Shown piece after piece: positions 1 through 64,000 of a DNA stretch of 64,000 bases. Origin of the DNA: Spirochaetota bacterium (lineage in GTDB: Bacteria > Spirochaetota > UBA12135 > COTS27); the NCBI GenBank assembly GCA_013426755.1, contig AP019861.1:2015271-2079270 (forward strand), read 5' to 3'. The notes under the pieces are model-generated. The model ran no database searches. It was not told where the DNA came from and saw only the letters and a list, made by a program, of their open reading frames with translations. Within the stretch, counting starts at the first letter, position 1. Each line of letters opens with the position of its first letter. The position numbers were made by a program, and so were the translations under genes.

Positions 1-205
1 GGCGCTTAAACTGTATTACTGCGGGGGCATCGATGAGACAACTCCTAATAAAGAAGGCATTAAAGCCCATGGCAAGTACCTTAAAAGTGCGCTGACGTCT
101 TTATTAGCAGGAGACCCACCTCCAAGCAACCAGCAACCTAGTATAGGATGCAATATCAAGTGGAAGCCAGGCAATGCCCCAGCGTATTTCGCTGAAGCTC
201 CATGA
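1..205 (+). CDS. Thioredoxin-family (AhpC/TSA-like) protein, C-terminal part
   Basis: The left window edge cuts this gene; the readable frame begins at base 2 and ends at TGA 203-205. The last ~67 residues carry the C-terminal signature PSIGCNIKWKPGN followed by P-x-YF. This signature marks the family of ~190-residue thioredoxin-fold proteins annotated as thioredoxin family or peroxiredoxin-like. The active-site CxxC region lies outside the window, so redox activity cannot be checked. Its stop overlaps the start of the next gene in an ATGA arrangement, implying translational coupling and one operon. I infer a cytoplasmic redox or peroxide role from the family only. Confidence 0.75.
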   Translation, partial: ALKLYYCGGIDETTPNKEGIKAHGKYLKSALTSLLAGDPPPSNQQPSIGCNIKWKPGNAPAYFAEAP

Positions 206-1605
206 TAAATATCGCCTACGATGAAAAAATTCCTTACATCGAGGAAGTCATCGCACAGTGCAGCAAGCAATCACAACTGCCATTATCCGCCCATGCCTTT
301 ACTGGAACAGATACACCAGCAGAGATCATTGAGAAAGCGCAGCTAGCAACCGCTCGGGTTTTGATCGTCCGTTCGGTCACAAAGGTGCATGCAGACCTAC
401 TACTCAACAGCGCCGTTAAGATAGTCATCACGGCAACGGCAGGAGTAGACCATATTGATAAGAATTATCTAAAAAAACATCACATTGCATTAAAAACAAC
501 GCACGGAAGCAATGCAAATGCCGTTAGCGAATACGTGCTTGCAGTATTTTTAGCCTATCTTAGCGCACGGCAAAAATCACTTGAAAACAACTCGGAGCAC
601 TTCTCTATAAAACACATTCTACGCGAGACGTCGGTAGCGATCATTGGGTGTGGGAACATCGGATCGCGGCTCTACGCTACGTTTGAGCAGCTGGGTGTAA
701 ACGTCATAGGCTATGACCCGCCGTTATTAAAAAAAGCCTTAGCTCACCAGAGCCACCATGCGAAGCTAGAACGTTACAGTTCGTTAGCAGAAGTACACGG
801 GGCGGATTTTATTACCTTTCACGTTCCACTCACACATACAGGGCAAAATGCAACCTACCATATGTGTGATGAAAGATTTTTAACAGCGCTTAGAAAGAAA
901 CCTTGGATTGTCAATACGGCGCGCGGAGGTGTCGTCGATGAGATTGCAAGCATTGCCGCATTAAAACGCGGACTGATTGGTGGCATTGTCTTAGATGTCT
1001 GGGAGGGCGAACCTAAGATCAATCTAGCGGTATTAAATAAAACCATTTTTGCCACACCGCATATCGCAGGGTACTCTAAGGAGGCTAGTCTGCGAACTGC
1101 TAAAAAGATCTTCGATCACCTCTTAGCATGTGTAAAGGACGATCGTTTTCTTCCTATGACTCAAAAGAGCGGCAATCAATCTTCCCCCAGTCTCACCGCA
1201 CGATTTCACCCCCCACAGAGCGAGCAAATCAAACCTCAAAAGCTCAGTAACCTTAGCCTCTGGAATCCTGTCACAATGCAACTAGAACGTGACGTGGGCT
1301 GTCCGCTAGACTGTGAAGACGATGATAGCCTAATAAATTGGCTTGTTAATTTTTGTCTGCAAAGCAGCGCCGTACCCGCTCTGACAAGCGAACTCAAAAA
1401 ATATCACGCAACGAATCCCCAAACCAATAAAAGCAGTAAAACCAACCTCAGTGAAATAATCAATCCATTTCAAAGGCTACGCCAAGCCATGCGCCAACGC
1501 CACGAATGGAGTACGCTTTCTTTACTGGCAAGTCTAGATGAAAATTCCGCCCATCCGCTCACCACTAAAACACGTTGTATCATTAAAGCATTAGGGTTTA
1601 AGTAA
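202..1605 (+). CDS. pdxB: D-isomer 2-hydroxyacid dehydrogenase, erythronate-4-phosphate dehydrogenase (PdxB)-like
   Basis: This is an NAD-dependent dehydrogenase. PdxB oxidises 4-phosphoerythronate in the DXP-independent branch of pyridoxal phosphate synthesis. The Rossmann motif GCGNIGS is at residues 149-155. The catalytic set is Arg241 (NTARGG), Glu270 (DVWEGEP) and His287 (TPHIAGYS). The GYS after the catalytic His and the DVWE-x-EP stretch resemble PdxB more than SerA or lactate dehydrogenases. At 467 residues it exceeds the ~380 of PdxB. The region after ~320 is polar and matches no dimerisation domain that I can recognise. The start is fixed by the ATGA overlap with the upstream gene. 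Another hydroxyacid dehydrogenase activity remains possible. Confidence 0.7.
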   Translation: MINIAYDEKIPYIEEVIAQCSKQSQLPLSAHAFTGTDTPAEIIEKAQLATARVLIVRSVTKVHADLLLNSAVKIVITATAGVDHIDKNYLKKHHIALKTTHGSNANAVSEYVLAVFLAYLSARQKSLENNSEHFSIKHILRETSVAIIGCGNIGSRLYATFEQLGVNVIGYDPPLLKKALAHQSHHAKLERYSSLAEVHGADFITFHVPLTHTGQNATYHMCDERFLTALRKKPWIVNTARGGVVDEIASIAALKRGLIGGIVLDVWEGEPKINLAVLNKTIFATPHIAGYSKEASLRTAKKIFDHLLACVKDDRFLPMTQKSGNQSSPSLTARFHPPQSEQIKPQKLSNLSLWNPVTMQLERDVGCPLDCEDDDSLINWLVNFCLQSSAVPALTSELKKYHATNPQTNKSSKTNLSEIINPFQRLRQAMRQRHEWSTLSLLASLDENSAHPLTTKTRCIIKALGFK

Positions 1606-1670
1606 TTACAGGCTAAGTATTGACACATTGATATATTAACATAAAAACAAATGCACTACGGACATAAAAA

Positions 1671-1679
1671 TGTTATGAT
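1671..1679 (+). promoter_or_regulatory. Possible extended -10 promoter for the acetolactate synthase
   Basis: TGTTATGAT lies ~100 bp upstream of the next start codon, in an AT-rich 175 bp gap. It resembles an extended -10 element (TG-N-TATGAT). No good -35 hexamer sits 17 bp upstream, so this is a weak call. Confidence 0.3.
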
Positions 1680-1780
1680 CAAGTGTATAAGAGAATACTT
1701 CAATGACCTAATAAAACCATAACCACCTGTGATTAAAAATATAAAAAAATAAACAGAACAAGAGAATAAGAGAGGAAGCC

Positions 1781-3433
1781 ATGGAAAAACAAGCCGCTCA
1801 GCTATTTATAGAATGTTTAGAACGTGAAGGGGTACGGCATATATTTGCAGTACCTGGGGAAGAAAATTTAGATATATTAGAAGCGCTTCGAACGTCGCGT
1901 ATAGAGTTAGTATTGACACGACATGAACAAGGCGCTGGTTTTATGGCGGCTACTTATGGGAGGCTGACGGGCAAAGCGGGTGTGTGCATGGCGACCTTAG
2001 GTCCTGGCGCAACCAATCTCGTAACACCAGCCGCTTATGCGCAGTTAGCGGCATTTCCGTTAATTGTCCTCACGGGGCAGAAACCCATAAAAAAGAGCAA
2101 GCAAGGAAGATTTCAGATCGTTGACGTCGTAGAAATGATGCGTCCTTTGACGAAACACGCTGTGCAAGTCATTCACGGCAATACCATTCCAACGATTGTT
2201 CGCGAAGCGTTTAGACTAGCACAAGAGGAACGTCCTGGTGCGGTGCATATCGAATTACCTGAAGACATTGCCCGTGAGAAAACACATACAAAGCCGATTC
2301 CCTCAGCGCGCACCTACTACCCGCAGGTGCATATGAAAGCCATTAACCAGGCGGCAGCCATGATCGATGCAGCCAAATTCCCGCTTGTACTGCTTGGAGC
2401 AGGCGCTAATCGCAATCGCATTTCTAAGGCGAGCAGTGATTTTATTGATCACACAGGCATTCCGTTTTTCAATACCCAAATGGGCAAAGGCGTTATCGAT
2501 GAACGGCATGAATTATTCATTGGAACAACGGCTCTATCTAGCGATGATTATGTGCACTGTATTATCGACCGCGCAGACTTGATTATCAATGTCGGACATG
2601 ACGTTATTGAAAAGCCGCCTTTTTTTATGCAGCAAGGGGGCAAGCTAGTCATTCACATTAATTTCTTCTCAGCCGTCATCGATGAGATCTACTTCCCCCA
2701 AGTAGAGCTCGTAGGCGATATTGCTTCTACGCTAAATGCCCTTAAAGAAAGACTTGCACCTAAATCCGCCCGTCATAAAGAATATATCGATCGCGTTAGA
2801 AGTGAGTTTGCTAACCATTTCCATGAGCAGTGCAGATCAAACGATGATGCTAAGAAACCAACACCGCAGAAGGTTGTCGCTATTTTACGTGAAGTGATGC
2901 CAGATAATGGCGTTATCGCCTTAGACAATGGCGTTTATAAACTGTGGTTTGCTCGCAATTATCCTACCTATGAAACGAATACGCTATTACTGGATAATGC
3001 CCTAGCGACAATGGGCGCTGGGCTTCCTTCGGCGCTTGCGGTAAAAATGTTTAAACCTGAGCGTAAAGTGATTGCAGTCTGTGGAGACGGTGGATTTATG
3101 ATGAATTCGCAGGAATTAGAAACAGCCGTCCGCTTAAATCTAGACGTGGTTGTTATCGTGTTACGTGACGATGCGTATGGAATGATCAAGTGGAAACAGG
3201 CGGGAATGGGACTGCCTGGCTATGGACTGGACTATGGCAATCCTGACTTTATCGCTTATGCGAAGGCCTACGGCGCTCAGGGATGGAGTGTACGAACAGC
3301 TGGTACGCTCAAAGAAACGATCGCAGCATGCCTTAATATTAAGGGCGTTCACTTAGTCGAAGTACTTATCGATTACAGTGAGAATGAAAAACATCTCATC
3401 GATGACCTTAAAAGCAAGACGTGTCTTATTTAA
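1781..3433 (+). CDS. alsS: Acetolactate synthase (thiamine diphosphate enzyme, AlsS/orphan IlvB type)
   Basis: The enzyme condenses two pyruvates to 2-acetolactate with TPP and Mg2+. Its 550 residues give the standard three-domain layout. The N-terminal PYR domain has catalytic Glu49 in RHEQGAGFMA. The central domain carries the GAGANRNR region. The C-terminal PP domain has the TPP-binding GDGGFMMNSQELET stretch near residue 434. The VDVVEMMRPLTK segment is typical of stand-alone acetolactate synthases rather than oxidases. There is no small regulatory subunit gene next door, which favours a catabolic or orphan enzyme over branched-chain biosynthesis. GAGAGGAAG just upstream of the ATG is a strong ribosome binding site, unusual in this window. 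Confidence 0.85.
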   Translation: MEKQAAQLFIECLEREGVRHIFAVPGEENLDILEALRTSRIELVLTRHEQGAGFMAATYGRLTGKAGVCMATLGPGATNLVTPAAYAQLAAFPLIVLTGQKPIKKSKQGRFQIVDVVEMMRPLTKHAVQVIHGNTIPTIVREAFRLAQEERPGAVHIELPEDIAREKTHTKPIPSARTYYPQVHMKAINQAAAMIDAAKFPLVLLGAGANRNRISKASSDFIDHTGIPFFNTQMGKGVIDERHELFIGTTALSSDDYVHCIIDRADLIINVGHDVIEKPPFFMQQGGKLVIHINFFSAVIDEIYFPQVELVGDIASTLNALKERLAPKSARHKEYIDRVRSEFANHFHEQCRSNDDAKKPTPQKVVAILREVMPDNGVIALDNGVYKLWFARNYPTYETNTLLLDNALATMGAGLPSALAVKMFKPERKVIAVCGDGGFMMNSQELETAVRLNLDVVVIVLRDDAYGMIKWKQAGMGLPGYGLDYGNPDFIAYAKAYGAQGWSVRTAGTLKETIAACLNIKGVHLVEVLIDYSENEKHLIDDLKSKTCLI

Positions 3434-3462
3434 TAATAGCAGTCACTGTAAATTATTGTAAA

Positions 3463-4812
3463 TTACTGTAAATTATCCACAGTACTTCCACACCAGAAGT
3501 GTTCGCACTCATTAAAAGCATTGTCGCTGGTCTTAATAGCAGTTCTAATATCATTCATCATCCGTGTCATCTGAGCGATATTGTGTTCTGAGAGAATCGT
3601 CAATGCGGCAATTTCTTTAGCTTTGATAAGGTGATGTAAGTAGGCACGTGAGTAGGGGTAGGTTTTATGTGGAGTGGGCGTTGTTGGGTCTAGCGGCGTG
3701 TGGTCGTGACGGAAGCGGGCGTTGTTGAGGTTGAGAATGCCGCTGGGTGTGAGAGCGGCTGGGACAATGGCATGGCCGTGGCGAGCCATCCGTGTGGGAG
3801 CAACGCAATCAAACGTAGCAATACCTGCGCGAACGCCATAAAAAATACTACTTCGATCGCCAATACCCAGTAAATGAAGTGGAATGGGGTTAGCTTTGAT
3901 CTTTTTGTGGTCGTACACGAGTTTTGTTGTTAAGGAGACAATACGTTGCATCTCGGCTTGGGTTTTACCTAAGGAGCCGCCGATAGCTAGGGAGAAGAAG
4001 TTCATATTAAGGAGGGTTTGTGCGCTGCGTTTTCTTAAATGCGGGTAAACGCCGCCTTGGAGGACACCGTAGCACGCTTGCTTGGTGGCTGTGGTGTATT
4101 TTTGATAAGCTTGATAGGAGCGGTGTGCCCATCTGAGACTTCGTTCCATGGCGAGTTCTGTATAGGAGGGTGAGGCGTGATAGGGGGTGCATTCGTCTAG
4201 TTGGACGGCGAGATCGACGCTAAATTTAGCTTGAAGGTGCATGGCTTGTTCTGGTGAGAGGAATACTTTTGAACCGTCAATATAAGATTTAAATGTAGCG
4301 CCTTGTTCTGTGATTTTGATAAGCGCTGGTGGTAAAATCGGAGATGACTTCGGAGATGAGTTAGAAGACGACTTAGAAGACGATTTAGGAGACGGGTTAG
4401 GAGATTTGGGAGGCAGGTTTGCTGTACGTTTGATCTCTTTGGAGACGGAGCCGAAGCCCATGGCGAAGATCTGGTAGCCGCCTGAGTCTGTTAATAGCGG
4501 TCCGTCCCATCCCATAAATTTGTGAAGACCGCCTGCTGTTTCGATAAGATCGGCACCTGGTCTTAGCATGAGGTGGTAAGTATTGGCGAGAATGATTTGC
4601 ACGCCGAGGTCTTTGAGTCGATAGGTGGGCACAGCTTTGATTGCGCCGCGTGTTGCACAGAAGATAAAGGCTGGTGTGTGTACGGTACCGTGTGGTGTGG
4701 CGAGGATTCCCGTATGGGCGTGTGAGGTGGTACTTTTATGCGTGAGCGTGTAAGCAAAAGGGGTGGGTGGAGATATCACTACGATAACAGATGGCAATGA
4801 AACAGATGGCAA
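3463..4812 (-). CDS. tgt: Queuine tRNA-ribosyltransferase
   Basis: Tgt exchanges the wobble guanine of GUN-anticodon tRNAs for queuine or preQ1. Asp109 (TDSGGYQIF) and the nucleophile Asp335 (FDCVAPTRMARHG) are present, as is the YSRAYLHHL segment. Two oddities are visible. Residues ~136-160 are a Ser/Lys/Pro-rich linker inserted in the barrel. The zinc site is also altered: the usual CxCxxC before YSRAYL is replaced at ~376-384 by Thr/Pro/His/Lys residues, although the later His410 of the site remains. The true start may be ~15 codons downstream, since the first residues match no family sequence. It lies 4 bp after the transporter gene, clearly one operon. Confidence 0.88.
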   Translation of the reverse strand: MPSVSLPSVIVVISPPTPFAYTLTHKSTTSHAHTGILATPHGTVHTPAFIFCATRGAIKAVPTYRLKDLGVQIILANTYHLMLRPGADLIETAGGLHKFMGWDGPLLTDSGGYQIFAMGFGSVSKEIKRTANLPPKSPNPSPKSSSKSSSNSSPKSSPILPPALIKITEQGATFKSYIDGSKVFLSPEQAMHLQAKFSVDLAVQLDECTPYHASPSYTELAMERSLRWAHRSYQAYQKYTTATKQACYGVLQGGVYPHLRKRSAQTLLNMNFFSLAIGGSLGKTQAEMQRIVSLTTKLVYDHKKIKANPIPLHLLGIGDRSSIFYGVRAGIATFDCVAPTRMARHGHAIVPAALTPSGILNLNNARFRHDHTPLDPTTPTPHKTYPYSRAYLHHLIKAKEIAALTILSEHNIAQMTRMMNDIRTAIKTSDNAFNECEHFWCGSTVDNLQ

Positions 4813-4816
4813 TAAC

Positions 4817-5572
4817 TTAGAGACGAAGTGCTTTGGGTTTAAAAAATCGCGCTAAGTAAATAAAAGGGGTATCTAGCAGAGCGTAGAGGATGCGCAGAGC
4901 GTAGGTGCCTAAGATATAGGTGAAGATGAGTTCTTTCGTAGCGATTGGATTCTTGGCGAGCAGGACAAAGGCAATGAATGAAAAAACGGCGTTGTCAATG
5001 AGCGTCGATAGGATAGTGGAGAAATTATTTCTAACAAAGAGCCATTTACTGTGGGTGCGTTTTTTGATGGCGCTGTAAATGAAAATATCTAGCGACTGGC
5101 TTATGAGAAAGGCTGTGAGGCTTGCGACAAAGATCGCTGGGACGGGCTGGAAGAGGTGGATGAGTGCGGGGTGAATGGTGAGGGCCCACTGGTAATCAGC
5201 TCCTGCTTGGGCGGGCGTGAGCGGTGCGAAGGCAAGGAGCAATGTTGTGAGGATTGTCCATAGGAGAAGTGCTGCGAAGGAGAGCAAGACACCTTTTCTG
5301 GCGGCGGCGGGATTGTAATATTCGGAGAGCAGATCGGTAGCGAGGTAAATAGAAGAAAACAAGGCGGTTCCGAGTGCGACGGGCGACTGCAAAAATTCAA
5401 AATAAGACACCTTGAGCACCTGCAAATTGGCGCCAATGATAGCTACTGCCATATAGACGTACAAACCTGCTTGGCCGCCGTATTTAAAGAATAGTAGTAA
5501 TACAGTCGCATACACTCCCAATGACAATAAAGCAACCCAGAAGGGGTCTAGTTGCATGAGAAAAGAAGACAT
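4817..5572 (-). CDS. yhhQ: Queuosine precursor transporter (YhhQ/VUT family, DUF165)
   Basis: This is an integral inner-membrane protein of 251 residues with about six hydrophobic segments. It has the family signature SIYLATDLLSEYY near residue 80, SQSLDIFIYS near 160, and the RNNFST...LIDN stretch near 180. Family members import queuosine precursors such as preQ0, preQ1 or queuine. The gene is immediately upstream of tgt with a 4 bp gap, so import and insertion of the base into tRNA are encoded together. This suggests that the organism salvages rather than makes the base; the biosynthetic queCDEF genes are not in this window. I see no convincing preQ1 riboswitch in the leader. Confidence 0.88.
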   Translation of the reverse strand: MSSFLMQLDPFWVALLSLGVYATVLLLFFKYGGQAGLYVYMAVAIIGANLQVLKVSYFEFLQSPVALGTALFSSIYLATDLLSEYYNPAAARKGVLLSFAALLLWTILTTLLLAFAPLTPAQAGADYQWALTIHPALIHLFQPVPAIFVASLTAFLISQSLDIFIYSAIKKRTHSKWLFVRNNFSTILSTLIDNAVFSFIAFVLLAKNPIATKELIFTYILGTYALRILYALLDTPFIYLARFFKPKALRL

Positions 5573-6246
5573 GACGAGAGAAGCGGTATTCTTACAAAAT
5601 TTTTAATGAACAGCAGCGCATTAATGGACAGCAAAAGATATAAAGAACCGTAGCGAATTAATGGACAGCAGAGGATATAAGGAACAGAAGCGGATAATGT
5701 GATAATAATAACATAAGACAGGTGACTTAATGTATGATTTACTGTAAATGACAAGGAATACGAAATATTGAGGTTGATAGTCGTTAGCAATAAATCGCAA
5801 CCATCGGCAGCAAATTATCATCATCGGCAGTAAATTATCATCATCGGTAGTAAATTATCATCGGCAATAAATCACAACAAATCGCAATCACTAGCAGTCA
5901 AAATTTATAAAAGCCAGTGAAAGAATGTGTTAAAATGTCTTAAAATGTCTTAAAAACCACCTTATCACCAGAATTCAATGATATAATAGGTGATAGGAAG
6001 CCATTTCTACAACGCCATGCTATAATATGGTATAGAATGTATAATGAGAATAATGAGGATACTTTATCCGTATACTAGAAGGATAGGGGAAAAGAGAGGA
6101 TAGAGAGTGAGAATGAAAGATTAGCCGTAATATAAAAACCGAGTGCATTAAGCGAATAAACTGTAAGCGAATAAACCGTAAGTTCAAGTAGTTAAAATAA
6201 GAAAACATTTAAGCTAAGCGAAAGAGTTTAGTTAGAAGCAAGCCCT
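5573..6246. other. AT-rich gap between divergent yhhQ and rpsF, with short repeats
   Basis: No credible gene. A 20 bp unit containing ATCATCGGCAGTAAATT repeats about 3.5 times at 5801-5868, and an 11 bp AATGTCTTAAA unit repeats at about 5931-5957. The stretch TATAATATGGTATAGAATG near 6021 offers -10-like sequences pointing to rpsF, but none has a clear partner -35. Confidence 0.6.
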
Positions 6247-6996
6247 ATGATTAGAAAATATGAAATTCTATTTTTATTCTCGCAGAGAGAAGACATTTAC
6301 AAAGACAGTTTGAAGGTGACTAAGAACTTGTTTGAAGAGATTGGAATAAAGATCACGAAAGAAGAGGACATGGGAACAAAAGAATTGGCTTATCCTGTGA
6401 AGAAGCATACCCATGGGCATTATCATGTATTTTATGTGACGGCAGAAAGCACGCGGATACGGAAATTGGAGCATGAATTGGCGTTAGAAGAGAAAATTTT
6501 ACGCTATCTGGTGTTAGGCATTGACGACAATGCGGAGAAATTCCTATTTAACAAAGAATACAAGCATTACCACCACAGAAAAGCGGCTGAGTACACCAAG
6601 CAATACGAAGAATTCCAGAAACAACGTGAATTGGAAGCGAGTCATGTCAATGCGGGTGGGCGCAGTAGTGGTGAAGTAGAAATGGCAGGTGAAATGGCAG
6701 GTGAAGTGGCGAGTACTTATAATAGTAAGGAGCAGCAGGCGGGTACTGGTGAGCGAATCGCTACAATGGACGTTGCTACGAAGCCTTTGTCTACAAATAC
6801 CGATCATACAGAGGGTACAGAAAGTACAGAGAATGCGGAGAGTGGCGAAGCTACGGGGGATACGACTCCTAAGACTTCTACGACTCCTACTGGTGAAATG
6901 AATGCTAGTAAAATGAATGCTGGTGATGTGGAGGGAGCGAATTTGAACACGGCCTCTACTGAGGGGAATGATTCTACTGTTAAGGGGAGTCATTAG
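6247..6996 (+). CDS. rpsF: 30S ribosomal protein S6 with a long acidic C-terminal tail
   Basis: Residues 1-~95 are a normal S6 (MIRKYEILFLF start, KELAYPVKKH-like core, RYLVLG end of domain), which binds 16S rRNA with S18 on the platform of the small subunit. Normal S6 is ~95-135 residues; this one has 249. The extra ~120 residues are Thr/Glu/Gly/Ala/Met/Asn rich with repeats such as GEMAGEVA and NAGDVEG, and are probably disordered. The usual neighbours ssb and rpsR are missing here; the next genes are a DUF2232 protein and rplI. Confidence 0.9.
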   Translation: MIRKYEILFLFSQREDIYKDSLKVTKNLFEEIGIKITKEEDMGTKELAYPVKKHTHGHYHVFYVTAESTRIRKLEHELALEEKILRYLVLGIDDNAEKFLFNKEYKHYHHRKAAEYTKQYEEFQKQRELEASHVNAGGRSSGEVEMAGEMAGEVASTYNSKEQQAGTGERIATMDVATKPLSTNTDHTEGTESTENAESGEATGDTTPKTSTTPTGEMNASKMNAGDVEGANLNTASTEGNDSTVKGSH

Positions 6997-7054
6997 GTTT
7001 GAGTGGTGAATGAAACTAGTTTTTTAGAGATTGCAATCATGAAAAAGTCTGTAT

Positions 7055-8146
7055 GTGAAACCTAGTACACCTGTTAAGCCTGTAATTCCCTTATTGGTAC
7101 TCTGTTTATTTTTGAGTGTATTGCCGATAGCACCTGGTCAGAATTTTCATGGTTTTATTGTGCCGGCGTTATTTTACCACTGTGTGACGCAGCAGCGGTC
7201 TATGGGTTTGTTATTTGCGTTGGTGTTGGTGTTGGCGGTTGTAGAATACGGAGCGTTGAATCTTTACTACGCTGGCAATGACGAGATAGCGGGTGATCTC
7301 AAGCGGATTTTGATGTGGGAGAAGCCATTTTTCATCTTGTTGTTAGCGTTTGCAATATTTATCTTACTGGATAAGATGACCGTTTCCATTGGCATTATGA
7401 TCGTTATTCTTACGGTGACAATGTTGATTCATACGGCAATGACGTCGGTGATGTTGAAGGTGCAGGGTGGATATCGGTATGTGGATTTTGTGTTTGCGGA
7501 ATTCAATGTAGCTGAGTTTCATCGGATGCTACTTGATCGGGTTGTGCGTGGTGGTGGAGAAGAGGTGCAGGCGAGGACAATTATCAATTGGACGTTCTCT
7601 CAATTACCCATGATCAATATGGTAAGCAATTTACTCTATACGCTGTTACTGTCGCGTCTTTTTTACAAGCGCTTGGTGGGGCTGCGCAATGAAATTTTCC
7701 TCAGTTTTCGGTTACCAGGCGTAGTCAATGTGGTTTTTCTAATCAGTTGGGGTGTATCGTTGGTACTTTTTTTTACAAGTCAATCTGTCACACCGCCTAC
7801 GGTGGTTACGGTCAGTCATGTTGTGGAGCATGGGAGTGGTTTAGGTGGTGGGTTGTTGATGCGGCATGTTTTGTTTGGGGGTGTGATTTCTGTATTATTG
7901 GTGTTGATGGTGTTGTATAGTCTGCAGGGGTTGTCGTGTTTGGCTTTTTATGTGAAGGCGTTTGGGTTGGTACGAACGAGGCGGCGCATGATCAATGTTC
8001 TGATTTTAGCGAGTTTGGTGGTGGTGGCGGTGATTATTTCTGCTGGATATGTGGTGATGTTGTTATTTGGGGTGTTATTTTTGCTGGGTGTTTTGGATCA
8101 ATGGCGTAATTTCCGTGGCATTGTCATTAAAAGGGTTATTAGATAG
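7055..8146 (+). CDS. DUF2232 family polytopic membrane protein (YybS-like)
   Basis: A 363-residue protein with about eight hydrophobic helices and few charged residues. The C-terminal stretch QGLSCLAFYVKAFGL, then ...FLLGVLDQWRNFR, matches the DUF2232 end signature. In many bacteria the family sits beside rpsF, rpsR, rplI and dnaB, as here. Its function is unknown; energy-coupling-type membrane roles have been proposed. The start is uncertain: GTG 7055 is used, CTG 7049 is in frame, an in-frame TGA lies at 7040, and the nearby ATG codons are out of frame. Confidence 0.75.
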   Translation: MKPSTPVKPVIPLLVLCLFLSVLPIAPGQNFHGFIVPALFYHCVTQQRSMGLLFALVLVLAVVEYGALNLYYAGNDEIAGDLKRILMWEKPFFILLLAFAIFILLDKMTVSIGIMIVILTVTMLIHTAMTSVMLKVQGGYRYVDFVFAEFNVAEFHRMLLDRVVRGGGEEVQARTIINWTFSQLPMINMVSNLLYTLLLSRLFYKRLVGLRNEIFLSFRLPGVVNVVFLISWGVSLVLFFTSQSVTPPTVVTVSHVVEHGSGLGGGLLMRHVLFGGVISVLLVLMVLYSLQGLSCLAFYVKAFGLVRTRRRMINVLILASLVVVAVIISAGYVVMLLFGVLFLLGVLDQWRNFRGIVIKRVIR

Positions 8147-8760
8147 CAAATAATGATATAATTGATGCAATTAATACCATTAACGTAATTAATACCATTA
8201 ACGTAATTAATACCATCCATAGAATTAATACAATCAATACAATTGATACCATTAATACTAGTATTAATACCATCAATACGATAGCATTAATACAATTGAT
8301 ACCATTAATACTAGAATTAATACCATCAATACGACAGCATTAATACAATTGATACCATTAATACTAGAATTAACACCATCAGTACGATAGCATTAATACA
8401 ATTGATACCATTAATACTAGAATTAATACCATCAATACGATAGCATTAATACAATTGATACCATTAATACTAGAATTGATATAATAAAATTGATATAATA
8501 ATAGAATACTAATCGGCGGTGTAAAATTTGTGACTCGTTAATAACAAGTACACGCAAGTAAAAAAAATCTATTTTCAGCATGTATTAAAGCGGTGAGTGG
8601 AGATAAGCTATTAAAACTGTATAAAAAGCAGCAAAATACAATGAAATGCAATGAAATGAACTACAATGAACTACAACAAAATACCATAAAATACTATAAA
8701 ATATAACAAAATACCATAAATTATAAAAGAAAAAAGAAAAAGAAAAAGAATTTTGTAGCA
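8147..8760. repeat. 53 bp palindrome-bearing tandem array before rplI
   Basis: After ~19 bp ATTAATACCATTAACGT repeats (8160-8210), a 53 bp unit repeats five times from 8248 to ~8512 at exact spacing (starts 8248, 8301, 8354, 8407, 8460). The first unit holds the perfect 18 bp palindrome ATTAATACTAGTATTAAT; later units differ in the centre by one base. The remainder to 8760 is A-rich with TACAATGAACTACAA and ATACCATAAAAT short repeats. No gene or clear promoter is seen. Confidence 0.85.
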
Positions 8761-9216
8761 ATGGAAATTATTTTAATCAAAGAAGTGAGTACCTTAGGCA
8801 ATCCTGGTGATATAGTTACGGTGAAGAACGGGTATGCGCGTAATTATCTTATACCGCAGAAATTGGCGGTTCGCAAAACGGCGACAAGCCTTAAAATTTT
8901 AGAGAAGCAGCGGGCGGATTTTGATAAAATCATCGCTGAGCGGTCGACGACGTACAGTGATCTGTTAGAGCGTATTAAAGAAATTGAAGCGGTGACGATA
9001 CCTGTTAAGGCGAGTAAAGAAGGCAAATTGTATGCGGCTATCAATGTGATGACTATTCAAGAATATCTAACCACGTTGTATAACATTGAGATTGACAAGC
9101 AAAAGATTATTATCAGAAAGCCTATAAAGACGTTAGGTGAGCACCCGGTGACGATTATGATCTCAAAGCAGCATAAAACGACACTCAATGTCATTACAGA
9201 GCTGTTAGAAACATAA
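8761..9216 (+). CDS. rplI: 50S ribosomal protein L9
   Basis: At 151 residues this is a full-length L9. The N-terminal rRNA-binding domain has VSTLGNPGDIVTVKNGYARN followed by YLIPQKLA. A connecting helix and a C-terminal domain with KLYAAINV and GEHPVTIMI follow. It binds 23S rRNA at the base of the L1 stalk. The upstream sequence is A-rich and has no Shine-Dalgarno motif. It lies upstream of dnaB, the common bacterial order. Confidence 0.95.
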   Translation: MEIILIKEVSTLGNPGDIVTVKNGYARNYLIPQKLAVRKTATSLKILEKQRADFDKIIAERSTTYSDLLERIKEIEAVTIPVKASKEGKLYAAINVMTIQEYLTTLYNIEIDKQKIIIRKPIKTLGEHPVTIMISKQHKTTLNVITELLET

Positions 9217-9247
9217 TTTGCGTTCTAGCCATTCTTACGTTCTAACA

Positions 9248-9445
9248 ATGACACTCCCCTACCCTAATAATCATCACCCAAACCTACAATTCACACTCTC
9301 CCCTATCCCAATCGTCACCCAAACCCACAATTCACACTCTCCCCTACCCTAATCATCACCCAAACCTACAATTCACACTCTCCCCTACCCTAATAATCAT
9401 CACCCAAACCTACAATTCACACTCTCTCCTACCCTAATCATCACT
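9248..9445. repeat. 41-44 bp tandem array between rplI and dnaB
   Basis: A C-rich unit containing CACCCAAACCTACAATTCAC and ACTCTCCCCTACCCTAAT repeats four times (TCACACTCT at 9291, 9332, 9373, 9417). It is the only strongly C-rich array in the window. Confidence 0.85.
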
Positions 9446-9469
9446 TAACCCCCCCAAAATATCTTCAAT

Positions 9470-11263
9470 GTGCAAACAAGTCGTGATTTAGAAGAAGAAG
9501 AAGTGAAGAAGTCTAGTGAAGGTTTTGCTGAGAAGGATACGGGGGCTATCGACGTTGGGGCGGTTGTATCTGGCGAGGACGGGGCAGCGGATACTTCACT
9601 AAACGACGTTACACCAGCACCTAGCCCACTAGAGGCTATCTCAATAAAAGAAGCAGAGACAATCTCACCACCACCAGAAGCAGAGATTTCACCACCAGTA
9701 GAAGCCGAGACCATCCCACCACCAGCAGAAGCGGGAACAAGTGGACGTACTGATGGCGGCGGTGAAGTGGCTGTACTCAATGAATTACCTGTGGCTAGGG
9801 CTGGTGTGCTTAAAAGCAAATTTCCCTACGACGTGGATGCGGAGGCGGCTTGTATTGGATGTATGCTGATTAGAAATGAGCTTGCGAACGAAGTTTTTAA
9901 GGACGTAGGTCCTGAGGATTTCTACGATGGGCGCAATGCTATACTGGTGAAGGCTATTTTGGAATACCAGAAGGAGCGTGGGGCGGCGGCGTTTGATGTG
10001 GTGGTGATAAGTGATTGGCTGCGGAAGGAGGGGTTACTTAGTCGTGCTGGTGGGGTGAATTATATTAATCGGCTTATCGATGCGGCGCCTGCGACAGTCA
10101 ATCTAAAACACTACTTAGATATTGTGATGCGTGATGCGTTACTGCGGAAGATCATTGTTTTATGTGAGCAGACTATGGTCACTGCGAGTGGTCGTGAGCA
10201 GCCTGAGCGTGTGTTAGACGAGTTGCAGCGTTGTGCGTTCGAATTGCTATCTGATCGCAGTAGTGATTACGAAGGCATTCATCCGATAGCAGATAAATCG
10301 CTGGATTTGTTGGAAAAAGGAATTAGCAGTGGTGGGTTTGGTGTGCCGTCGCGTTATAAGGAGCTCGACAAAATTATCATTGGGCTGCAACCGGCGAATT
10401 TGATTATAGTAGGCGGTCGTACTGGGATGGGGAAGACGGCATTTGCGTTAAGTCTTACGTTACGGGCGGCGTTACCTGAGATAAATGCGGCGGGTGGAGA
10501 ACGTCTCTATAAAGAGCGGTCTGGTGAAGAGATAGCAGGTGGCGATAATAAGCAGCAAAGCTCGATTATCAATGCAGGTGTCGCTGTGGGTTATTTTTCA
10601 TTAGAAATGTCAAAACAAGACATCGCTTTTCGGATTTTAGCGTCCTATGGACAAATTCCATTAAGTCACTTCAAACAGGAGACGTTAAAAAATGACAGCT
10701 GGCCTAAAATATTAAACAGTGTCGACGCGATGAAGGACATTCCAATCTTCATAGACGACACGCCTGGGATCACAATGAACGAATTGATCGCTAAGGCGCG
10801 ACGAATGGTTCAAAATGAAGGTGTGCGGCTTATAGTGGTTGATTATCTGCAGCTCATTGGTGGGCATGATCCGCGTATTAATCGTGAGCAGCAGATCTCT
10901 GGTATTTCAAAGCAGCTTAAAAATCTAGCACGGGAACTCAATATACCCGTGATTGCCTTAACGCAGCTTAATCGCGCCGTTGAGCAGCGTGATGATAAAG
11001 AGCCTAGGTTATCGGATATTCGCGAGTCGGGGGCTATTGAGCAGGATGCGGATATTGTGCTGCTGTTACATAGACTTGACTTAGATGCGCGGGCGAATGA
11101 AAATGAAGAGATGAGTAGTAACCCTGCTGCTGCAATAAATGACTTTGGAGAAAGCGAGCACAAAACGAAGTTATTTATCGCTAAAAATAGGAATGGACCT
11201 ACGGGAATAATTGATCTTACGTTTGAAGGCCCCTATGTTCGTTTTACGGATTACTTCGCTTAG
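9470..11263 (+). CDS. dnaB: Replicative DNA helicase DnaB with low-complexity extensions
   Basis: DnaB is the hexameric 5'-3' helicase that unwinds the fork. The canonical N-terminal domain starts near residue 115 (FPYDVDAEAACIGCML). The RecA-like domain has Walker A GGRTGMGKTAF at ~315-325, FSLEMS, the DYLQL Walker B and the ARELNIPVIALTQLNR motif. Three insertions are unusual: ~115 Pro/Glu-rich residues before the domain, ~35 residues between Walker A and FSLEMS, and a short Asn/Ala/Glu loop near the C-terminus. GTG 9470 opens the frame; the ATG at 9468 is out of frame, and a downstream start cannot be excluded. Confidence 0.92.
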   Translation: MQTSRDLEEEEVKKSSEGFAEKDTGAIDVGAVVSGEDGAADTSLNDVTPAPSPLEAISIKEAETISPPPEAEISPPVEAETIPPPAEAGTSGRTDGGGEVAVLNELPVARAGVLKSKFPYDVDAEAACIGCMLIRNELANEVFKDVGPEDFYDGRNAILVKAILEYQKERGAAAFDVVVISDWLRKEGLLSRAGGVNYINRLIDAAPATVNLKHYLDIVMRDALLRKIIVLCEQTMVTASGREQPERVLDELQRCAFELLSDRSSDYEGIHPIADKSLDLLEKGISSGGFGVPSRYKELDKIIIGLQPANLIIVGGRTGMGKTAFALSLTLRAALPEINAAGGERLYKERSGEEIAGGDNKQQSSIINAGVAVGYFSLEMSKQDIAFRILASYGQIPLSHFKQETLKNDSWPKILNSVDAMKDIPIFIDDTPGITMNELIAKARRMVQNEGVRLIVVDYLQLIGGHDPRINREQQISGISKQLKNLARELNIPVIALTQLNRAVEQRDDKEPRLSDIRESGAIEQDADIVLLLHRLDLDARANENEEMSSNPAAAINDFGESEHKTKLFIAKNRNGPTGIIDLTFEGPYVRFTDYFA

Positions 11264-11347
11264 AAGTGATAGAAGTACTTAGCACCTATACGCGTAAAAA
11301 TGATGGGTAGTTGTTTAGGGGAATCGGTTAAATAACCGTGAAGAAGA

Positions 11348-12724
11348 TCAATTAAACGCATCTAGCCGAAAGACTTCTTTAGAAAAACCGGTGGTTGTAT
11401 TGAAGAGGGAGATGTAATTGGCTAGAGTGGTTGTGATGGCAGCAATGAGTTTTTGCTGTGAAGTGGGGTCGAGAATAAATTTAAGGTCGCGTTCATTGGT
11501 GATGTAGCCGAGTTCAATAAGAATACCTGGCATCATCGTACCTTTGAGGACGTAGAAGGTATCTGATTTGACTTCTGCGGCGTGGCTGTAATGGGTTAGC
11601 GATGTTGTTAGCGTATTGTACATGAAGGTGGCGAGCAGCTCGCTTTCTTTAGCGTATTGGCGTGTGTAAAGATAGGCGAAGGCTTCACGAATGTCTAGTG
11701 GCTGGTAGGGGAAGAAGGCGGCTTTGTTGTGAAGGTGGCGATAGGCTTTCTGGGTGAGAACGGTACTGTCGCTGGCGAGATAATAAACTTCATACCCGCG
11801 GGCGCGACCATGGAACCAGGCGTTTAAATGAATGGAAACAAAGATAGCGTTTTTGTGGCGAGTGAGCGACTGATTAGCGATCTGTGCGCGCTGAGCTATA
11901 CTGAGGAATTGGTCTTGGGTACGTGTTAAAATGATATTGAGGTCTGGGTTCTGTTTTTTAATGAAGTGGGCGAGCCGTTTTGTGAAAGCGAGCGTGATAT
12001 CTTTTTCTTTATAACCGAAGCCAATTGCGCCTGGGTCGCGTCCGCCGTGTCCTGCGTCTAAGATAAGCGTATGAATGGTGGGTGGGTTGGGGGTGAGGAG
12101 TGCTGTGGCAGGTTGTGCTGTAAGTTCTGGTTTGGGTGCTAGCTTAGGTACTAATTTAGGTGGTAGTTTAGGTGATGGTTTAGGTGATGGTTTAGGTGAT
12201 GATAGGGAGTTCGCTTTTTTGTTCTGGAAGAGTCGTTTTGGCTGTGCGGCAGATTGGTTTGATGTGAGATAAAAATTGAGGACGTTTTTAAAAAATTGAG
12301 CGTCTTTATCCGTGAGGGCTAGGCCTCCTTCTGCAGTGAAGGGGGGTGAGGTGAGCGGGTAGAGGTGGTTATTGATCTCAAAGAATGGAAAGGCTGTGAT
12401 GATGACGCCCTTGATACGAGCAGGATTTTTTAACGCGTTTTTTGTTACTGGGGGTTTTGGGTTTTTTTTTAGGTTTTTGGGGGTTTGGGGTAGTTTGTTG
12501 TCGAATGTTTTAAAAGTGAGACGAGTTGCTGCATTATCGTAGGTGAGCGTGAAGCCTTGTGTCTTCAGGTAGGGATAGGGGAGGAAATTACCGTAGAGCG
12601 TGCCCCCCTGAAAAAAAAACAAAAACAAAAAAAGAAGCATCAAAATAACAAAACTAATACCACTTAGCAGTGAGCGGACACTCTGTGGTGGTGTCGCTAA
12701 GAATGGGAATGTGTGGTTAGGCAT
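11348..12724 (-). CDS. amiC: N-acetylmuramoyl-L-alanine amidase (Amidase_3)
   Basis: This is a periplasmic zinc amidase that cleaves the lactyl-peptide bond of peptidoglycan. Residues ~20-45 form a signal or anchor helix. A ~180-residue N-terminal region (possible AMIN-like targeting part) follows, then a KPSPKPSPKLPPKLVPK linker. The catalytic domain starts at ~220: DAGHGGRDPGA (zinc His), GYEVYYLA, SIHLNA (zinc His) and ELGYITN (catalytic Glu). The gene overlaps the end of rlmN by 8 bp, so both are likely co-transcribed. It is convergent with dnaB; a small inverted repeat CGGTTAAATAACCG lies in between, without a T tract. The exact Ami paralogue is uncertain. Confidence 0.85.
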   Translation of the reverse strand: MPNHTFPFLATPPQSVRSLLSGISFVILMLLFLFLFFFQGGTLYGNFLPYPYLKTQGFTLTYDNAATRLTFKTFDNKLPQTPKNLKKNPKPPVTKNALKNPARIKGVIITAFPFFEINNHLYPLTSPPFTAEGGLALTDKDAQFFKNVLNFYLTSNQSAAQPKRLFQNKKANSLSSPKPSPKPSPKLPPKLVPKLAPKPELTAQPATALLTPNPPTIHTLILDAGHGGRDPGAIGFGYKEKDITLAFTKRLAHFIKKQNPDLNIILTRTQDQFLSIAQRAQIANQSLTRHKNAIFVSIHLNAWFHGRARGYEVYYLASDSTVLTQKAYRHLHNKAAFFPYQPLDIREAFAYLYTRQYAKESELLATFMYNTLTTSLTHYSHAAEVKSDTFYVLKGTMMPGILIELGYITNERDLKFILDPTSQQKLIAAITTTLANYISLFNTTTGFSKEVFRLDAFN

Positions 12725-14006
12725 GTTTTTTTTGAGCGGTGATTAATGGAGCGGTGGGTAAGGGAGGATTCGGTAAAATGGCAAGTTGCCCGCAAGCGGC
12801 TTTAATGTCATCGCCTTTTTTAAAGCGTTGTGTGGTTGTGATGTGGGCTTTTATGAGAGCTGATGCAAAGGTACGAATGCGTTCTGGTGGGGAGGGCTGG
12901 TAGGGTTTAGTGGGGACGTGATTATAGGCAATGAGGTTAACTTTACAGGGGAAGGCTTTTAGGAAAGAGATTAATGCTGTTAGATGGGTAGCGTCGTCGT
13001 TGAGGTTTTTTATCATGATGTACTCTATGAGGAGGGGGTGGGCTCTTTTATTGCGAGAATAAGCGATGAGTGTTTGTTTGAGGGTGGGGAGGGAAACATT
13101 TTTTAGGTCTGGCATGATGATATTACGAGTGTGTTGGAGGGCGGAATGAAGAGAGATGGAGAGACGGATATTTGCTTTGAAGGTTGTTAGTTTTTCGATG
13201 CCGTTTAGGATACCGCTTGTCGAGATACTGATTCGTCTTGCACTTAGCGCTAGGCCGTTAGGGAGGGGAGCTGTGAAGTGTGTTAGGGCTGCGAAGACGT
13301 TTTTTAGATTGAGAAGAGGTTCGCCCATGCCCATGAAGACAATGTGGCTTATTTTGATATTGTAGGTAGCGGCTGGGAGGAGGTATTGGGCGAGGATTTC
13401 TGCTGGCGTGAGGTTACGTGTGAATTTCATCATACCTGTTGCGCAGAAGTCGCATGATAGCGGACATCCTATCTGAGACGAGATGCAAAGCGTGTAGGTG
13501 GAAGGTGGAGAGGAGGAAGTGGAGGGTGGAAGTGAGGTGGGCTTTTTTAGAGGGGGCTGTGAGGTGTTTTTATGCGAATGATTGTCAATGAGAACGGTTT
13601 CAATGAATTGGTTATCTTGTGTTTTGAATAAGAATTTTTTTGTCTTATCTTTGGTTGAATGAATTGTTTTCGTGAGATGGAGGGGAAGGGCGCTGGGAAA
13701 GGATTTTTTGAGGGTGGTTCTGAGTGATTTTGGAAAGTTAGTGTATGCGTCTGGGTTGAAGCAATATTTTTTAAAGAGCCATGTACGAAGTTCTGTGTCG
13801 ATGTAGGGGGGATAGGGAGCAAGCAATGTTTTTAAGGAGAGAGGATTAGAAGAATTAGGAGGAGTAGAAGAATTAGGAAGATTAGGAGGATTAGGAAGAT
13901 TAAGAGGATTAGAGGTGGGGTGAGGTGACGAAGTTGTGGTGAGGAGTGGTTGTGCTGTGGGGAGGAGGAGTGCGTCTAGGAGGGAGGGGTGGGGAGTGAG
14001 GTTCAT
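12717..14006 (-). CDS. rlmN: 23S rRNA/tRNA adenine-C2 methyltransferase RlmN
   Basis: A radical-SAM enzyme that methylates C2 of A2503 in 23S rRNA and A37 in tRNAs. The cluster motif is C181-PLS-C185-DF-C188. Cys174 in CISSQIGC and Cys405 in AACGQLA correspond to the two mechanistic cysteines. FMGMGEPLLN and SLHSA are family motifs. The ~60-residue N-terminus (NLPNPPNLPNSS) and a Ser/Pro stretch at ~150-170 are low-complexity additions to a family usually of 350-380 residues. Cfr is less likely, given the general housekeeping context. Confidence 0.92.
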   Translation of the reverse strand: MNLTPHPSLLDALLLPTAQPLLTTTSSPHPTSNPLNLPNPPNLPNSSTPPNSSNPLSLKTLLAPYPPYIDTELRTWLFKKYCFNPDAYTNFPKSLRTTLKKSFPSALPLHLTKTIHSTKDKTKKFLFKTQDNQFIETVLIDNHSHKNTSQPPLKKPTSLPPSTSSSPPSTYTLCISSQIGCPLSCDFCATGMMKFTRNLTPAEILAQYLLPAATYNIKISHIVFMGMGEPLLNLKNVFAALTHFTAPLPNGLALSARRISISTSGILNGIEKLTTFKANIRLSISLHSALQHTRNIIMPDLKNVSLPTLKQTLIAYSRNKRAHPLLIEYIMIKNLNDDATHLTALISFLKAFPCKVNLIAYNHVPTKPYQPSPPERIRTFASALIKAHITTTQRFKKGDDIKAACGQLAILPNPPLPTAPLITAQKKHA

Positions 14007-14129
14007 AAAAAAAGAGGTTCATAAAAAGAGATTTATAAAAAAATTGCGCTGGGATGATTAATGCATTATTTGTAATCATCCATGCTGCACTAAGGAACTA
14101 AGGAGCTAAAAAACTGATGAGCTGAGGGA

Positions 14130-14414
14130 CTATCCTTTAAAGTGGTGGAAGAATTGTTGGATATTATTAAGGAGAGTGGCTGCGAAGTCGAAGCCGATCC
14201 AGGCGAGGAAGGAGAGCACGAGCCAGACGAAGAACAGGAGCACGAGCAATTTGATAATTAGAGCGATGATGCCAATGATAACAATTAGCGACAAAGCAAT
14301 GACACCTAGGATGATGAGGAGTGAGATGCCAAGGGGTCCTGAGAAGAATTTGCGTGTTGAAGTCAATGTGTTATTGAGGGTTATTAAGACCTCTTTTACC
14401 CTATCCATTTTCAA
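14130..14414 (-). CDS. Small membrane protein of unknown function
   Basis: 94 residues: a charged N-terminus (MKMDRVKEVL), then a nearly continuous Leu/Ile/Val-rich stretch from ~30 to ~75 that fits two closely spaced membrane helices, then an amphipathic end with FHHFKG. I recognise no family. It sits 123 bp upstream of rlmN on the same strand and may join that operon. The normal base composition and intact frame favour a real gene, although the plus-strand frame is also open here. Confidence 0.55.
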   Translation of the reverse strand: MKMDRVKEVLITLNNTLTSTRKFFSGPLGISLLIILGVIALSLIVIIGIIALIIKLLVLLFFVWLVLSFLAWIGFDFAATLLNNIQQFFHHFKG

Positions 14415-14439
14415 TACAACCTACCCTATAAATTATTTA

Positions 14440-15058
14440 TCTATCTTTCAATAACAATTACGACCTGCAATATGAAATATAACCCATGAATTATCCATCT
14501 TTCAATAACAATTACGACCTGCAATATGAAATATAACCCATGAATTATCTATCTTTCAATAACAATTACGACCTGCAATATGAAATATAACCCATGAATT
14601 ATCCATCTTTCAATAACAATTACGACCCGCAATATGAAATATAACCCATGAATTATCTATCTTTCAATAACAATTACGACCTGCCGTATGAATTAATATA
14701 CCCTATGAATTGTCTATACTATGCTTTCAATAACAATTACGACCTGCAATATGAAATATAACCCATGAATTATCTATCTTTCAATAACAATCTGCCATAT
14801 AAATTAATATACCCTATGAATTGTCTATACTATGCTTTCAATAACAATTACGACCTGCAATATGAAATATAACCCATGAATTATCCATCTTTCAATAACA
14901 ATTACGACCTGCAGTATGAAATATAACCCATGAATTATCTATCTTTCAATAACAATTACGACCTGCAATATGAAATATAACCCATGAATTATTTATCTTT
15001 CAATAACAATTACGACCTGCAGTATGAAATATAACCCATGAATTATCTATCTTTCAAT
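14440..15058. repeat. 54 bp tandem array downstream of 5S
   Basis: The unit contains CTTTCAATAACAATTACGAC, CTGCAATATGAAATATAACC and CATGAATTAT. TTTCA starts at 14446, 14500 and 14554, so the basic period is 54 bp. There are about 11 copies, some with a variant segment AATTAATATACCC. It lies between the small membrane gene and 5S. Confidence 0.9.
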
Positions 15059-15474
15059 AATGATCAGCAGCAAATCTTAGAATACTAATAAATAATACTA
15101 TAAAACGGGGGTAAAGCGAGATTAAAACAATATTAGAAACGGAATGTATTTTGAGTAATTTGAGTGTTTTGAGTATTTTTTTAGGGGGTAGGGAATCATT
15201 GAATGAACGGTAAATTTTGGTAAGTGAAGCATAATTTTACGATCTATGTTAAGGATTAAAATATAAACATATAAATAAAAATATGTTATAGAATGTTGTA
15301 GAGATAGTATAAGTTAAGAACGGAGCATATTTTATAGGAGAGGTGGTGTGGTAGCGGATGGAAGGTATGGGGCGAAGGTACGGGCGGAAAGTGAGGATGG
15401 AAAATCAATTGGGGAGGGTAAATGAAGCACAATTTTACCATCTATACGGGTTTAAATTTGGGGGAGGAGGAAAA
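15059..15474. other. AT-rich sequence 3' of the 5S gene
   Basis: No gene recognised. A short imperfect duplication is present: GTGAAGCATAATTTTACGAT near 15221 and ATGAAGCACAATTTTACCAT near 15422. No clear hairpin-plus-T terminator for the minus-strand rRNA is visible. The open frame starting at 15358 runs into 5S antisense and is rejected. Confidence 0.5.
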
Positions 15475-15594
15475 GTGCTGGCAACGTTCTACTCTCCCAC
15501 CACTAAGCGTGGCAGTACCATCGACGCTGGAGGGCTTAACTTCTGTGTTCGGGATGGTAACAGGTGTACCCCCTCCGCTGTAGTCACCAGCGAC
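15475..15594 (-). rRNA. rrf: 5S ribosomal RNA
   Basis: Read on the minus strand, the sequence contains the conserved CCGAACACAGAAGTTAAGC block of bacterial 5S and a GGTGGGAGAGTAG 3' part. The ends pair as helix I (GCUGGUGAC with GUUGCCAGC), which sets the boundaries to within a few bases. It lies ~3.75 kb downstream of 23S instead of the usual ~100 bp. A short promoter element abuts its 5' end, so it may be transcribed on its own. Confidence 0.93.
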
Positions 15595-15597
15595 TAT

Positions 15598-15606
15598 ATT
15601 ATAACA
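15598..15606 (-). promoter_or_regulatory. Extended -10 element directly upstream of 5S
   Basis: On the minus strand TGTTATAAT ends 3-4 nt before the 5S 5' end, matching TG-N-TATAAT exactly. Initiation ~7 nt downstream would fall at about 15591, almost at the mature 5' end. At the 17 bp position upstream is only TATAAA, not a TTGACA-like -35, so promoter function rests on the extended -10. Confidence 0.55.
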
Positions 15607-15797
15607 TGAAATGAGCAATTTTTATATCATAAAACAAATAATTTTTAATAGCTGGGCGTTGACAATGCGTAAAAAAATTTAAAATCTATCTATTTTTGGA
15701 AAAATTCTTATATTTTCTTTGAATTCTCTGCGAAGACAATTTTTATACGATTTCTCAGCCTAAATCCCCTATAAAAAAAATTTCTGTATATAAAAAA

Positions 15798-16750
15798 CAA
15801 AAAAACTAACTTCTCCAATAAAAAAAGAAAAAAGAATGTAGCACCCTAAATATACCGTCTTAAAACTAACTTCTCCAATAAAAAAGAAAAAAGATTGTAG
15901 CACCCTAAATATACCGTCCTAAAACTAACTTCTCCAATAAAAAAAGAAAAAAGAATGTAGCACCCTAAATATACCGTCCTAAAACTAACTTCTCCAATAA
16001 AAAAAGAAAAAAGATTGTAGCACCCTAAATGTACCGTCCTAAAACTAACTTCTCCAATAAAAAAAGAAAAAAGATTGTAGCACCCTAAATATACCGTCCT
16101 AAAACTAACTTCTCCAATAAAAAAGAAAAAAGAATGTAGCACCCTAAATATACCGTCCTAAAACTAACTTCTCCAATAAAAAAAGAAAAAAGAATGTAGC
16201 ACCCTAAATATACCGTCCTAAAACTAACTTCTCCAATAAAAAAAGAAAAAAAATGTAGCACCCTAAATGTACCGTCCTAAAACTAACTTCTCCAATAAAA
16301 AAAGAAAAAAAATGTAGCACCCTAAATGTACCGTCCTAAAACTAACTTCTTCAATAAAAAAAGAAAAAAAATGTAGCACCCTAAATGTACCGTCCTAAAA
16401 CTAACTTCTCCAATAAAAAAGAAAAAAGAATGTAGCACCCTAAATGTACCGTCCTAAAACTAACTTCTCCAATAAAAAAGAAAAAAGATTGTAGCACCCT
16501 AAATATACCGTCCTAAAACTAACTTCTCCAATAAAAAAAGAAAAAAGATTGTAGCATCCTAAATATACCATCCTAAAACTAACTTCTCCAATAAAAAAAG
16601 AAAAAAGATTGTAGCACCCTAAATATACCGTCCTAAAACTAACTTCTCCAATAAAAAAAGAAAAAAAATGTAGCACCCTAAATGTACCGTCCTAAAACTA
16701 ACTTCTCCAATAAAAAAAGAAAAAAAATGTAGCACCTTGAATGTACCGTC
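15798..16750. repeat. ~60 bp tandem array in the 23S-5S spacer, copy A
   Basis: About 16 copies of a 58-60 bp unit: ACTAACTTCTCCAATAAAAA, then A/G-rich sequence, TGTAGCACCCTAAATATACC and GTCCTAAA. Length varies mainly in the A tracts. On the minus strand it translates to a monotonous FFIGEVSFRTVYLGCY peptide, but no start, binding site or family supports a gene. Confidence 0.92.
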
Positions 16751-17012
16751 CTGAATGTATGGTCTTAAGCGAATTCTATATGAAAGAACCAATTCGCCCC
16801 ATATAAGAGAACAATCCATCTACCTGAAAAAACAGTCTATTATTAGAAGAGAGATGAATTATATTATTTTAAGAAAAAATGCCAACTCTCCTTTCTGAGA
16901 AAGGATCAATTATTAGAGAAAACAATTAGAAAAGTCGAGTTGATGGATAAGAGGAGGGTTAATTTTAGGCATCGGATTTTTTGTAATTTAATATTATTTT
17001 TTTATTTTTTAA

Positions 17013-17129
17013 TTAAATGATTTCTTTATCTTTTTTAACAGTAACTTCTGCGTCTACGTCATTTAATGTTTTTTTTATAAAATCATTGAATGACATGTTG
17101 ACTTTAAATTTTTTTTCTTTGTTGGGCAT
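17013..17129 (-). CDS. 38-codon small protein in the 23S-5S spacer
   Basis: ATG at 17129 follows AAGGA with an 8-nt spacer, one of the best ribosome binding sites in the window. The frame ends at TAA 17013-17015. The peptide begins MPNKEKKFKVNMSFNDFI and ends VKKDKEII. It is charged, non-repetitive and looks like a real small soluble protein, unlike the array-derived frames around it. I recognise no family. It sits in a ~560 bp segment between the two copies of a segmental duplication, about 370 nt downstream of a duplicated 5S promoter on the same strand. Confidence 0.5.
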   Translation of the reverse strand: MPNKEKKFKVNMSFNDFIKKTLNDVDAEVTVKKDKEII

Positions 17130-17176
17130 TCTTTAAATCCTTATAAGTTAGTCTTTTACTAAAATAGTTTACAATA

Positions 17177-17425
17177 TTATTGATAGAAGTATTACTTTTG
17201 TTATTCTACCTAAACCAATATTCATTTTTGTTATTATGCCTAAGACAATTCTCATTTATACAATTCTCATTTATCTATCGCTGCGGATGTTTTATTGATA
17301 GAAGTATTGTTTTTATTATTATACCTGAGCTAATACTCATTTTTGTTATTCTACCTAAGACAATCCTTATTTATACAATTCTCATTTATACAATTCTCAT
17401 TTATCTATCGCTGCCGATGTTTTTT
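17177..17425. repeat. ~118 bp imperfect tandem duplication
   Basis: The block beginning TTGATAGAAGTATT at ~17177 recurs at ~17296. Each copy has an ATTCTCATTTATACA repeat and ends ATCTATCGCTGC-G/C-GATGTTTT. It lies in the 5' leader side of the 38-codon ORF. The open frame across it (17180-17512, plus) is a product of the repetition. Confidence 0.7.
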
Positions 17426-17497
17426 ATCTGTTTAGTGATAAACTCTGATATTATTTTGGTTAAAAATACTCTAGAGATTTTCAATGTATTAAAGTCT

Positions 17498-17535
17498 CCC
17501 CCTCCGCTGTAGTCACCAGCACCTGCATTATAACA
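17498..17535 (-). pseudogene. Truncated 5S rRNA copy with its promoter element
   Basis: CCCCCTCCGCTGTAGTCACC plus the following AGC is identical to the 5' ~24 nt of 5S (15569-15591), then the match to 5S stops. Upstream on the minus strand the extended -10 TGTTATAAT is kept at 17527-17535, followed by ~200 bp near-identical to the 5S upstream region. This is a partial duplicate of the 5S gene and promoter. Confidence 0.8.
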
Positions 17536-17734
17536 TAAAATGAGCAATTTTTATATCATAAAACAAATAATTTTTAATAGCTGGGCGTTGACAATGCGTA
17601 AAAAAATTTAAAATCTATCTATTTTTAGAAAAATTCTTATATTTTCTTTGAATTCTCTGAGAAGACAATTTTTATACGATTTCTCAGCCTAAATCCCCTA
17701 TAAAAAAAATTTCTGTATATAAAAAACAAAAAAA

Positions 17735-18430
17735 CTAACTTCTCCAATAAAAAAAGAAAAAAGATTGTAGCACCCTAAATATACCGTCCTAAAACTAACT
17801 TCTCCAATAAAAAAGAAAAAAGATTGTAGCACCCTAAATATACCGTCCTAAAACTAACTTCTCCGATAAAAAAAGAAAAAAGATTGTAGCACCCTAAATA
17901 TACCGTCCTAAAACTAACTTCTCCAATAAAAAAAGAAAAAAGATTGTAGCCTCCTGAATATACCGTCCTAAAACTAACTTCTCCAATAAAAAAAGAAAAA
18001 AAATGTAGCACCCTAAATATACCGTCCTAAAACTAACTTCTCCAATAAAAAAGAAAAAAGATTGTAGCCTCCTGAATATACCGTCCTAAAACTAACTTCT
18101 CCAACAAAAAAAGAAAAAAGAATCTAGCCTCCTGAATATACCGTCCTAAAACTAACTTCTCCAATAAAAAAAGAAAAAAAATGTAGCACCCTAAATATAC
18201 CGTCCTAAAACTAACTTCTCCAACAAAAAAAGAAAAAAGAATCTAGCACCCTAAATACACCGTCCTAAAACTAACTTCTCCAACAAAAAAAGAAAAAAAA
18301 TGTAGCACCCTAAATACACCGTCCTAAAACTAACTTCTCCAACAAAAAAAGAAAAAAAATGTAGCACCCTAAATATACCGTCCTAAAACTAACTTCTCCA
18401 ATAAAAAAGAAAAAAATGTAGCACCTTGAA
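17735..18430. repeat. ~60 bp tandem array, copy B
   Basis: About 12 copies of the same unit family as at 15798-16750, with variants such as TAGCCTCCTGAATATACC. Preceded and followed by sequence that also matches copy A, so the array was duplicated as part of a larger block. Confidence 0.9.
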
Positions 18431-18544
18431 TGTACTGTCCTAGATGTACTGTCCTGAATGTATGGTCTTAAGCGAATTCTATATGAAAGAACCAATCCGC
18501 CCCATATAAGAGAACAATCCATCTACCTGAAAAAACAGTCCATT

Positions 18545-19140
18545 ATTAGAAGAGAAATGAATTATATTATTTTAAGAAAAAATGCCAACTCTCCTTTCTG
18601 AAAAAAAGAATCCATTATTAGAAAAGAGATGAATTATATTATTTTAAGAAAGAATGTCAATTCTCTTTTCTGAGAAAGAATCCATTATTAGAAGAAAGAT
18701 GAATTATATTATTTTAAGAAAGAATGCCAACTCTCTTTTCTGAGAAAGAATCCATTATTAGAAGAGAGATGAATTATATTATTTTAAGAAAAAATGCCAA
18801 TTCTCTTTTCTGAGAAAGAATCCATTATTAGAAGAGAGAGAGATGAATTATATTATTTTAAGAAAGAATACCAACTCTCTTTTCTGAGAAAGAATCCATT
18901 ATTAGAAGAGAGAGATGAATTATATTATTTTAAGAAAAAATGCCAATTCTCCTTTCTGAGAAAGAATCCATTATTAGAAGAGAGAGATGAATTATATTAT
19001 TTTAAGAAAAAATGCCAATTCTCCTTTCTGAGAAAAAGAATCCATTATTAGAAGAGAGAGATGAATTATATTATTTTAAGAAAAAATGCCAATTCTCCTT
19101 TCTGAGAAGGGATCAAATATTAGAGAAAATTATTAGAAAA
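18545..19140. repeat. ~70 bp tandem array just downstream of 23S
   Basis: About eight copies of a 68-72 bp unit with ATGAATTATATTATTTTAAG, a TGCCAACTCTC-type stretch, TTTCTGAGAAAGAATCCA and TTATTAGAAGAG. Only one unit exists at the matching place in copy A (16845-16920), so this array expanded in copy B alone. The final GGATCAA-x-TATTAGAGAAAA block ends both copies. Confidence 0.9.
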
Positions 19141-19344
19141 GAAATGAAATATTCTTTTATATAAAAGAAAGAAAAGCGGGAAGGAGGACTGCAATGAGTT
19201 TAGGAGGAGAACTGAGATAAGTTCATAAGGGAAGCTACAATGAGTCTTAATTAAGAATAAGCATAAAAGATTAGAATAAGAATTATATTAGCAATGAAGC
19301 GGATATCTCGGTGAAGAAGTAAAGGTTGAGAGAGAGAAGAAAAA

Positions 19345-22271
<2,927 letters not shown>

Positions 22272-23105
22272 ACTTCTTTTCCTTCTCCCCACACATTCAT
22301 CACTCTTGCTCTCAATCCTAAGTAACCACTCTCTCCTCTTAAAAACCATTCATCATTAGAACATTCTAAAAAGGATTTCGCAGTCACCACGCAGACATGT
22401 TGTCTTTCACATTGCCAATATTCACACATTGGGTCAATATTGACGCTTTGCAAATACCTGCTTATTGTAGATGCCAATTCGCAGATGCAGATTTTTATCC
22501 ACCACAGATTCTCATCTGTCGTAGATTTCTATCTACACATTGACAAATTTTTATCTACACATCGCAGATGATCACAACGCACCAGACATTCGTCTACACA
22601 TCATTCTCAAGAACAATCATTCGCAATCAAACGCACGACAAGAAAGTCTCCAAAGCTATACTTCTTATGAGATAACGCTTCGCTACTATACATATTCTAA
22701 AAGCTTTTCTTAATTAAAAAAACTTCCCGCTTTCCAAATCTTTCAAAAAACTACCCCGATCACCCAAATGTCTCGCATTCTCATGTTTTAAGACATTCTT
22801 TCCAAGCAAACCGCACCATTCTTCATTTCTAAAAAATAGCACGCCTCACCTTGCTAAGCAACCGATAGCGTTCGCCAAATCTCTTCAAAACTACCTTTAA
22901 GCTATATTGATTTCTCATAACCTAAACTTCATCAGAAAAAATTCAGTCCCAGACCTACTCAACCACCTCTCACACCCAAGAAATATCTATCATTTTCTCT
23001 AAACCACCCCACACTAACGCATTCTGTTTCAAACTTAAAACCTATGCGCCAGCATTGAGCCGTCTATGACATTTCTTAATGCAGAAGTTAAACCTTTCAG
23101 TCATT
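22272..23105 (-). other. Long leader between the 23S promoter and 23S
   Basis: About 830 nt with no gene or tRNA that I can recognise. It contains short related motifs (GTAGATAAAAATTTGTC, GTAGATAGAAATC, CAGATGAGAATCTG) that could form hairpins near 22490-22570. Since a strong promoter lies at its far end, it is inferred to be a transcribed pre-rRNA leader. Confidence 0.6.
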
Positions 23106-23108
23106 ATT

Positions 23109-23137
23109 ATTATAACACTTTTTAGTCATTTTGTCAA
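23109..23137 (-). promoter_or_regulatory. Consensus sigma70 promoter for 23S
   Basis: On the minus strand TTGACA (23132-23137) and TATAAT (23109-23114) are both perfect hexamers with a 17 bp spacer, preceded by an A-rich upstream tract. Initiation is expected near 23102. It is the best promoter in the window and points to 23S. Confidence 0.85.
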
Positions 23138-23663
23138 TTTTTTTTAGAATTCTTTTTATTTTTTTTCTTTTCTTTTTTTTAGTTGACTTTCTCAAACACT
23201 CCTCTTTTCATTGAATTTCAGCAAAATTTCTATTTAATCCACCCAAAACCCCTTTTCTCCCATTGAAATTCTAAGCCAATTGCTAAAAATTCTCAACAGA
23301 CCGCTTGAAATTGTTGCCCGATTCATATAAACTTTTAATAGACTACTTGAAATTTTTGTCCCATTGCTTGAAATTCAACATTTATAACCCAGTTTTCTAT
23401 AGATAAAAATTTAAATAACCACCATTCTTCCCCATTTTTCCCATTTTCTAGCTCCTTTAAGTTTTCTTCCTACCCAGCTACCCCTCATTTCTTATGCAAT
23501 CGATTGAAATTTTGATCCGATTGCTTGAAATCTTTGTCCGCTTGCTTGAAATTGCGTGGTCTCAGACCCATATTTTATAGATAAAAATTTAAATGCCCAC
23601 CATTCCCGCCCGTTTTCTAGCTCCTTTAAATTTTTTCTCCTCATCTGCTCCGCTTTTCTATAT
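23138..23663. other. AT-rich gap with TTGAAAT motifs
   Basis: No gene. The motif GATTGCTTGAAAT or CATTGCTTGAAAT recurs many times, and two ~75 bp blocks around ATAGATAAAAATTTAAAT (about 23400 and 23577) are related. A TTTTTTTTAGTTGACTTT copy of a dispersed motif lies at 23173-23190. Confidence 0.6.
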
Positions 23664-23912
23664 AATGGATTGAAACCATTATCCGATAGACTGAAACTTG
23701 CCGAATTCCTAAGCTTTTTTATTGAGGCATTGTATAAAGCTAACCCCCTTAAAGACTTGAAATATTAATTTCAAAACCCCGCAGAACTCTTAAGAAAACT
23801 CACCAAAACACTTGAAAAACACTTAAAAAACACTTGACAAGAGGTTAAAATGACTGTAATATACTAATCATCGTAAATAACACAACACACCCCACTAAGA
23901 CAATAGAGATAT
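23664..23912. repeat. ~250 bp direct repeat, copy 1 (promoter of restriction system 1)
   Basis: It is nearly identical to 25691-25939. It contains the inverted repeats TAATGGATTGAAACCATTA and TTGAAATATTAATTTCAA and ends in promoter-like sequence directly before the methylase start. The two copies bracket the first restriction-modification pair. Confidence 0.85.
23834..23865 (+). promoter_or_regulatory. Promoter upstream of restriction-modification system 1
   Basis: TTGACA at 23834-23839, then TAATAT at 23857 after 17 bp, or TATACT at 23860 after 20 bp. It lies ~50-80 bp before the methylase ATG. The second direct-repeat copy carries the same TTGACA at 25862. Confidence 0.55.
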
Positions 23913-23913
23913 C

Positions 23914-24831
23914 ATGAACACAATTATACCCCATACCGCAAAAAAAAGCTTCGGCTTAAGAAATGGACAGCTGCTCTTCGAAGACTTTAATATTGAACGA
24001 AAGGTCAAAAACAGAAAGGCAAAAGAAAAAAAAAGATTGGGATACCAGTTTTTTGCACAGAAATTTAACAAACAAAATAACCCACTACCCATAGCCTATC
24101 AAAATAAAATCATCGCAGATGATAGTTTAAAAATTTTAAAACAACTCCCTGATAATTGTATAGATTTAATATTCACCTCACCCCCCTACAATTTTGGATT
24201 AGCCTACGAACAGCACAACGACACAGCCACGTGGGACGCTTATTTTAACATGCTCTATGAAATATTTGACGAATGTATACGAGTTCTAAAATACGGCGGT
24301 AGAATAATCATCAACATCCAACCTTTATTCTCCGATTACATTCCCGCACATCATTTAATCAGTAACTATTTTTTTAATAAGGGACTCATATGGAAAGGCG
24401 AAATCCTCTGGGAAAAGAATAATTATAACTGCAAATATACCGCGTGGGGAAGTTGGAAAAGCCCTTCAAGTCCTTATTTAAAGTATACTTGGGAATTTCT
24501 AGAAATCTTTTGTAAAGGAGACCTAAAAAAACAAGGAAAATCAAGCAATATCGATATCAACGACGAAGAATTTAAATCCTGGGTCAATGCCAAATGGTCC
24601 ATAGCTCCCGAAAGAGATATGAAAAAATACGGTCACCCAGCAATGTTTCCTCAAAAATTAGTCGAGAGAGTATTGAAATTATTCTCATTTAAAGATGACA
24701 TCGTACTCGACCCTTTTAATGGCGTAGGGACAACAACCCTAGTCAGCCATCTCTTACATAGAAAATACCTAGGCATAGATATATCTAAAAAATACTGCAG
24801 GGCCGCTGAAAAAAGGCTCCACAGCCAATGA
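23914..24831 (+). CDS. Type II DNA methyltransferase, N4-cytosine/N6-adenine beta class
   Basis: At 305 residues it belongs to the N6_N4_Mtase fold with the catalytic motif TSPPY at residues 88-92 ahead of the SAM-binding motif DPFNGVGTT near 265. This IV-before-I order defines the beta class. TSPPY is most common in N4-cytosine enzymes, but base specificity cannot be settled from sequence. The region between (~100-260) should contain the target recognition part. The first ~60 residues are basic and atypical. Its TGA overlaps the nuclease ATG (ATGA), giving coupled expression with the methylase first. Confidence 0.85.
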   Translation: MNTIIPHTAKKSFGLRNGQLLFEDFNIERKVKNRKAKEKKRLGYQFFAQKFNKQNNPLPIAYQNKIIADDSLKILKQLPDNCIDLIFTSPPYNFGLAYEQHNDTATWDAYFNMLYEIFDECIRVLKYGGRIIINIQPLFSDYIPAHHLISNYFFNKGLIWKGEILWEKNNYNCKYTAWGSWKSPSSPYLKYTWEFLEIFCKGDLKKQGKSSNIDINDEEFKSWVNAKWSIAPERDMKKYGHPAMFPQKLVERVLKLFSFKDDIVLDPFNGVGTTTLVSHLLHRKYLGIDISKKYCRAAEKRLHSQ

Positions 24832-25541
24832 CCCTATACGATGAAAGTATAGAAAGTATTATAAATACATATAATACAGTAGTAAAGGGTGTCGATAGTA
24901 ATGCCTTAAAATCAAATAATCAAAAAGGTAGAACTTACGGAGGATTAATTAGAGCCACCAAAGGTAAATTACAGGAACATATCACACACTCATTAGTTAA
25001 AATAGCTTGGAAGGAATTAGGCGGCAAAGAATCCGATATAGATATAAATAGCAAAAAAATACACATTCCTATTCAGCAAAATTACTTAAATAAACTAATT
25101 GATGAAAAAGTTAAAAAACGCATTGCTAACAATCTCCAACATTACACTTACAAATTATCTGTCGACAAACACATCTACATTAAAAAAAAGTTTGTAATGG
25201 GTATAGAATGCAAATCATATACCGAAAATGCAATGATTAAAAGAATACTAGTAGATTTTGATTTACTTACAAGTATTCATAAAGACCTAAAATGTTTTTT
25301 ATTTCAACTCGAGAGTCAATTAACTGGAGATTATGCTAACATTGATAAAGCGACTATCTATGGCAGTCGTTCCACCCACACGATCATGTCTTATTTCAAT
25401 TGCAGATTACACATCATCACTCTATTAAAAGGTGAACGAACTATTGACAAACCCATACATAAAAACTTCAAACCTCTAAGCAAAAAATCGTTAATTAAAG
25501 CCAAAAACATACTAAAAGATAACTTAATAGAATTTTTATAA
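24828..25541 (+). CDS. Putative Type II restriction endonuclease (PD-(D/E)XK)
   Basis: 237 residues, Lys/Ile/Asn rich. The nuclease-like strand FVMGIECKSYTE near residue 126 carries an E-x-K with a following amphipathic segment, as in PD-(D/E)XK enzymes. I do not recognise the subfamily. The assignment rests on this motif plus the ATGA overlap with a DNA methylase. Together they should cut unmodified foreign DNA at a short unknown site. Codon use is more AT-rich than in housekeeping genes here, consistent with transfer. Confidence 0.6.
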   Translation: MTLYDESIESIINTYNTVVKGVDSNALKSNNQKGRTYGGLIRATKGKLQEHITHSLVKIAWKELGGKESDIDINSKKIHIPIQQNYLNKLIDEKVKKRIANNLQHYTYKLSVDKHIYIKKKFVMGIECKSYTENAMIKRILVDFDLLTSIHKDLKCFLFQLESQLTGDYANIDKATIYGSRSTHTIMSYFNCRLHIITLLKGERTIDKPIHKNFKPLSKKSLIKAKNILKDNLIEFL

Positions 25542-25690
25542 TAGTATACGGTAATATCCATTTTTTAGTCCGATCGATATAAACCCTTAAGGACTACTTG
25601 AAATTGTTGTTCCATTGCTTGAAATTAAGCGTTCACACACCCATTTTCTATGGATGAAAATTTAATGGGAATAGATTGAATGCCCGATTT

Positions 25691-25939
25691 AATGGATTGA
25701 AACCATTATCCGATAGACTGAAACTTGCCGAGTTTCTAAGCTTTTTTATTGAGGCATTATACAAAGCTAACCCCCTTAAAGACTTGAAATATTAATTTCA
25801 AAACCCCGCAGAACTCTTAAGAAAATCCACCAAAACACTTGAAAAAACACTTAAAAAACACTTGACAAGAGATTAAAATGACTGTAGTATACTAATCATC
25901 GTAAATAACACAAAATACCCTGCTAAGACAATAGAGATA
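25691..25939. repeat. ~250 bp direct repeat, copy 2
   Basis: It matches 23664-23912 with few changes, including both inverted repeats and the TTGACA...TAGTATACT promoter-like end (25862-25890). In copy 1 the block runs straight into a methylase ATG; here the equivalent position is ATATAAAAT with no start. The preceding 25542-25690 also shows TTGAAAT motifs like those before copy 1. Confidence 0.85.
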
Positions 25940-26018
25940 TAAAATAGACGCTTACCCATTCTTTAAGAAGTTCCCCACCAAGAAAGAAACACAAGAATAT
26001 TTTAACAAGCTGCAGTAA
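25929..26018 (+). pseudogene. Possible 3' remnant of a gene between the two restriction systems
   Basis: A short open frame without a start codon reads DAYPFFKKFPTKKETQEY and ends FNKLQ-stop at 26016-26018. The peptide is non-repetitive and gene-like. It directly follows promoter copy 2, where the first system has its methylase start, so it could be what is left of a deleted gene. The rest, 26019-26206, holds nothing recognised. Confidence 0.25.
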
Positions 26019-26206
26019 TGCAGTAGTATACACTGCTCGCATTTCAAACGCTCAAAAATTACCCCCATATAAATAAATCACACCTACACCGCCACATTGA
26101 CGAAATAATAACACAATTAAAAACTACAAAAAACCACCACACTAGCTATCCTCACCTTAACTCCCATAAAAGTAGGGAACAAACAACTCCCCTACAAAAA
26201 ACTAAT

Positions 26207-27052
26207 ATGTCAGCAAGGAAAATAAAAGAAGCCCCCACACCCCTACTGGGAGAACTAGAAGTATTTACCAACAACATACCCTCCCGCTACCCACACTCTC
26301 CACTACGCTACCCAGGCGGTAAGAGCCGTGCTATAAGAGAAATACTCCCCATGATACCAGAAGATACCACCGTGCTATGCTCTCCATTTCTCGGCGGCGC
26401 TTCAATAGAATTAGCATGCACCGTAAAAGGCATACGCGTAAAAGGCTATGATATATTTGAACCCCTTATAGACTTCTGGCAATGTCTCCTCGACACTCCC
26501 AACAAACTCGCAAATCAAGTAGAGAAGTATCACCCGCTTGACAGAAAACAATTTTACGCACTGCAAAAACACTACACCACGATCAAAGACACCCTAGTGA
26601 GAGCTGCCGTATTCTACGTCCTCAATAGGTCTTCGTTTTCCGGTGTAACCTTATCAGGCGGTATGTCAACAGGACACCCACGCTTTACACAGAGCTCTAT
26701 CGAGAGATTACGAGAATTTACAGCCCATAACTTCCTAGTCGCAAAAGCAGATTATAGACTGTCGATAGCTGAGAATCAAGACGCATTCCTCTACCTCGAC
26801 CCCCCGTATCGAAACGGACAAAAACTATACGGAATCAAAGGAGATGCACATCAAAGCTTCGACCATAAAACATTACGAGAATTGCTAAACCAACGCAATA
26901 GTTGGATATTATCCTATAACGACTGCCCAACCATCAGAAAATGGTACAAGGATTACCGCATTTTAAAAGCAAATTGGCAATATGGAATGGGCTCCCACAA
27001 AAAATCAAACGAGATAATAATAATATCACATGACTTAAGGATAGCCGCATGA
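26207..27052 (+). CDS. D12-class N6-adenine DNA methyltransferase (Dam family)
   Basis: The enzyme transfers methyl from SAM to N6 of adenine in duplex DNA. It has RYPGGKSRAI near residue 34 (motif X/I region), PFLGGASIELA near 62, and the catalytic DPPY near 198, the alpha-type order of the MethyltransfD12 family. The length (281) is normal. The stop overlaps the next ATG (GCATGAGCC), coupling it to the HaeIII-like nuclease. No Shine-Dalgarno motif precedes the start. The start could be a few codons downstream. Confidence 0.88.
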   Translation: MSARKIKEAPTPLLGELEVFTNNIPSRYPHSPLRYPGGKSRAIREILPMIPEDTTVLCSPFLGGASIELACTVKGIRVKGYDIFEPLIDFWQCLLDTPNKLANQVEKYHPLDRKQFYALQKHYTTIKDTLVRAAVFYVLNRSSFSGVTLSGGMSTGHPRFTQSSIERLREFTAHNFLVAKADYRLSIAENQDAFLYLDPPYRNGQKLYGIKGDAHQSFDHKTLRELLNQRNSWILSYNDCPTIRKWYKDYRILKANWQYGMGSHKKSNEIIIISHDLRIAA

Positions 27053-27933
27053 GCCAAGTACAGAGCGGCAAAAGTTTTGAGTACGCAATAGCCTACCAAT
27101 TACAAAAAATAACCCAAGCAACTCTAGTAGAAAACAAGCACCTAGTAACCGCCAGAAAATACTACGTAACCTACGACTCTGTAGAACAAAACAAGGCAAT
27201 GAACGCCGCCCAAAAAATAGTCGGCTTTCTTACAAGAGTAGACAAACGACTCAAACAAAAACCGTGTGTCCTACGACTCCAATCAGACCAAGCAGGTAAA
27301 TTAGGTGACGTGCGGGATATTGTTATTGAAACCCCCATGGGCGAGATAGGAATATCCGCAAAGAATAGGCATTTTGGTGTCAAGAACCCTCGACTTTCTA
27401 AGAATATAGATTTTGGACGCAAATGGATAGGACATCCCGTCTCACAAACCTATTGGGATACGGTAATGCCGATTTTTAGCAAAATGCAGAACAGACGTGA
27501 AAACGGACAATTATGGCGCAACATACACGATAAAGAAGACAAATTTTATGTCCCCCTACTGCATGCCTTTAACATAGAACTGCAACGCATATACGATAAC
27601 GATAAAGACAATACTCCTAAAAACTTGCTACATTATTTACTAGGACAACACGATTTTTACAAAACCGCAAAAGACAATGGAACCGCCATCGTACAATCAT
27701 TTAATATAAACGGCTCTCTGCTATGGGGTAAAAAACTACCCTTACCCACAATCATAGAAAACAGGAGAAACACAACCAAAACCACCACATTATATTCTTT
27801 TGACAAAGGATGGCAAATATCCTTTAGAATCCATAATGCTGAGAGTAAGGTAACCCCCTCTTTAAAGTTTGACATCCAGTTGACAGGACTTCCACACAGA
27901 TTATCTAGACACGAAATAAATTATTTATTTTAA
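27049..27933 (+). CDS. HaeIII-family Type II restriction endonuclease
   Basis: 294 residues. The segment GDVRDIVI near residue 85, then EIGISAKNRH near 103 and the NIDFGRKWIGHPVS stretch near 128, are the conserved core of the HaeIII restriction enzyme family (PF09556), with a D...E-x-(S)AK-type metal site. HaeIII itself cuts GGCC and pairs with a C5-cytosine methylase; here the adjacent, overlapping methylase is a D12 adenine enzyme. The recognition site must therefore differ, or another methylase protects it. Family assignment is from memory of the signature. Confidence 0.75.
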   Translation: MSQVQSGKSFEYAIAYQLQKITQATLVENKHLVTARKYYVTYDSVEQNKAMNAAQKIVGFLTRVDKRLKQKPCVLRLQSDQAGKLGDVRDIVIETPMGEIGISAKNRHFGVKNPRLSKNIDFGRKWIGHPVSQTYWDTVMPIFSKMQNRRENGQLWRNIHDKEDKFYVPLLHAFNIELQRIYDNDKDNTPKNLLHYLLGQHDFYKTAKDNGTAIVQSFNINGSLLWGKKLPLPTIIENRRNTTKTTTLYSFDKGWQISFRIHNAESKVTPSLKFDIQLTGLPHRLSRHEINYLF

Positions 27934-28440
27934 ATAGATAATTTTATTTGTATATGAAAAAATCGCACCACTCTCCCCACTAAGCAGAACCACCACAACT
28001 CAAAGCCATCACAGCCCACCCAGTCTCTCACCCAGCGGAGAGAACAGCACAAAAACCCCTCTTCCCCAGACTCGTTCACCAATGAGAAAGAGAGGCCATC
28101 ATTTCTAACCTACCACCACGCCCTGCCTAGTGCTCATTCCCACTGCTGCCAGACAATCATTATCCTAACACTACCCCCGTAGATTAAGATAACGCTCGAT
28201 AAACTCCTACCATCTTAAAATGAACCCCTGCCACAGTGATATAAATAATTATCCTTGTCTTGCAGAAAAAGATTTAATAGCCTAACCTCGTATATTGCTC
28301 CTTTCATATCGTAGGTCATATTTGTTTAATTGTGATTTTAATTGTAATTTTAATTGTGTTTTTATTTCTAATCGCGGTTTTTGAATGTGGGTTCAACCGT
28401 AGCTTTAAAGACCGCTTAAAAACACGCCTTTACATATCTC
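27934..28440. other. Gap between the restriction island and the exbB gene
   Basis: No gene or RNA recognised in ~500 bp. It is moderately C-rich at first and AT-rich at the end, with a short TTTTAATTGT repeat around 28330-28365. The genes on either side are convergent. Confidence 0.5.
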
Positions 28441-29298
28441 TTACGGACTACCAGGTCTTTGTATTTGATGTGTAAAGTATTCGAAGATATGCTGAATTCG
28501 TCCTTCTAACTCCTGCAACCGCCTTCTTGAAAAGACATACATAAACAGTAACGGAAACGATAAGATCAACCCCGCCTGCGTCGTCAATAACGCTTTCGAG
28601 ATGCCATCCGATAAGAAGATAGGATTGCTATTGCCAAAGATAGAGATCACTTCAAACGTGTCTATCATTCCAACCACCGTACCCAACAACCCAAGCAAAG
28701 GCGCCACCGTCGCTATCATTCGTAACGTCTTAAGCCTCCTGTAATGCTCACGTACAATCTGCTCATACTTATACACACACGCATACATCCGCGCCTCAAG
28801 TAACGAAGCAGCCCCCCCCCTACGGTCATTTTCTTTATAAGAATCCTCCCCTAAAGACTTCACCATTCCTAAGTCCCCCCTCAAACTATTTTCATCAACC
28901 CCTCCTCCAAGTACCTTCCCACCAGCAAGCACCCACGCAAGCTCCCCATAAAGTACCCGCTCGTAAGAACGAATAGCACCACCACGCAACTCAGACTCAA
29001 TCCCCACCAGCCTATCAAACCACCCCCGTACAACCCTCGTCAAAAAAAAACCTCCATTGATAGCCGCTTTCCTCTTCTTCTTAGGAGGTAAGATCATTTC
29101 TAAATCACTCGAGTAAGCACCCCCACGAACACCACCCTTTATTCCTTCTCTTCCTTCTAACTCGTACGCACGCGCATTCTTATAAAGGGATATCATAAAA
29201 TGACACACCTCCCACCAAGCCCAGTACCCCAGTATAAATAACGCTAAAAGCGTCCATCCCGTCTGAGCGATCGTTTCATAAAAAAATCGAATCATCAC
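28441..29298 (-). CDS. MotA/TolQ/ExbB proton channel protein (second ExbB of the TonB cluster)
   Basis: 285 residues: an N-terminal membrane helix (~12-30), a cytoplasmic region of ~130 residues that is Gly/Arg rich and partly low-complexity, then the channel core. The core has TVAPLLGLLGTVVGMIDTF near 205 and SKALLTTQAGLILSFPLL near 240, the ExbB/TolQ signatures. It should form the pentameric proton channel with ExbD dimers and energise TonB. It is the last gene of the cluster on the minus strand, separated from the large ExbB by ~1.5 kb of repeats, in a set resembling Vibrio ExbB2. Confidence 0.85.
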   Translation of the reverse strand: MMIRFFYETIAQTGWTLLALFILGYWAWWEVCHFMISLYKNARAYELEGREGIKGGVRGGAYSSDLEMILPPKKKRKAAINGGFFLTRVVRGWFDRLVGIESELRGGAIRSYERVLYGELAWVLAGGKVLGGGVDENSLRGDLGMVKSLGEDSYKENDRRGGAASLLEARMYACVYKYEQIVREHYRRLKTLRMIATVAPLLGLLGTVVGMIDTFEVISIFGNSNPIFLSDGISKALLTTQAGLILSFPLLFMYVFSRRRLQELEGRIQHIFEYFTHQIQRPGSP

Positions 29299-30285
29299 TG
29301 CTCTTAAACTATTGCTAATTATTGCTAATCTTACGCTAACCGTCTCTCAACACTCACAACAAGCACATAAACCACTTAACCACCCATCACGATTCAAACA
29401 AGCAACCCACCCACTACTTTTTAGCCCAAACAAGCCATTCGCCCGCCATCTCTAAGCTAAGCCCACCACATCAGCCCACCAGACAAACCCCGTCCATAAT
29501 CACAGGATCCAAGCCGCCCGTCTGCCATTCCTTAGCCCAGACAAGCAGCCCGCCTCCTGTCACAGTTTCAACGTCCCATTCACCTTCTCAATCTAAAAAA
29601 GCCCACACTTTCAGCGACCTTCTTTACCTTAGCCTACACTTTACCCTAGCCCAAAAACCCACACTTTCAGCGATACTTTTCCTTAGCCTCTAAAAAATCA
29701 CACTCTCAGCGTAACAACTCTAATACTCGTTCAACCAATAACCTACAATCATTACACTCACAGCATTCTTTAAGTATCACCTATCATTGACGCATCAACA
29801 GGACAAAACCACGCCAAACATCATCTACAATACGCATACCTTAAAAAGCCCAAGAATTTTACAATTTATAAATTATTACGTGCTCACAATATTATCGTCA
29901 TTCAATTTTATCATCACAACCATTTACAATGCAAATTTTGTTTCATTAATTAACTTAACATTTAATATATAAAACTCATACGCCCTAAACAGCTGCAATT
30001 CATACTAATGATATGATGATTTCACCACTTCTCACATAAAAAAAACTTTAAAATTCAGATTAAATTAAATTATTTCAATAAAATTTAAAGATTATAGGTA
30101 AAATCACTTCGTTTTACTCCATCTCACCCTTTATCATCGATTTATTCTATCAAAAATTTAATAAACATACAATAAAATTTCATAAAAAATTAAAAAAACT
30201 ACAATTTAGCGCCATTCTACGCTCAACATCCCTCTTGTTACCTCCTTTTAACCTTCAAGTATTCCTATATATTGAGTCAACATTG
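29299..30285. other. Repeat-poor AT-rich gap downstream of the large ExbB gene
   Basis: No credible gene; the plus-strand frame at 29787-29972 has no family or binding site. Short related blocks CCCACACTTTCAGCGA recur at ~29600-29690, and AGCCCAAACAAGCC-type stretches near 29420. The final part is A/T runs. Confidence 0.5.
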
Positions 30286-30550
30286 ATAATTATGGCTAAA
30301 TGTAGGTGCATATTGAGTCAACATGGGTAATTATACGTCAACGTGGCTAAATAGGAGTAATTATGGGTAATATAGGTAATTATGGGTGGATATTGAGTTA
30401 ATTAATATTGGTAATTATAAGTCAACGTGGCTAAATAGGAGTAATTATGGGTAATTATAGGTAATTATGGGTGGATATTGAGTTAATTAATATTAGTAAT
30501 TATACATCAACGTGGCTAAATAGAAGTAATTATGGGTAATTATAGGTGGA
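30286..30550. repeat. 84-85 bp tandem array
   Basis: TCAACGTGGCTAAATAG recurs at 30338, 30422 and 30507 with GGTAATTATGGGTGGATATT between. About three copies plus degenerate edges. Within it GTAATTATGG repeats at a shorter scale. Confidence 0.8.
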
Positions 30551-30659
30551 CAGATTCATTGGGATTCATTGAGATTCATTAAGGATCATTGGGATTTAAT
30601 GTCAGTCGTTTTATCCGGTTCATGCATTTTTATCACAGCCGATCCATCCATTCGATCAG

Positions 30660-30900
30660 AGGTATTCATTGTATTAACTTCGTGGGTTTTATTGGATTCG
30701 TTGGTTTTGTTAGATGTATTGATTTTATTAGCTTCATGGGTTTTGTTGGATTCGTTGGTTTTATTGGATGTATTGATTTTATTAGCTTCATGGGTTTTGT
30801 TGGATTCGTTGGTTTTATTGGACTCATTGGGATTCATTGGTTTGATTGGATTCGTTGGTTTGATTGGATTCGTTGGTTTGATTGGATGTGGGGGCTTTAT
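30660..30900. repeat. 54 bp and 18 bp arrays at the 3' end of the large ExbB gene
   Basis: CTTCATGGGTTTTGTTGG and its variants start at 30678, 30732 and 30786 (54 bp period), followed by an 18 bp unit TTTGATTGGATTCGTTGG up to ~30890. The 18 bp part encodes the NQTNES tail of the large ExbB; the 54 bp part lies beyond its stop, in another phase. Confidence 0.8.
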
Positions 30901-33025
30901 TCGTCCCATCAGATTCATCAACCCCATCAAGCGGAGCAAATATATCTAACGCCGCCAAACCTAACCGCTCCAGATAATCAATCAACCTCGTCTTATAATT
31001 CGTAAGGATATGATGCGTCAGGATAATCGGTACCGCTAACGATAACCCCGTTTGCGTCGTCACCAACGCAATTGATATTCCTCCAGCAAGCACCTTCGGA
31101 TTGTTATTCCCCAAAAACGTAATCACATCAAATAATGCTATCATTCCAGAAACCGTTCCCAATAACCCCAGTAGCGGAGCAATCACCCCCAATACCGCCA
31201 ATGTCGCCAATCGCTTTTCTAGATTAGGAATAATTCGTTGCATTGTTTCTTGTAACAATTGTTCACCCTTCTCACGATCTAAGCGTACCTTCCTGTACTT
31301 TAAAAAATGCGAAAATAACTCCCTAATAAGACCCCCCTGCTCCCTAAGCATCCGCTCCGCCTCAACCACACGATCAGCACGCAGTAACACAAGAACTTCA
31401 TTGCCGTAGCCTAAATCTCTCAGCCGATTGCGGCGAAAATACCTCACCCGCTCAACCCCTATAAATAACGCCGCCACACCAAGTAACACCAACGGATACA
31501 TCATAAATCCACCCGCCACAAAAAAATCTACCACCTTGCTAAATACACCTTTCGTATTCTCCTCAAGAAACGTACGCGACCTAGGCCCAGCCTGCGTCAC
31601 ATCCACCAACACCTCCACACCAGCTCGCCCACCAGCATCATTGTACGCACCCTTCACACTAGCCACCAACGCTGCCGCCATATCACCACTAAGCGCCTCC
31701 TTCCATTCATACCCAGGACCCACCAATCCTCCCACACGAAGTAAATACCCAGCCCACTCCTCAGCAGCATACGCACTATACACATACCCCACACGCAAAA
31801 CTTCCGCCTCAACACTCACCCCAGCTTGACTATGCAAAACATTCGTCCGATAAACCTCAATCTCTTCACCCCGCTCAACTAATACCGTCTCAAAATCTAA
31901 ATACGCATCCATAAAATCTCCCACACTCGCTCCCCCATCCCCAATATCACGTAACCGATTAATTGTCAACAAATTACGCTCCAACTCCGACGGATACCCC
32001 GCACGTAACTCTTCCGTCAACTTCTCAACACGCTCCCCCACCAATAACCGAAACGTCGCCAACGTCTCCACCTTCTCATCATACACCGCCTCCGTATCTT
32101 TAAGATTGCTCTTCACCAAAAAAACTTCCTCGTTAAGACTATTGCGCCGCTCAAATAACGTCTTCAACCCGTCATCCACCGCCACCACTCGCTCATTCAA
32201 CCGCTCACGCTCCCTAAGCATGCTCTGCTTCATCGTCCAATACTCCTGCTCCAAAGCCTCACGCGTACGCTCAAGCGTGTCAATCTCCGCTTCCAATTGC
32301 CGCTTCCCTTGTCCCATCAATTCATATCCCACCCCGCCACTCAACACAATTACCATCACCACACATCCCACCACTCGCACACTATTGTACGTGCAATCTA
32401 ATAATTTATTGCAGGTAGTCTTCATTAACGTATTGCAAGGAGACTTTACTAACGTATTGCAAGCAGGCTTTATTAAGGTATTGCAGGGAGACTTTATTAA
32501 GGTATTGCAAGGAGACTTTATTAAGCGATTGGAGAGAGACCTTATTAGATCATTGCACGTAGAAGTCAGTAGATTATTGTGCATAGAGGTTAGTAGGTTA
32601 TTGGATGCAAACTTCATTAGAGTATTGTAAATCATTTTTATTAAATTACTGGACGTGATTTTCATTGAGCTAGTGGAAGCAGACCTTATTAGATTATTGC
32701 GCGTAGAAGGTAGTAGGTTATTGGACGCAGACTTCATTAGAGTATTGTAAATCATTTTCATTAAATTACTGGACGTGATTTTCATTGAGCTAGTGGATGG
32801 AAATTTTATTAAACTATTGGATGTGAATTTCATTAGGCTACTGGACATGGGTTTCATTAAAGTATTGGACGGGAGATTTAATAATTTATTATAAGCGAAC
32901 TTTATTAAAGTATTATACGGGAATTTTATTAAACTATTGGAGGGGAATTTCATTGAATTACTAGACGTGGGGTTCATTAAGGTATTGGAGGGGAATTTCA
33001 TTAGGCTACTAGACGTGGGGTTCAT
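30824..33025 (-). CDS. Large TtpC-like MotA/TolQ/ExbB protein with octapeptide-repeat N-terminus
   Basis: The recognisable protein starts near residue 201: MKTTCNKLLD, a hydrophobic signal or anchor (VVGCVVMVIVLSG), a ~240-residue periplasmic coiled coil (TLERTREALEQEYW onward), a membrane helix near 500 (FMMYPLVLLGVAALFIGVE), and the ExbB core with VIAPLLGLLGTVSGMIALF and GGISIALVTTQTGLSLAVP. This matches TtpC, needed for TonB2 function in Vibrio. The frame stays open through ~25 upstream octapeptides (xxxNxLxK). ATG 32425 is the more natural start; 33025 is the upper limit. The C-terminus ends in NQTNES repeats, which continue beyond the stop in another frame. Confidence 0.82.
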   Translation of the reverse strand: MNPTSSSLMKFPSNTLMNPTSSNSMKFPSNSLIKFPYNTLIKFAYNKLLNLPSNTLMKPMSSSLMKFTSNSLIKFPSTSSMKITSSNLMKMIYNTLMKSASNNLLPSTRNNLIRSASTSSMKITSSNLIKMIYNTLMKFASNNLLTSMHNNLLTSTCNDLIRSLSNRLIKSPCNTLIKSPCNTLIKPACNTLVKSPCNTLMKTTCNKLLDCTYNSVRVVGCVVMVIVLSGGVGYELMGQGKRQLEAEIDTLERTREALEQEYWTMKQSMLRERERLNERVVAVDDGLKTLFERRNSLNEEVFLVKSNLKDTEAVYDEKVETLATFRLLVGERVEKLTEELRAGYPSELERNLLTINRLRDIGDGGASVGDFMDAYLDFETVLVERGEEIEVYRTNVLHSQAGVSVEAEVLRVGYVYSAYAAEEWAGYLLRVGGLVGPGYEWKEALSGDMAAALVASVKGAYNDAGGRAGVEVLVDVTQAGPRSRTFLEENTKGVFSKVVDFFVAGGFMMYPLVLLGVAALFIGVERVRYFRRNRLRDLGYGNEVLVLLRADRVVEAERMLREQGGLIRELFSHFLKYRKVRLDREKGEQLLQETMQRIIPNLEKRLATLAVLGVIAPLLGLLGTVSGMIALFDVITFLGNNNPKVLAGGISIALVTTQTGLSLAVPIILTHHILTNYKTRLIDYLERLGLAALDIFAPLDGVDESDGTNKAPTSNQTNESNQTNESNQTNESQ

Positions 33026-33070
33026 TAAAGTATTGGACGTGAATTTTATTGAGCTGTTGGACGGGAGGTT
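32426..33070. repeat. 24 bp tandem array at the 5' end of the large ExbB gene
   Basis: About 25 diverged copies of a 24 bp unit. The youngest lie nearest the conserved gene, for example TATTGCAAGGAGACTTTATT at 32450-32530. On the minus strand each unit encodes eight residues (SPCNTLIK, PACNTLVK, SPCNTLMK, MIYNTLMK). Because 24 is a multiple of three, the frame stays open whether or not it is translated. Confidence 0.88.
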
Positions 33071-33130
33071 TGGTAATTTTACTGCAGAATATTTTCATTG
33101 TTGTCATCATCACAGCCCACATACACACAC

Positions 33131-33358
33131 TCTCTATCTCTATCTATTTCTATCTATTTCTATCTATTTCTATCTATTTCTATCTATTTCTATCTATTTC
33201 TATCTATTTCTATCTATTTCTATCTATTTCTATCTATTTCTATCTATTTCTATCTAATTTCTATCTATTTCTATCTATTTCTATCTATTTCTATCTATTT
33301 CTATCTATTTCTATCTATTTCTATCTATTTCTATCTATTTCTATCTATTTCTATCTCT
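33131..33358. repeat. 10 bp microsatellite TCTATCTATT
   Basis: About 22 near-perfect copies, with one extra A near 33256, beginning right at the TGA stop of the DUF3450 gene. It separates that gene from the large ExbB reading frame. Confidence 0.95.
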
Positions 33359-34356
33359 CAATTGAAATCATTACGCAACTTAATTTCCCGATCCTCCAAT
33401 ATCACAGGCACCAAGTCCGCCGGAAGTCTGTTCTGAATCATCCCAATAATAGTCCGAATGTCATTCGCCTCGTTAAACCCCACCTCGCCAGAACTCAACA
33501 CATACCTCCCCTCCTCATCACGCTCATAACGATACACCCCAACACCCGTATCCACCGCAAAAAATACACGCCCCACACGTACCAAATCCACCGTCTGCTG
33601 CTCACCACCCACCTTCACAATAGCTCGCACAACTTGACTCTCATACGCCATTCCTTGCTCTCGCTTCAAAAAAACCACCAGCCGATTAAATATCTCATTG
33701 ACCGTCGCTCGCTTGCTGCGACTGTCATTGATAATTGCCGTCACCACAGCACTACGCTCCTCACGCTCAAACGGAATCCCACCCGCAATCTTATCCAACC
33801 ATTCCTCCGCACGACCCCTAAGCCGATCCAGTAACTCTGCCACACCCACCTCAACATTGCTTATCTCCACCTCCAGTAAACCTAACTTCCTCCGCGCCTC
33901 AATCACCTCAAGCTCCCTAGCACGTAACTCACGCCGCACACGCGCCACCTCCGCTTCCTTCTGCCCAAGTACTTTCTCCCGATCCGCCTTATAACGCTCA
34001 AACGCCTTCCCCTCCGCTTCAATATCCTTTTGAAATTGATCAATTTCTTGCTGCAATTGTGTCTTCTTCACAGCAAGCGCCGCAGCAGATTGCCCACGTA
34101 ACTCCACCATCACACCACCCCACATCATCATCACAACAACAACTTTCCAGCCCAACGCCATTGCTCCCATATCCTTTAACCACAGTACCCTATTTCTTAA
34201 CATTCTTATCATTCTTATCATTTCAATCATTCGTATTGTTTTAATTGTTCGCATCATTCCTGTTAGCATCGTTATTTCAGTCATTCGTATTGCTTCGATT
34301 GTTCGTATTATTCGTGTTATTTCAGTCATTCGTATTACTTCAATTGTTCGCATCAT
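33358..34356 (-). CDS. DUF3450 family periplasmic protein of the TonB cluster
   Basis: This protein has a signal peptide, a long coiled coil and a C-terminal domain with IPFEREERSAVV, VDLVRVGRVFFAVDTG and the final VILEDRE. This pattern fits DUF3450, whose gene accompanies TtpC/TonB2 in gammaproteobacteria. The likely start is ATG 34161 (MALGWKVVVVMMMWGG...), which has AAGGA 10 nt upstream. The frame continues upstream to 34356 through an array encoding RMIEMIRMIRM-like peptides. The signal ends in VELRGQSAA, shared with the TPR protein. The probable role is to support TtpC in the periplasm. Confidence 0.75.
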   Translation of the reverse strand: MMRTIEVIRMTEITRIIRTIEAIRMTEITMLTGMMRTIKTIRMIEMIRMIRMLRNRVLWLKDMGAMALGWKVVVVMMMWGGVMVELRGQSAAALAVKKTQLQQEIDQFQKDIEAEGKAFERYKADREKVLGQKEAEVARVRRELRARELEVIEARRKLGLLEVEISNVEVGVAELLDRLRGRAEEWLDKIAGGIPFEREERSAVVTAIINDSRSKRATVNEIFNRLVVFLKREQGMAYESQVVRAIVKVGGEQQTVDLVRVGRVFFAVDTGVGVYRYERDEEGRYVLSSGEVGFNEANDIRTIIGMIQNRLPADLVPVILEDREIKLRNDFN

Positions 34357-34890
34357 TCCTGTTATGTATTGCTTCGATTATTTGTATTATTCCTGTTGTG
34401 TATTGCTTCGATTATTTGTATTATTCGTGTTATTTCAGTCATTCGTATTGCTTCGATTGTTCGTATTATTTCTGTTATGCATTGCTTCAATTATTCGTAT
34501 TATTCTTGTTATATACTGTTTCGATTGTTTGTATTATTCCTGTTATTTCAGTCATTCGTATTGCTTCGATTGTTCGCATCATTCGTGTTAGCATCGTTAT
34601 TCCAGTCATTCGTATTATTTCGATTGTTCGTATCATTCCTGTTATGTATTGCTTCGATTATTTGTATTATTCGTGTTATTCCTATTATGTATTGCTTCGA
34701 TTGTTCGTATTATTTCTGTTATGCATTGCTTCAATTATTCGTATTATTCTTGTTATATACTGTTTCGATTGTTTGTATTATTCATGTTATTTCAATCATT
34801 CGTATTGTTTCGATTGTTCGTATCATTCGTGTTATTTCAATCATTCGTATTATTTCAATTGTTCGTATTATTCCTGTTAGCATCGTCATT
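34195..34890. repeat. Mosaic array upstream of the DUF3450 gene
   Basis: ~700 bp built from interchangeable modules such as ATTCGTATTGCTTCGATTG, TTCGTATTATTCCTGTTAT and TTATTTCAGTCATTCG. The array runs into the extended 5' frame of the DUF3450 gene. Open frames on both strands are artefacts of the repetition. Confidence 0.9.
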
Positions 34891-34904
34891 TCATCATTGA
34901 ATTT

Positions 34905-35240
34905 CAATGTAGCGGTCGTAAATTTAAGGGTAGAGTCATTGGTAGTCAATTTAGGGGTAGAGTTAGTAATCGTAAATTCATTAGCATAGGAATCGGTGGT
35001 CGTAGGTTTAGGGGTAGAATCATTGATAGTCAATTTGGGGGTAGAGTTAGTGATCGTAAATTCATTGGCATAGGAATCGGTAGTCGTAGGTTTTAGGGGT
35101 AGAATCATTGATAGCTAATTTAGGGGTAGAGTTAGTGATCGTAAATTCATTAGCATAGGAGTCAGTAGTCATAAATTTTAGGGGCAGAGTCATTGATAGT
35201 CAATTTAGGGGTAGAATCAGTGATGGTGAATTGATAGGTC
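34905..35240. repeat. ~85 bp tandem array 3' of the TPR gene
   Basis: GTAAATTCATT-A/G-GCATAGG starts at 34972, 35056 and 35141 with GGGGTAGAATCATTGATAGT between. About four copies, diverging toward the TPR stop codon. Confidence 0.88.
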
Positions 35241-35246
35241 GTGCGT

Positions 35247-36647
35247 TCATTGGGGCTCTGCTTCCGCTAAAATATAATTTCTTACCAACACCGCATATTC
35301 ATCGTTAAGATCATTCTCATCGTAGTAACTCAATAAATCCTTCATCAACGTAACATCACGCTCATTGTACGCACGCGCAAGCAAATTCTTAAATACCGAC
35401 TGCACCGCCTCACGACTACGCTTATCCCATTGCGCCCGCTCCGCCACATAAAACTCACCAAAAAACTCAAACGCCTCACGGTCTCGCCCCTCCTGTAATA
35501 ACAAATATTCCAAGTAACTCACCGCCTCGCTCTCACGCGGATACGCCACCACCAATCGCTTCAAATCATATATCGCAAGATTAATCAACCCCGCCTTCTC
35601 AAACGCCTCTACCATCTGCACAGCAACATAATACCGCTCCTCCGCCGATAATTCCTCCCCAGAAGACCCCCCAGCAGCAAAATCATCACCCTCACTCCCA
35701 GCAGCAAAATCACCCCCACTCCCCGCCAAAACAGCCGCAAACGCAGACGCCGCCGCTTCATAACGCCCCGCCGCCATATACATCTCCCCACGAATACGCC
35801 GTAACCTGCTCGCCTCACTAACCACCAATTCCGCTTCGTCCAAATACCCAATAGCACGATCAATATCCCCCACCGCCTCATAAACCTGCGCAATCAATAT
35901 ATAAGGCTCGTCACGATCACCTTCGCTCGCTAACGCATCATTGAAATACCGAAGCGCCACATAATAATCCCGCAACGCCACAGCAGCACTCCCCGCCAAA
36001 ACTAACGTATCATAATCTTTCCCATCAACTCCCAAATACCCCCTAAATATCCCAAGCGCTCGCACATAATCCCCAATAGCATAGTACAACTTCCCCAAAT
36101 TTAAATACGCATTCTTAAACAACGGCGCCGCCTTAATCACTTTACGGTAATAACTCACCGCCGCACTCAACCGATCTTGCCGAAAATACATATTCCCCAA
36201 ATTAAAATACACTATCGCCTTATTCCCCCCCTTCTCAAGCACACGCTCATAATAACGCTCCGCCTCCGCAAAATTGCCCGCCTCACTGAATTTATTCGCC
36301 TGCTCTAACAAAATCGCAGCACTCTGCCCCCTAAGTTCCTTGACTCCAATATTCACTCCAACCATCTTTAACCCCATTGTTAACCCCATTGAACCTATTG
36401 AACTCATTAAACCTATTGAATTCATTGAGCCTGTTGAATTGATTGAGCCTATTGAATTCATTAAACCTGTTGAATTGATTGAGCCTATTAAATTTATTGA
36501 GCCTATTGAACCTATCAGCCCCATTACCAAACTCCCATAACTTACCCACATAAGTATAACGCTCTTCCTCACCACTCCCAACATTGTTGGCACATTTCCC
36601 AACAACACTCCTCCCAAATTTATTCTCATGCTTAACTTTAACTCCAT
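35247..36647 (-). CDS. Secreted TPR-repeat protein of the TonB cluster
   Basis: 466 residues. After residue ~105 come about eight TPR helices pairs (for example FAEAERYYERVLEKGGNKAI, then YFNLGNMYF). They form a periplasmic protein-interaction scaffold. The same position in the Vibrio TonB2 locus also holds a TPR protein. The N-terminus is odd: RKSVILMWVSYGSLVMGLIG would be a signal helix, but ~50 residues of GSINSTGLMNSIGS repeats separate it from the KELRGQSAA junction where mature sequence begins. The conserved part ends AEAEPQ. The initiator is uncertain among ATG 36647 and the next internal ATG codons. Confidence 0.75.
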   Translation of the reverse strand: MELKLSMRINLGGVLLGNVPTMLGVVRKSVILMWVSYGSLVMGLIGSIGSINLIGSINSTGLMNSIGSINSTGSMNSIGLMSSIGSMGLTMGLKMVGVNIGVKELRGQSAAILLEQANKFSEAGNFAEAERYYERVLEKGGNKAIVYFNLGNMYFRQDRLSAAVSYYRKVIKAAPLFKNAYLNLGKLYYAIGDYVRALGIFRGYLGVDGKDYDTLVLAGSAAVALRDYYVALRYFNDALASEGDRDEPYILIAQVYEAVGDIDRAIGYLDEAELVVSEASRLRRIRGEMYMAAGRYEAAASAFAAVLAGSGGDFAAGSEGDDFAAGGSSGEELSAEERYYVAVQMVEAFEKAGLINLAIYDLKRLVVAYPRESEAVSYLEYLLLQEGRDREAFEFFGEFYVAERAQWDKRSREAVQSVFKNLLARAYNERDVTLMKDLLSYYDENDLNDEYAVLVRNYILAEAEPQ

Positions 36648-37470
36648 ATCCTAATTATTATGCATCGATCAATATTAATTAAAATTCAGTGCGTGAGTAT
36701 GCATAAATAGATTGAGTGATTGATTGATTGAGTGAGTGAAATTGAGTGATTGATTGAGTGATTGATTGAGTGAGTGAAATTGAGTGATTGATTGAGTGAG
36801 TGAAATTGCATGAAATTGATTGATTGAGTAAGCATGAATAGATTGAGTGATTGAGCAGACATTAATGAGTTGAGATTGATTGAGTGGAAATTGAGTGAGT
36901 GGAAATTGAGTGAAATTGATTGAGCGATGTATTAATACTTTTATATATGTACAGATTAATTAAAATATTGATTAAACAGAGCGATTGATGTCTTATTTTT
37001 TTATATATGCATTTATTAATTAATAAATTTATTAGCAAATTGGGGTGTGTGTCAATCAATTGAGTTGTCTATTTCTTTCGTTAAATCCTTCCTGTATTCA
37101 TAGATTAGCTGCTGGCGGAGGGTATAGGTGATTGATTGAGTGATTGAGCAATTAAGTGATTGAGTGATTGAACAATTAAGCGATTGAGATATGTATCAAT
37201 AATTTTATATATGTACAGATTAATTAAAAAGTTGATTAAGTAGAGCGATTGATGTCTTATTTTTTTATATATGCATTTATTAATTAATAAATTTATTAGT
37301 CAATTGGGGTGTGTGTCAATCAATTGAGTTGTCTATTTAATTGACTGAATGATATATTGATATTTTTGTATATGCATAGACTAATTAAAATATTCGTTTA
37401 TCGTGGGTGAAATGTTCGTTTATCGTTAGTAAAATATTCATGTAGCGTCATAAAATACTCACGAAAACAC
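36648..37470. repeat. GATTGAGTG repeats and a ~150 bp direct duplication between tonB and the TPR gene
   Basis: 36710-36925 and 37125-37190 are built of GATTGAGTGATTGAGTG units with AAATTGA variants. The block 36931-37077 (TATATATGTACAGATTAATT, GCATTTATTAATTAATAAAT, GGGGTGTGTGTCAATCAATT) recurs at 37187-37345 with a few changes. No gene. Confidence 0.85.
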
Positions 37471-38163
37471 TCACGAAAATATAAAGGGCACAATCACACG
37501 GATTCGTACCGGTATTCCTTTCACCATAGCAGGACGGTATTTCCACGTACGCACCGCCGCAGCAACCGCACGACCTAACTGATAACTAGGCGGGTCCTCC
37601 AAGATAACCTGCACTTCTCCAACACGCCCATCTGTATCAATAACAACCTGCACCTCAACACGCCCCTCACCCTCAGTCGCCGCAAAAGCAAACGGAACCT
37701 CAGGCTCACGCCCAGATATACGCACCGGGTCCACTTCCACATCCCCCTCATCGTATATCACACTCCCCACATCATCACTCGAAATAGCAGCACCACCCCC
37801 ATTCGCCCCCACAGCAAAATCTAAATCAAACCGATCATCACGTACCTCTTTCTTCGTCAACTTAGGCTTAACCGTCTTAATCTTCACCTTCTTAACAGGC
37901 TTCTCCTTCTCCTCAAAACTCACCCGCGTCACCTTAAGCTGCGCATTCGCATTCACATCCGCTTCTAAAAGCTGCTCCTTGCGAATATGCTTAATAAGCG
38001 GCATCACAAACAACACCCCTATATTAATCACCAAAGCAATTATTGACACCACAACCATTGTTCGCGTCACACCCCGCCACGAAGACCATTTCTGCCGAAC
38101 CCATCCAGTAGAACCGACTACCCATTTACGCACGTGATTTTTAATTCGCATTCCTAAATTCAT
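37471..38163 (-). CDS. tonB: TonB family energy transducer
   Basis: A 230-residue inner-membrane protein. A basic N-terminus is followed by a membrane helix at ~35-58 (TMVVVSIIALVINIGVLFVM), a Lys/Val-rich periplasmic linker (KPVKKVKIKTVKPKL), and the TonB C-terminal domain from ~165: VQVVIDTDGRVGEVQVI, then AVAAAVRTWKYRPAM and PVRIRVIVPF. It transmits proton-motive force from ExbB/ExbD to outer-membrane receptors. The N-terminal part before the helix is longer than in classical TonB. It lies 290 bp after exbD. Confidence 0.88.
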   Translation of the reverse strand: MNLGMRIKNHVRKWVVGSTGWVRQKWSSWRGVTRTMVVVSIIALVINIGVLFVMPLIKHIRKEQLLEADVNANAQLKVTRVSFEEKEKPVKKVKIKTVKPKLTKKEVRDDRFDLDFAVGANGGGAAISSDDVGSVIYDEGDVEVDPVRISGREPEVPFAFAATEGEGRVEVQVVIDTDGRVGEVQVILEDPPSYQLGRAVAAAVRTWKYRPAMVKGIPVRIRVIVPFIFS

Positions 38164-38453
38164 TGCTATTCACTCCTCTTTTAATATTTCTATATTTTTA
38201 TTTTTGATATATTGTTTTTTTTTAAAGAGATTTCGCCTATTTTTTTCATATTTTTTCTTTTTGTGTAAATTTCTGCATTGACTTTTTGGTTTTTTAATTT
38301 TTGTTCAGATTTGCGGTTATGAGCCCTTTAATTTTTTAAGTTTTTTTTCATTTTTTTGTTTTGAGTTTTTATTATTTGTTTTTATTTTTTAATTTATGGA
38401 TACTTCAAGCTTTTAATTTTTTAATATCTTAAATTTTTAAGCGTCGTATAAGA
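38164..38453. other. T-rich spacer between exbD and tonB
   Basis: 290 bp of T runs with TTTTTTAATTTTT-like repeats. No gene and no hairpin clearly followed by a T tract. Confidence 0.5.
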
Positions 38454-38858
38454 TCAATTTTTAAGGGCTGCGATAGAAGTTTGTACAATGCCAACACGCG
38501 TCGCCCGATCAATAACGTCAACAACTCGCTCTGTAATCGCTTTGCCATCCGCTAAAATCACCATTTGCACATTCGCATCACGCGCCCGCTCACGTTTTAA
38601 AATTGTCTCCAACGCAAACAAATCAACCTGCTTCTCAAAGACATGAATCGTTCCCTCACGCGTGATCGCTACCTTAATAATTTTGTCCTTGACCTCAGAC
38701 GCCGACGTCGCCCGCGGACGCTTCACTTCCACCCCCGTTTCTCGCGTAAACGTTGTCGTCACGATAAAAAAGATCAACAATATAAACACCATGTCCAGTA
38801 ATGGTGATAAATTAATCTCCGTACTCTCGTCAGAGCTCCTCCTAGAATACCGACTCAC
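38454..38858 (-). CDS. exbD: ExbD/TolR biopolymer transport protein
   Basis: 134 residues: short cytoplasmic N-terminus, one membrane helix (PLLDMVFILLIFFIVTTTF) containing the essential proton-carrying Asp, and a periplasmic domain with VILADGKAITERVV, typical of ExbD. It is the first gene of the cluster and partners the two ExbB-like proteins. The start at ATG 38858 places ~20 residues ahead of the helix, as expected. Confidence 0.92.
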   Translation of the reverse strand: MSRYSRRSSDESTEINLSPLLDMVFILLIFFIVTTTFTRETGVEVKRPRATSASEVKDKIIKVAITREGTIHVFEKQVDLFALETILKRERARDANVQMVILADGKAITERVVDVIDRATRVGIVQTSIAALKN

Positions 38859-39893
38859 TGCTTCTTAAACCCGTCTTTTCAATACTTTTGAAACTTAATC
38901 AGAGCTTCTTTATTTAATATTTCATTTAATATTTTTGTTTATTTTGATATTTTTGATTTTTTTTCAATTCGTTTCAAAAGACTTCAATATTTTTAATAAT
39001 TGTTTAATATTTATCAAATGTGCATAATTCGGACGTTTTTATTGTTTTGAGCACTATTTTTGTTCATTGAGCACTTGTTTTTGCCATTTTGGACATCATT
39101 TTTGTTATTTTGGACACCCTTTTTTATTTGCATTGCTTTCTATTATTGTAATATTTTTATTATTGCTTTTTATTGCCTTTATATCCCCTTTATATGCCCT
39201 TATCATGTCTTATTATGTTTTATTGTGTTTTATTGTGTTTTATTGTGTTTTATTGTGTTTTATTGTGTTTTATTGTGTCTTATTATGTCTTATTATGTCT
39301 TATTAGAGCTTTTGCCGTCATCATAATTCCATTGCTTTTATAAAATATAGGTAAATTGTAATACTTAAAGTATAATATGATTCGTATATTATTACTAGCC
39401 TCGTGTTTTATCGCTATATTACAGCCACTTTTAACTTATTTCCTTGTCTTTTGTTTTATACTCGTATTTTCTGTAATTCCGCTTTGCTTTAAAACTTGAT
39501 AGATGCTGTGATTTTAAAAAAACCTTGATTTGCATTGAATTTCATTCAGAATTACGCCTGCAGAATTACACCGTTTTATATTTAATATGAAGTACATAAT
39601 ATGAAGTATTCACCCTTTAATACAATTGATTTGTTGTTATTCTGGCTACGTAATGTTATGTTAATAATTGTATTTTTTTAGTTGACTTTTATTTGCACCT
39701 ATTTACTCCTATTTGCTCCTATTTACTCCTTTCTCTTTCTTTATAACACTTATAATATAAACGCCATTATTTACAATATTTACAGTATAACAACAACCCC
39801 ACACAACAACAACAAACCATCACCAGAGAAACTTAACTCCGCACAAATTTAGAGCATTCACAACATCACCGCAAATTTTCACGCCTTCGTTCA
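38859..39893. other. ~1 kb T-rich divergent region with a 10 bp repeat
   Basis: No gene. TATTGTGTTT repeats about seven times at 39218-39290, grading into TATTATGTCT. A copy of the dispersed motif TTTTTTTAGTTGACTTTTA is at 39674-39692. TATTTACTCC-like 10-11 bp repeats follow at 39700-39735. It should hold promoters for exbD (minus) and the exporter (plus), but I cannot fix them. Confidence 0.55.
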
Positions 39894-41645
39894 TTGATTC
39901 TAGCACGCCTCAAAAATTTTAAGGTCCTCACACCTTATTTCAAAAAATACATCCCGCATTACGTCATTGGATTCGCATTTCTCATCGTTCACAACTACGG
40001 CTACGTGAAATTTCCAGAGTACATGAAACTCACCCTAGAAGAAGTCTCAGCCACCAATAATCCACTCCTCGTCCGTAACCTGCTCCTCATCACAACAGCT
40101 TATCTCGCCATCACATGCCTATTTATGTACATCTCAAGGTGGACACTAATTGGCCTCAGCCGTAAGATAGAACACCATTTCAGACAAGACCTCTATCATA
40201 AACTCCTCCATCTCTCCACCGAGTTTTATAAAAACGAACAAGTCGGCGATCTCGTCAGCCGTATCACCAACGATCTAAACGACGTAAGAACCATGCTCGG
40301 ACCAGGAATCATGTACATCCCCAATTCACTAAGCCGCATTGCCTTCTTCATTCCCGTCATGATAACGCTAAGCCCCATTCTCATGGGGGCTATTATGGGA
40401 TTGATTGTCGTTTTAGTTGTTCTCATTCTCTTCATCATGCCCATGTTACGCCCACTTTACAAGAAAATACAGACCATCCGCGCCTCCATCAACAACGAAG
40501 CCTGGCAATTTATCTTCGGTATCTCCACAATCAAACTCAACACCATAGAAACCATCAAAAGTAACCACTTCAACAAAATAAGCCATCGCTACCTCAAAGC
40601 CAACGTCCGCTTAGCTGTCTTTGAAGGCTTCACATGGCCTTTATTTTTATTTATTTTTAGTATGAGTGCTATTATCATTTTAGCTATTGGCGGCCGTGAA
40701 GTGATTGCCGGTAGGCTCAATTTAGCGGAATTATTGCAATTTAATATCATGCTAAGCATCCTCACCTTCTCCGTCTTCTCGCTAGGCTGGGTCATGTCGC
40801 TCATCACACAAGGACTCAGCGCCTTAGAACGCATCAATAACTTCTTCCTCCAACCCTCAGCAGACACAAAAAAAATAGCCACCCTCCCGACCTCAGGTAA
40901 ACCTAAGTCCATCACCCTAAAAAATCTCTCCCTAAAAGACCCCCACCAACGTATCATCTTAGACAACATTTCCCTCTCCATCAAACCAGGTGAGATCATT
41001 GCTCTCACCGGTAAAACAGGAAGTGGAAAAACTTCGCTCATTGAACTCCTCCTAAGTATCATTCCCCCCTCATCAGGGCAAATCCTCATAGACCAAACCG
41101 ATCTCGCAACCATCAAACCAGAAATCCTTTATCAAATCATTACAGCCGTCCCCCAAGAGACATTCCTATTTTCAACAACCATCAAAAATAACATTGCTTT
41201 CGAAGAAGAACACAACCCCAACCTCCCACGCGTCATCACCGCCGCAAAACTTTCCGCCATTCACAAAGAAATAACCGCCTTCCCCAACCAATACAACCAA
41301 ATCTTAGGCGAACGCGGTATCACCCTCTCAGGCGGCCAAAAACAACGCACCGCCATCAGCCGCTCACTATACAAAAAAGCAAGTATCCTCATCCTAGATG
41401 ACGCCCTTTCTAGCGTAGACAGCCAGACTGAGAAGAATATCATTGACAATCTTAAAAAATTCAAATCCCTAAAAACAATCATTCTCAGCTCCCACAAAAT
41501 ATCCCTCCTCCGCATCGCAGACCGTATCCTCTACTTAGACCAAGGACGCCTCTCAGAACAAGGCTCGCACTCCGAACTCATGCTCCTAAACCGCCAATAC
41601 GCCAAAATGGCACGCCTCCAAGAACTTAAAGCCGCTATCGAGTAA
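39894..41645 (+). CDS. ABC exporter half-transporter A (MdlA/LmrC-like)
   Basis: 583 residues: six membrane helices (~20-310) and a C-terminal ATPase. Walker A is GKTGSGKTS, the signature is LSGGQKQR, and Walker B is ILILDDALSSVD. The residue after Walker B is Asp in place of the catalytic Glu, so its own ATP site is probably degenerate, as in heterodimeric exporters. A single in-frame TTG at 39894 is the only plausible start; no ATG lies upstream. The partner gene follows 85 bp downstream. The substrate could be a lipid, drug or peptide. Confidence 0.88.
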   Translation: MILARLKNFKVLTPYFKKYIPHYVIGFAFLIVHNYGYVKFPEYMKLTLEEVSATNNPLLVRNLLLITTAYLAITCLFMYISRWTLIGLSRKIEHHFRQDLYHKLLHLSTEFYKNEQVGDLVSRITNDLNDVRTMLGPGIMYIPNSLSRIAFFIPVMITLSPILMGAIMGLIVVLVVLILFIMPMLRPLYKKIQTIRASINNEAWQFIFGISTIKLNTIETIKSNHFNKISHRYLKANVRLAVFEGFTWPLFLFIFSMSAIIILAIGGREVIAGRLNLAELLQFNIMLSILTFSVFSLGWVMSLITQGLSALERINNFFLQPSADTKKIATLPTSGKPKSITLKNLSLKDPHQRIILDNISLSIKPGEIIALTGKTGSGKTSLIELLLSIIPPSSGQILIDQTDLATIKPEILYQIITAVPQETFLFSTTIKNNIAFEEEHNPNLPRVITAAKLSAIHKEITAFPNQYNQILGERGITLSGGQKQRTAISRSLYKKASILILDDALSSVDSQTEKNIIDNLKKFKSLKTIILSSHKISLLRIADRILYLDQGRLSEQGSHSELMLLNRQYAKMARLQELKAAIE

Positions 41646-41660
41646 CCTTTACTAACCTTT

Positions 41661-41712
41661 ACTACCATTTATTACCATTTATTACCATTTATTACCATTT
41701 ATTACCATTTAT
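41661..41712. repeat. 10 bp repeat ATTACCATTT between the two exporter genes
   Basis: Five perfect copies plus partial ones, between the stop of the first half-transporter and the start of the second. Confidence 0.9.
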
Positions 41713-41730
41713 TCCCAGCTCCAATCTATC

Positions 41731-43512
41731 ATGCAACCAGAACGCGACTTCTCCGAGAAACCCTTTCTAGCCGACCGCTCCCTCATCAAAAAACTCATAG
41801 CCTACCTAAAACGCTTCCCAGCACTCCTAACAGCATCCCTAATCCTGCTCATCATAAGCGACCTCATCAACGCTTCCTACCCTTTATTCTTAAAAAATGG
41901 TATCGATAACAACATCACAGCAGGTGACCTCCCAGGCCTATACAAAACAACCCTATTTTTAGCCCTAACACTCCTAGCAGGATTTTTATTCTCCACCACT
42001 TTTCAAATCCTCACCAATTACTTAGGTCAAAAAGTCATCTTCGCCATCCGTACCGACGTCCTCACCAAAATAACACAACTCACCAATCGCTACTTCGACA
42101 AAACTCCCACAGGACGTAACCTCACCTATCTCACCAACGACATCGAAGCGGTAAAAGAATTCATTTCCAGTGGCATTATCTCCATCATCGGTGATATGCT
42201 AAAATGTCTCTTCATTCTCGCCTTCATGATAGCCATCAATTGGCGGCTCACCCTCTTCGCCCTCGTAGGCTCCCTCCCCATCTTCATCATCGCCACTTAC
42301 CTATTTAGACTAAAAATCCGTAAAGGCTACCGCGGCGTCAGAACCGCTAACTCCATCATGAATACCCTCCTAATAGAATCGCTCACCGGCATTAAAGAAA
42401 TCCTCCTCTTCAACCACAGAAAAAAAAGTATCACCGACTTCAACTCCGCTAGCTCCAATTACCTTAAATCTTTCCTCAATATCATTCACGCCTACTCAAT
42501 CTATTTCCCCCTCATAGAAATCGTCACCTCAGGCTCCATGATAGGTATCCTGTTCTTCGCACATTACACCCTAAACGACCTCGTCACCATAGGCGAATTA
42601 TTCACATTTTTTATCTACGTCAACCTGTTCTTCCGCCCACTCCTCCATCTAGCCGAACAATTCAATTCCATGCAAGCAGCCACCGCCGCATGCGAACGTA
42701 TCTTCTCATTTCTAGCTACAAAAGTCGAATTCACAAGTACCGTCCCCTACACACCCCAAAAACGCTTCACAGGTGCCATTGCTTTTAATAACGTCTCCTT
42801 TCATTACGAAAAAAATAACCCCGTCTTAAAAAATATTTCCTTCACCATCAAACCAGGTCAAAAAGTCGCCATTGTCGGTAGCACAGGCTCAGGTAAAACA
42901 ACCCTCATCTCCCTCTTAAATCGTCTCTATGACGTCTCCGCAGGCTCCATCACCATTGACAATACGGACATTCGTAACTACCACTTAACACACCTCCGTG
43001 AAAATATCGGTACCATTCCACAAAATATCTTCCTCTTCACAGGTAGCTTCCATGAAAATATTGCCCTCTTTAGAGACATTCCCAGAGCCGCCATAAAAAA
43101 AGCCGCCGCCCACGCACTCATCGATACCGTCATTGAAAAAAATCCCTCCTCCTACGACCAAAACGTTCTAGAAGAAGGTAAAGCCCTCTCCACAGGACAA
43201 AAACAACTCCTCGCCTTCGCTCGTATCTTCATTCAAAATACTCCCATTGTCATTCTCGACGAAGCCACCGCTAACATTGACAGCGAATCCGAACGCCATA
43301 TCGAACAAGCCCTCGACTCTCTCCTCACAGATAAAACCGCCATCATCATTGCTCACAGATTGGCTACCATTGCTCGCGCAGATAAGATCATTGTCCTTCA
43401 CCACGGTAGAATCATTGCATCAGGCTCTCACGAACACCTCCTCCGCTCTTCTCCCATTTATCAAAAACTCTATTCCCTCCAACAAATCCAACTCACCACT
43501 TCTTCTTCTTGA
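41731..43512 (+). CDS. ABC exporter half-transporter B (MdlB/LmrD-like)
   Basis: 593 residues with six membrane helices and an ATPase domain. Walker A is GSTGSGKTT, the signature is LSTGQKQ and Walker B is IVILDEATANID with a normal catalytic Glu. The canonical site in this subunit complements the degenerate one in the upstream protein, so together they should form one asymmetric exporter. Start ATG 41731 follows a short gap with no strong Shine-Dalgarno motif. The C-terminus ends in TTSSS. Confidence 0.9.
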   Translation: MQPERDFSEKPFLADRSLIKKLIAYLKRFPALLTASLILLIISDLINASYPLFLKNGIDNNITAGDLPGLYKTTLFLALTLLAGFLFSTTFQILTNYLGQKVIFAIRTDVLTKITQLTNRYFDKTPTGRNLTYLTNDIEAVKEFISSGIISIIGDMLKCLFILAFMIAINWRLTLFALVGSLPIFIIATYLFRLKIRKGYRGVRTANSIMNTLLIESLTGIKEILLFNHRKKSITDFNSASSNYLKSFLNIIHAYSIYFPLIEIVTSGSMIGILFFAHYTLNDLVTIGELFTFFIYVNLFFRPLLHLAEQFNSMQAATAACERIFSFLATKVEFTSTVPYTPQKRFTGAIAFNNVSFHYEKNNPVLKNISFTIKPGQKVAIVGSTGSGKTTLISLLNRLYDVSAGSITIDNTDIRNYHLTHLRENIGTIPQNIFLFTGSFHENIALFRDIPRAAIKKAAAHALIDTVIEKNPSSYDQNVLEEGKALSTGQKQLLAFARIFIQNTPIVILDEATANIDSESERHIEQALDSLLTDKTAIIIAHRLATIARADKIIVLHHGRIIASGSHEHLLRSSPIYQKLYSLQQIQLTTSSS

Positions 43513-44004
43513 TTCATTCATCGGTCGATGGCTGGATTGATGGGTTGGTTGATGGATTGATGGGTCGATTAATTGATTCATATTCACTCTCCTGTTCCTG
43601 CTGTATTTTATAGGTTGGTTGATGGATTGATGGGTTGGTCGATGGATTGATGGGTTGGTTGATGGATTGATGGGTTGATTGATGGGTCGATGGATTGATG
43701 GGTCAATTAATTGATTCATATTCTGCTCTCCTGTTTCTGCTGTATTTTATGGGCTTGCTAATTGTATTGATAGTGCCGTCTGCTAGCTTTACTGATATTC
43801 TCTTCTGCTAATGTTCTCTCTGCTGATCTTCTTTCTGCTAATGTTCTGCCGTTCTTTCTGCTAATATTCTCTCTGCTGATGTTCTGCCGTTCTTTCTGCT
43901 AATATTCTCCCTGCTAATGTTCTGCCATTCTTTCTGCTAATATTCTCTCTGCTGATATTCTCCCTGCTAATGTTCTGCCATTCTTTCTGCTAATGTTCTC
44001 TCTG
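43513..44004. repeat. Two repeat fields between exporter and Nudix genes
   Basis: 43520-43720: GATGGATTGATGGGTTGG units, enclosing two copies of a ~65 bp block with TTAATTGATTCATATT and TCTCCTGTT. 43780-44015: units of TTCTTTCTGCTAATATTC and TCTCTGCTGATGTTCTGCC, about ten copies, ending at the Nudix stop codon. No gene. Confidence 0.88.
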
Positions 44005-44640
44005 CTAATGTTCTCCATGCTCCACTAGCAAAAAATGCTGCAACGCAGCTAACGTCATTGCATCACGAATCTTGCCTGCCCGAAGCCACGCCCGTACCTC
44101 AGCCACTTCAAGCTCATGCACACGAATATCCTCGCCCTCGACAGCCAACCCGCCCCCACGCTCAACCTTATCAAAAACATTCACCTCAGCCACATACAAA
44201 TACGTGTACTGATCAGAAAAACCAGGCGCCGTATAAAACTCAGCCACCTTACGTAAATTCTCCACCCTATAACCGACCTCCTCCAAAACTTCACGCCGCG
44301 CCGTCTCCTCAGGCGTCGCTCCATCCTCTATCACACCCGCCACAATCTCAACCATCCACCCACTCCCCGTGCTCACCGTCGCATAACGAAACTGCTCAAC
44401 TAACACAAGAGACGCACGCTCACGTACATAAACCACCACCCCCACCACATCAGGACGTACCAAACTATACCGATCAATTGCTAATTGACCCTCTCCACGA
44501 AACCGATCAATCTCAAGCCCCACCTTCTCAATCCGTAGAAAGGGATGCCGAAAAATAACTTCACGCCGCTTCACTTCATACTTCATCTCACGACCATTCC
44601 TCCCTCGCTTCCAATCATCACCACTCTTATTCACGCCCAT
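44005..44640 (-). CDS. Nudix hydrolase, ADP-ribose pyrophosphatase-like
   Basis: 211 residues. The Nudix box is in GVIEDGATPEETARREVLEE followed by VGY: the REVLEEVG part that binds the metal is intact, but the conserved Glu seven positions after the first Gly is Ala. The region before (VVVYVRERASLVLVEQFRYA) and the AGFS-like YTAPGFSDQYTYLYVAE after it fit the ADP-ribose/GDP-mannose pyrophosphatase subfamily. It likely hydrolyses ADP-ribose or another nucleoside diphosphate derivative. The first ~20 residues are basic and the true start may be the MKYEVKRRE Met. Confidence 0.82.
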   Translation of the reverse strand: MGVNKSGDDWKRGRNGREMKYEVKRREVIFRHPFLRIEKVGLEIDRFRGEGQLAIDRYSLVRPDVVGVVVYVRERASLVLVEQFRYATVSTGSGWMVEIVAGVIEDGATPEETARREVLEEVGYRVENLRKVAEFYTAPGFSDQYTYLYVAEVNVFDKVERGGGLAVEGEDIRVHELEVAEVRAWLRAGKIRDAMTLAALQHFLLVEHGEH

Positions 44641-46698
44641 TTTATCTGCCCTCTCTATAAATTAAAATCGGTGACTCGCCCCGCCACCTGCTCCTTTCAA
44701 TCTTATCATGATTTCACTCCACCATTGCCGCCGCTAAATATTATTATTGAAATTTATCAACTACTCTTACCCATTGTTCTTATCAGGATACTTGTTATTT
44801 AACCTTAAATCATTGTTTTCTTTAATATTTATTATTCTCTATTAATGCATTAATTTTAGTTGACTTTTTTTTTGACATTGAAAACTCTATCTCTTATTGC
44901 AGGTTCTCTCTCATTTTGCAGAGATTTATTGCAGGTTCTCTCTCATTTTGCAGAGATTTATTGCAGGTTCTCTCTCATTGCAGAGGTGTTTATCCTGTTC
45001 TTATTGAGATTTTGACTCGCCCGCTTTCATTGACATTGTGAAACTCGCTCGCTTTCATTGACATTGTGAAACGCTCGCTTTTATTGAGATTGTTACTAGA
45101 TACTCTTACCAGCTGTTTTTATCAGGATACTTGTTATTTAACCTTAAATCATTGTTTTCTTTAATGTTTATTATTCTCTATTAATGCATTAATTTTAGTT
45201 GACTTTTTTTTTGACATTGAATATTCTATCTCTTATTGCAGATTCTCTCTCATTTTGCAGAAGTTTTTATCCTGTTCTTATTGAGATTTTAATTCACCCG
45301 TTTTCATTGAGATTGTGAAACTCGCCTGCTTTCATTGAGATTTTGACTCGTCTGTTTTCATTGAGATTGTGAAACTCGCTCGCTTTCATTGACATTGTTA
45401 CCAGATACTCTTACCAGCTGTTTTTATCAGGATACTTGTTATTTAACCTTAAATTATCGTTTTCTTTAATGTTTATTATTCTCTATTAATGCATTAATTT
45501 TAGTTGACTTTTTTTTTGACATTGAAAACTCTATCTCTTATTGCAGGTTCTCTCTCATTTTGCAGAAGTTTTTATCCTGTTCTTATTGAGATTTTGACTC
45601 GTCTGCTTTCATTGAGACTCTGGGACTCGGCTGCTTTCATTGAGATTGTTACTAGATACTCTCACCAACTGTTTTTATCAGAGTACTTGTTATTTAACCT
45701 TAAATTATCGTTTTCTTTAATGTTTATTATTCTCTATTAATGCATTAATTTTAGTTGACTTTTTTTTGACATTGAAAACTCTATCTCTTATTGCAGGTTC
45801 TCTTCCATTTCAGAGGTGTTTATCCTGTTCTTATTGAGATTTTGACTCGACTGCTTTCATTGAGATTCTGGAACTCGCACGCTTTCATTGAGATTGTAAA
45901 ATTCGGCTGCTTTCATTGAGACTGTGGAATTCGTCTACTTTCATTGAGATTGTGAAATTCGGCTGCTTTCATTGAGATTGTGAAACTTGCTCGCTTTCAT
46001 TGAGATTTTAATTCACCCGTTTTCATTGAGATTGTGACTCACCCGCTTTCATTGAGACTCTGGGACTCGGCTGCTTTTATTGAGACTCTGGAACTCGCCC
46101 GCTTTCATTGAGATTCTGAGACTCGGCTGTTTTCATTGAGATTGTTACTAGATACTCTTACCAACTGTTTTTATCAGAGTACTTGTTATTTAACCTTAAA
46201 TTATCGTTTTCTTTAATGTTTATTACTCTCTATTAATGCATTAATTTTAGTTGACTTTTTTTTTGACATTGAAAACTCTATCTCTTATTGCAGGTTCTCT
46301 TCCATTTCAGAGGTGTTTATCCTGTTCTTATTGAGATTTTAATTCACCCGCTTTCATTGAGATTTTAAAATTCGACTGCTTTCATTGAGATTGTGAAACT
46401 CGCTCGCTTTCATTGAGATTGTGGAACTCGCCTGCTTTCATTGAGATTGTAAAATTCACCCGCTTTCATTGAGACTCTGGAACTCGCCCGCTTTTATTGA
46501 GACTCTGGAACTCGCCTGTTTTCATTGAGATTTTGACTCGGCTGCTTTTATTGGGATTTTGACTCGTCTGTTTTCATTGAGATTGTAAAATTCGCCCACT
46601 TTCATTGAGACTCTGGAACTCGCCCACTTTCATTGAGATTTTAAAATTCGGCTGCTTTTGTAACAACACAGCAAGAACCCTCAACACCTATCCCTAGG
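44641..46698. repeat. ~2 kb composite repeat field
   Basis: Five copies of a ~180 bp core, with GTTATTTAACCTTAAAT at ~44789, 45135, 45437, 45687 and 46184, each followed by TATTAATGCATTAATTTTAG, TTGACTTTTTTTTTGACATT and TCTCTTATTGCAGGTTC. Between cores lie variable numbers of a ~25 bp unit (TTTCATTGAGATTGTGAAAC with TCGCC), many copies in the last intervals. No gene is present. Confidence 0.9.
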
Positions 46699-47187
46699 CT
46701 AATTCCCGCTTTTTTGCCGAAACCCTTCGTATAGTACAATTGAAACCGCCACCGCTAGGTTTAAACTTTGAGTCATTCCTAACATTGGAATCATCACCGC
46801 CTCATCACTCGCCGTAACCACCCGCCGCGGCAACCCCCACGCCTCCGTTCCAAATATCACACAGTCATTCGCCCTAAATCGTACCTCGTCTAACCGCCTC
46901 GCACCAGCACATACACTCGTCGCTATAAGACGCCCCTTGTAATTCTTACAAAATACCTCATAATCTTCAATAACCTCAATACGCACACGCGCCATTGCAC
47001 CCCCCGAAACACGTATCAACCGACGCTGTAACCCCTTAGGGTATGCCGCCAAATCTGACCTCACACACTCACGCTCGCTTTCACGATCATTGTAAACATA
47101 ACACTCCTTATACCCAAAATGCTCAACACTCCGCACAATCATTGCCAGATTGCCAAAACTCCTAATCCCATACAACAGTATCTTCAT
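46699..47187 (-). CDS. TrmH/SpoU family RNA 2'-O-methyltransferase
   Basis: 162 residues, a minimal SPOUT domain. Motif 1 region is NLAMIVRSVEHFGY, motif 2 is IFGTEAWGLPRRVV and motif 3 is IPMLGMTQSLNLAVAVSIVL, which form the knotted SAM site. Such stand-alone domains usually methylate a tRNA or rRNA ribose; the exact substrate cannot be told. The first ten residues have no Shine-Dalgarno motif before them. It is divergent from aspS. Confidence 0.88.
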   Translation of the reverse strand: MKILLYGIRSFGNLAMIVRSVEHFGYKECYVYNDRESERECVRSDLAAYPKGLQRRLIRVSGGAMARVRIEVIEDYEVFCKNYKGRLIATSVCAGARRLDEVRFRANDCVIFGTEAWGLPRRVVTASDEAVMIPMLGMTQSLNLAVAVSIVLYEGFRQKSGN

Positions 47188-47521
47188 CGCTCTTATATCA
47201 TGACATACATATCATGACATACTATTGTATCATCACACCCCTTCTCATACGTAGCGTATATCCATTGTATGTCCATTGTACCCCTATTTTTAAAAATATC
47301 CATTCAAACCTTAAAATCAACCAAATTCCCGTAAAAATAACTCGTCAAAATAGCCTGTAAAAATAACTTATTTTTCCCAAACAAACCCATTTTAACCCCA
47401 GCCTTGCTATTTTCATTTTATAATATAATACGTACAGCCTACATTGGATGTAGTTATAGCCCAAATATCAAAACCTCAAATTTAAGAAACCGCCGTATTG
47501 TAAAACCGCCGTATTCTAAAA
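47188..47521. other. Divergent gap between SpoU methylase and aspS
   Basis: AT-rich; CCATTGTATGTCCATTGTA and GTAAAAATAACT short duplications, and two tandem AACCGCCGTATT units just before aspS. TATAATATAATACG at 47420 offers -10-like hexamers for aspS. No gene. Confidence 0.5.
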
Positions 47522-49525
47522 ATGCCACCCCAAGCCATAAACCCCGCCCACCTCACCGATCCAAATTACTTTCCGCAGACCATTGCCGCTAACAGTTACA
47601 GAAGTCATCACTGCAACGCCCTCACCGCAGAAGCAGTCGGAGAACACGTAACGCTCGCAGGCTGGGTGCACACCATTCGTGACCACGGAGGTGTGCTCTT
47701 TATCATGTTACGCGACTACTACGGCCTCACACAACTTGTCTGTGCCAACCAAGCCCCAGCAGAAATTTTCGCAAAATGCCAAGCCCTCCGCCTAGAAACC
47801 GTCATCAAAATAACAGGTACCGTCACCCACCGAAGTAAAGACACCATCAATACAAACCTAGTCACAGGAAAAATAGAAGTGCCCATTGAAACAATTGATG
47901 TCCTAAACACAAGCGCCCCACCCCCCTTCGCTATCAATCAAAACACCCCCGCTAACGCAGATGAAACTATTGCCTATCGTTACCTCTACCTAAGACGCCC
48001 AACACCCAAAGAGATCGTCATCAAACGAAGCCACCTCACCACTCTAATAAGAACCTTTCTCACTAAGCAAGGCTTTATCGAGATAGAAACACCGCTGCTT
48101 ACTAAAACAACACCAGAAGGAGCACGCGATTTTCTCGTCCCCTCACGTAGCTACCCAGGTGAATTTTACGCCCTCCCCCAATCCCCACAGCAATACAAGC
48201 AACTTCTCATGGTCGGCGGTATTGATAAATATTTTCAAATCGCACGCGCCCTCCGTGATGAAGACTCGAGAGCCGACCGCCAAGCAGAACACACCCAACT
48301 CGACTTAGAGTTCGCCTTCGCCAAACGAGATAACATCATAGCCCTCATCGAAGACCTGCTTATCACCCTTCACAAGAACCTCTTTCAAAACATCACCCTT
48401 ACAACAACACACCCCTTCCCCCGTCTCACCTACCGCCACTGCATAGAAACCTACGGCACTGATAAACCCGATCTACGCTTCGATCTAAAAATCCATAACA
48501 TCACTTCTCTTTTTACAGAAACACAATTTAAAATATTTAGAGAGATCGTAAAAGCAGGTGGCTCTATTCGTGCCCTAGTCCTTAAAGATAAAGCAACTCT
48601 CTCACGTAAAAACCTAGACGACCTCATAACAACCGCTCTTCACTCAGGACTTAACGGTCTTATCTGGGCAGTCCCACCACCACTTACCACCACAACAACG
48701 CCTACAGCGACTAAAGCTCAGTGGCGCGCTGCCAGTGGAAAAGCAATCTCTAATCAAGAGTTTGACCGCGTGAAAACGCTCACCCAAGCCACTCATAACG
48801 ACCTCATCCTCATAGCAGGGGCCGCCGTAAGCGCACCCCTCCTAGAAAGCCTAAGCACGCTCCGCACTCACTTAGCCCATCAATATAACCTCATTCCCCC
48901 TAACAGCGTCGCCTTTGCCTTCGTCACCGACTTTCCCCTGTTAGCCTGGAATCCCGCAGAAAAACGCCTCGACCCCCTCCATCACATGTTCGTTCTCCCA
49001 GCTAAAAACGCATTAGCCACTCTAACAGAGCTAGCTAAGAGCCATCCTAACCCCACAGACCAAGCACACGTGCTCACAGAAAAACTGCAGCACAACCCAG
49101 ATGCTCTCCTAAGCACGCAATTTGATCTCATTGCTAATGGCTACGAACTTTGTAGCGGCAGCGAACGTATTTACACAAGCACGCTCCAACGCCAGATCAT
49201 GCGTCTTATCGGACTGGCTGACGCTGAGATAGATAGCAAATTCGCTCATCTCCTTAAAGCCTTTGACTTCGGCGCCCCACCACACGGCGGCGCGGCGCCA
49301 GGCATTGACCGCCTCCTCATGGCCTTTATGCAAATCTCTAATATCAGAGACGTGATCGCTTTCCCTAAAACCCAACGCGGACAAGACCTCATGATGAACT
49401 CCCCCTCACCACCAAGCCCAGCCCAACTTCACGATCTTGCCCTAAAAATAGATTACGATAACCTAAAACCTGAGCGCATCGAATACCTCAAACAAACTAA
49501 AACTTTTAAAGAAAAATTATTTTAA
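47522..49525 (+). CDS. aspS: Aspartyl-tRNA synthetase
   Basis: This class II synthetase charges tRNA-Asp. Residues ~30-150 are the OB-fold anticodon domain (VTLAGWVHTIRDHGG). Motif 1 region is EIETPLLTKTTPEGARDFLV, motif 2 is FQIARALRDEDSRADRQ...TQLDLEFAF, and motif 3 is APGIDRLLMAF. A bacterial GAD-type insertion lies between. At 667 residues it is ~70 longer than usual; the surplus is a Thr-rich stretch near ~395 and a ~25-residue N-terminal lead. MPPQAINPAHL may be upstream of the true start, though no better start codon has a binding site. Confidence 0.94.
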   Translation: MPPQAINPAHLTDPNYFPQTIAANSYRSHHCNALTAEAVGEHVTLAGWVHTIRDHGGVLFIMLRDYYGLTQLVCANQAPAEIFAKCQALRLETVIKITGTVTHRSKDTINTNLVTGKIEVPIETIDVLNTSAPPPFAINQNTPANADETIAYRYLYLRRPTPKEIVIKRSHLTTLIRTFLTKQGFIEIETPLLTKTTPEGARDFLVPSRSYPGEFYALPQSPQQYKQLLMVGGIDKYFQIARALRDEDSRADRQAEHTQLDLEFAFAKRDNIIALIEDLLITLHKNLFQNITLTTTHPFPRLTYRHCIETYGTDKPDLRFDLKIHNITSLFTETQFKIFREIVKAGGSIRALVLKDKATLSRKNLDDLITTALHSGLNGLIWAVPPPLTTTTTPTATKAQWRAASGKAISNQEFDRVKTLTQATHNDLILIAGAAVSAPLLESLSTLRTHLAHQYNLIPPNSVAFAFVTDFPLLAWNPAEKRLDPLHHMFVLPAKNALATLTELAKSHPNPTDQAHVLTEKLQHNPDALLSTQFDLIANGYELCSGSERIYTSTLQRQIMRLIGLADAEIDSKFAHLLKAFDFGAPPHGGAAPGIDRLLMAFMQISNIRDVIAFPKTQRGQDLMMNSPSPPSPAQLHDLALKIDYDNLKPERIEYLKQTKTFKEKLF

Positions 49526-49612
49526 CCGCCCACTAAAACCTTCATTAACACATCATCATCACCACCACAACCACCACCACTCTTTACAATCTATAATGAC
49601 GAGACCACTATT

Positions 49613-49978
49613 ATGGCAGAACGCACACTCAATACCATCATCGCTCCTAAGTGTACCGTAAAAGGTAACCTCATCTTAGAAAATTCCGTCGAGATCTACG
49701 GAACGTTCGAAGGGAACATCACCACCAAAGAAGACATCATCATTCGTAAAGGCGGCGAAGTACGTACCGACATCAAAGCTCGCCACGTCATCATCGAAGG
49801 CATGCTCACAGGAAATATTGACGCTGCCATCTCCGTTATGATAGGGGCACAAGGAAAAGTCATCGGTGATATAAAAAGTCCCCACCTCAAACTAGAAGAG
49901 GGAGCCACGACTATTGGTAAAATTTCTATCAATCAAGAAAAACCCACCCCCCCATCAGAACCCACCTCTCCTGCTTAA
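49613..49978 (+). CDS. Bactofilin
   Basis: 121 residues, a single polymerising beta-helix domain: TIIAPKCTVKGNLILENSV, GTFEGNITTKEDIIIRKGG, ARHVIIEGMLTGNI and GDIKSPHLKLEEGA, then a Pro-rich tail. Bactofilins form membrane-bound filaments that shape the cell; in spirochaetes they can affect helical shape. It sits between aspS and nth, with no link apparent other than strand. Confidence 0.9.
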   Translation: MAERTLNTIIAPKCTVKGNLILENSVEIYGTFEGNITTKEDIIIRKGGEVRTDIKARHVIIEGMLTGNIDAAISVMIGAQGKVIGDIKSPHLKLEEGATTIGKISINQEKPTPPSEPTSPA

Positions 49979-50080
49979 AGCTCCCACATCTAATAAAAAC
50001 GCTTATAAATGCTTATAAACACTCAGTAATCATTCACACACAGAGCCTCACTGCTTATGAACATCTAATCTAAAAAAGCC

Positions 50081-50761
50081 ATGCCCAAACCCAAAGCAGC
50101 GCCGTCACATTCTAATAACAACGTCTCCGCCCTCACCCAAAGGAGAGCACGGTTCGTCGCTCGCACCTTAACAAAACTCTACCCCGATCCCAAACCCCCC
50201 TTAGATTATTCATCCCACTTCACCCTCCTTATCTCAGTCCTGCTCTCAGCAAACTCAACAGATAAAGCCGTGAACAAAGTTACGCCCCATCTGTTCGCCA
50301 GAGCTTCAACACCTAAACAAATGATGAACCTCACGCCTAAACAGATAGAAACTATCATCAAACCTTGCGGCCTCGCACCGCAGAAATCTAAAGCCATTCA
50401 TACCCTCTCAAAAATCCTCCACACAAAGTACCAAGGCGCCGTACCCCAAGCAGAAGCAGACCTAGAAGCACTCCCTGGTGTCGGACATAAAACAGCCTCC
50501 GTCGTTCGCGTCCAAGCATTCAAAATCCCAGCCTTCCCAGTCGATACTCACATTCACAGACTCGCACAAAGATGGCAGCTCAGCAGCGGCCGCAATGTAA
50601 AAACAACCGAACAGGACTTAAAAAAATTATTCCCTAAGAAAAACTGGGGACGCCTCCACTTGCAATTTATCTTCTTCGGACGTGAATATTGTAAAGCACG
50701 CTATCATGATGAAACGACGTGTCCTATTTGTAGCAAACTTCCTAGTAATAAAGCATTGTAA
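50081..50761 (+). CDS. nth: Endonuclease III (DNA glycosylase/AP lyase)
   Basis: 226 residues. Helix-hairpin-helix LPGVGHKTASVV carries the catalytic Lys, and FPVDTHIHRL carries the catalytic Asp. It removes oxidised pyrimidines and nicks AP sites. The C-terminal iron-sulphur loop is non-standard: cysteines are seen as C-x9-C-x2-C (YCKARYHDETTCPIC) with no fourth one after it, instead of C-x6-C-x2-C-x5-C. Similar loops occur in some Nth groups, so it may be a natural variant without a cluster. Confidence 0.92.
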   Translation: MPKPKAAPSHSNNNVSALTQRRARFVARTLTKLYPDPKPPLDYSSHFTLLISVLLSANSTDKAVNKVTPHLFARASTPKQMMNLTPKQIETIIKPCGLAPQKSKAIHTLSKILHTKYQGAVPQAEADLEALPGVGHKTASVVRVQAFKIPAFPVDTHIHRLAQRWQLSSGRNVKTTEQDLKKLFPKKNWGRLHLQFIFFGREYCKARYHDETTCPICSKLPSNKAL

Positions 50762-50811
50762 TAGCTGCGTGAATTTCTATATGCCTCATCCACCTCTCTT
50801 CTCTCGTCGCC

Positions 50812-51528
50812 ATGTCTCGCTCCGCTAACCATCCTATCAGCTACCGCATCGAACAAGAGCTCATTGAAACTCATTATAAAAATAGTAAAAATACTAAAAC
50901 ATCACCCCATCAAAGAGATAATCTGCTCATTGCTGGGATTGACGAAGCAGGACGTGGCGCTTTAGCAGGGCCTGTCGTTGTTGCCATTGTCGTTTTAGAT
51001 AGAAAATTTATCCATCCACACACCGATGATTCTAAGAAATTAGCCGCAGCCACACGAAGTGAAGTCGCAGCCTACATCAAAACCCATGCACAAACCTACG
51101 CCGTAGCCGCAGTCTCAGCTAAAATCATTGACAAAATCAATATTCTAGCTGCTACCAAACTCGCCATCAGACGCGCTTACGCAGCCCTCCCTCAGAAACC
51201 TCACTACCTCCTCCTAGACGGAAAATATCTAGAAAATCTCACGCATTGGAATCGTTACCCACCCCACCACTCCATACCGCTAGCAGAATATTCGTTCATC
51301 AGCGGCGATAGCCTATCTTACTCGATCGCAGCCGCTTCGATTCTCGCCAAAGTTACGCGCGATAACACCATGCGCTCCTATCATAACCGCTACAAAACCT
51401 ATCAAATTTATAACTTTCACAGAAATAAAGGATACGGTGTTCCCTCCCATTTACAAGCACTTCAAAAATACGGAGCAACGCCTCTCCATAGAAAAACATT
51501 CAGCCCCGTAAAGAAATATTGCCGTTAA
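50812..51528 (+). CDS. rnhB: Ribonuclease HII
   Basis: 238 residues. GIDEAGRGALAGPVVV near residue 44 gives the first catalytic Asp-Glu pair, DDSKKLAAATR follows, and YSIAAASILAKVTRD supplies the later conserved region. It cleaves RNA in RNA-DNA hybrids and single ribonucleotides in DNA. About 40 N-terminal residues precede the domain. Its 3' end overlaps that of panC by 4 bp; the two are convergent. Confidence 0.93.
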   Translation: MSRSANHPISYRIEQELIETHYKNSKNTKTSPHQRDNLLIAGIDEAGRGALAGPVVVAIVVLDRKFIHPHTDDSKKLAAATRSEVAAYIKTHAQTYAVAAVSAKIIDKINILAATKLAIRRAYAALPQKPHYLLLDGKYLENLTHWNRYPPHHSIPLAEYSFISGDSLSYSIAAASILAKVTRDNTMRSYHNRYKTYQIYNFHRNKGYGVPSHLQALQKYGATPLHRKTFSPVKKYCR

Positions 51529-52409
51529 AGTTCAATGTTATCGATAAGACGCACCTTGACCGCTGCAGTCCTCCGATCTAGGAAAAAGACTGCCGCCAAA
51601 ATCACACTGCGCCCACAGTCCACAAATTTACGCTCTACTAACGTTTTCCGATCGACTACTGCAACGTAGTCTAGCTTAAACCACGGGTAACGTTTAAGTC
51701 CATTCTTAAAAAATGTAACGACCTTAGTAGCCGCCAGAGGAACAGCACTCGTAAAAACATGCTTTTTAGTCGCTAGTAGTAACTGGTAAAAGTAAGCCGC
51801 CGCCTCAATATCCCCCGCCGCAGCTAAATAGGCATTACGCGAAGACATCGCTAACCCAGTTCGCTCACGAACAGTCGCAACACCGTAAATCTTAATAGGA
51901 TACGCCAACGCACGGACAAGCTCACGGAATAAATAGAGCTGCTGGTAATCTTTCTTCCCAAAATAAGCCCGATCAGGACGGACGATATTAAAAAATTTTG
52001 CTATCACCGTCATACCACCCGAAAAAAAATGCGGACGCACCACCCCATCGTACTTGCCTGTCAATTCCTTATGATCGATAAAAACGCTCTTGTCATTGCC
52101 AGGGTAGATGTCCTCGCCACGCGGAATAAATACACTCTGCACCCCACATGCACGTATCAATCGTAAATCCCCCGTCTCATCACGCGGGTAGCTAGCAAAA
52201 TCTTCATGCGGAGCAAATTGGGTTGGATTGACAAAAATTGAAACGATCGTATGCGCGTTCTCACGTACACTCCTTTTTATAAGCGCCGTATGTCCTGCAT
52301 GAAGCGAACCCATTGTCGCAACAAAACCAATACGCCCTCGGTTACGGACATTCCTATCAAGCCCGCTGCGATACACTAGAAACTTCTCCTTACTACGAAA
52401 GATTTTCAT
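51525..52409 (-). CDS. panC: Pantothenate synthetase
   Basis: It joins pantoate and beta-alanine with ATP in pantothenate (coenzyme A) synthesis. TMGSLHAGHTALI holds the HxGH motif, FVNPTQFAPHEDFASYPR the pantoate site, and ERTGLAMSSRNAYL the KMSKS-like loop; FGKKDYQQL is also conserved. ATG 52409 (MKIFRSKEKF) is chosen because the longer frame to 52448 would use TTG and adds 13 non-family residues. It lies ~50 bp downstream of fliN on the same strand, so it may be transcribed with the motility genes. panB and panD are not nearby. Confidence 0.92.
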   Translation of the reverse strand: MKIFRSKEKFLVYRSGLDRNVRNRGRIGFVATMGSLHAGHTALIKRSVRENAHTIVSIFVNPTQFAPHEDFASYPRDETGDLRLIRACGVQSVFIPRGEDIYPGNDKSVFIDHKELTGKYDGVVRPHFFSGGMTVIAKFFNIVRPDRAYFGKKDYQQLYLFRELVRALAYPIKIYGVATVRERTGLAMSSRNAYLAAAGDIEAAAYFYQLLLATKKHVFTSAVPLAATKVVTFFKNGLKRYPWFKLDYVAVVDRKTLVERKFVDCGRSVILAAVFFLDRRTAAVKVRLIDNIEL

Positions 52410-52460
52410 AGATGTGCCTAAGTGTACAAAAAATCTTCCACACTCCAACCCAAGTAGTGC

Positions 52461-53042
52461 TTATTCTAAAACCAATCTGTCCTGCGGCTGCGTGATCTCC
52501 GTAATACGAATACCGAAATTTTCATCTATAATCACAACCTCAGCCTTAGCGATAATACGCCCATTGACAAGTAAATCCACAGGCTCTCCAGAGAGCTTGT
52601 CAAGTTCAACAACAGAACCCACATTGAGTGCCAAAATCTCTTTCACCGTACGACTAGCACGCCCCAACTCAACACTGATCTGCATAGGTACGTCCATCAA
52701 TAACTGCATGTTCGTCGTATCCCCACTCACTCCTTCTTTGTTAGCTAATTGCGTAAAGCTAGCAGGTTTCACTTGCTTTTTAGCCCCACCATCCATTGCC
52801 TTTATAACTCCATCATCCTTCCCATTATTAGCACCAGAAACCAACGCATCTAACATATCCACGTCTGAAAGAATTGTGTCTTCATCGCTAGGCAACTCTC
52901 CCCCCTGAGTAGCCGCTTTGCCAGCAGTATCTTTCTTTGCTTCACCCACCTTCACATCAGAACTATCATGGCTATTTAAATCATTCATTTCATCCGTTCC
53001 CATCAACGTTTTCAATTCTTCTTCAGAAATATCATCACTCAT
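52461..53042 (-). CDS. fliN: Flagellar motor switch protein FliN
   Basis: 193 residues. The N-terminal ~110 residues are acidic and Ala/Gly rich. The C-terminal SpoA domain is VPMQISVELGRASRTVKEIL, then GSVVELDKLSGEPVDLLVNG and AEVVIIDENFGIRI. FliN forms the lower C-ring with FliM and controls export and rotation sense. It lacks the CheC-like phosphatase part of FliY, so the short FliN name is preferred. The gene is followed by panC, not by fliO/P/Q/R. Confidence 0.92.
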   Translation of the reverse strand: MSDDISEEELKTLMGTDEMNDLNSHDSSDVKVGEAKKDTAGKAATQGGELPSDEDTILSDVDMLDALVSGANNGKDDGVIKAMDGGAKKQVKPASFTQLANKEGVSGDTTNMQLLMDVPMQISVELGRASRTVKEILALNVGSVVELDKLSGEPVDLLVNGRIIAKAEVVIIDENFGIRITEITQPQDRLVLE

Positions 53043-53264
53043 CGTCCATTACCATTCCTCTAAGCTTTAATCATTATCATATTTTTTTTTGCATTGTGAT
53101 TCAATTGATTGCATTGTCATTGACTGCATTGTGATTTAATTAACTGCATTGTCATTAATTACATTGTCATTCAATTGATTGCATTGCCATTAATTACATT
53201 GTTATTGACTGCATCGTTATTGACTGCATTGTGATTCAATTGACTGCATTGTCATTGCTCGTTT
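53043..53264. repeat. GCATTGTCATT repeats between fliM and fliN
   Basis: Units of ACTGCATTGTGATTCAATTG and ACTGCATTGTCATTAATTAC, 17-22 bp, repeat roughly ten times between 53085 and 53260. An unexpected spacer inside a normally compact motility operon. Confidence 0.85.
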
Positions 53265-54329
53265 TTAAAACTTCATCTCTTTAATAAGATCCGCACTCTC
53301 CTTCTTCTCCCTGCCCACAGCAGAGATCACGATGCCCTTGTTCTTACCCACACTCCCAGCACGCGCCAGATATTTGACCTTGCCACCAATCTTAACACGT
53401 AACGGCATGTTTTTATGTGTCGGTAATTCAATGCAGTCACCACGTTCGAGATTAAGAAATTCATTGACTTTGAGAGAGAATTGACCGATCTCAGCCACTA
53501 GGTCTATATTCATTTTTAACAAGTGCCGCCTGATCTCATCTAACTTCACGTTATATTCCTTTTTATAAGTAATATAGACGTTCTTCGCTGAGAGACGATT
53601 GATCACCGATTCTAACGTAACATAGGGAATACAGAACAATATTGAACCTTCCACATTGCCAATGCGCGTGTCTAACGTTACAAGCACTAATGTGTCATTG
53701 AGCGGAATAAGTTGTGTGAATTGGATATTGGTTTCTATTCCCTCTAAGCGCGGCTTGAATTCAATAATATTCGACCACACCTCCTTGAGATTAGACAAAA
53801 GACGCGTGATCACACTCTCCATCACCGATAACTCAATGTCCGTAAACTCACGCGGCTTCTTAAGCGTATCATCACCCTGCCCACCCAAAAGTCGCTCCAA
53901 TATCGCAAACGTCAACACAGGCGGTATTTCCATTATTGACGACCCCTTAAGCGGGTACATGTCAATAATCGCTAACAAACTCGGCTTCATCACCGTCTTA
54001 TTGAACTGCTCAAACGATATCTGATCCACCGAAGACACATTCACCACCACCAATTTTCTAAGGTACGTAGATAACGTCGTCGATATGCTGCGACTGTAAT
54101 TCTCATATATCATTTGAATCGTACGCAATTGGTCCTTCGAAAATTTGTCCGGACTCTTGAAATCATAGATCTTAATATTCCTGCTCTTATGCGGCGCTTC
54201 TAGACTCACTTCATCTAAATTGTCGTCTAGTAACGAATCTAACGAATCATCATTGATATTGAGCGCATCTAACAGATTGTCAATATCACTCTTTGAAATA
54301 AGCTCAGTCATCTCACCTTCTTTTATCAC
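53265..54329 (-). CDS. fliM: Flagellar motor switch protein FliM
   Basis: 354 residues. N-terminal LISKSDIDNLLDALN is the CheY-binding EIDALL-like peptide. The middle domain has IYENYSRSISTTLSTYLR and GDCIELPT lies in the C-terminal SpoA-like domain. FliM binds CheY-P and switches rotation. MTELISK at 54311 is the more likely start; the frame opens six codons earlier. It lies between fliL and fliN, as in spirochaetes. Confidence 0.93.
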   Translation of the reverse strand: MIKEGEMTELISKSDIDNLLDALNINDDSLDSLLDDNLDEVSLEAPHKSRNIKIYDFKSPDKFSKDQLRTIQMIYENYSRSISTTLSTYLRKLVVVNVSSVDQISFEQFNKTVMKPSLLAIIDMYPLKGSSIMEIPPVLTFAILERLLGGQGDDTLKKPREFTDIELSVMESVITRLLSNLKEVWSNIIEFKPRLEGIETNIQFTQLIPLNDTLVLVTLDTRIGNVEGSILFCIPYVTLESVINRLSAKNVYITYKKEYNVKLDEIRRHLLKMNIDLVAEIGQFSLKVNEFLNLERGDCIELPTHKNMPLRVKIGGKVKYLARAGSVGKNKGIVISAVGREKKESADLIKEMKF

Positions 54330-54664
54330 CTCACATCGTATATCTCTCTACTCTCACCATCACTTAGACACCACGTCTTATCATTGACCCATTAACAATG
54401 ACTCATAACCTCTCGTTCTTCTCACATGGCAATCATTTATCTTATATTGTATCATTGGTCTCGTATTGTATTCACATTGTATTCGCATTCTATTATTGGT
54501 CTCGTATTGTTATTCGCATTGTATTCGTATTGTATTATTTATCATATAACGATTGCACCATCCCTTAACTTCATAAAACTAAAATATAGTAACTAAGCAT
54601 GACAACTAAGTATGATAACTAAGGTATGAAAACGAAAAAAACTCACTCGTAACCATAGCAAAAA
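54330..54664. repeat. Gap between fliL and fliM with TCGTATTGTATTCGCATT repeats
   Basis: 335 bp, no gene. TATTGTATT, CGCATTGTATTC and TCTCGTATTGT modules repeat at ~54450-54545; GACAACTAAG/GATAACTAAG units follow at 54600-54625. Confidence 0.75.
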
Positions 54665-55216
54665 TCAATGCACCGAAAACTCCTTGAGATAGACCGCAAT
54701 AATACCCGATTTTCCAACTATCCGCTGCACACGCGTTTTTATCTCCTCCGCCAATATACGCTGCTGCTCAACACGCTTAATATCAAGATAACTCTTAAGA
54801 CCTATAATCTCTCTAACCTCAGCGTGAATCTCACCACTACGCTGATCTAACTCCGATATAAGCTCAGGCGTCGTCACCTCACAAGCTATCACAATACGCG
54901 CCTTCACAAAATGATTGTCTAGATCATCCGAAGTATTGATAATCATCTCTTCCATCGACCATTCCACGCCAAGCGGACGCGTAATAATCTCTCCCGCCGC
55001 ATTCACATCACCTACCTCCCCAGGAATTGTACTGATCGTCGAATCCGTATTCCAGCCAATCACCAAATGCGCTATAAAAAAAGCTATAATCGCAAATATA
55101 ATCAGCCGTAGCAATTCTCCACCTATACGCTCCACATAACTCAGTGAAAAAAATCGCCTCCATAACGACGGCTTTACCTTCTCTTCCTCTTCTTCTTGTA
55201 ACTCTTCATCACCCAT
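54665..55216 (-). CDS. fliL: Flagellar basal-body-associated protein FliL
   Basis: 183 residues: acidic N-terminus (EELQEEEEEKVK), a membrane helix at ~37-55 (LLRLIIFAIIAFFIAHLVI), and a periplasmic stomatin-like domain ending LKEFSVH. FliL surrounds the stator and stabilises its engagement. The position between motB and fliM supports the name. Confidence 0.9.
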   Translation of the reverse strand: MGDEELQEEEEEKVKPSLWRRFFSLSYVERIGGELLRLIIFAIIAFFIAHLVIGWNTDSTISTIPGEVGDVNAAGEIITRPLGVEWSMEEMIINTSDDLDNHFVKARIVIACEVTTPELISELDQRSGEIHAEVREIIGLKSYLDIKRVEQQRILAEEIKTRVQRIVGKSGIIAVYLKEFSVH

Positions 55217-55435
55217 AATATTGGTATCCCTGCTCGTTAAATCACTTCGCTTATTGAATGGCTTATTAAACTGCTTATTGATTGTTAATTATTAAATGGC
55301 TTATTATTGATAGTTCGGTATTATGATTGTTCTGTATTATGATTATTCTGTATTATGATTGTTCTGTATTATGATTATTCTGTATTGTGATTATTGGGTA
55401 TTGTGATTGTTAGGTTGAATTGTTAAGTATTGAGA
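55217..55435. repeat. ATTATGATTGTTCTGT repeats between motB and fliL
   Basis: A 17-18 bp unit TTCTGTATTATGATTAT repeats about six times at 55310-55410, preceded by GGCTTATTAAACTGCTTATT units. No gene. Confidence 0.85.
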
Positions 55436-56164
55436 TCAATTGTTCTCCAGGATAATATCCACACGGCGATTGTACGCACGCCCCTCAGGAGTAGTGTTCT
55501 CTTCCACAGGACGATTCGCCCCATACCCATGCACAGATATACGCTTGTCATTGAGCGGATATATAGACGGCACCTCACGAATAGCATTCATCACCTCCCA
55601 AGCACGCGCAGACGATAACGCAAACGAATCCCGATATTCCGTCCCCACATAAGGTACATTGTCCGTATGCCCCTCAACAAGAATATTCCCCCCAAACTCT
55701 CGACTATCCATAAGTAACCGAATATTCTGCAAAATATCACCAATCGCATCCGCATCCACCTCAGCCTCGCCAGGAGCAAAAAATACATCCGTAAATAACG
55801 ATATCACCAACCCACGCTCGTCTTCTATCACACGAATATACTTAGAACGCACATAAGGATTTAATATTGCCGCCGCACGATTAGTCGACCGCTCTAAACT
55901 CGTCTCGTCTTGACTAGACGGTAACGCCTCTATCGATTGCCCTAACGTCTCAAACTCTTCACTCGACTCCAATGAACGACCCCCCGATTGTAACCCCAAT
56001 TGCCCACTAAACGCAGATAATATAATTTGTGTCCGTACCTCCTTCACATCTCCAAACGATAACAATATAATAAAAAATACCATAAGTAACGTCACCATGT
56101 CCGAATAGGTCGTAAGCCAATCCGCCTTTCTCCTCACTATTGTTTTCTTAGAACGCAATGCCAT
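55436..56164 (-). CDS. motB: Flagellar stator protein MotB
   Basis: 242 residues. DWLTTYSDMVTLLMVFFIIL (membrane helix near 15-40) carries the proton-channel Asp. The periplasmic OmpA-like domain has VEGHTDNVPY and RRVDIILE, anchoring the stator to peptidoglycan. It works with MotA to power rotation of the periplasmic flagella. Gap to motA is ~58 bp. Confidence 0.94.
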   Translation of the reverse strand: MALRSKKTIVRRKADWLTTYSDMVTLLMVFFIILLSFGDVKEVRTQIILSAFSGQLGLQSGGRSLESSEEFETLGQSIEALPSSQDETSLERSTNRAAAILNPYVRSKYIRVIEDERGLVISLFTDVFFAPGEAEVDADAIGDILQNIRLLMDSREFGGNILVEGHTDNVPYVGTEYRDSFALSSARAWEVMNAIREVPSIYPLNDKRISVHGYGANRPVEENTTPEGRAYNRRVDIILENN

Positions 56165-56222
56165 AGTATTTATTGTACAGAAAATCTCAATATTGTACAG
56201 AAAATCTCAAAAATAACTCTCA

Positions 56223-57032
56223 TCAAATAGAGGGCGCAGATAATGACGATATATCACGCTGTAACCTATTTCTCGCATTCGGTGGAAAATAGGATGCCAA
56301 TTTCTGCTGCATCATCTTAGGATTGTCCCCAAACTGCAACGACAAAATCCCTTCCAAAATCACCTCTCTAACAAAAACCTCATCCGCAGTCTTCCGCTCC
56401 AATTTATTCGCAATAGGTAACCACACCCCATACGACAAATAAGCCCCATAAAATGTCGTCAACAACGCCGCAGACATCCCACGCCCAATCAATTCTATAT
56501 TCCCACTACCCAAAGATACAAGCATCAATATCAATCCTATCAACGTCCCAATCAACCCAAACGTCGGCGAAAGTAATGACAGATCAGCAAACATCTGCCG
56601 CGCATCTTCATGACGCGCCTCCATTGACGAAATCGAACTCAACATGATCTGCTTGACCATCTCAGGCTCCGCCCCATCAATAACCAATTGCAACCCAACA
56701 CGCAAAAATTCATCCTCCCCACTGATCTGCGATAAATCATCTTCTAACGCAAGTAACCCTTCACGACGCGCCTTCTCAGAAAAACTCACCATTGTCGCCA
56801 CCAATTTAAAATAATCCGTATTGTTCCTTTTAAATGCTAACAACAAAACACGAAAAAAATTGCGCAGCACTTCAAAATTCTGCATAGCCACCATGCCGCC
56901 AATTGAACCCCCAAGCGTAATCAGTACCGCCGTCACACTCACATAATTCTCTATCGCAGCTCCAGCAAACAATATTCCCGCCGTAACCGTTATAAACGTC
57001 CCCACCAAACCTAATAATGTCATCCAATCCAT
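56223..57032 (-). CDS. motA: Flagellar stator protein MotA
   Basis: 269 residues with four membrane helices: MTLLGLVGTFITVTAGILFA and ITLGGSIGGMVAM at the start, FADLSLLSPTFGLIGTLIGL near 145 and GMSAALLTTFYGAYLSYGV near 185. A cytoplasmic loop between contacts FliG. It heads the motility block; typical upstream spirochaete genes (flgE, flbD) are absent, replaced by repeat arrays. Confidence 0.94.
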   Translation of the reverse strand: MDWMTLLGLVGTFITVTAGILFAGAAIENYVSVTAVLITLGGSIGGMVAMQNFEVLRNFFRVLLLAFKRNNTDYFKLVATMVSFSEKARREGLLALEDDLSQISGEDEFLRVGLQLVIDGAEPEMVKQIMLSSISSMEARHEDARQMFADLSLLSPTFGLIGTLIGLILMLVSLGSGNIELIGRGMSAALLTTFYGAYLSYGVWLPIANKLERKTADEVFVREVILEGILSLQFGDNPKMMQQKLASYFPPNARNRLQRDISSLSAPSI

Positions 57033-57344
57033 AATTCAATCCTTAAAAATACTCCTTTTCCTCTCCCTTTTTCCTTTCTTTTTTACTTACTTATCTCTCT
57101 TTACTCATCTCTCTTTGCTTATCTCTTCTTCAAATCCACTCTATCCCCAATTCATACAATTTCACAAAATATCATCATCAAAAACTCCAATCATCATCAA
57201 AAACCCCATTTCCACCAGAACTCCATTTCCACTGAATCATAGCATTTATTGTACTCATCATCACTTAAAATCAATTCCTCATCCCTTACCATTTCTACCT
57301 CAGTATCCAAATTGCAGAAATAATCATCTCCCAATCTTAATTAA
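57033..57344. other. T/C-rich region upstream of motA
   Basis: 312 bp, no gene. TTTACTTATCTCTC-like pyrimidine runs near 57080-57120 and ATCATCATCAAAAACTCCA duplications near 57170. The motA promoter should be here but no good hexamer pair stands out. Confidence 0.4.
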
Positions 57345-57830
57345 TTAATTGACCATTCTCAATGGCAGAAGTAATCATATCTCAATTCTAACCATTCTCA
57401 ATGACAGAAATAATCATATCTCAATTCTAATCATTCTCAATCACAGAAGCAATCATATCTCAATTCTAACCATTCTCAATTACAGAAATAATCATATCTC
57501 AATTCTAACCATTCTCAATCACAGAAGCTAATCATATCTCAATTCTAACCATTCTCAATCACAGAAGTAATCATATCTCAATTCTAACCATTCTCAATCA
57601 CAGAAGTAATCATATCTCAATTCTAACCATTCTCAATCACAGAAGCAATCATATCTCAATTCTAACCATTCTCAATTACAGAAACAATCATATCTCAATT
57701 CTAACCATTCTCAATCACAGAAATAACCATATCTCAATTCTAACCATATCTCAATTACAGAAGCAATCATATCTCAATTCTAACCATTCCAAATTACAGA
57801 AATAATCCTATTCTAACTATTCCAACCTAG
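57345..57830. repeat. 39 bp tandem array
   Basis: The unit contains AATCATATCTCAATTCTAAC, CATTCTCAAT and CACAGAAGT. CATATC starts at 57376, 57415, 57454 and 57493 (39 bp), with one 40 bp unit after. About 12 copies. The multiple-of-three period keeps short open frames such as HISILTILN, which are not genes. Confidence 0.95.
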
Positions 57831-58089
57831 GCTATCTATTAATTAATCGGTATAATCTAAAAGTTTTGAATCATTATCACTCAAAATACAATAAAAATCC
57901 ACAAAAATTACAATCCTCCCAGCAAATTTCTCTCCATAACCCCCACAAAAACCCATTATCATTGCAGTCATAGGTCGATCTAACTTAATGAATTGATACC
58001 TAAATCATCCCAATATTCACCAAACGAGCCAAATCGCTGTAATTACGAGCCAAATCGCTGTGAGTACCCTTATTTTCACGACTTTTCTT
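57831..58089. other. Spacer between the 39 bp and 29 bp arrays
   Basis: No gene. A ~23 bp duplication ACGAGCCAAATCGCTGT occurs at ~58023 and ~58045. The remainder is AT-rich. Confidence 0.4.
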
Positions 58090-58672
58090 AATTAAATTGA
58101 CTTATTTTAACTCCTTAAAATTAATGCATTTTTAACTTTTTTTAGTTGACTTATTTTTTAAATTTTTATGAATTGTCGCTTGATTATGAAGATTGTAAAA
58201 ATTGTCGGCTGATTATGAAGATTGCAGAAATTGTCGCCTGATTATGAAGATTGTAAAAATTGTCGCCTGATTATGAAGATTGCAGAAATTGTCGCCTGAT
58301 TATGAAGATTGTAAAAATTGTCGCCTGATTATGAAGATTGTAAAAATTGTCGCCTGATTATGAAGATTGTAAAAATTGTCGCCTGATTGTGAAGATTGTA
58401 AAAATTGTCGCCTGATTATGAAGATTGTAAAAATTGTCGCCTGATTATGAAGGTTGTAAAAATTGTCGCCTGATTATGAATTATTACCTGAATAAACCAT
58501 CCCCAAATTTGCTCGCAATCTCGCATTGTACTCTACTCGATACTGCATTGTTTTGCCAGCCAGATCGCAGCGATTACTTTTATCTTGCAGCGATTACTTA
58601 ATTAAATTGACTTATTTAAACTCGTTAAAATTAATGCATTTTTAACTTTTTTTAATTGACTTATTTTTTAAA
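58090..58672. repeat. 29 bp array flanked by ~76 bp direct repeats
   Basis: The 29 bp unit (TGTCGCCTGATTATGAAGAT plus TGTAAAAAT) occurs 11 times, 58174-58492. It is head-to-tail with no spacers, so not CRISPR. On each side stands a ~76 bp block: AATTAAATTGACTTATTT, TAAAATTAATGCATTTTTAA and CTTTTTTTA-G/A-TTGACTT at 58090-58166 and 58597-58672. The second block contains the 3' end of the Type IIG gene. Confidence 0.92.
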
Positions 58673-61044
58673 TTTTCAGGGAAACACAAATTAATACTAT
58701 ACGGTAATGATTTAATGTAATCCTCCATAAATTGCCAATCAGGACTCTTTTCATTATTAATGGGTAATTGAAACTGTTCCGTTTCCAGTCGTTTAATTCT
58801 CACCTGTCTACCATATTGATAACGCACCCTAAGCATTTTCAGCAAAACAGTCATAAAGATACAAACATAAGGATTATTGCCTTTTTCATACTCTTTTTTA
58901 AATGATAAAGTGTGAATATTATCATCGCCGTAATACTCATATCCATGGTAGAAAACATTAGATAACATATCAATCGTTATTTTATTGCTATGCTTCTTAT
59001 TCTTCTTATCAGAAAAAGAACCTCCATCTATAAGTTCAGAAATTCCATTATTATAAGAAGAAGAAGTTAATAAAGGTATTTCACCTTCTTTTCTTTTAAC
59101 TCTATTAAGCCGTTTCCCTTTTTCGACACAGAGAATCCCATTCTCACCTAATAAATCAAACCAACCAAACTCTTTTTTATCTATATCATGAGTAGAATTA
59201 CTTTTTTGATCATTAACAGCATCTTTGCTAATAGTATCTATCTTTTCATAAAGGAACAGCGTACTAATATATTGCTTGATATATTTTTCAAAATCCGCTT
59301 TTTTAATCTTATGATACTCAATCTTAAAATACGCTTCGAAACACCATTCATCATGATATGTTATAGCCTTCTTGATACTATGACCAGGAATCTCATCTTT
59401 ATTTTTGTAATTGTTTATCCAGTCATTCTTAATGCCTTGCCAAGTGTTGTGATGATCTACCCTTCCCATCTTTTTGATTTTGATAAATTTATCATCTTTC
59501 CACATTCCAAAGTAAGTTTTGTAATCTTTAGGGTGAGGCTCTTTAGCCTTTAATACACAAATACATGTAGCAACAGTTGCTTTTGAATCGTGGAACAATT
59601 CGCTTGGCATAGAAAAAACAGCGTCCAATGTATGTTTTGACAAAAGTTCCTTTTTAAGTGCTTTATTCTTTTTGTCATCAATATTCAGTACACAACGCAT
59701 AGGAATAATGGCAACACAGTGACTCCCCATTTCCAATTGCTCTAAATTGTTCAGCACAAATTTAAATTCTAAAGGATCATCTCTTTTTGTTTTGTAAGGC
59801 GGATTTAGAAAACCGACATTCGGCTTAAATTTCTCAACTTCCCCTTTAATGTTAGGGTCAAAGCAGTCGCCCTTTATTAGGTTGCTCCTGCCATCCCCAT
59901 GAATGTGCATATTTGAACAGAGCAGAGAAAATATCTCATTTTGAAGTTCAACACCAATAATCTGTTTTTCTTTTATGGCTGCTTCTTTGTTCTTGTCTTC
60001 TTTAGCATCCTTTATCATTTTCTGCATTGCAGATATTAAGAACCCACCAGTTCCTGTGCATGTATCGAGAACTACGCTGTCTTTGTTTATTGTTACAATA
60101 TCGCAAAACAACTCAGTGATGTGAGGAGGCGTTAAAACTATCCCCAAACTCTTATCATTATTAGCATATCTTAAAAACCTTATGTAAAACTGACCCAATG
60201 TGTCAAAATATTTGTAATTATCTTCGAAATTATTTATCTCCTTATCTGTTTTTTTAATAATCTCTTTAAATTCTTCAAATTTCTCCATAAGTGTAGTATT
60301 CTCGATGAATTTATAAGATTCGGTTATCGCCTCTGCATGTTCTTTTTTTTGAGTCGAAGAAAGTTCTTCATTGATTCTGTTTACCAATGTTTTTGCCAAT
60401 GCCTTAGAAGTAGTTTCTTTATCATAACTTTCACGAAACGCTTTATTTTCTAAAGCTATCAGAATGCCGCTAAACAATAGACTTCTTTTATTCTCTTGGA
60501 TTTTTAATGAATGCATTTTTTTATTAAGTTCTTCTGCATACTTTAATAATTTTTTATAATCTTCATTAAAATTTTCGTTTTTCTTATAATCTAGATAGTT
60601 TTCAAGGGGAAGAAGTTTATCCCCATATTTACTAATGGGCTCCTGATTTTTTGATTGCAGAAAGTGTGATATTCTATTCTCGCTCTCACACCCACTAACC
60701 GCTATTGCAATAACATCATACTCCTTAGATAAAAATTTAGAATAATGCAGAACACCATCTACTGCATAGTCTTGGTAATTCGTTCGATCATTGCTTTCAT
60801 GCTTAGATATATCCGGTTTGCATTCCACAACTATTACAATGTCTGAATTTTCTTTATATCGAATGATAAAGTCAGGAAAACCCTTCCCACCAACATTAAT
60901 ATTTTTAGAAGCATTTTTAAGCAATTCATCTATTTTCGGACTCTCTGAAGTCTCCTCATCCATGATAACTTTTTTGTTCTTGTAAAGCTCATCTTCCCAG
61001 ACGTACTTCCTAAAAAAGTTCGCTGTTACGGTTTCATTAGCCAT
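58642..61044 (-). CDS. Type IIG-like restriction-modification enzyme (nuclease + N6-methylase + specificity domain)
   Basis: This 800-residue protein joins all activities. Residues ~50-80 hold a PD-(D/E)XK-like nuclease core, FPDFII with Asp58 and VVECKPD with Glu74-x-Lys76. A helical region follows. The gamma-type methylase has DTCTGTGG near 329 and the catalytic NPPY near 415, as in HsdM and Eco57I-type enzymes. The C-terminal ~200 residues (LLTSSSYNNGISELI region) resemble one Type I specificity half-subunit. A single chain should methylate adenine and cut at a distance from its site. The last residues LKNKSIKKS are encoded by the dispersed repeat block that starts at 58597. No separate partner gene is present. 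Confidence 0.82.
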   Translation of the reverse strand: MANETVTANFFRKYVWEDELYKNKKVIMDEETSESPKIDELLKNASKNINVGGKGFPDFIIRYKENSDIVIVVECKPDISKHESNDRTNYQDYAVDGVLHYSKFLSKEYDVIAIAVSGCESENRISHFLQSKNQEPISKYGDKLLPLENYLDYKKNENFNEDYKKLLKYAEELNKKMHSLKIQENKRSLLFSGILIALENKAFRESYDKETTSKALAKTLVNRINEELSSTQKKEHAEAITESYKFIENTTLMEKFEEFKEIIKKTDKEINNFEDNYKYFDTLGQFYIRFLRYANNDKSLGIVLTPPHITELFCDIVTINKDSVVLDTCTGTGGFLISAMQKMIKDAKEDKNKEAAIKEKQIIGVELQNEIFSLLCSNMHIHGDGRSNLIKGDCFDPNIKGEVEKFKPNVGFLNPPYKTKRDDPLEFKFVLNNLEQLEMGSHCVAIIPMRCVLNIDDKKNKALKKELLSKHTLDAVFSMPSELFHDSKATVATCICVLKAKEPHPKDYKTYFGMWKDDKFIKIKKMGRVDHHNTWQGIKNDWINNYKNKDEIPGHSIKKAITYHDEWCFEAYFKIEYHKIKKADFEKYIKQYISTLFLYEKIDTISKDAVNDQKSNSTHDIDKKEFGWFDLLGENGILCVEKGKRLNRVKRKEGEIPLLTSSSYNNGISELIDGGSFSDKKNKKHSNKITIDMLSNVFYHGYEYYGDDNIHTLSFKKEYEKGNNPYVCIFMTVLLKMLRVRYQYGRQVRIKRLETEQFQLPINNEKSPDWQFMEDYIKSLPYSINLCFPENLKNKSIKKS

Positions 61045-61165
61045 TTATCAACCTCCTATAACTCAATATCATATCACTGAAGTTATACCCTAAAACTCTC
61101 AACCTGTCTATTATCTATCTGGCAATTACCCGCACTCTCGATTTATAACGCCATTTGATCTCCTA

Positions 61166-61993
61166 TCAAAGCTTTTCAGCCATCAAACAAAGCACGTCAC
61201 CCTTATTCTGCCATTTATAGTACATATTAGCCACACTTTTAACCAAAGAACGCGGCCTAGGATACCCACCATACGTAAACACTTTTCTAAGTAAAAATCC
61301 TTCCGCTTCTATCATCCGAACAAGACTCGTCACATCAGGTAACCACCGATGCGCACGAATATTACAACGCCACGTCGCAAAATTTTTACTAGCCATCGCC
61401 CCACCTACATTCGGACATGTAATCATAAGCTTTCCACCAGGCATCAGCCATTCATAAGCCTTTTCTATCATCAATAACGGGTTTTCCAGATGTTCAATCA
61501 CATGATACGAATAAATATGTGTCAATGTGCCTTTTTTAACATTGAATTTCTCTAACGTTGTATTCCAGACAGGTAGTGGTCCTCTTTGCTTGACAAACTT
61601 TGCCGCCGCCTTGAACCTAGCTACTAACGAAGAAGTCGTTTTTACATCACGCTTTAACTGTGCTAACGTCTGCTTAGCGATTTTAAATTGGGTAGGGATC
61701 GGCTCCAACCCCAAGTATAAACCATTCCCCTGCTTATACAAATCTGCGAGCACATATCCACGACCACAACCAATTTCTAAAAATGCCGTATGCTCAGCTA
61801 AAATCTCAGCGCGAACACGCAACTCTTCTAAATTACGCCGTGTGATCCGCAGATTCGCCTCATCGTCCATAAGCGCCGCACGAGGTTCATTCAAACCCAC
61901 CAACTCTTCGCGATTAAACGGTAATTGTGCCATCATAAAATATAACGGCCTCTCTTTATTTTCTCCACGTCCTCTGTAACTTTTTTTGTTCAT
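61166..61993 (-). CDS. Class I SAM-dependent methyltransferase
   Basis: 275 residues. Motif I is FLEIGCGRGYVLADL near 93; HVIEHLENPLLMIEKAYEWL and PGGKLMITCPNVGG are the post-I motifs of the Methyltransf_11/23 group. The N-terminal ~60 residues and the C-terminal FTYGGYPRPRSLV part are not familiar. The substrate is unknown. It is not a DNA methylase: it has no DPPY/NPPY motif. The initiator may be either MNKKSYRGRG or MMAQLPFNRE 20 codons on. Confidence 0.78.
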   Translation of the reverse strand: MNKKSYRGRGENKERPLYFMMAQLPFNREELVGLNEPRAALMDDEANLRITRRNLEELRVRAEILAEHTAFLEIGCGRGYVLADLYKQGNGLYLGLEPIPTQFKIAKQTLAQLKRDVKTTSSLVARFKAAAKFVKQRGPLPVWNTTLEKFNVKKGTLTHIYSYHVIEHLENPLLMIEKAYEWLMPGGKLMITCPNVGGAMASKNFATWRCNIRAHRWLPDVTSLVRMIEAEGFLLRKVFTYGGYPRPRSLVKSVANMYYKWQNKGDVLCLMAEKL

Positions 61994-62381
61994 TGCTTTA
62001 CAACCACTCCATCTCTTATTTCATTTATCATTAATAATTTCATTGCACAAAATAGATCATTATTATTATATTAATAACATCATCATAACTCTATATAGGG
62101 AACGCCGTTAGCGCAACATTGAACCTATCGTTAGAATATATCCTTCAATTATATCATTAGAGTATAGTATAACATAGTATAGCATTGAACCTCTTTTAAG
62201 AGCTATAAATAATATTATAATAATACTCATGGCAAGGTACAAGCACCTTTTTAAATTGAGATCAATTATTGAGACCCGTTATTGAGATCGATTATTGAAA
62301 CTAGGTATTGAAACTTAGTTATTACAACTACTCGTTGAGATGTATAAAAATGTATTATTGAGATAGGTTACTTAGACCCAT
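61994..62381. other. Divergent gap with ATTGAGAT motifs
   Basis: 388 bp, no gene. ATTATTGAGAC/T-type units of ~20 bp recur at 62260-62370, and TAGTATAACATAGTATAGCAT is duplicated at 62163-62185. AGGTTACTTAGACCCAT before the next ATG contains AGGT as a weak binding site. Confidence 0.55.
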
Positions 62382-63407
62382 ATGAAAGACTTTGACACCT
62401 GCTCCGTTTTTGAAGCTTGCTGTGTTATTTTTAACGATCCCTCCCTGCGCGTCATTACTGAAACTCCTCTCACCGGTGGATGTATTCATCAAACATCTCT
62501 CATCACCTTACAAGGACACCCAACGACGCCACTAAGAAAAATTGTCCTCAAACAAGCACAAAACCGCCACTTGGCTACAGACCTCATAGCAGAAGCCAAC
62601 AGCCTCCTAGCTTTACGCGCTGTCAAACGGTCTCTCCTAAAAACAAACCACGCAGCAGCACTCCAATATCTAAAAATCCCCAAACCCTACGGCACCTCAT
62701 CTCACCACAACTACTTATTACTAGAATACCTCGCACCCAAAACAACCACCACACCCACACAAATACGCTCAAATGAAACATACTTTGCAGCCGCGCTCGC
62801 TACGCTACATCAATTTAAAGACTGGCACCAAATCACTACCGATAAAGACCCCGAATTGCCCGCTGCACTCAAAACTCACCTAGCCAACCTCACCGCACAG
62901 TCATTCGGCTGGTACGAAAACCCCTATCTAAAACCCCATAAAAAATTCGCCCCGCCTAAATCAAAGTGGATTGATTTCTTCAAAGAATACAGACTCATTC
63001 CTCTCCTCAATAGCACCTATAAAGATAACCTCCTCCCCCTAACGCTTAGAAAAAAAGCCGATCTGCTGCTAAAACACTTACACCAATACCTCCCACCACC
63101 TAGCCACGCTTCGATCGTACACGGCGACTTATGGTCAGGTAACGTTTTAACTCTACCAGACGACGCCACCGCTCTAATTGACCCTGCCGTGCACCTCTCA
63201 CATCACGAGACAGACCTTGCATTAAGTGAATTGTTCGGCAAAAGACCGCCTATTTTTTACAGCACATATCAAAAATATTTTCCCAGCGCCCCAGGTTACG
63301 CCAGCCGCGTCCCGCTCTATAACCTCTACCACCTGCTCAATCATCTTCACCTGTTTGGAAAAAGCTACCTCCCATCGATTGCTCATATCCTTAGCACGTA
63401 TCCATAA
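62382..63407 (+). CDS. Fructosamine kinase family protein (aminoglycoside phosphotransferase fold)
   Basis: 341 residues. PLTGGCIHQTSLI is the glycine loop region, IVLKQA carries the ATP-binding Lys, SIVHGDLWSGNV is the catalytic loop with HGDLWSGN, and ALIDPAVHLSHHETDLAL holds the metal-binding Asp. YNLYHLLNHLHLFGKSYL closes the family. Bacterial members phosphorylate ribulosamines or fructosamines on proteins for deglycation. Codon bias and length are normal. It is convergent with the hydrolase gene. Confidence 0.88.
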   Translation: MKDFDTCSVFEACCVIFNDPSLRVITETPLTGGCIHQTSLITLQGHPTTPLRKIVLKQAQNRHLATDLIAEANSLLALRAVKRSLLKTNHAAALQYLKIPKPYGTSSHHNYLLLEYLAPKTTTTPTQIRSNETYFAAALATLHQFKDWHQITTDKDPELPAALKTHLANLTAQSFGWYENPYLKPHKKFAPPKSKWIDFFKEYRLIPLLNSTYKDNLLPLTLRKKADLLLKHLHQYLPPPSHASIVHGDLWSGNVLTLPDDATALIDPAVHLSHHETDLALSELFGKRPPIFYSTYQKYFPSAPGYASRVPLYNLYHLLNHLHLFGKSYLPSIAHILSTYP

Positions 63408-63445
63408 AGCATTGAAAGTATCTTACAAAACAGGTAATAAAAATA

Positions 63446-64000
63446 TCAAAGCTGACGTTTTAAAAAAGCAAGCGTACGCTGCATAGCAAGCTCCGCCGCA
63501 TCTTTTTTATAGACAGGATTATTACCTTTTCTACTTGCAAACCCATGTGTTGTATTGGGGTAAATATAGACTTCGTGATTGCCATTGAGCGTTTTGAGTT
63601 TGACTTGAAATTCACGGACACTGTCGATCTTAATGCCCCGGTCATTTTCTGCAAAATGACCGATGATCTCCGCACGCATCTTAGAAAGATCATCGCTGGG
63701 ATTGAAAAAGCCGTAATAGATCACTGAAACCTTAGTATTTAGATCATTCTTTGCCATTTGATACGACCAGCCACCCCCAAAACACCAGCCCACAGACCCA
63801 ATACGGTCTCCATCGACACGCGGATAATTCTTTAAAAAGGCAATCGCTGATTTGAGATTTGAAAAGGCAGCCCCAACGTCTTTTCTCACAGCCGCAGATA
63901 ACTTCCTAGCTTCCCCAGCATCGGTTGTCGAACGCCCACCGTAGAGGTCCACAGCAAAAGCCACGTAGCCCTCCGCAGCAAATTCATCTGCTTTACGCTT
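63446..64000 (-). CDS. Dienelactone hydrolase family protein, partial
   Basis: The right window edge cuts the 5' part. The GTG at 63964 is internal; the frame continues to base 64000, reading KRKADEFAAEGY. The alpha/beta-hydrolase core has the nucleophile Cys in GSVGWCFGGGWSY, Asp in GHFAENDRGI and His in TTHGFASR, the Cys-Asp-His triad of dienelactone hydrolases. The substrate is unknown; many relatives are general carboxymethylenebutenolidase-like esterases. It ends LAFLKRQL. Confidence 0.85.
   Translation of the reverse strand, partial: KRKADEFAAEGYVAFAVDLYGGRSTTDAGEARKLSAAVRKDVGAAFSNLKSAIAFLKNYPRVDGDRIGSVGWCFGGGWSYQMAKNDLNTKVSVIYYGFFNPSDDLSKMRAEIIGHFAENDRGIKIDSVREFQVKLKTLNGNHEVYIYPNTTHGFASRKGNNPVYKKDAAELAMQRTLAFLKRQL

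Follow-up and report, generated by a model that had tools for sequence, protein, structure and literature searches.

A 24-bp minisatellite open in the frame of a TtpC-type ExbB gene in a repeat-rich spirochaete genome is probably untranslated

Within the 64-kb stretch of spirochaete genome that we analysed (the window), a 24-bp tandem array of 29 units (32378..33073, minus strand) runs without a stop codon into ttpC, the gene for a large ExbB protein. We consider it probable that this array is a neutral, non-coding minisatellite which has grown over the start of ttpC and the n-region of its signal peptide, and that translation starts downstream of most of the units, at ATG 32425 or GTG 32380. 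It would then be one of hundreds of minisatellites that appear to fill intergenic spaces in this spirochaete lineage, and would be transcribed as an untranslated leader or as intercistronic DNA. An earlier note on this DNA had proposed that the array encodes an expandable amphipathic extension of the protein, with an upstream untranslated sequence as the alternative, and it is this alternative that fits better than the protein reading.

Judged from its sequence, the array-bearing gene is a TtpC-type large ExbB in a TonB2-like operon, and the earlier note was correct in identifying both the large ExbB and its signal sequence. The most likely coding sequence (30824..32425, minus strand, from ATG 32425; alternatively from GTG 32380) aligns with relatives and carries a MotA/TolQ/ExbB domain (Pfam PF01618, E = 1.3e-24), which lies at the C-terminal end, at residues 579-686 of the 733-aa open reading frame (ORF) that includes the array (30824-33025, minus strand; first ATG at 33025). 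The six-gene cluster around the array comprises, all on the minus strand, exbD (38454..38858; PF02472, 5.2e-27), tonB (37471..38163; PF03544, 3e-14), a TtpD-like gene for a TPR protein (35247..36647; domain search), a TtpB-like DUF3450 gene (33358..34356; PF11932, 6.5e-13), ttpC itself and a small exbB (28441..29298; PF01618, 1e-21). The same six kinds of gene stand side by side in the Vibrio TonB2 system (TtpB2/DUF3450, TtpC2, ExbB2, ExbD2, TonB2 and TtpD2/TPR), where the channel domain of the large ExbB is likewise preceded by a long helical stretch (PMC6957404). The spirochaete cluster differs in gene order, in its Spirochaetota host and in the minisatellites that lie in its intergenic spaces, and the likeness is one of gene content. 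Elsewhere in the window, two overlapping genes lie at 26207-27933, the first resembling an adenine-specific DNA methylase by eye and the second possibly a restriction enzyme.

Comparison with relatives would place the start of the protein inside the last units of the array. A contig search with a single protein found no relative, whereas an alignment query did, and among 36 full-length TtpC homologues from several phyla, one of them from the same family, none carried a repeat N-terminal extension; in a few the N-terminus was longer but non-repetitive, an effect solely of choosing the earliest possible start codon. These homologues are mostly 460-560 aa long and have a signal peptide followed by a long part before the channel domain; ttpC aligns with them, and TtpC started at 32425 measures 533 aa. 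The signal peptide of the relatives aligns from M201 (ATG 32425) of the 733-aa ORF onward, which matches ATG 32425 or GTG 32380, so that the protein most likely begins at one of these two codons, with 32425 the more consistent with the relatives. The putative signal peptide region (MKTTCNKLLDCTYNSVRVVGCVVMVIVLSGGVGYELMGQ; 32309..32425, minus strand), recognised from the sequence, the alignment and a modelled helix at residues 210-229, has the last two array units as its n-region. Tandem repeats are absent around the junction of DUF3450 and ttpC in the neighbouring genomes G001 (same family), G003 and G002, where the two genes abut or overlap (the gap is 5 bp in G001, and the overlap in G003 is 4 bp). 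In the window, the likely ttpC start lies about 0.93 kb from the DUF3450 stop, and most of the DNA in between is repeat. Phages yielded only distant ExbB matches. No Shine-Dalgarno motif was found at 33025, 33001, 32617 or 32425, nor by eye at 32380, whereas tonB has AGAGGAG, and the lack of the motif at 32425 and 32380 counts against the reading that we prefer.

Read from 33073 to 32378, the 29 consecutive units keep an exact 24-bp register with zero indels (TRF gives a span of 32407-33066 and 27.5 units). The array is thus real, and larger than the roughly 25 copies first claimed for it. The consensus unit, ATAAAATTCACGTCCAATACTTTA, encodes IKFTSNTL, in agreement with the xxxNxLxK pattern described before, and the ORF contains peptides such as SPCNTLIK and FPSNTLMNPTSSNSMK. 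The continuity with the large ExbB frame was likewise borne out: the ttpC frame has zero stops and 16 ATGs over the 29 units, against 48 and 21 stops and 1 and 0 ATGs in the remaining two minus-strand frames, and the nearest in-frame stop upstream of the ORF is a TGA at 33097-33095. Neighbouring units are highly divergent, differing at about 8 of 24 bases, and recent growth is seen in three zones, not one. The copies nearest the gene are indeed very alike, as had been noticed (1-4 base differences across 32521-32449), but there is also a 120-bp (5-unit) duplication in mid-array, 93% identical, and, at the distal end, an alternation at 48 bp. With its head-to-tail units and nested duplications, of the kind that define minisatellites, the array is genuinely a tandem repeat. 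Such DNA is easily misassembled, which would favour an artefact in the array or its copy number, but we regard this as very improbable, given that the genome is a single contig, that the units are diverged and distinguishable, and that comparable arrays, with many unrelated units, are found all over the sampled genome. The leader has no extra RNA stability over shuffled sequences (z = +1.09) and no hairpin signal, Rfam gave zero matches at gathering scores across 28000-40000, and promoter and terminator scans gave no more than shuffles did (27 vs 34.2 and 5 vs 6.3).

The simplest origin, and from the sequence the most likely one, is repeated tandem duplication of the first codons of ttpC itself, followed by later segmental duplications, because the unit takes in a start-like segment (TTA-ATG-AAR) and the n-region of the signal peptide is made up of the last two units. 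TTA-ATG-AAR stands at the unit boundary in about half of the units, and most of the others have TTA-ATA-AAR. Growth from a stop-free start segment with a period that is a multiple of 3 would automatically leave the array open in the frame of the gene and furnish it with in-frame ATGs. The same pattern could suggest a ladder of in-frame starts, in which ribosomes in the wrong frame terminate and restart in the ttpC frame, replacing the translational coupling of DUF3450 and ttpC in relatives. This would agree with the distribution of ATGs by frame, with the out-of-frame stops (TAATGA type) that overlap 14 of the 16 in-frame ATGs, and with the touching or overlapping genes of the relatives. We nevertheless think a ladder improbable, since a single unit with a period divisible by 3 is enough to produce the pattern, which is not consistent in the other arrays of the operon and is echoed only mildly in the other arrays at gene 5' ends (84 ATGs in the gene frame, 59 and 79 in the others). 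A ladder would work only if ribosomes reached it. Also against it is the 10-bp array (TCTATTTCTA, 22 copies; 33133..33356, no strand assigned) that follows the DUF3450 stop and precedes the 24-bp array: it contains no ATG, has stops in each of the three minus frames and has a period not divisible by 3.

The other main contender is that the array is translated, giving TtpC a cytoplasmic tail rich in Ser, Asn, Thr and Lys, of up to 200 residues, before the signal or anchor sequence, with a length that follows the copy number; we consider this unlikely, yet not negligibly so. In its favour, 29 diverged units show neither a stop nor a frameshifting indel in the correct one of three frames, and the absence of indels counts against the untranslated reading. 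When 112 changes were placed at random, a mean of 5.2 stops arose and zero stops in 7% of runs, so that without constraint such openness has a chance of about 0.07. One open frame is less remarkable because, in the first sample, some frame was also fully open in 9 of the 50 non-ORF arrays that reached 200 bp; indels of at most 1% were found in 7 of 42 diverged non-ORF arrays. Codon changes, counted along a minimum spanning tree of the units, revealed no amino-acid constraint between units, with 18 synonymous and 48 non-synonymous changes (0.273, where the same substitution spectrum predicts 0.257). In the array frame, codon usage is unlike that of genes (score -0.107, below 99.5% of gene windows and within the range of non-coding arrays), a weak test given that conserved parts of the operon genes score low too and the ttpC core itself reaches only -0.024. 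Nor is there a genome-wide preference for the gene frame outside the ttpC array: 72 other arrays at gene 5' ends have 348 stops in the gene frame against 348 and 381 in the other two. The 5'-adjacent arrays that are open over at least 90 bp are mildly more often so in the gene frame (14 vs 6 and 7; one-sided p = 0.036, ttpC array included), which favours translation and speaks against our preferred account, but is a hint at most.

A low-confidence predicted fold is a further point for the untranslated reading. In an AlphaFold model (20 sequences), the extension has a pLDDT of 25-60, the signal helix occupies residues 210-229 and the confident part begins near residue 250. Cleavable signal peptides preceded by 200 residues are unusual, which is a further point against translation of the array. 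As for the amphipathic character of the repeat, the mean helical moment of the encoded extension does exceed that of shuffles (0.275 vs 0.184 +/- 0.020), although modestly, and there is no fixed amphipathic stripe because, by arithmetic, each 8-residue unit on a helix is turned about 80 degrees from the one before. Together with the homologues that have no repeat extension, the conserved start at 32425 or 32380, the missing constraint at codon level and the missing gene-frame preference at other arrays, this argues against the expandable amphipathic extension of the earlier note. Initiation at an upstream array ATG, with partial translation of the array, may still take place.

Array-coded protein very probably does exist in the sampled genome, which is a point for the translated reading: arrays very probably leak into proteins at gene edges, because arrays encode the TtpC C-terminal tail and a portion of the TPR protein. 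The 3' end of ttpC meets an 18/54-bp array (30662..30887, no strand assigned), the first 64 bp of which (30824-30887, minus strand) encode the SNQTNES tail and the stop codon; these last 64 bp of ttpC encode SNQTNESNQTNES. The C-terminus SNQTNESNQTNESNQTNESQ and its stop codon, at 30824-30887, are encoded by a second array. An 18-bp array in the TPR gene (36387-36511) is in frame between the hydrophobic N-terminus and the TPR domain and yields SIGSINxxGSIN-like repeats. The 5' end of the DUF3450 ORF also runs into an array, and a degenerate array upstream of that gene (34287..34879, no strand assigned) is full of stops in the minus frames.

The abundance of such arrays makes an untranslated array that is open by coincidence plausible. 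A genome sample of 784 kb was made up of the window and 36 other 20-kb stretches. Tandem arrays account for 8.2% of its DNA, 26% of the non-ORF DNA and 2.2% of the ORF DNA, compared with 0.3-0.5% in the loci of other genomes and 1.7% in the same-family genome (51 kb). Over the first 404 kb, periods divisible by 3 were at the chance level outside ORFs (33 of 115) and nearly universal inside them (36 of 38), as expected, because arrays within ORFs must survive in the reading frame. Arrays often begin less than 50 bp from stop codons, and 8 of 428 genes, ttpC among them, end inside one. A rough count takes the chance of a multiple-of-3 period as about 0.29, that of a stop-free 8-codon unit in the gene frame as about 0.68 and that of staying stop-free as about 0.07, the product being about 1.4% for each array. 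At gene starts, 34 arrays of 120 bp or longer were counted in the sample, corresponding to about 115 in the genome, so that one or two open cases are expected genome-wide. On this rough reckoning coincidence would be enough to explain the open frame, the 24-bp array having been selected for study because it is open.

The minisatellite units are many and unrelated, from 9 to more than 200 bp, at a density far above that of relatives, in a single-contig genome that is rated only 75.7% complete. Loss of mismatch repair was considered as the cause of the arrays and rejected, as both mutS and mutL are present. Elsewhere in the window, separate arrays about 1 kb apart (15802-16752 and 17731-18442) have a common 59-bp unit (16 and 12 copies), and a 1.66-kb region (45003-46658) has 28-bp units that are nested within higher-order repeats of 305 and 497 bp. 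In another sampled stretch, a large ORF (L053:3647-7300, minus strand) holds 1.35 kb of in-frame 96-bp repeats and several other arrays in one frame.

The array resembles bacterial minisatellites and VNTR loci in its units of tens of bp, its nested higher-order duplications and its mostly intergenic position at gene edges. It differs from them in the unusual density of such repeats here and in being open in the frame of the downstream gene over all its units. Rickettsia palindromic elements are dispersed palindromic inserts that form in-frame intragenic repeats, and are thus also repeat DNA able to extend into coding frames, whereas the 24-bp array is tandem, at the 5' edge of one gene and without a hairpin signal. 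A literature search on tandem-repeat-rich spirochaete symbiont genomes found nothing relevant.

It seems doubtful to us that arrays growing out of a gene's first codons give TtpC a translated N-terminal tail of variable length, or an in-frame start ladder. If it were true, array growth would tune the TtpC N-terminus or the rate of initiation, and, if the array is translated, tandem growth at a start codon would be supplying an energy-transducing membrane motor with a tail that evolves fast. If it is untranslated, as we think probable, it is a clear example of how growing minisatellites produce long, spurious N-terminal extensions, which gene callers would annotate as protein, in a spirochaete genome with about a quarter of its non-ORF DNA as tandem repeat despite mutS and mutL.
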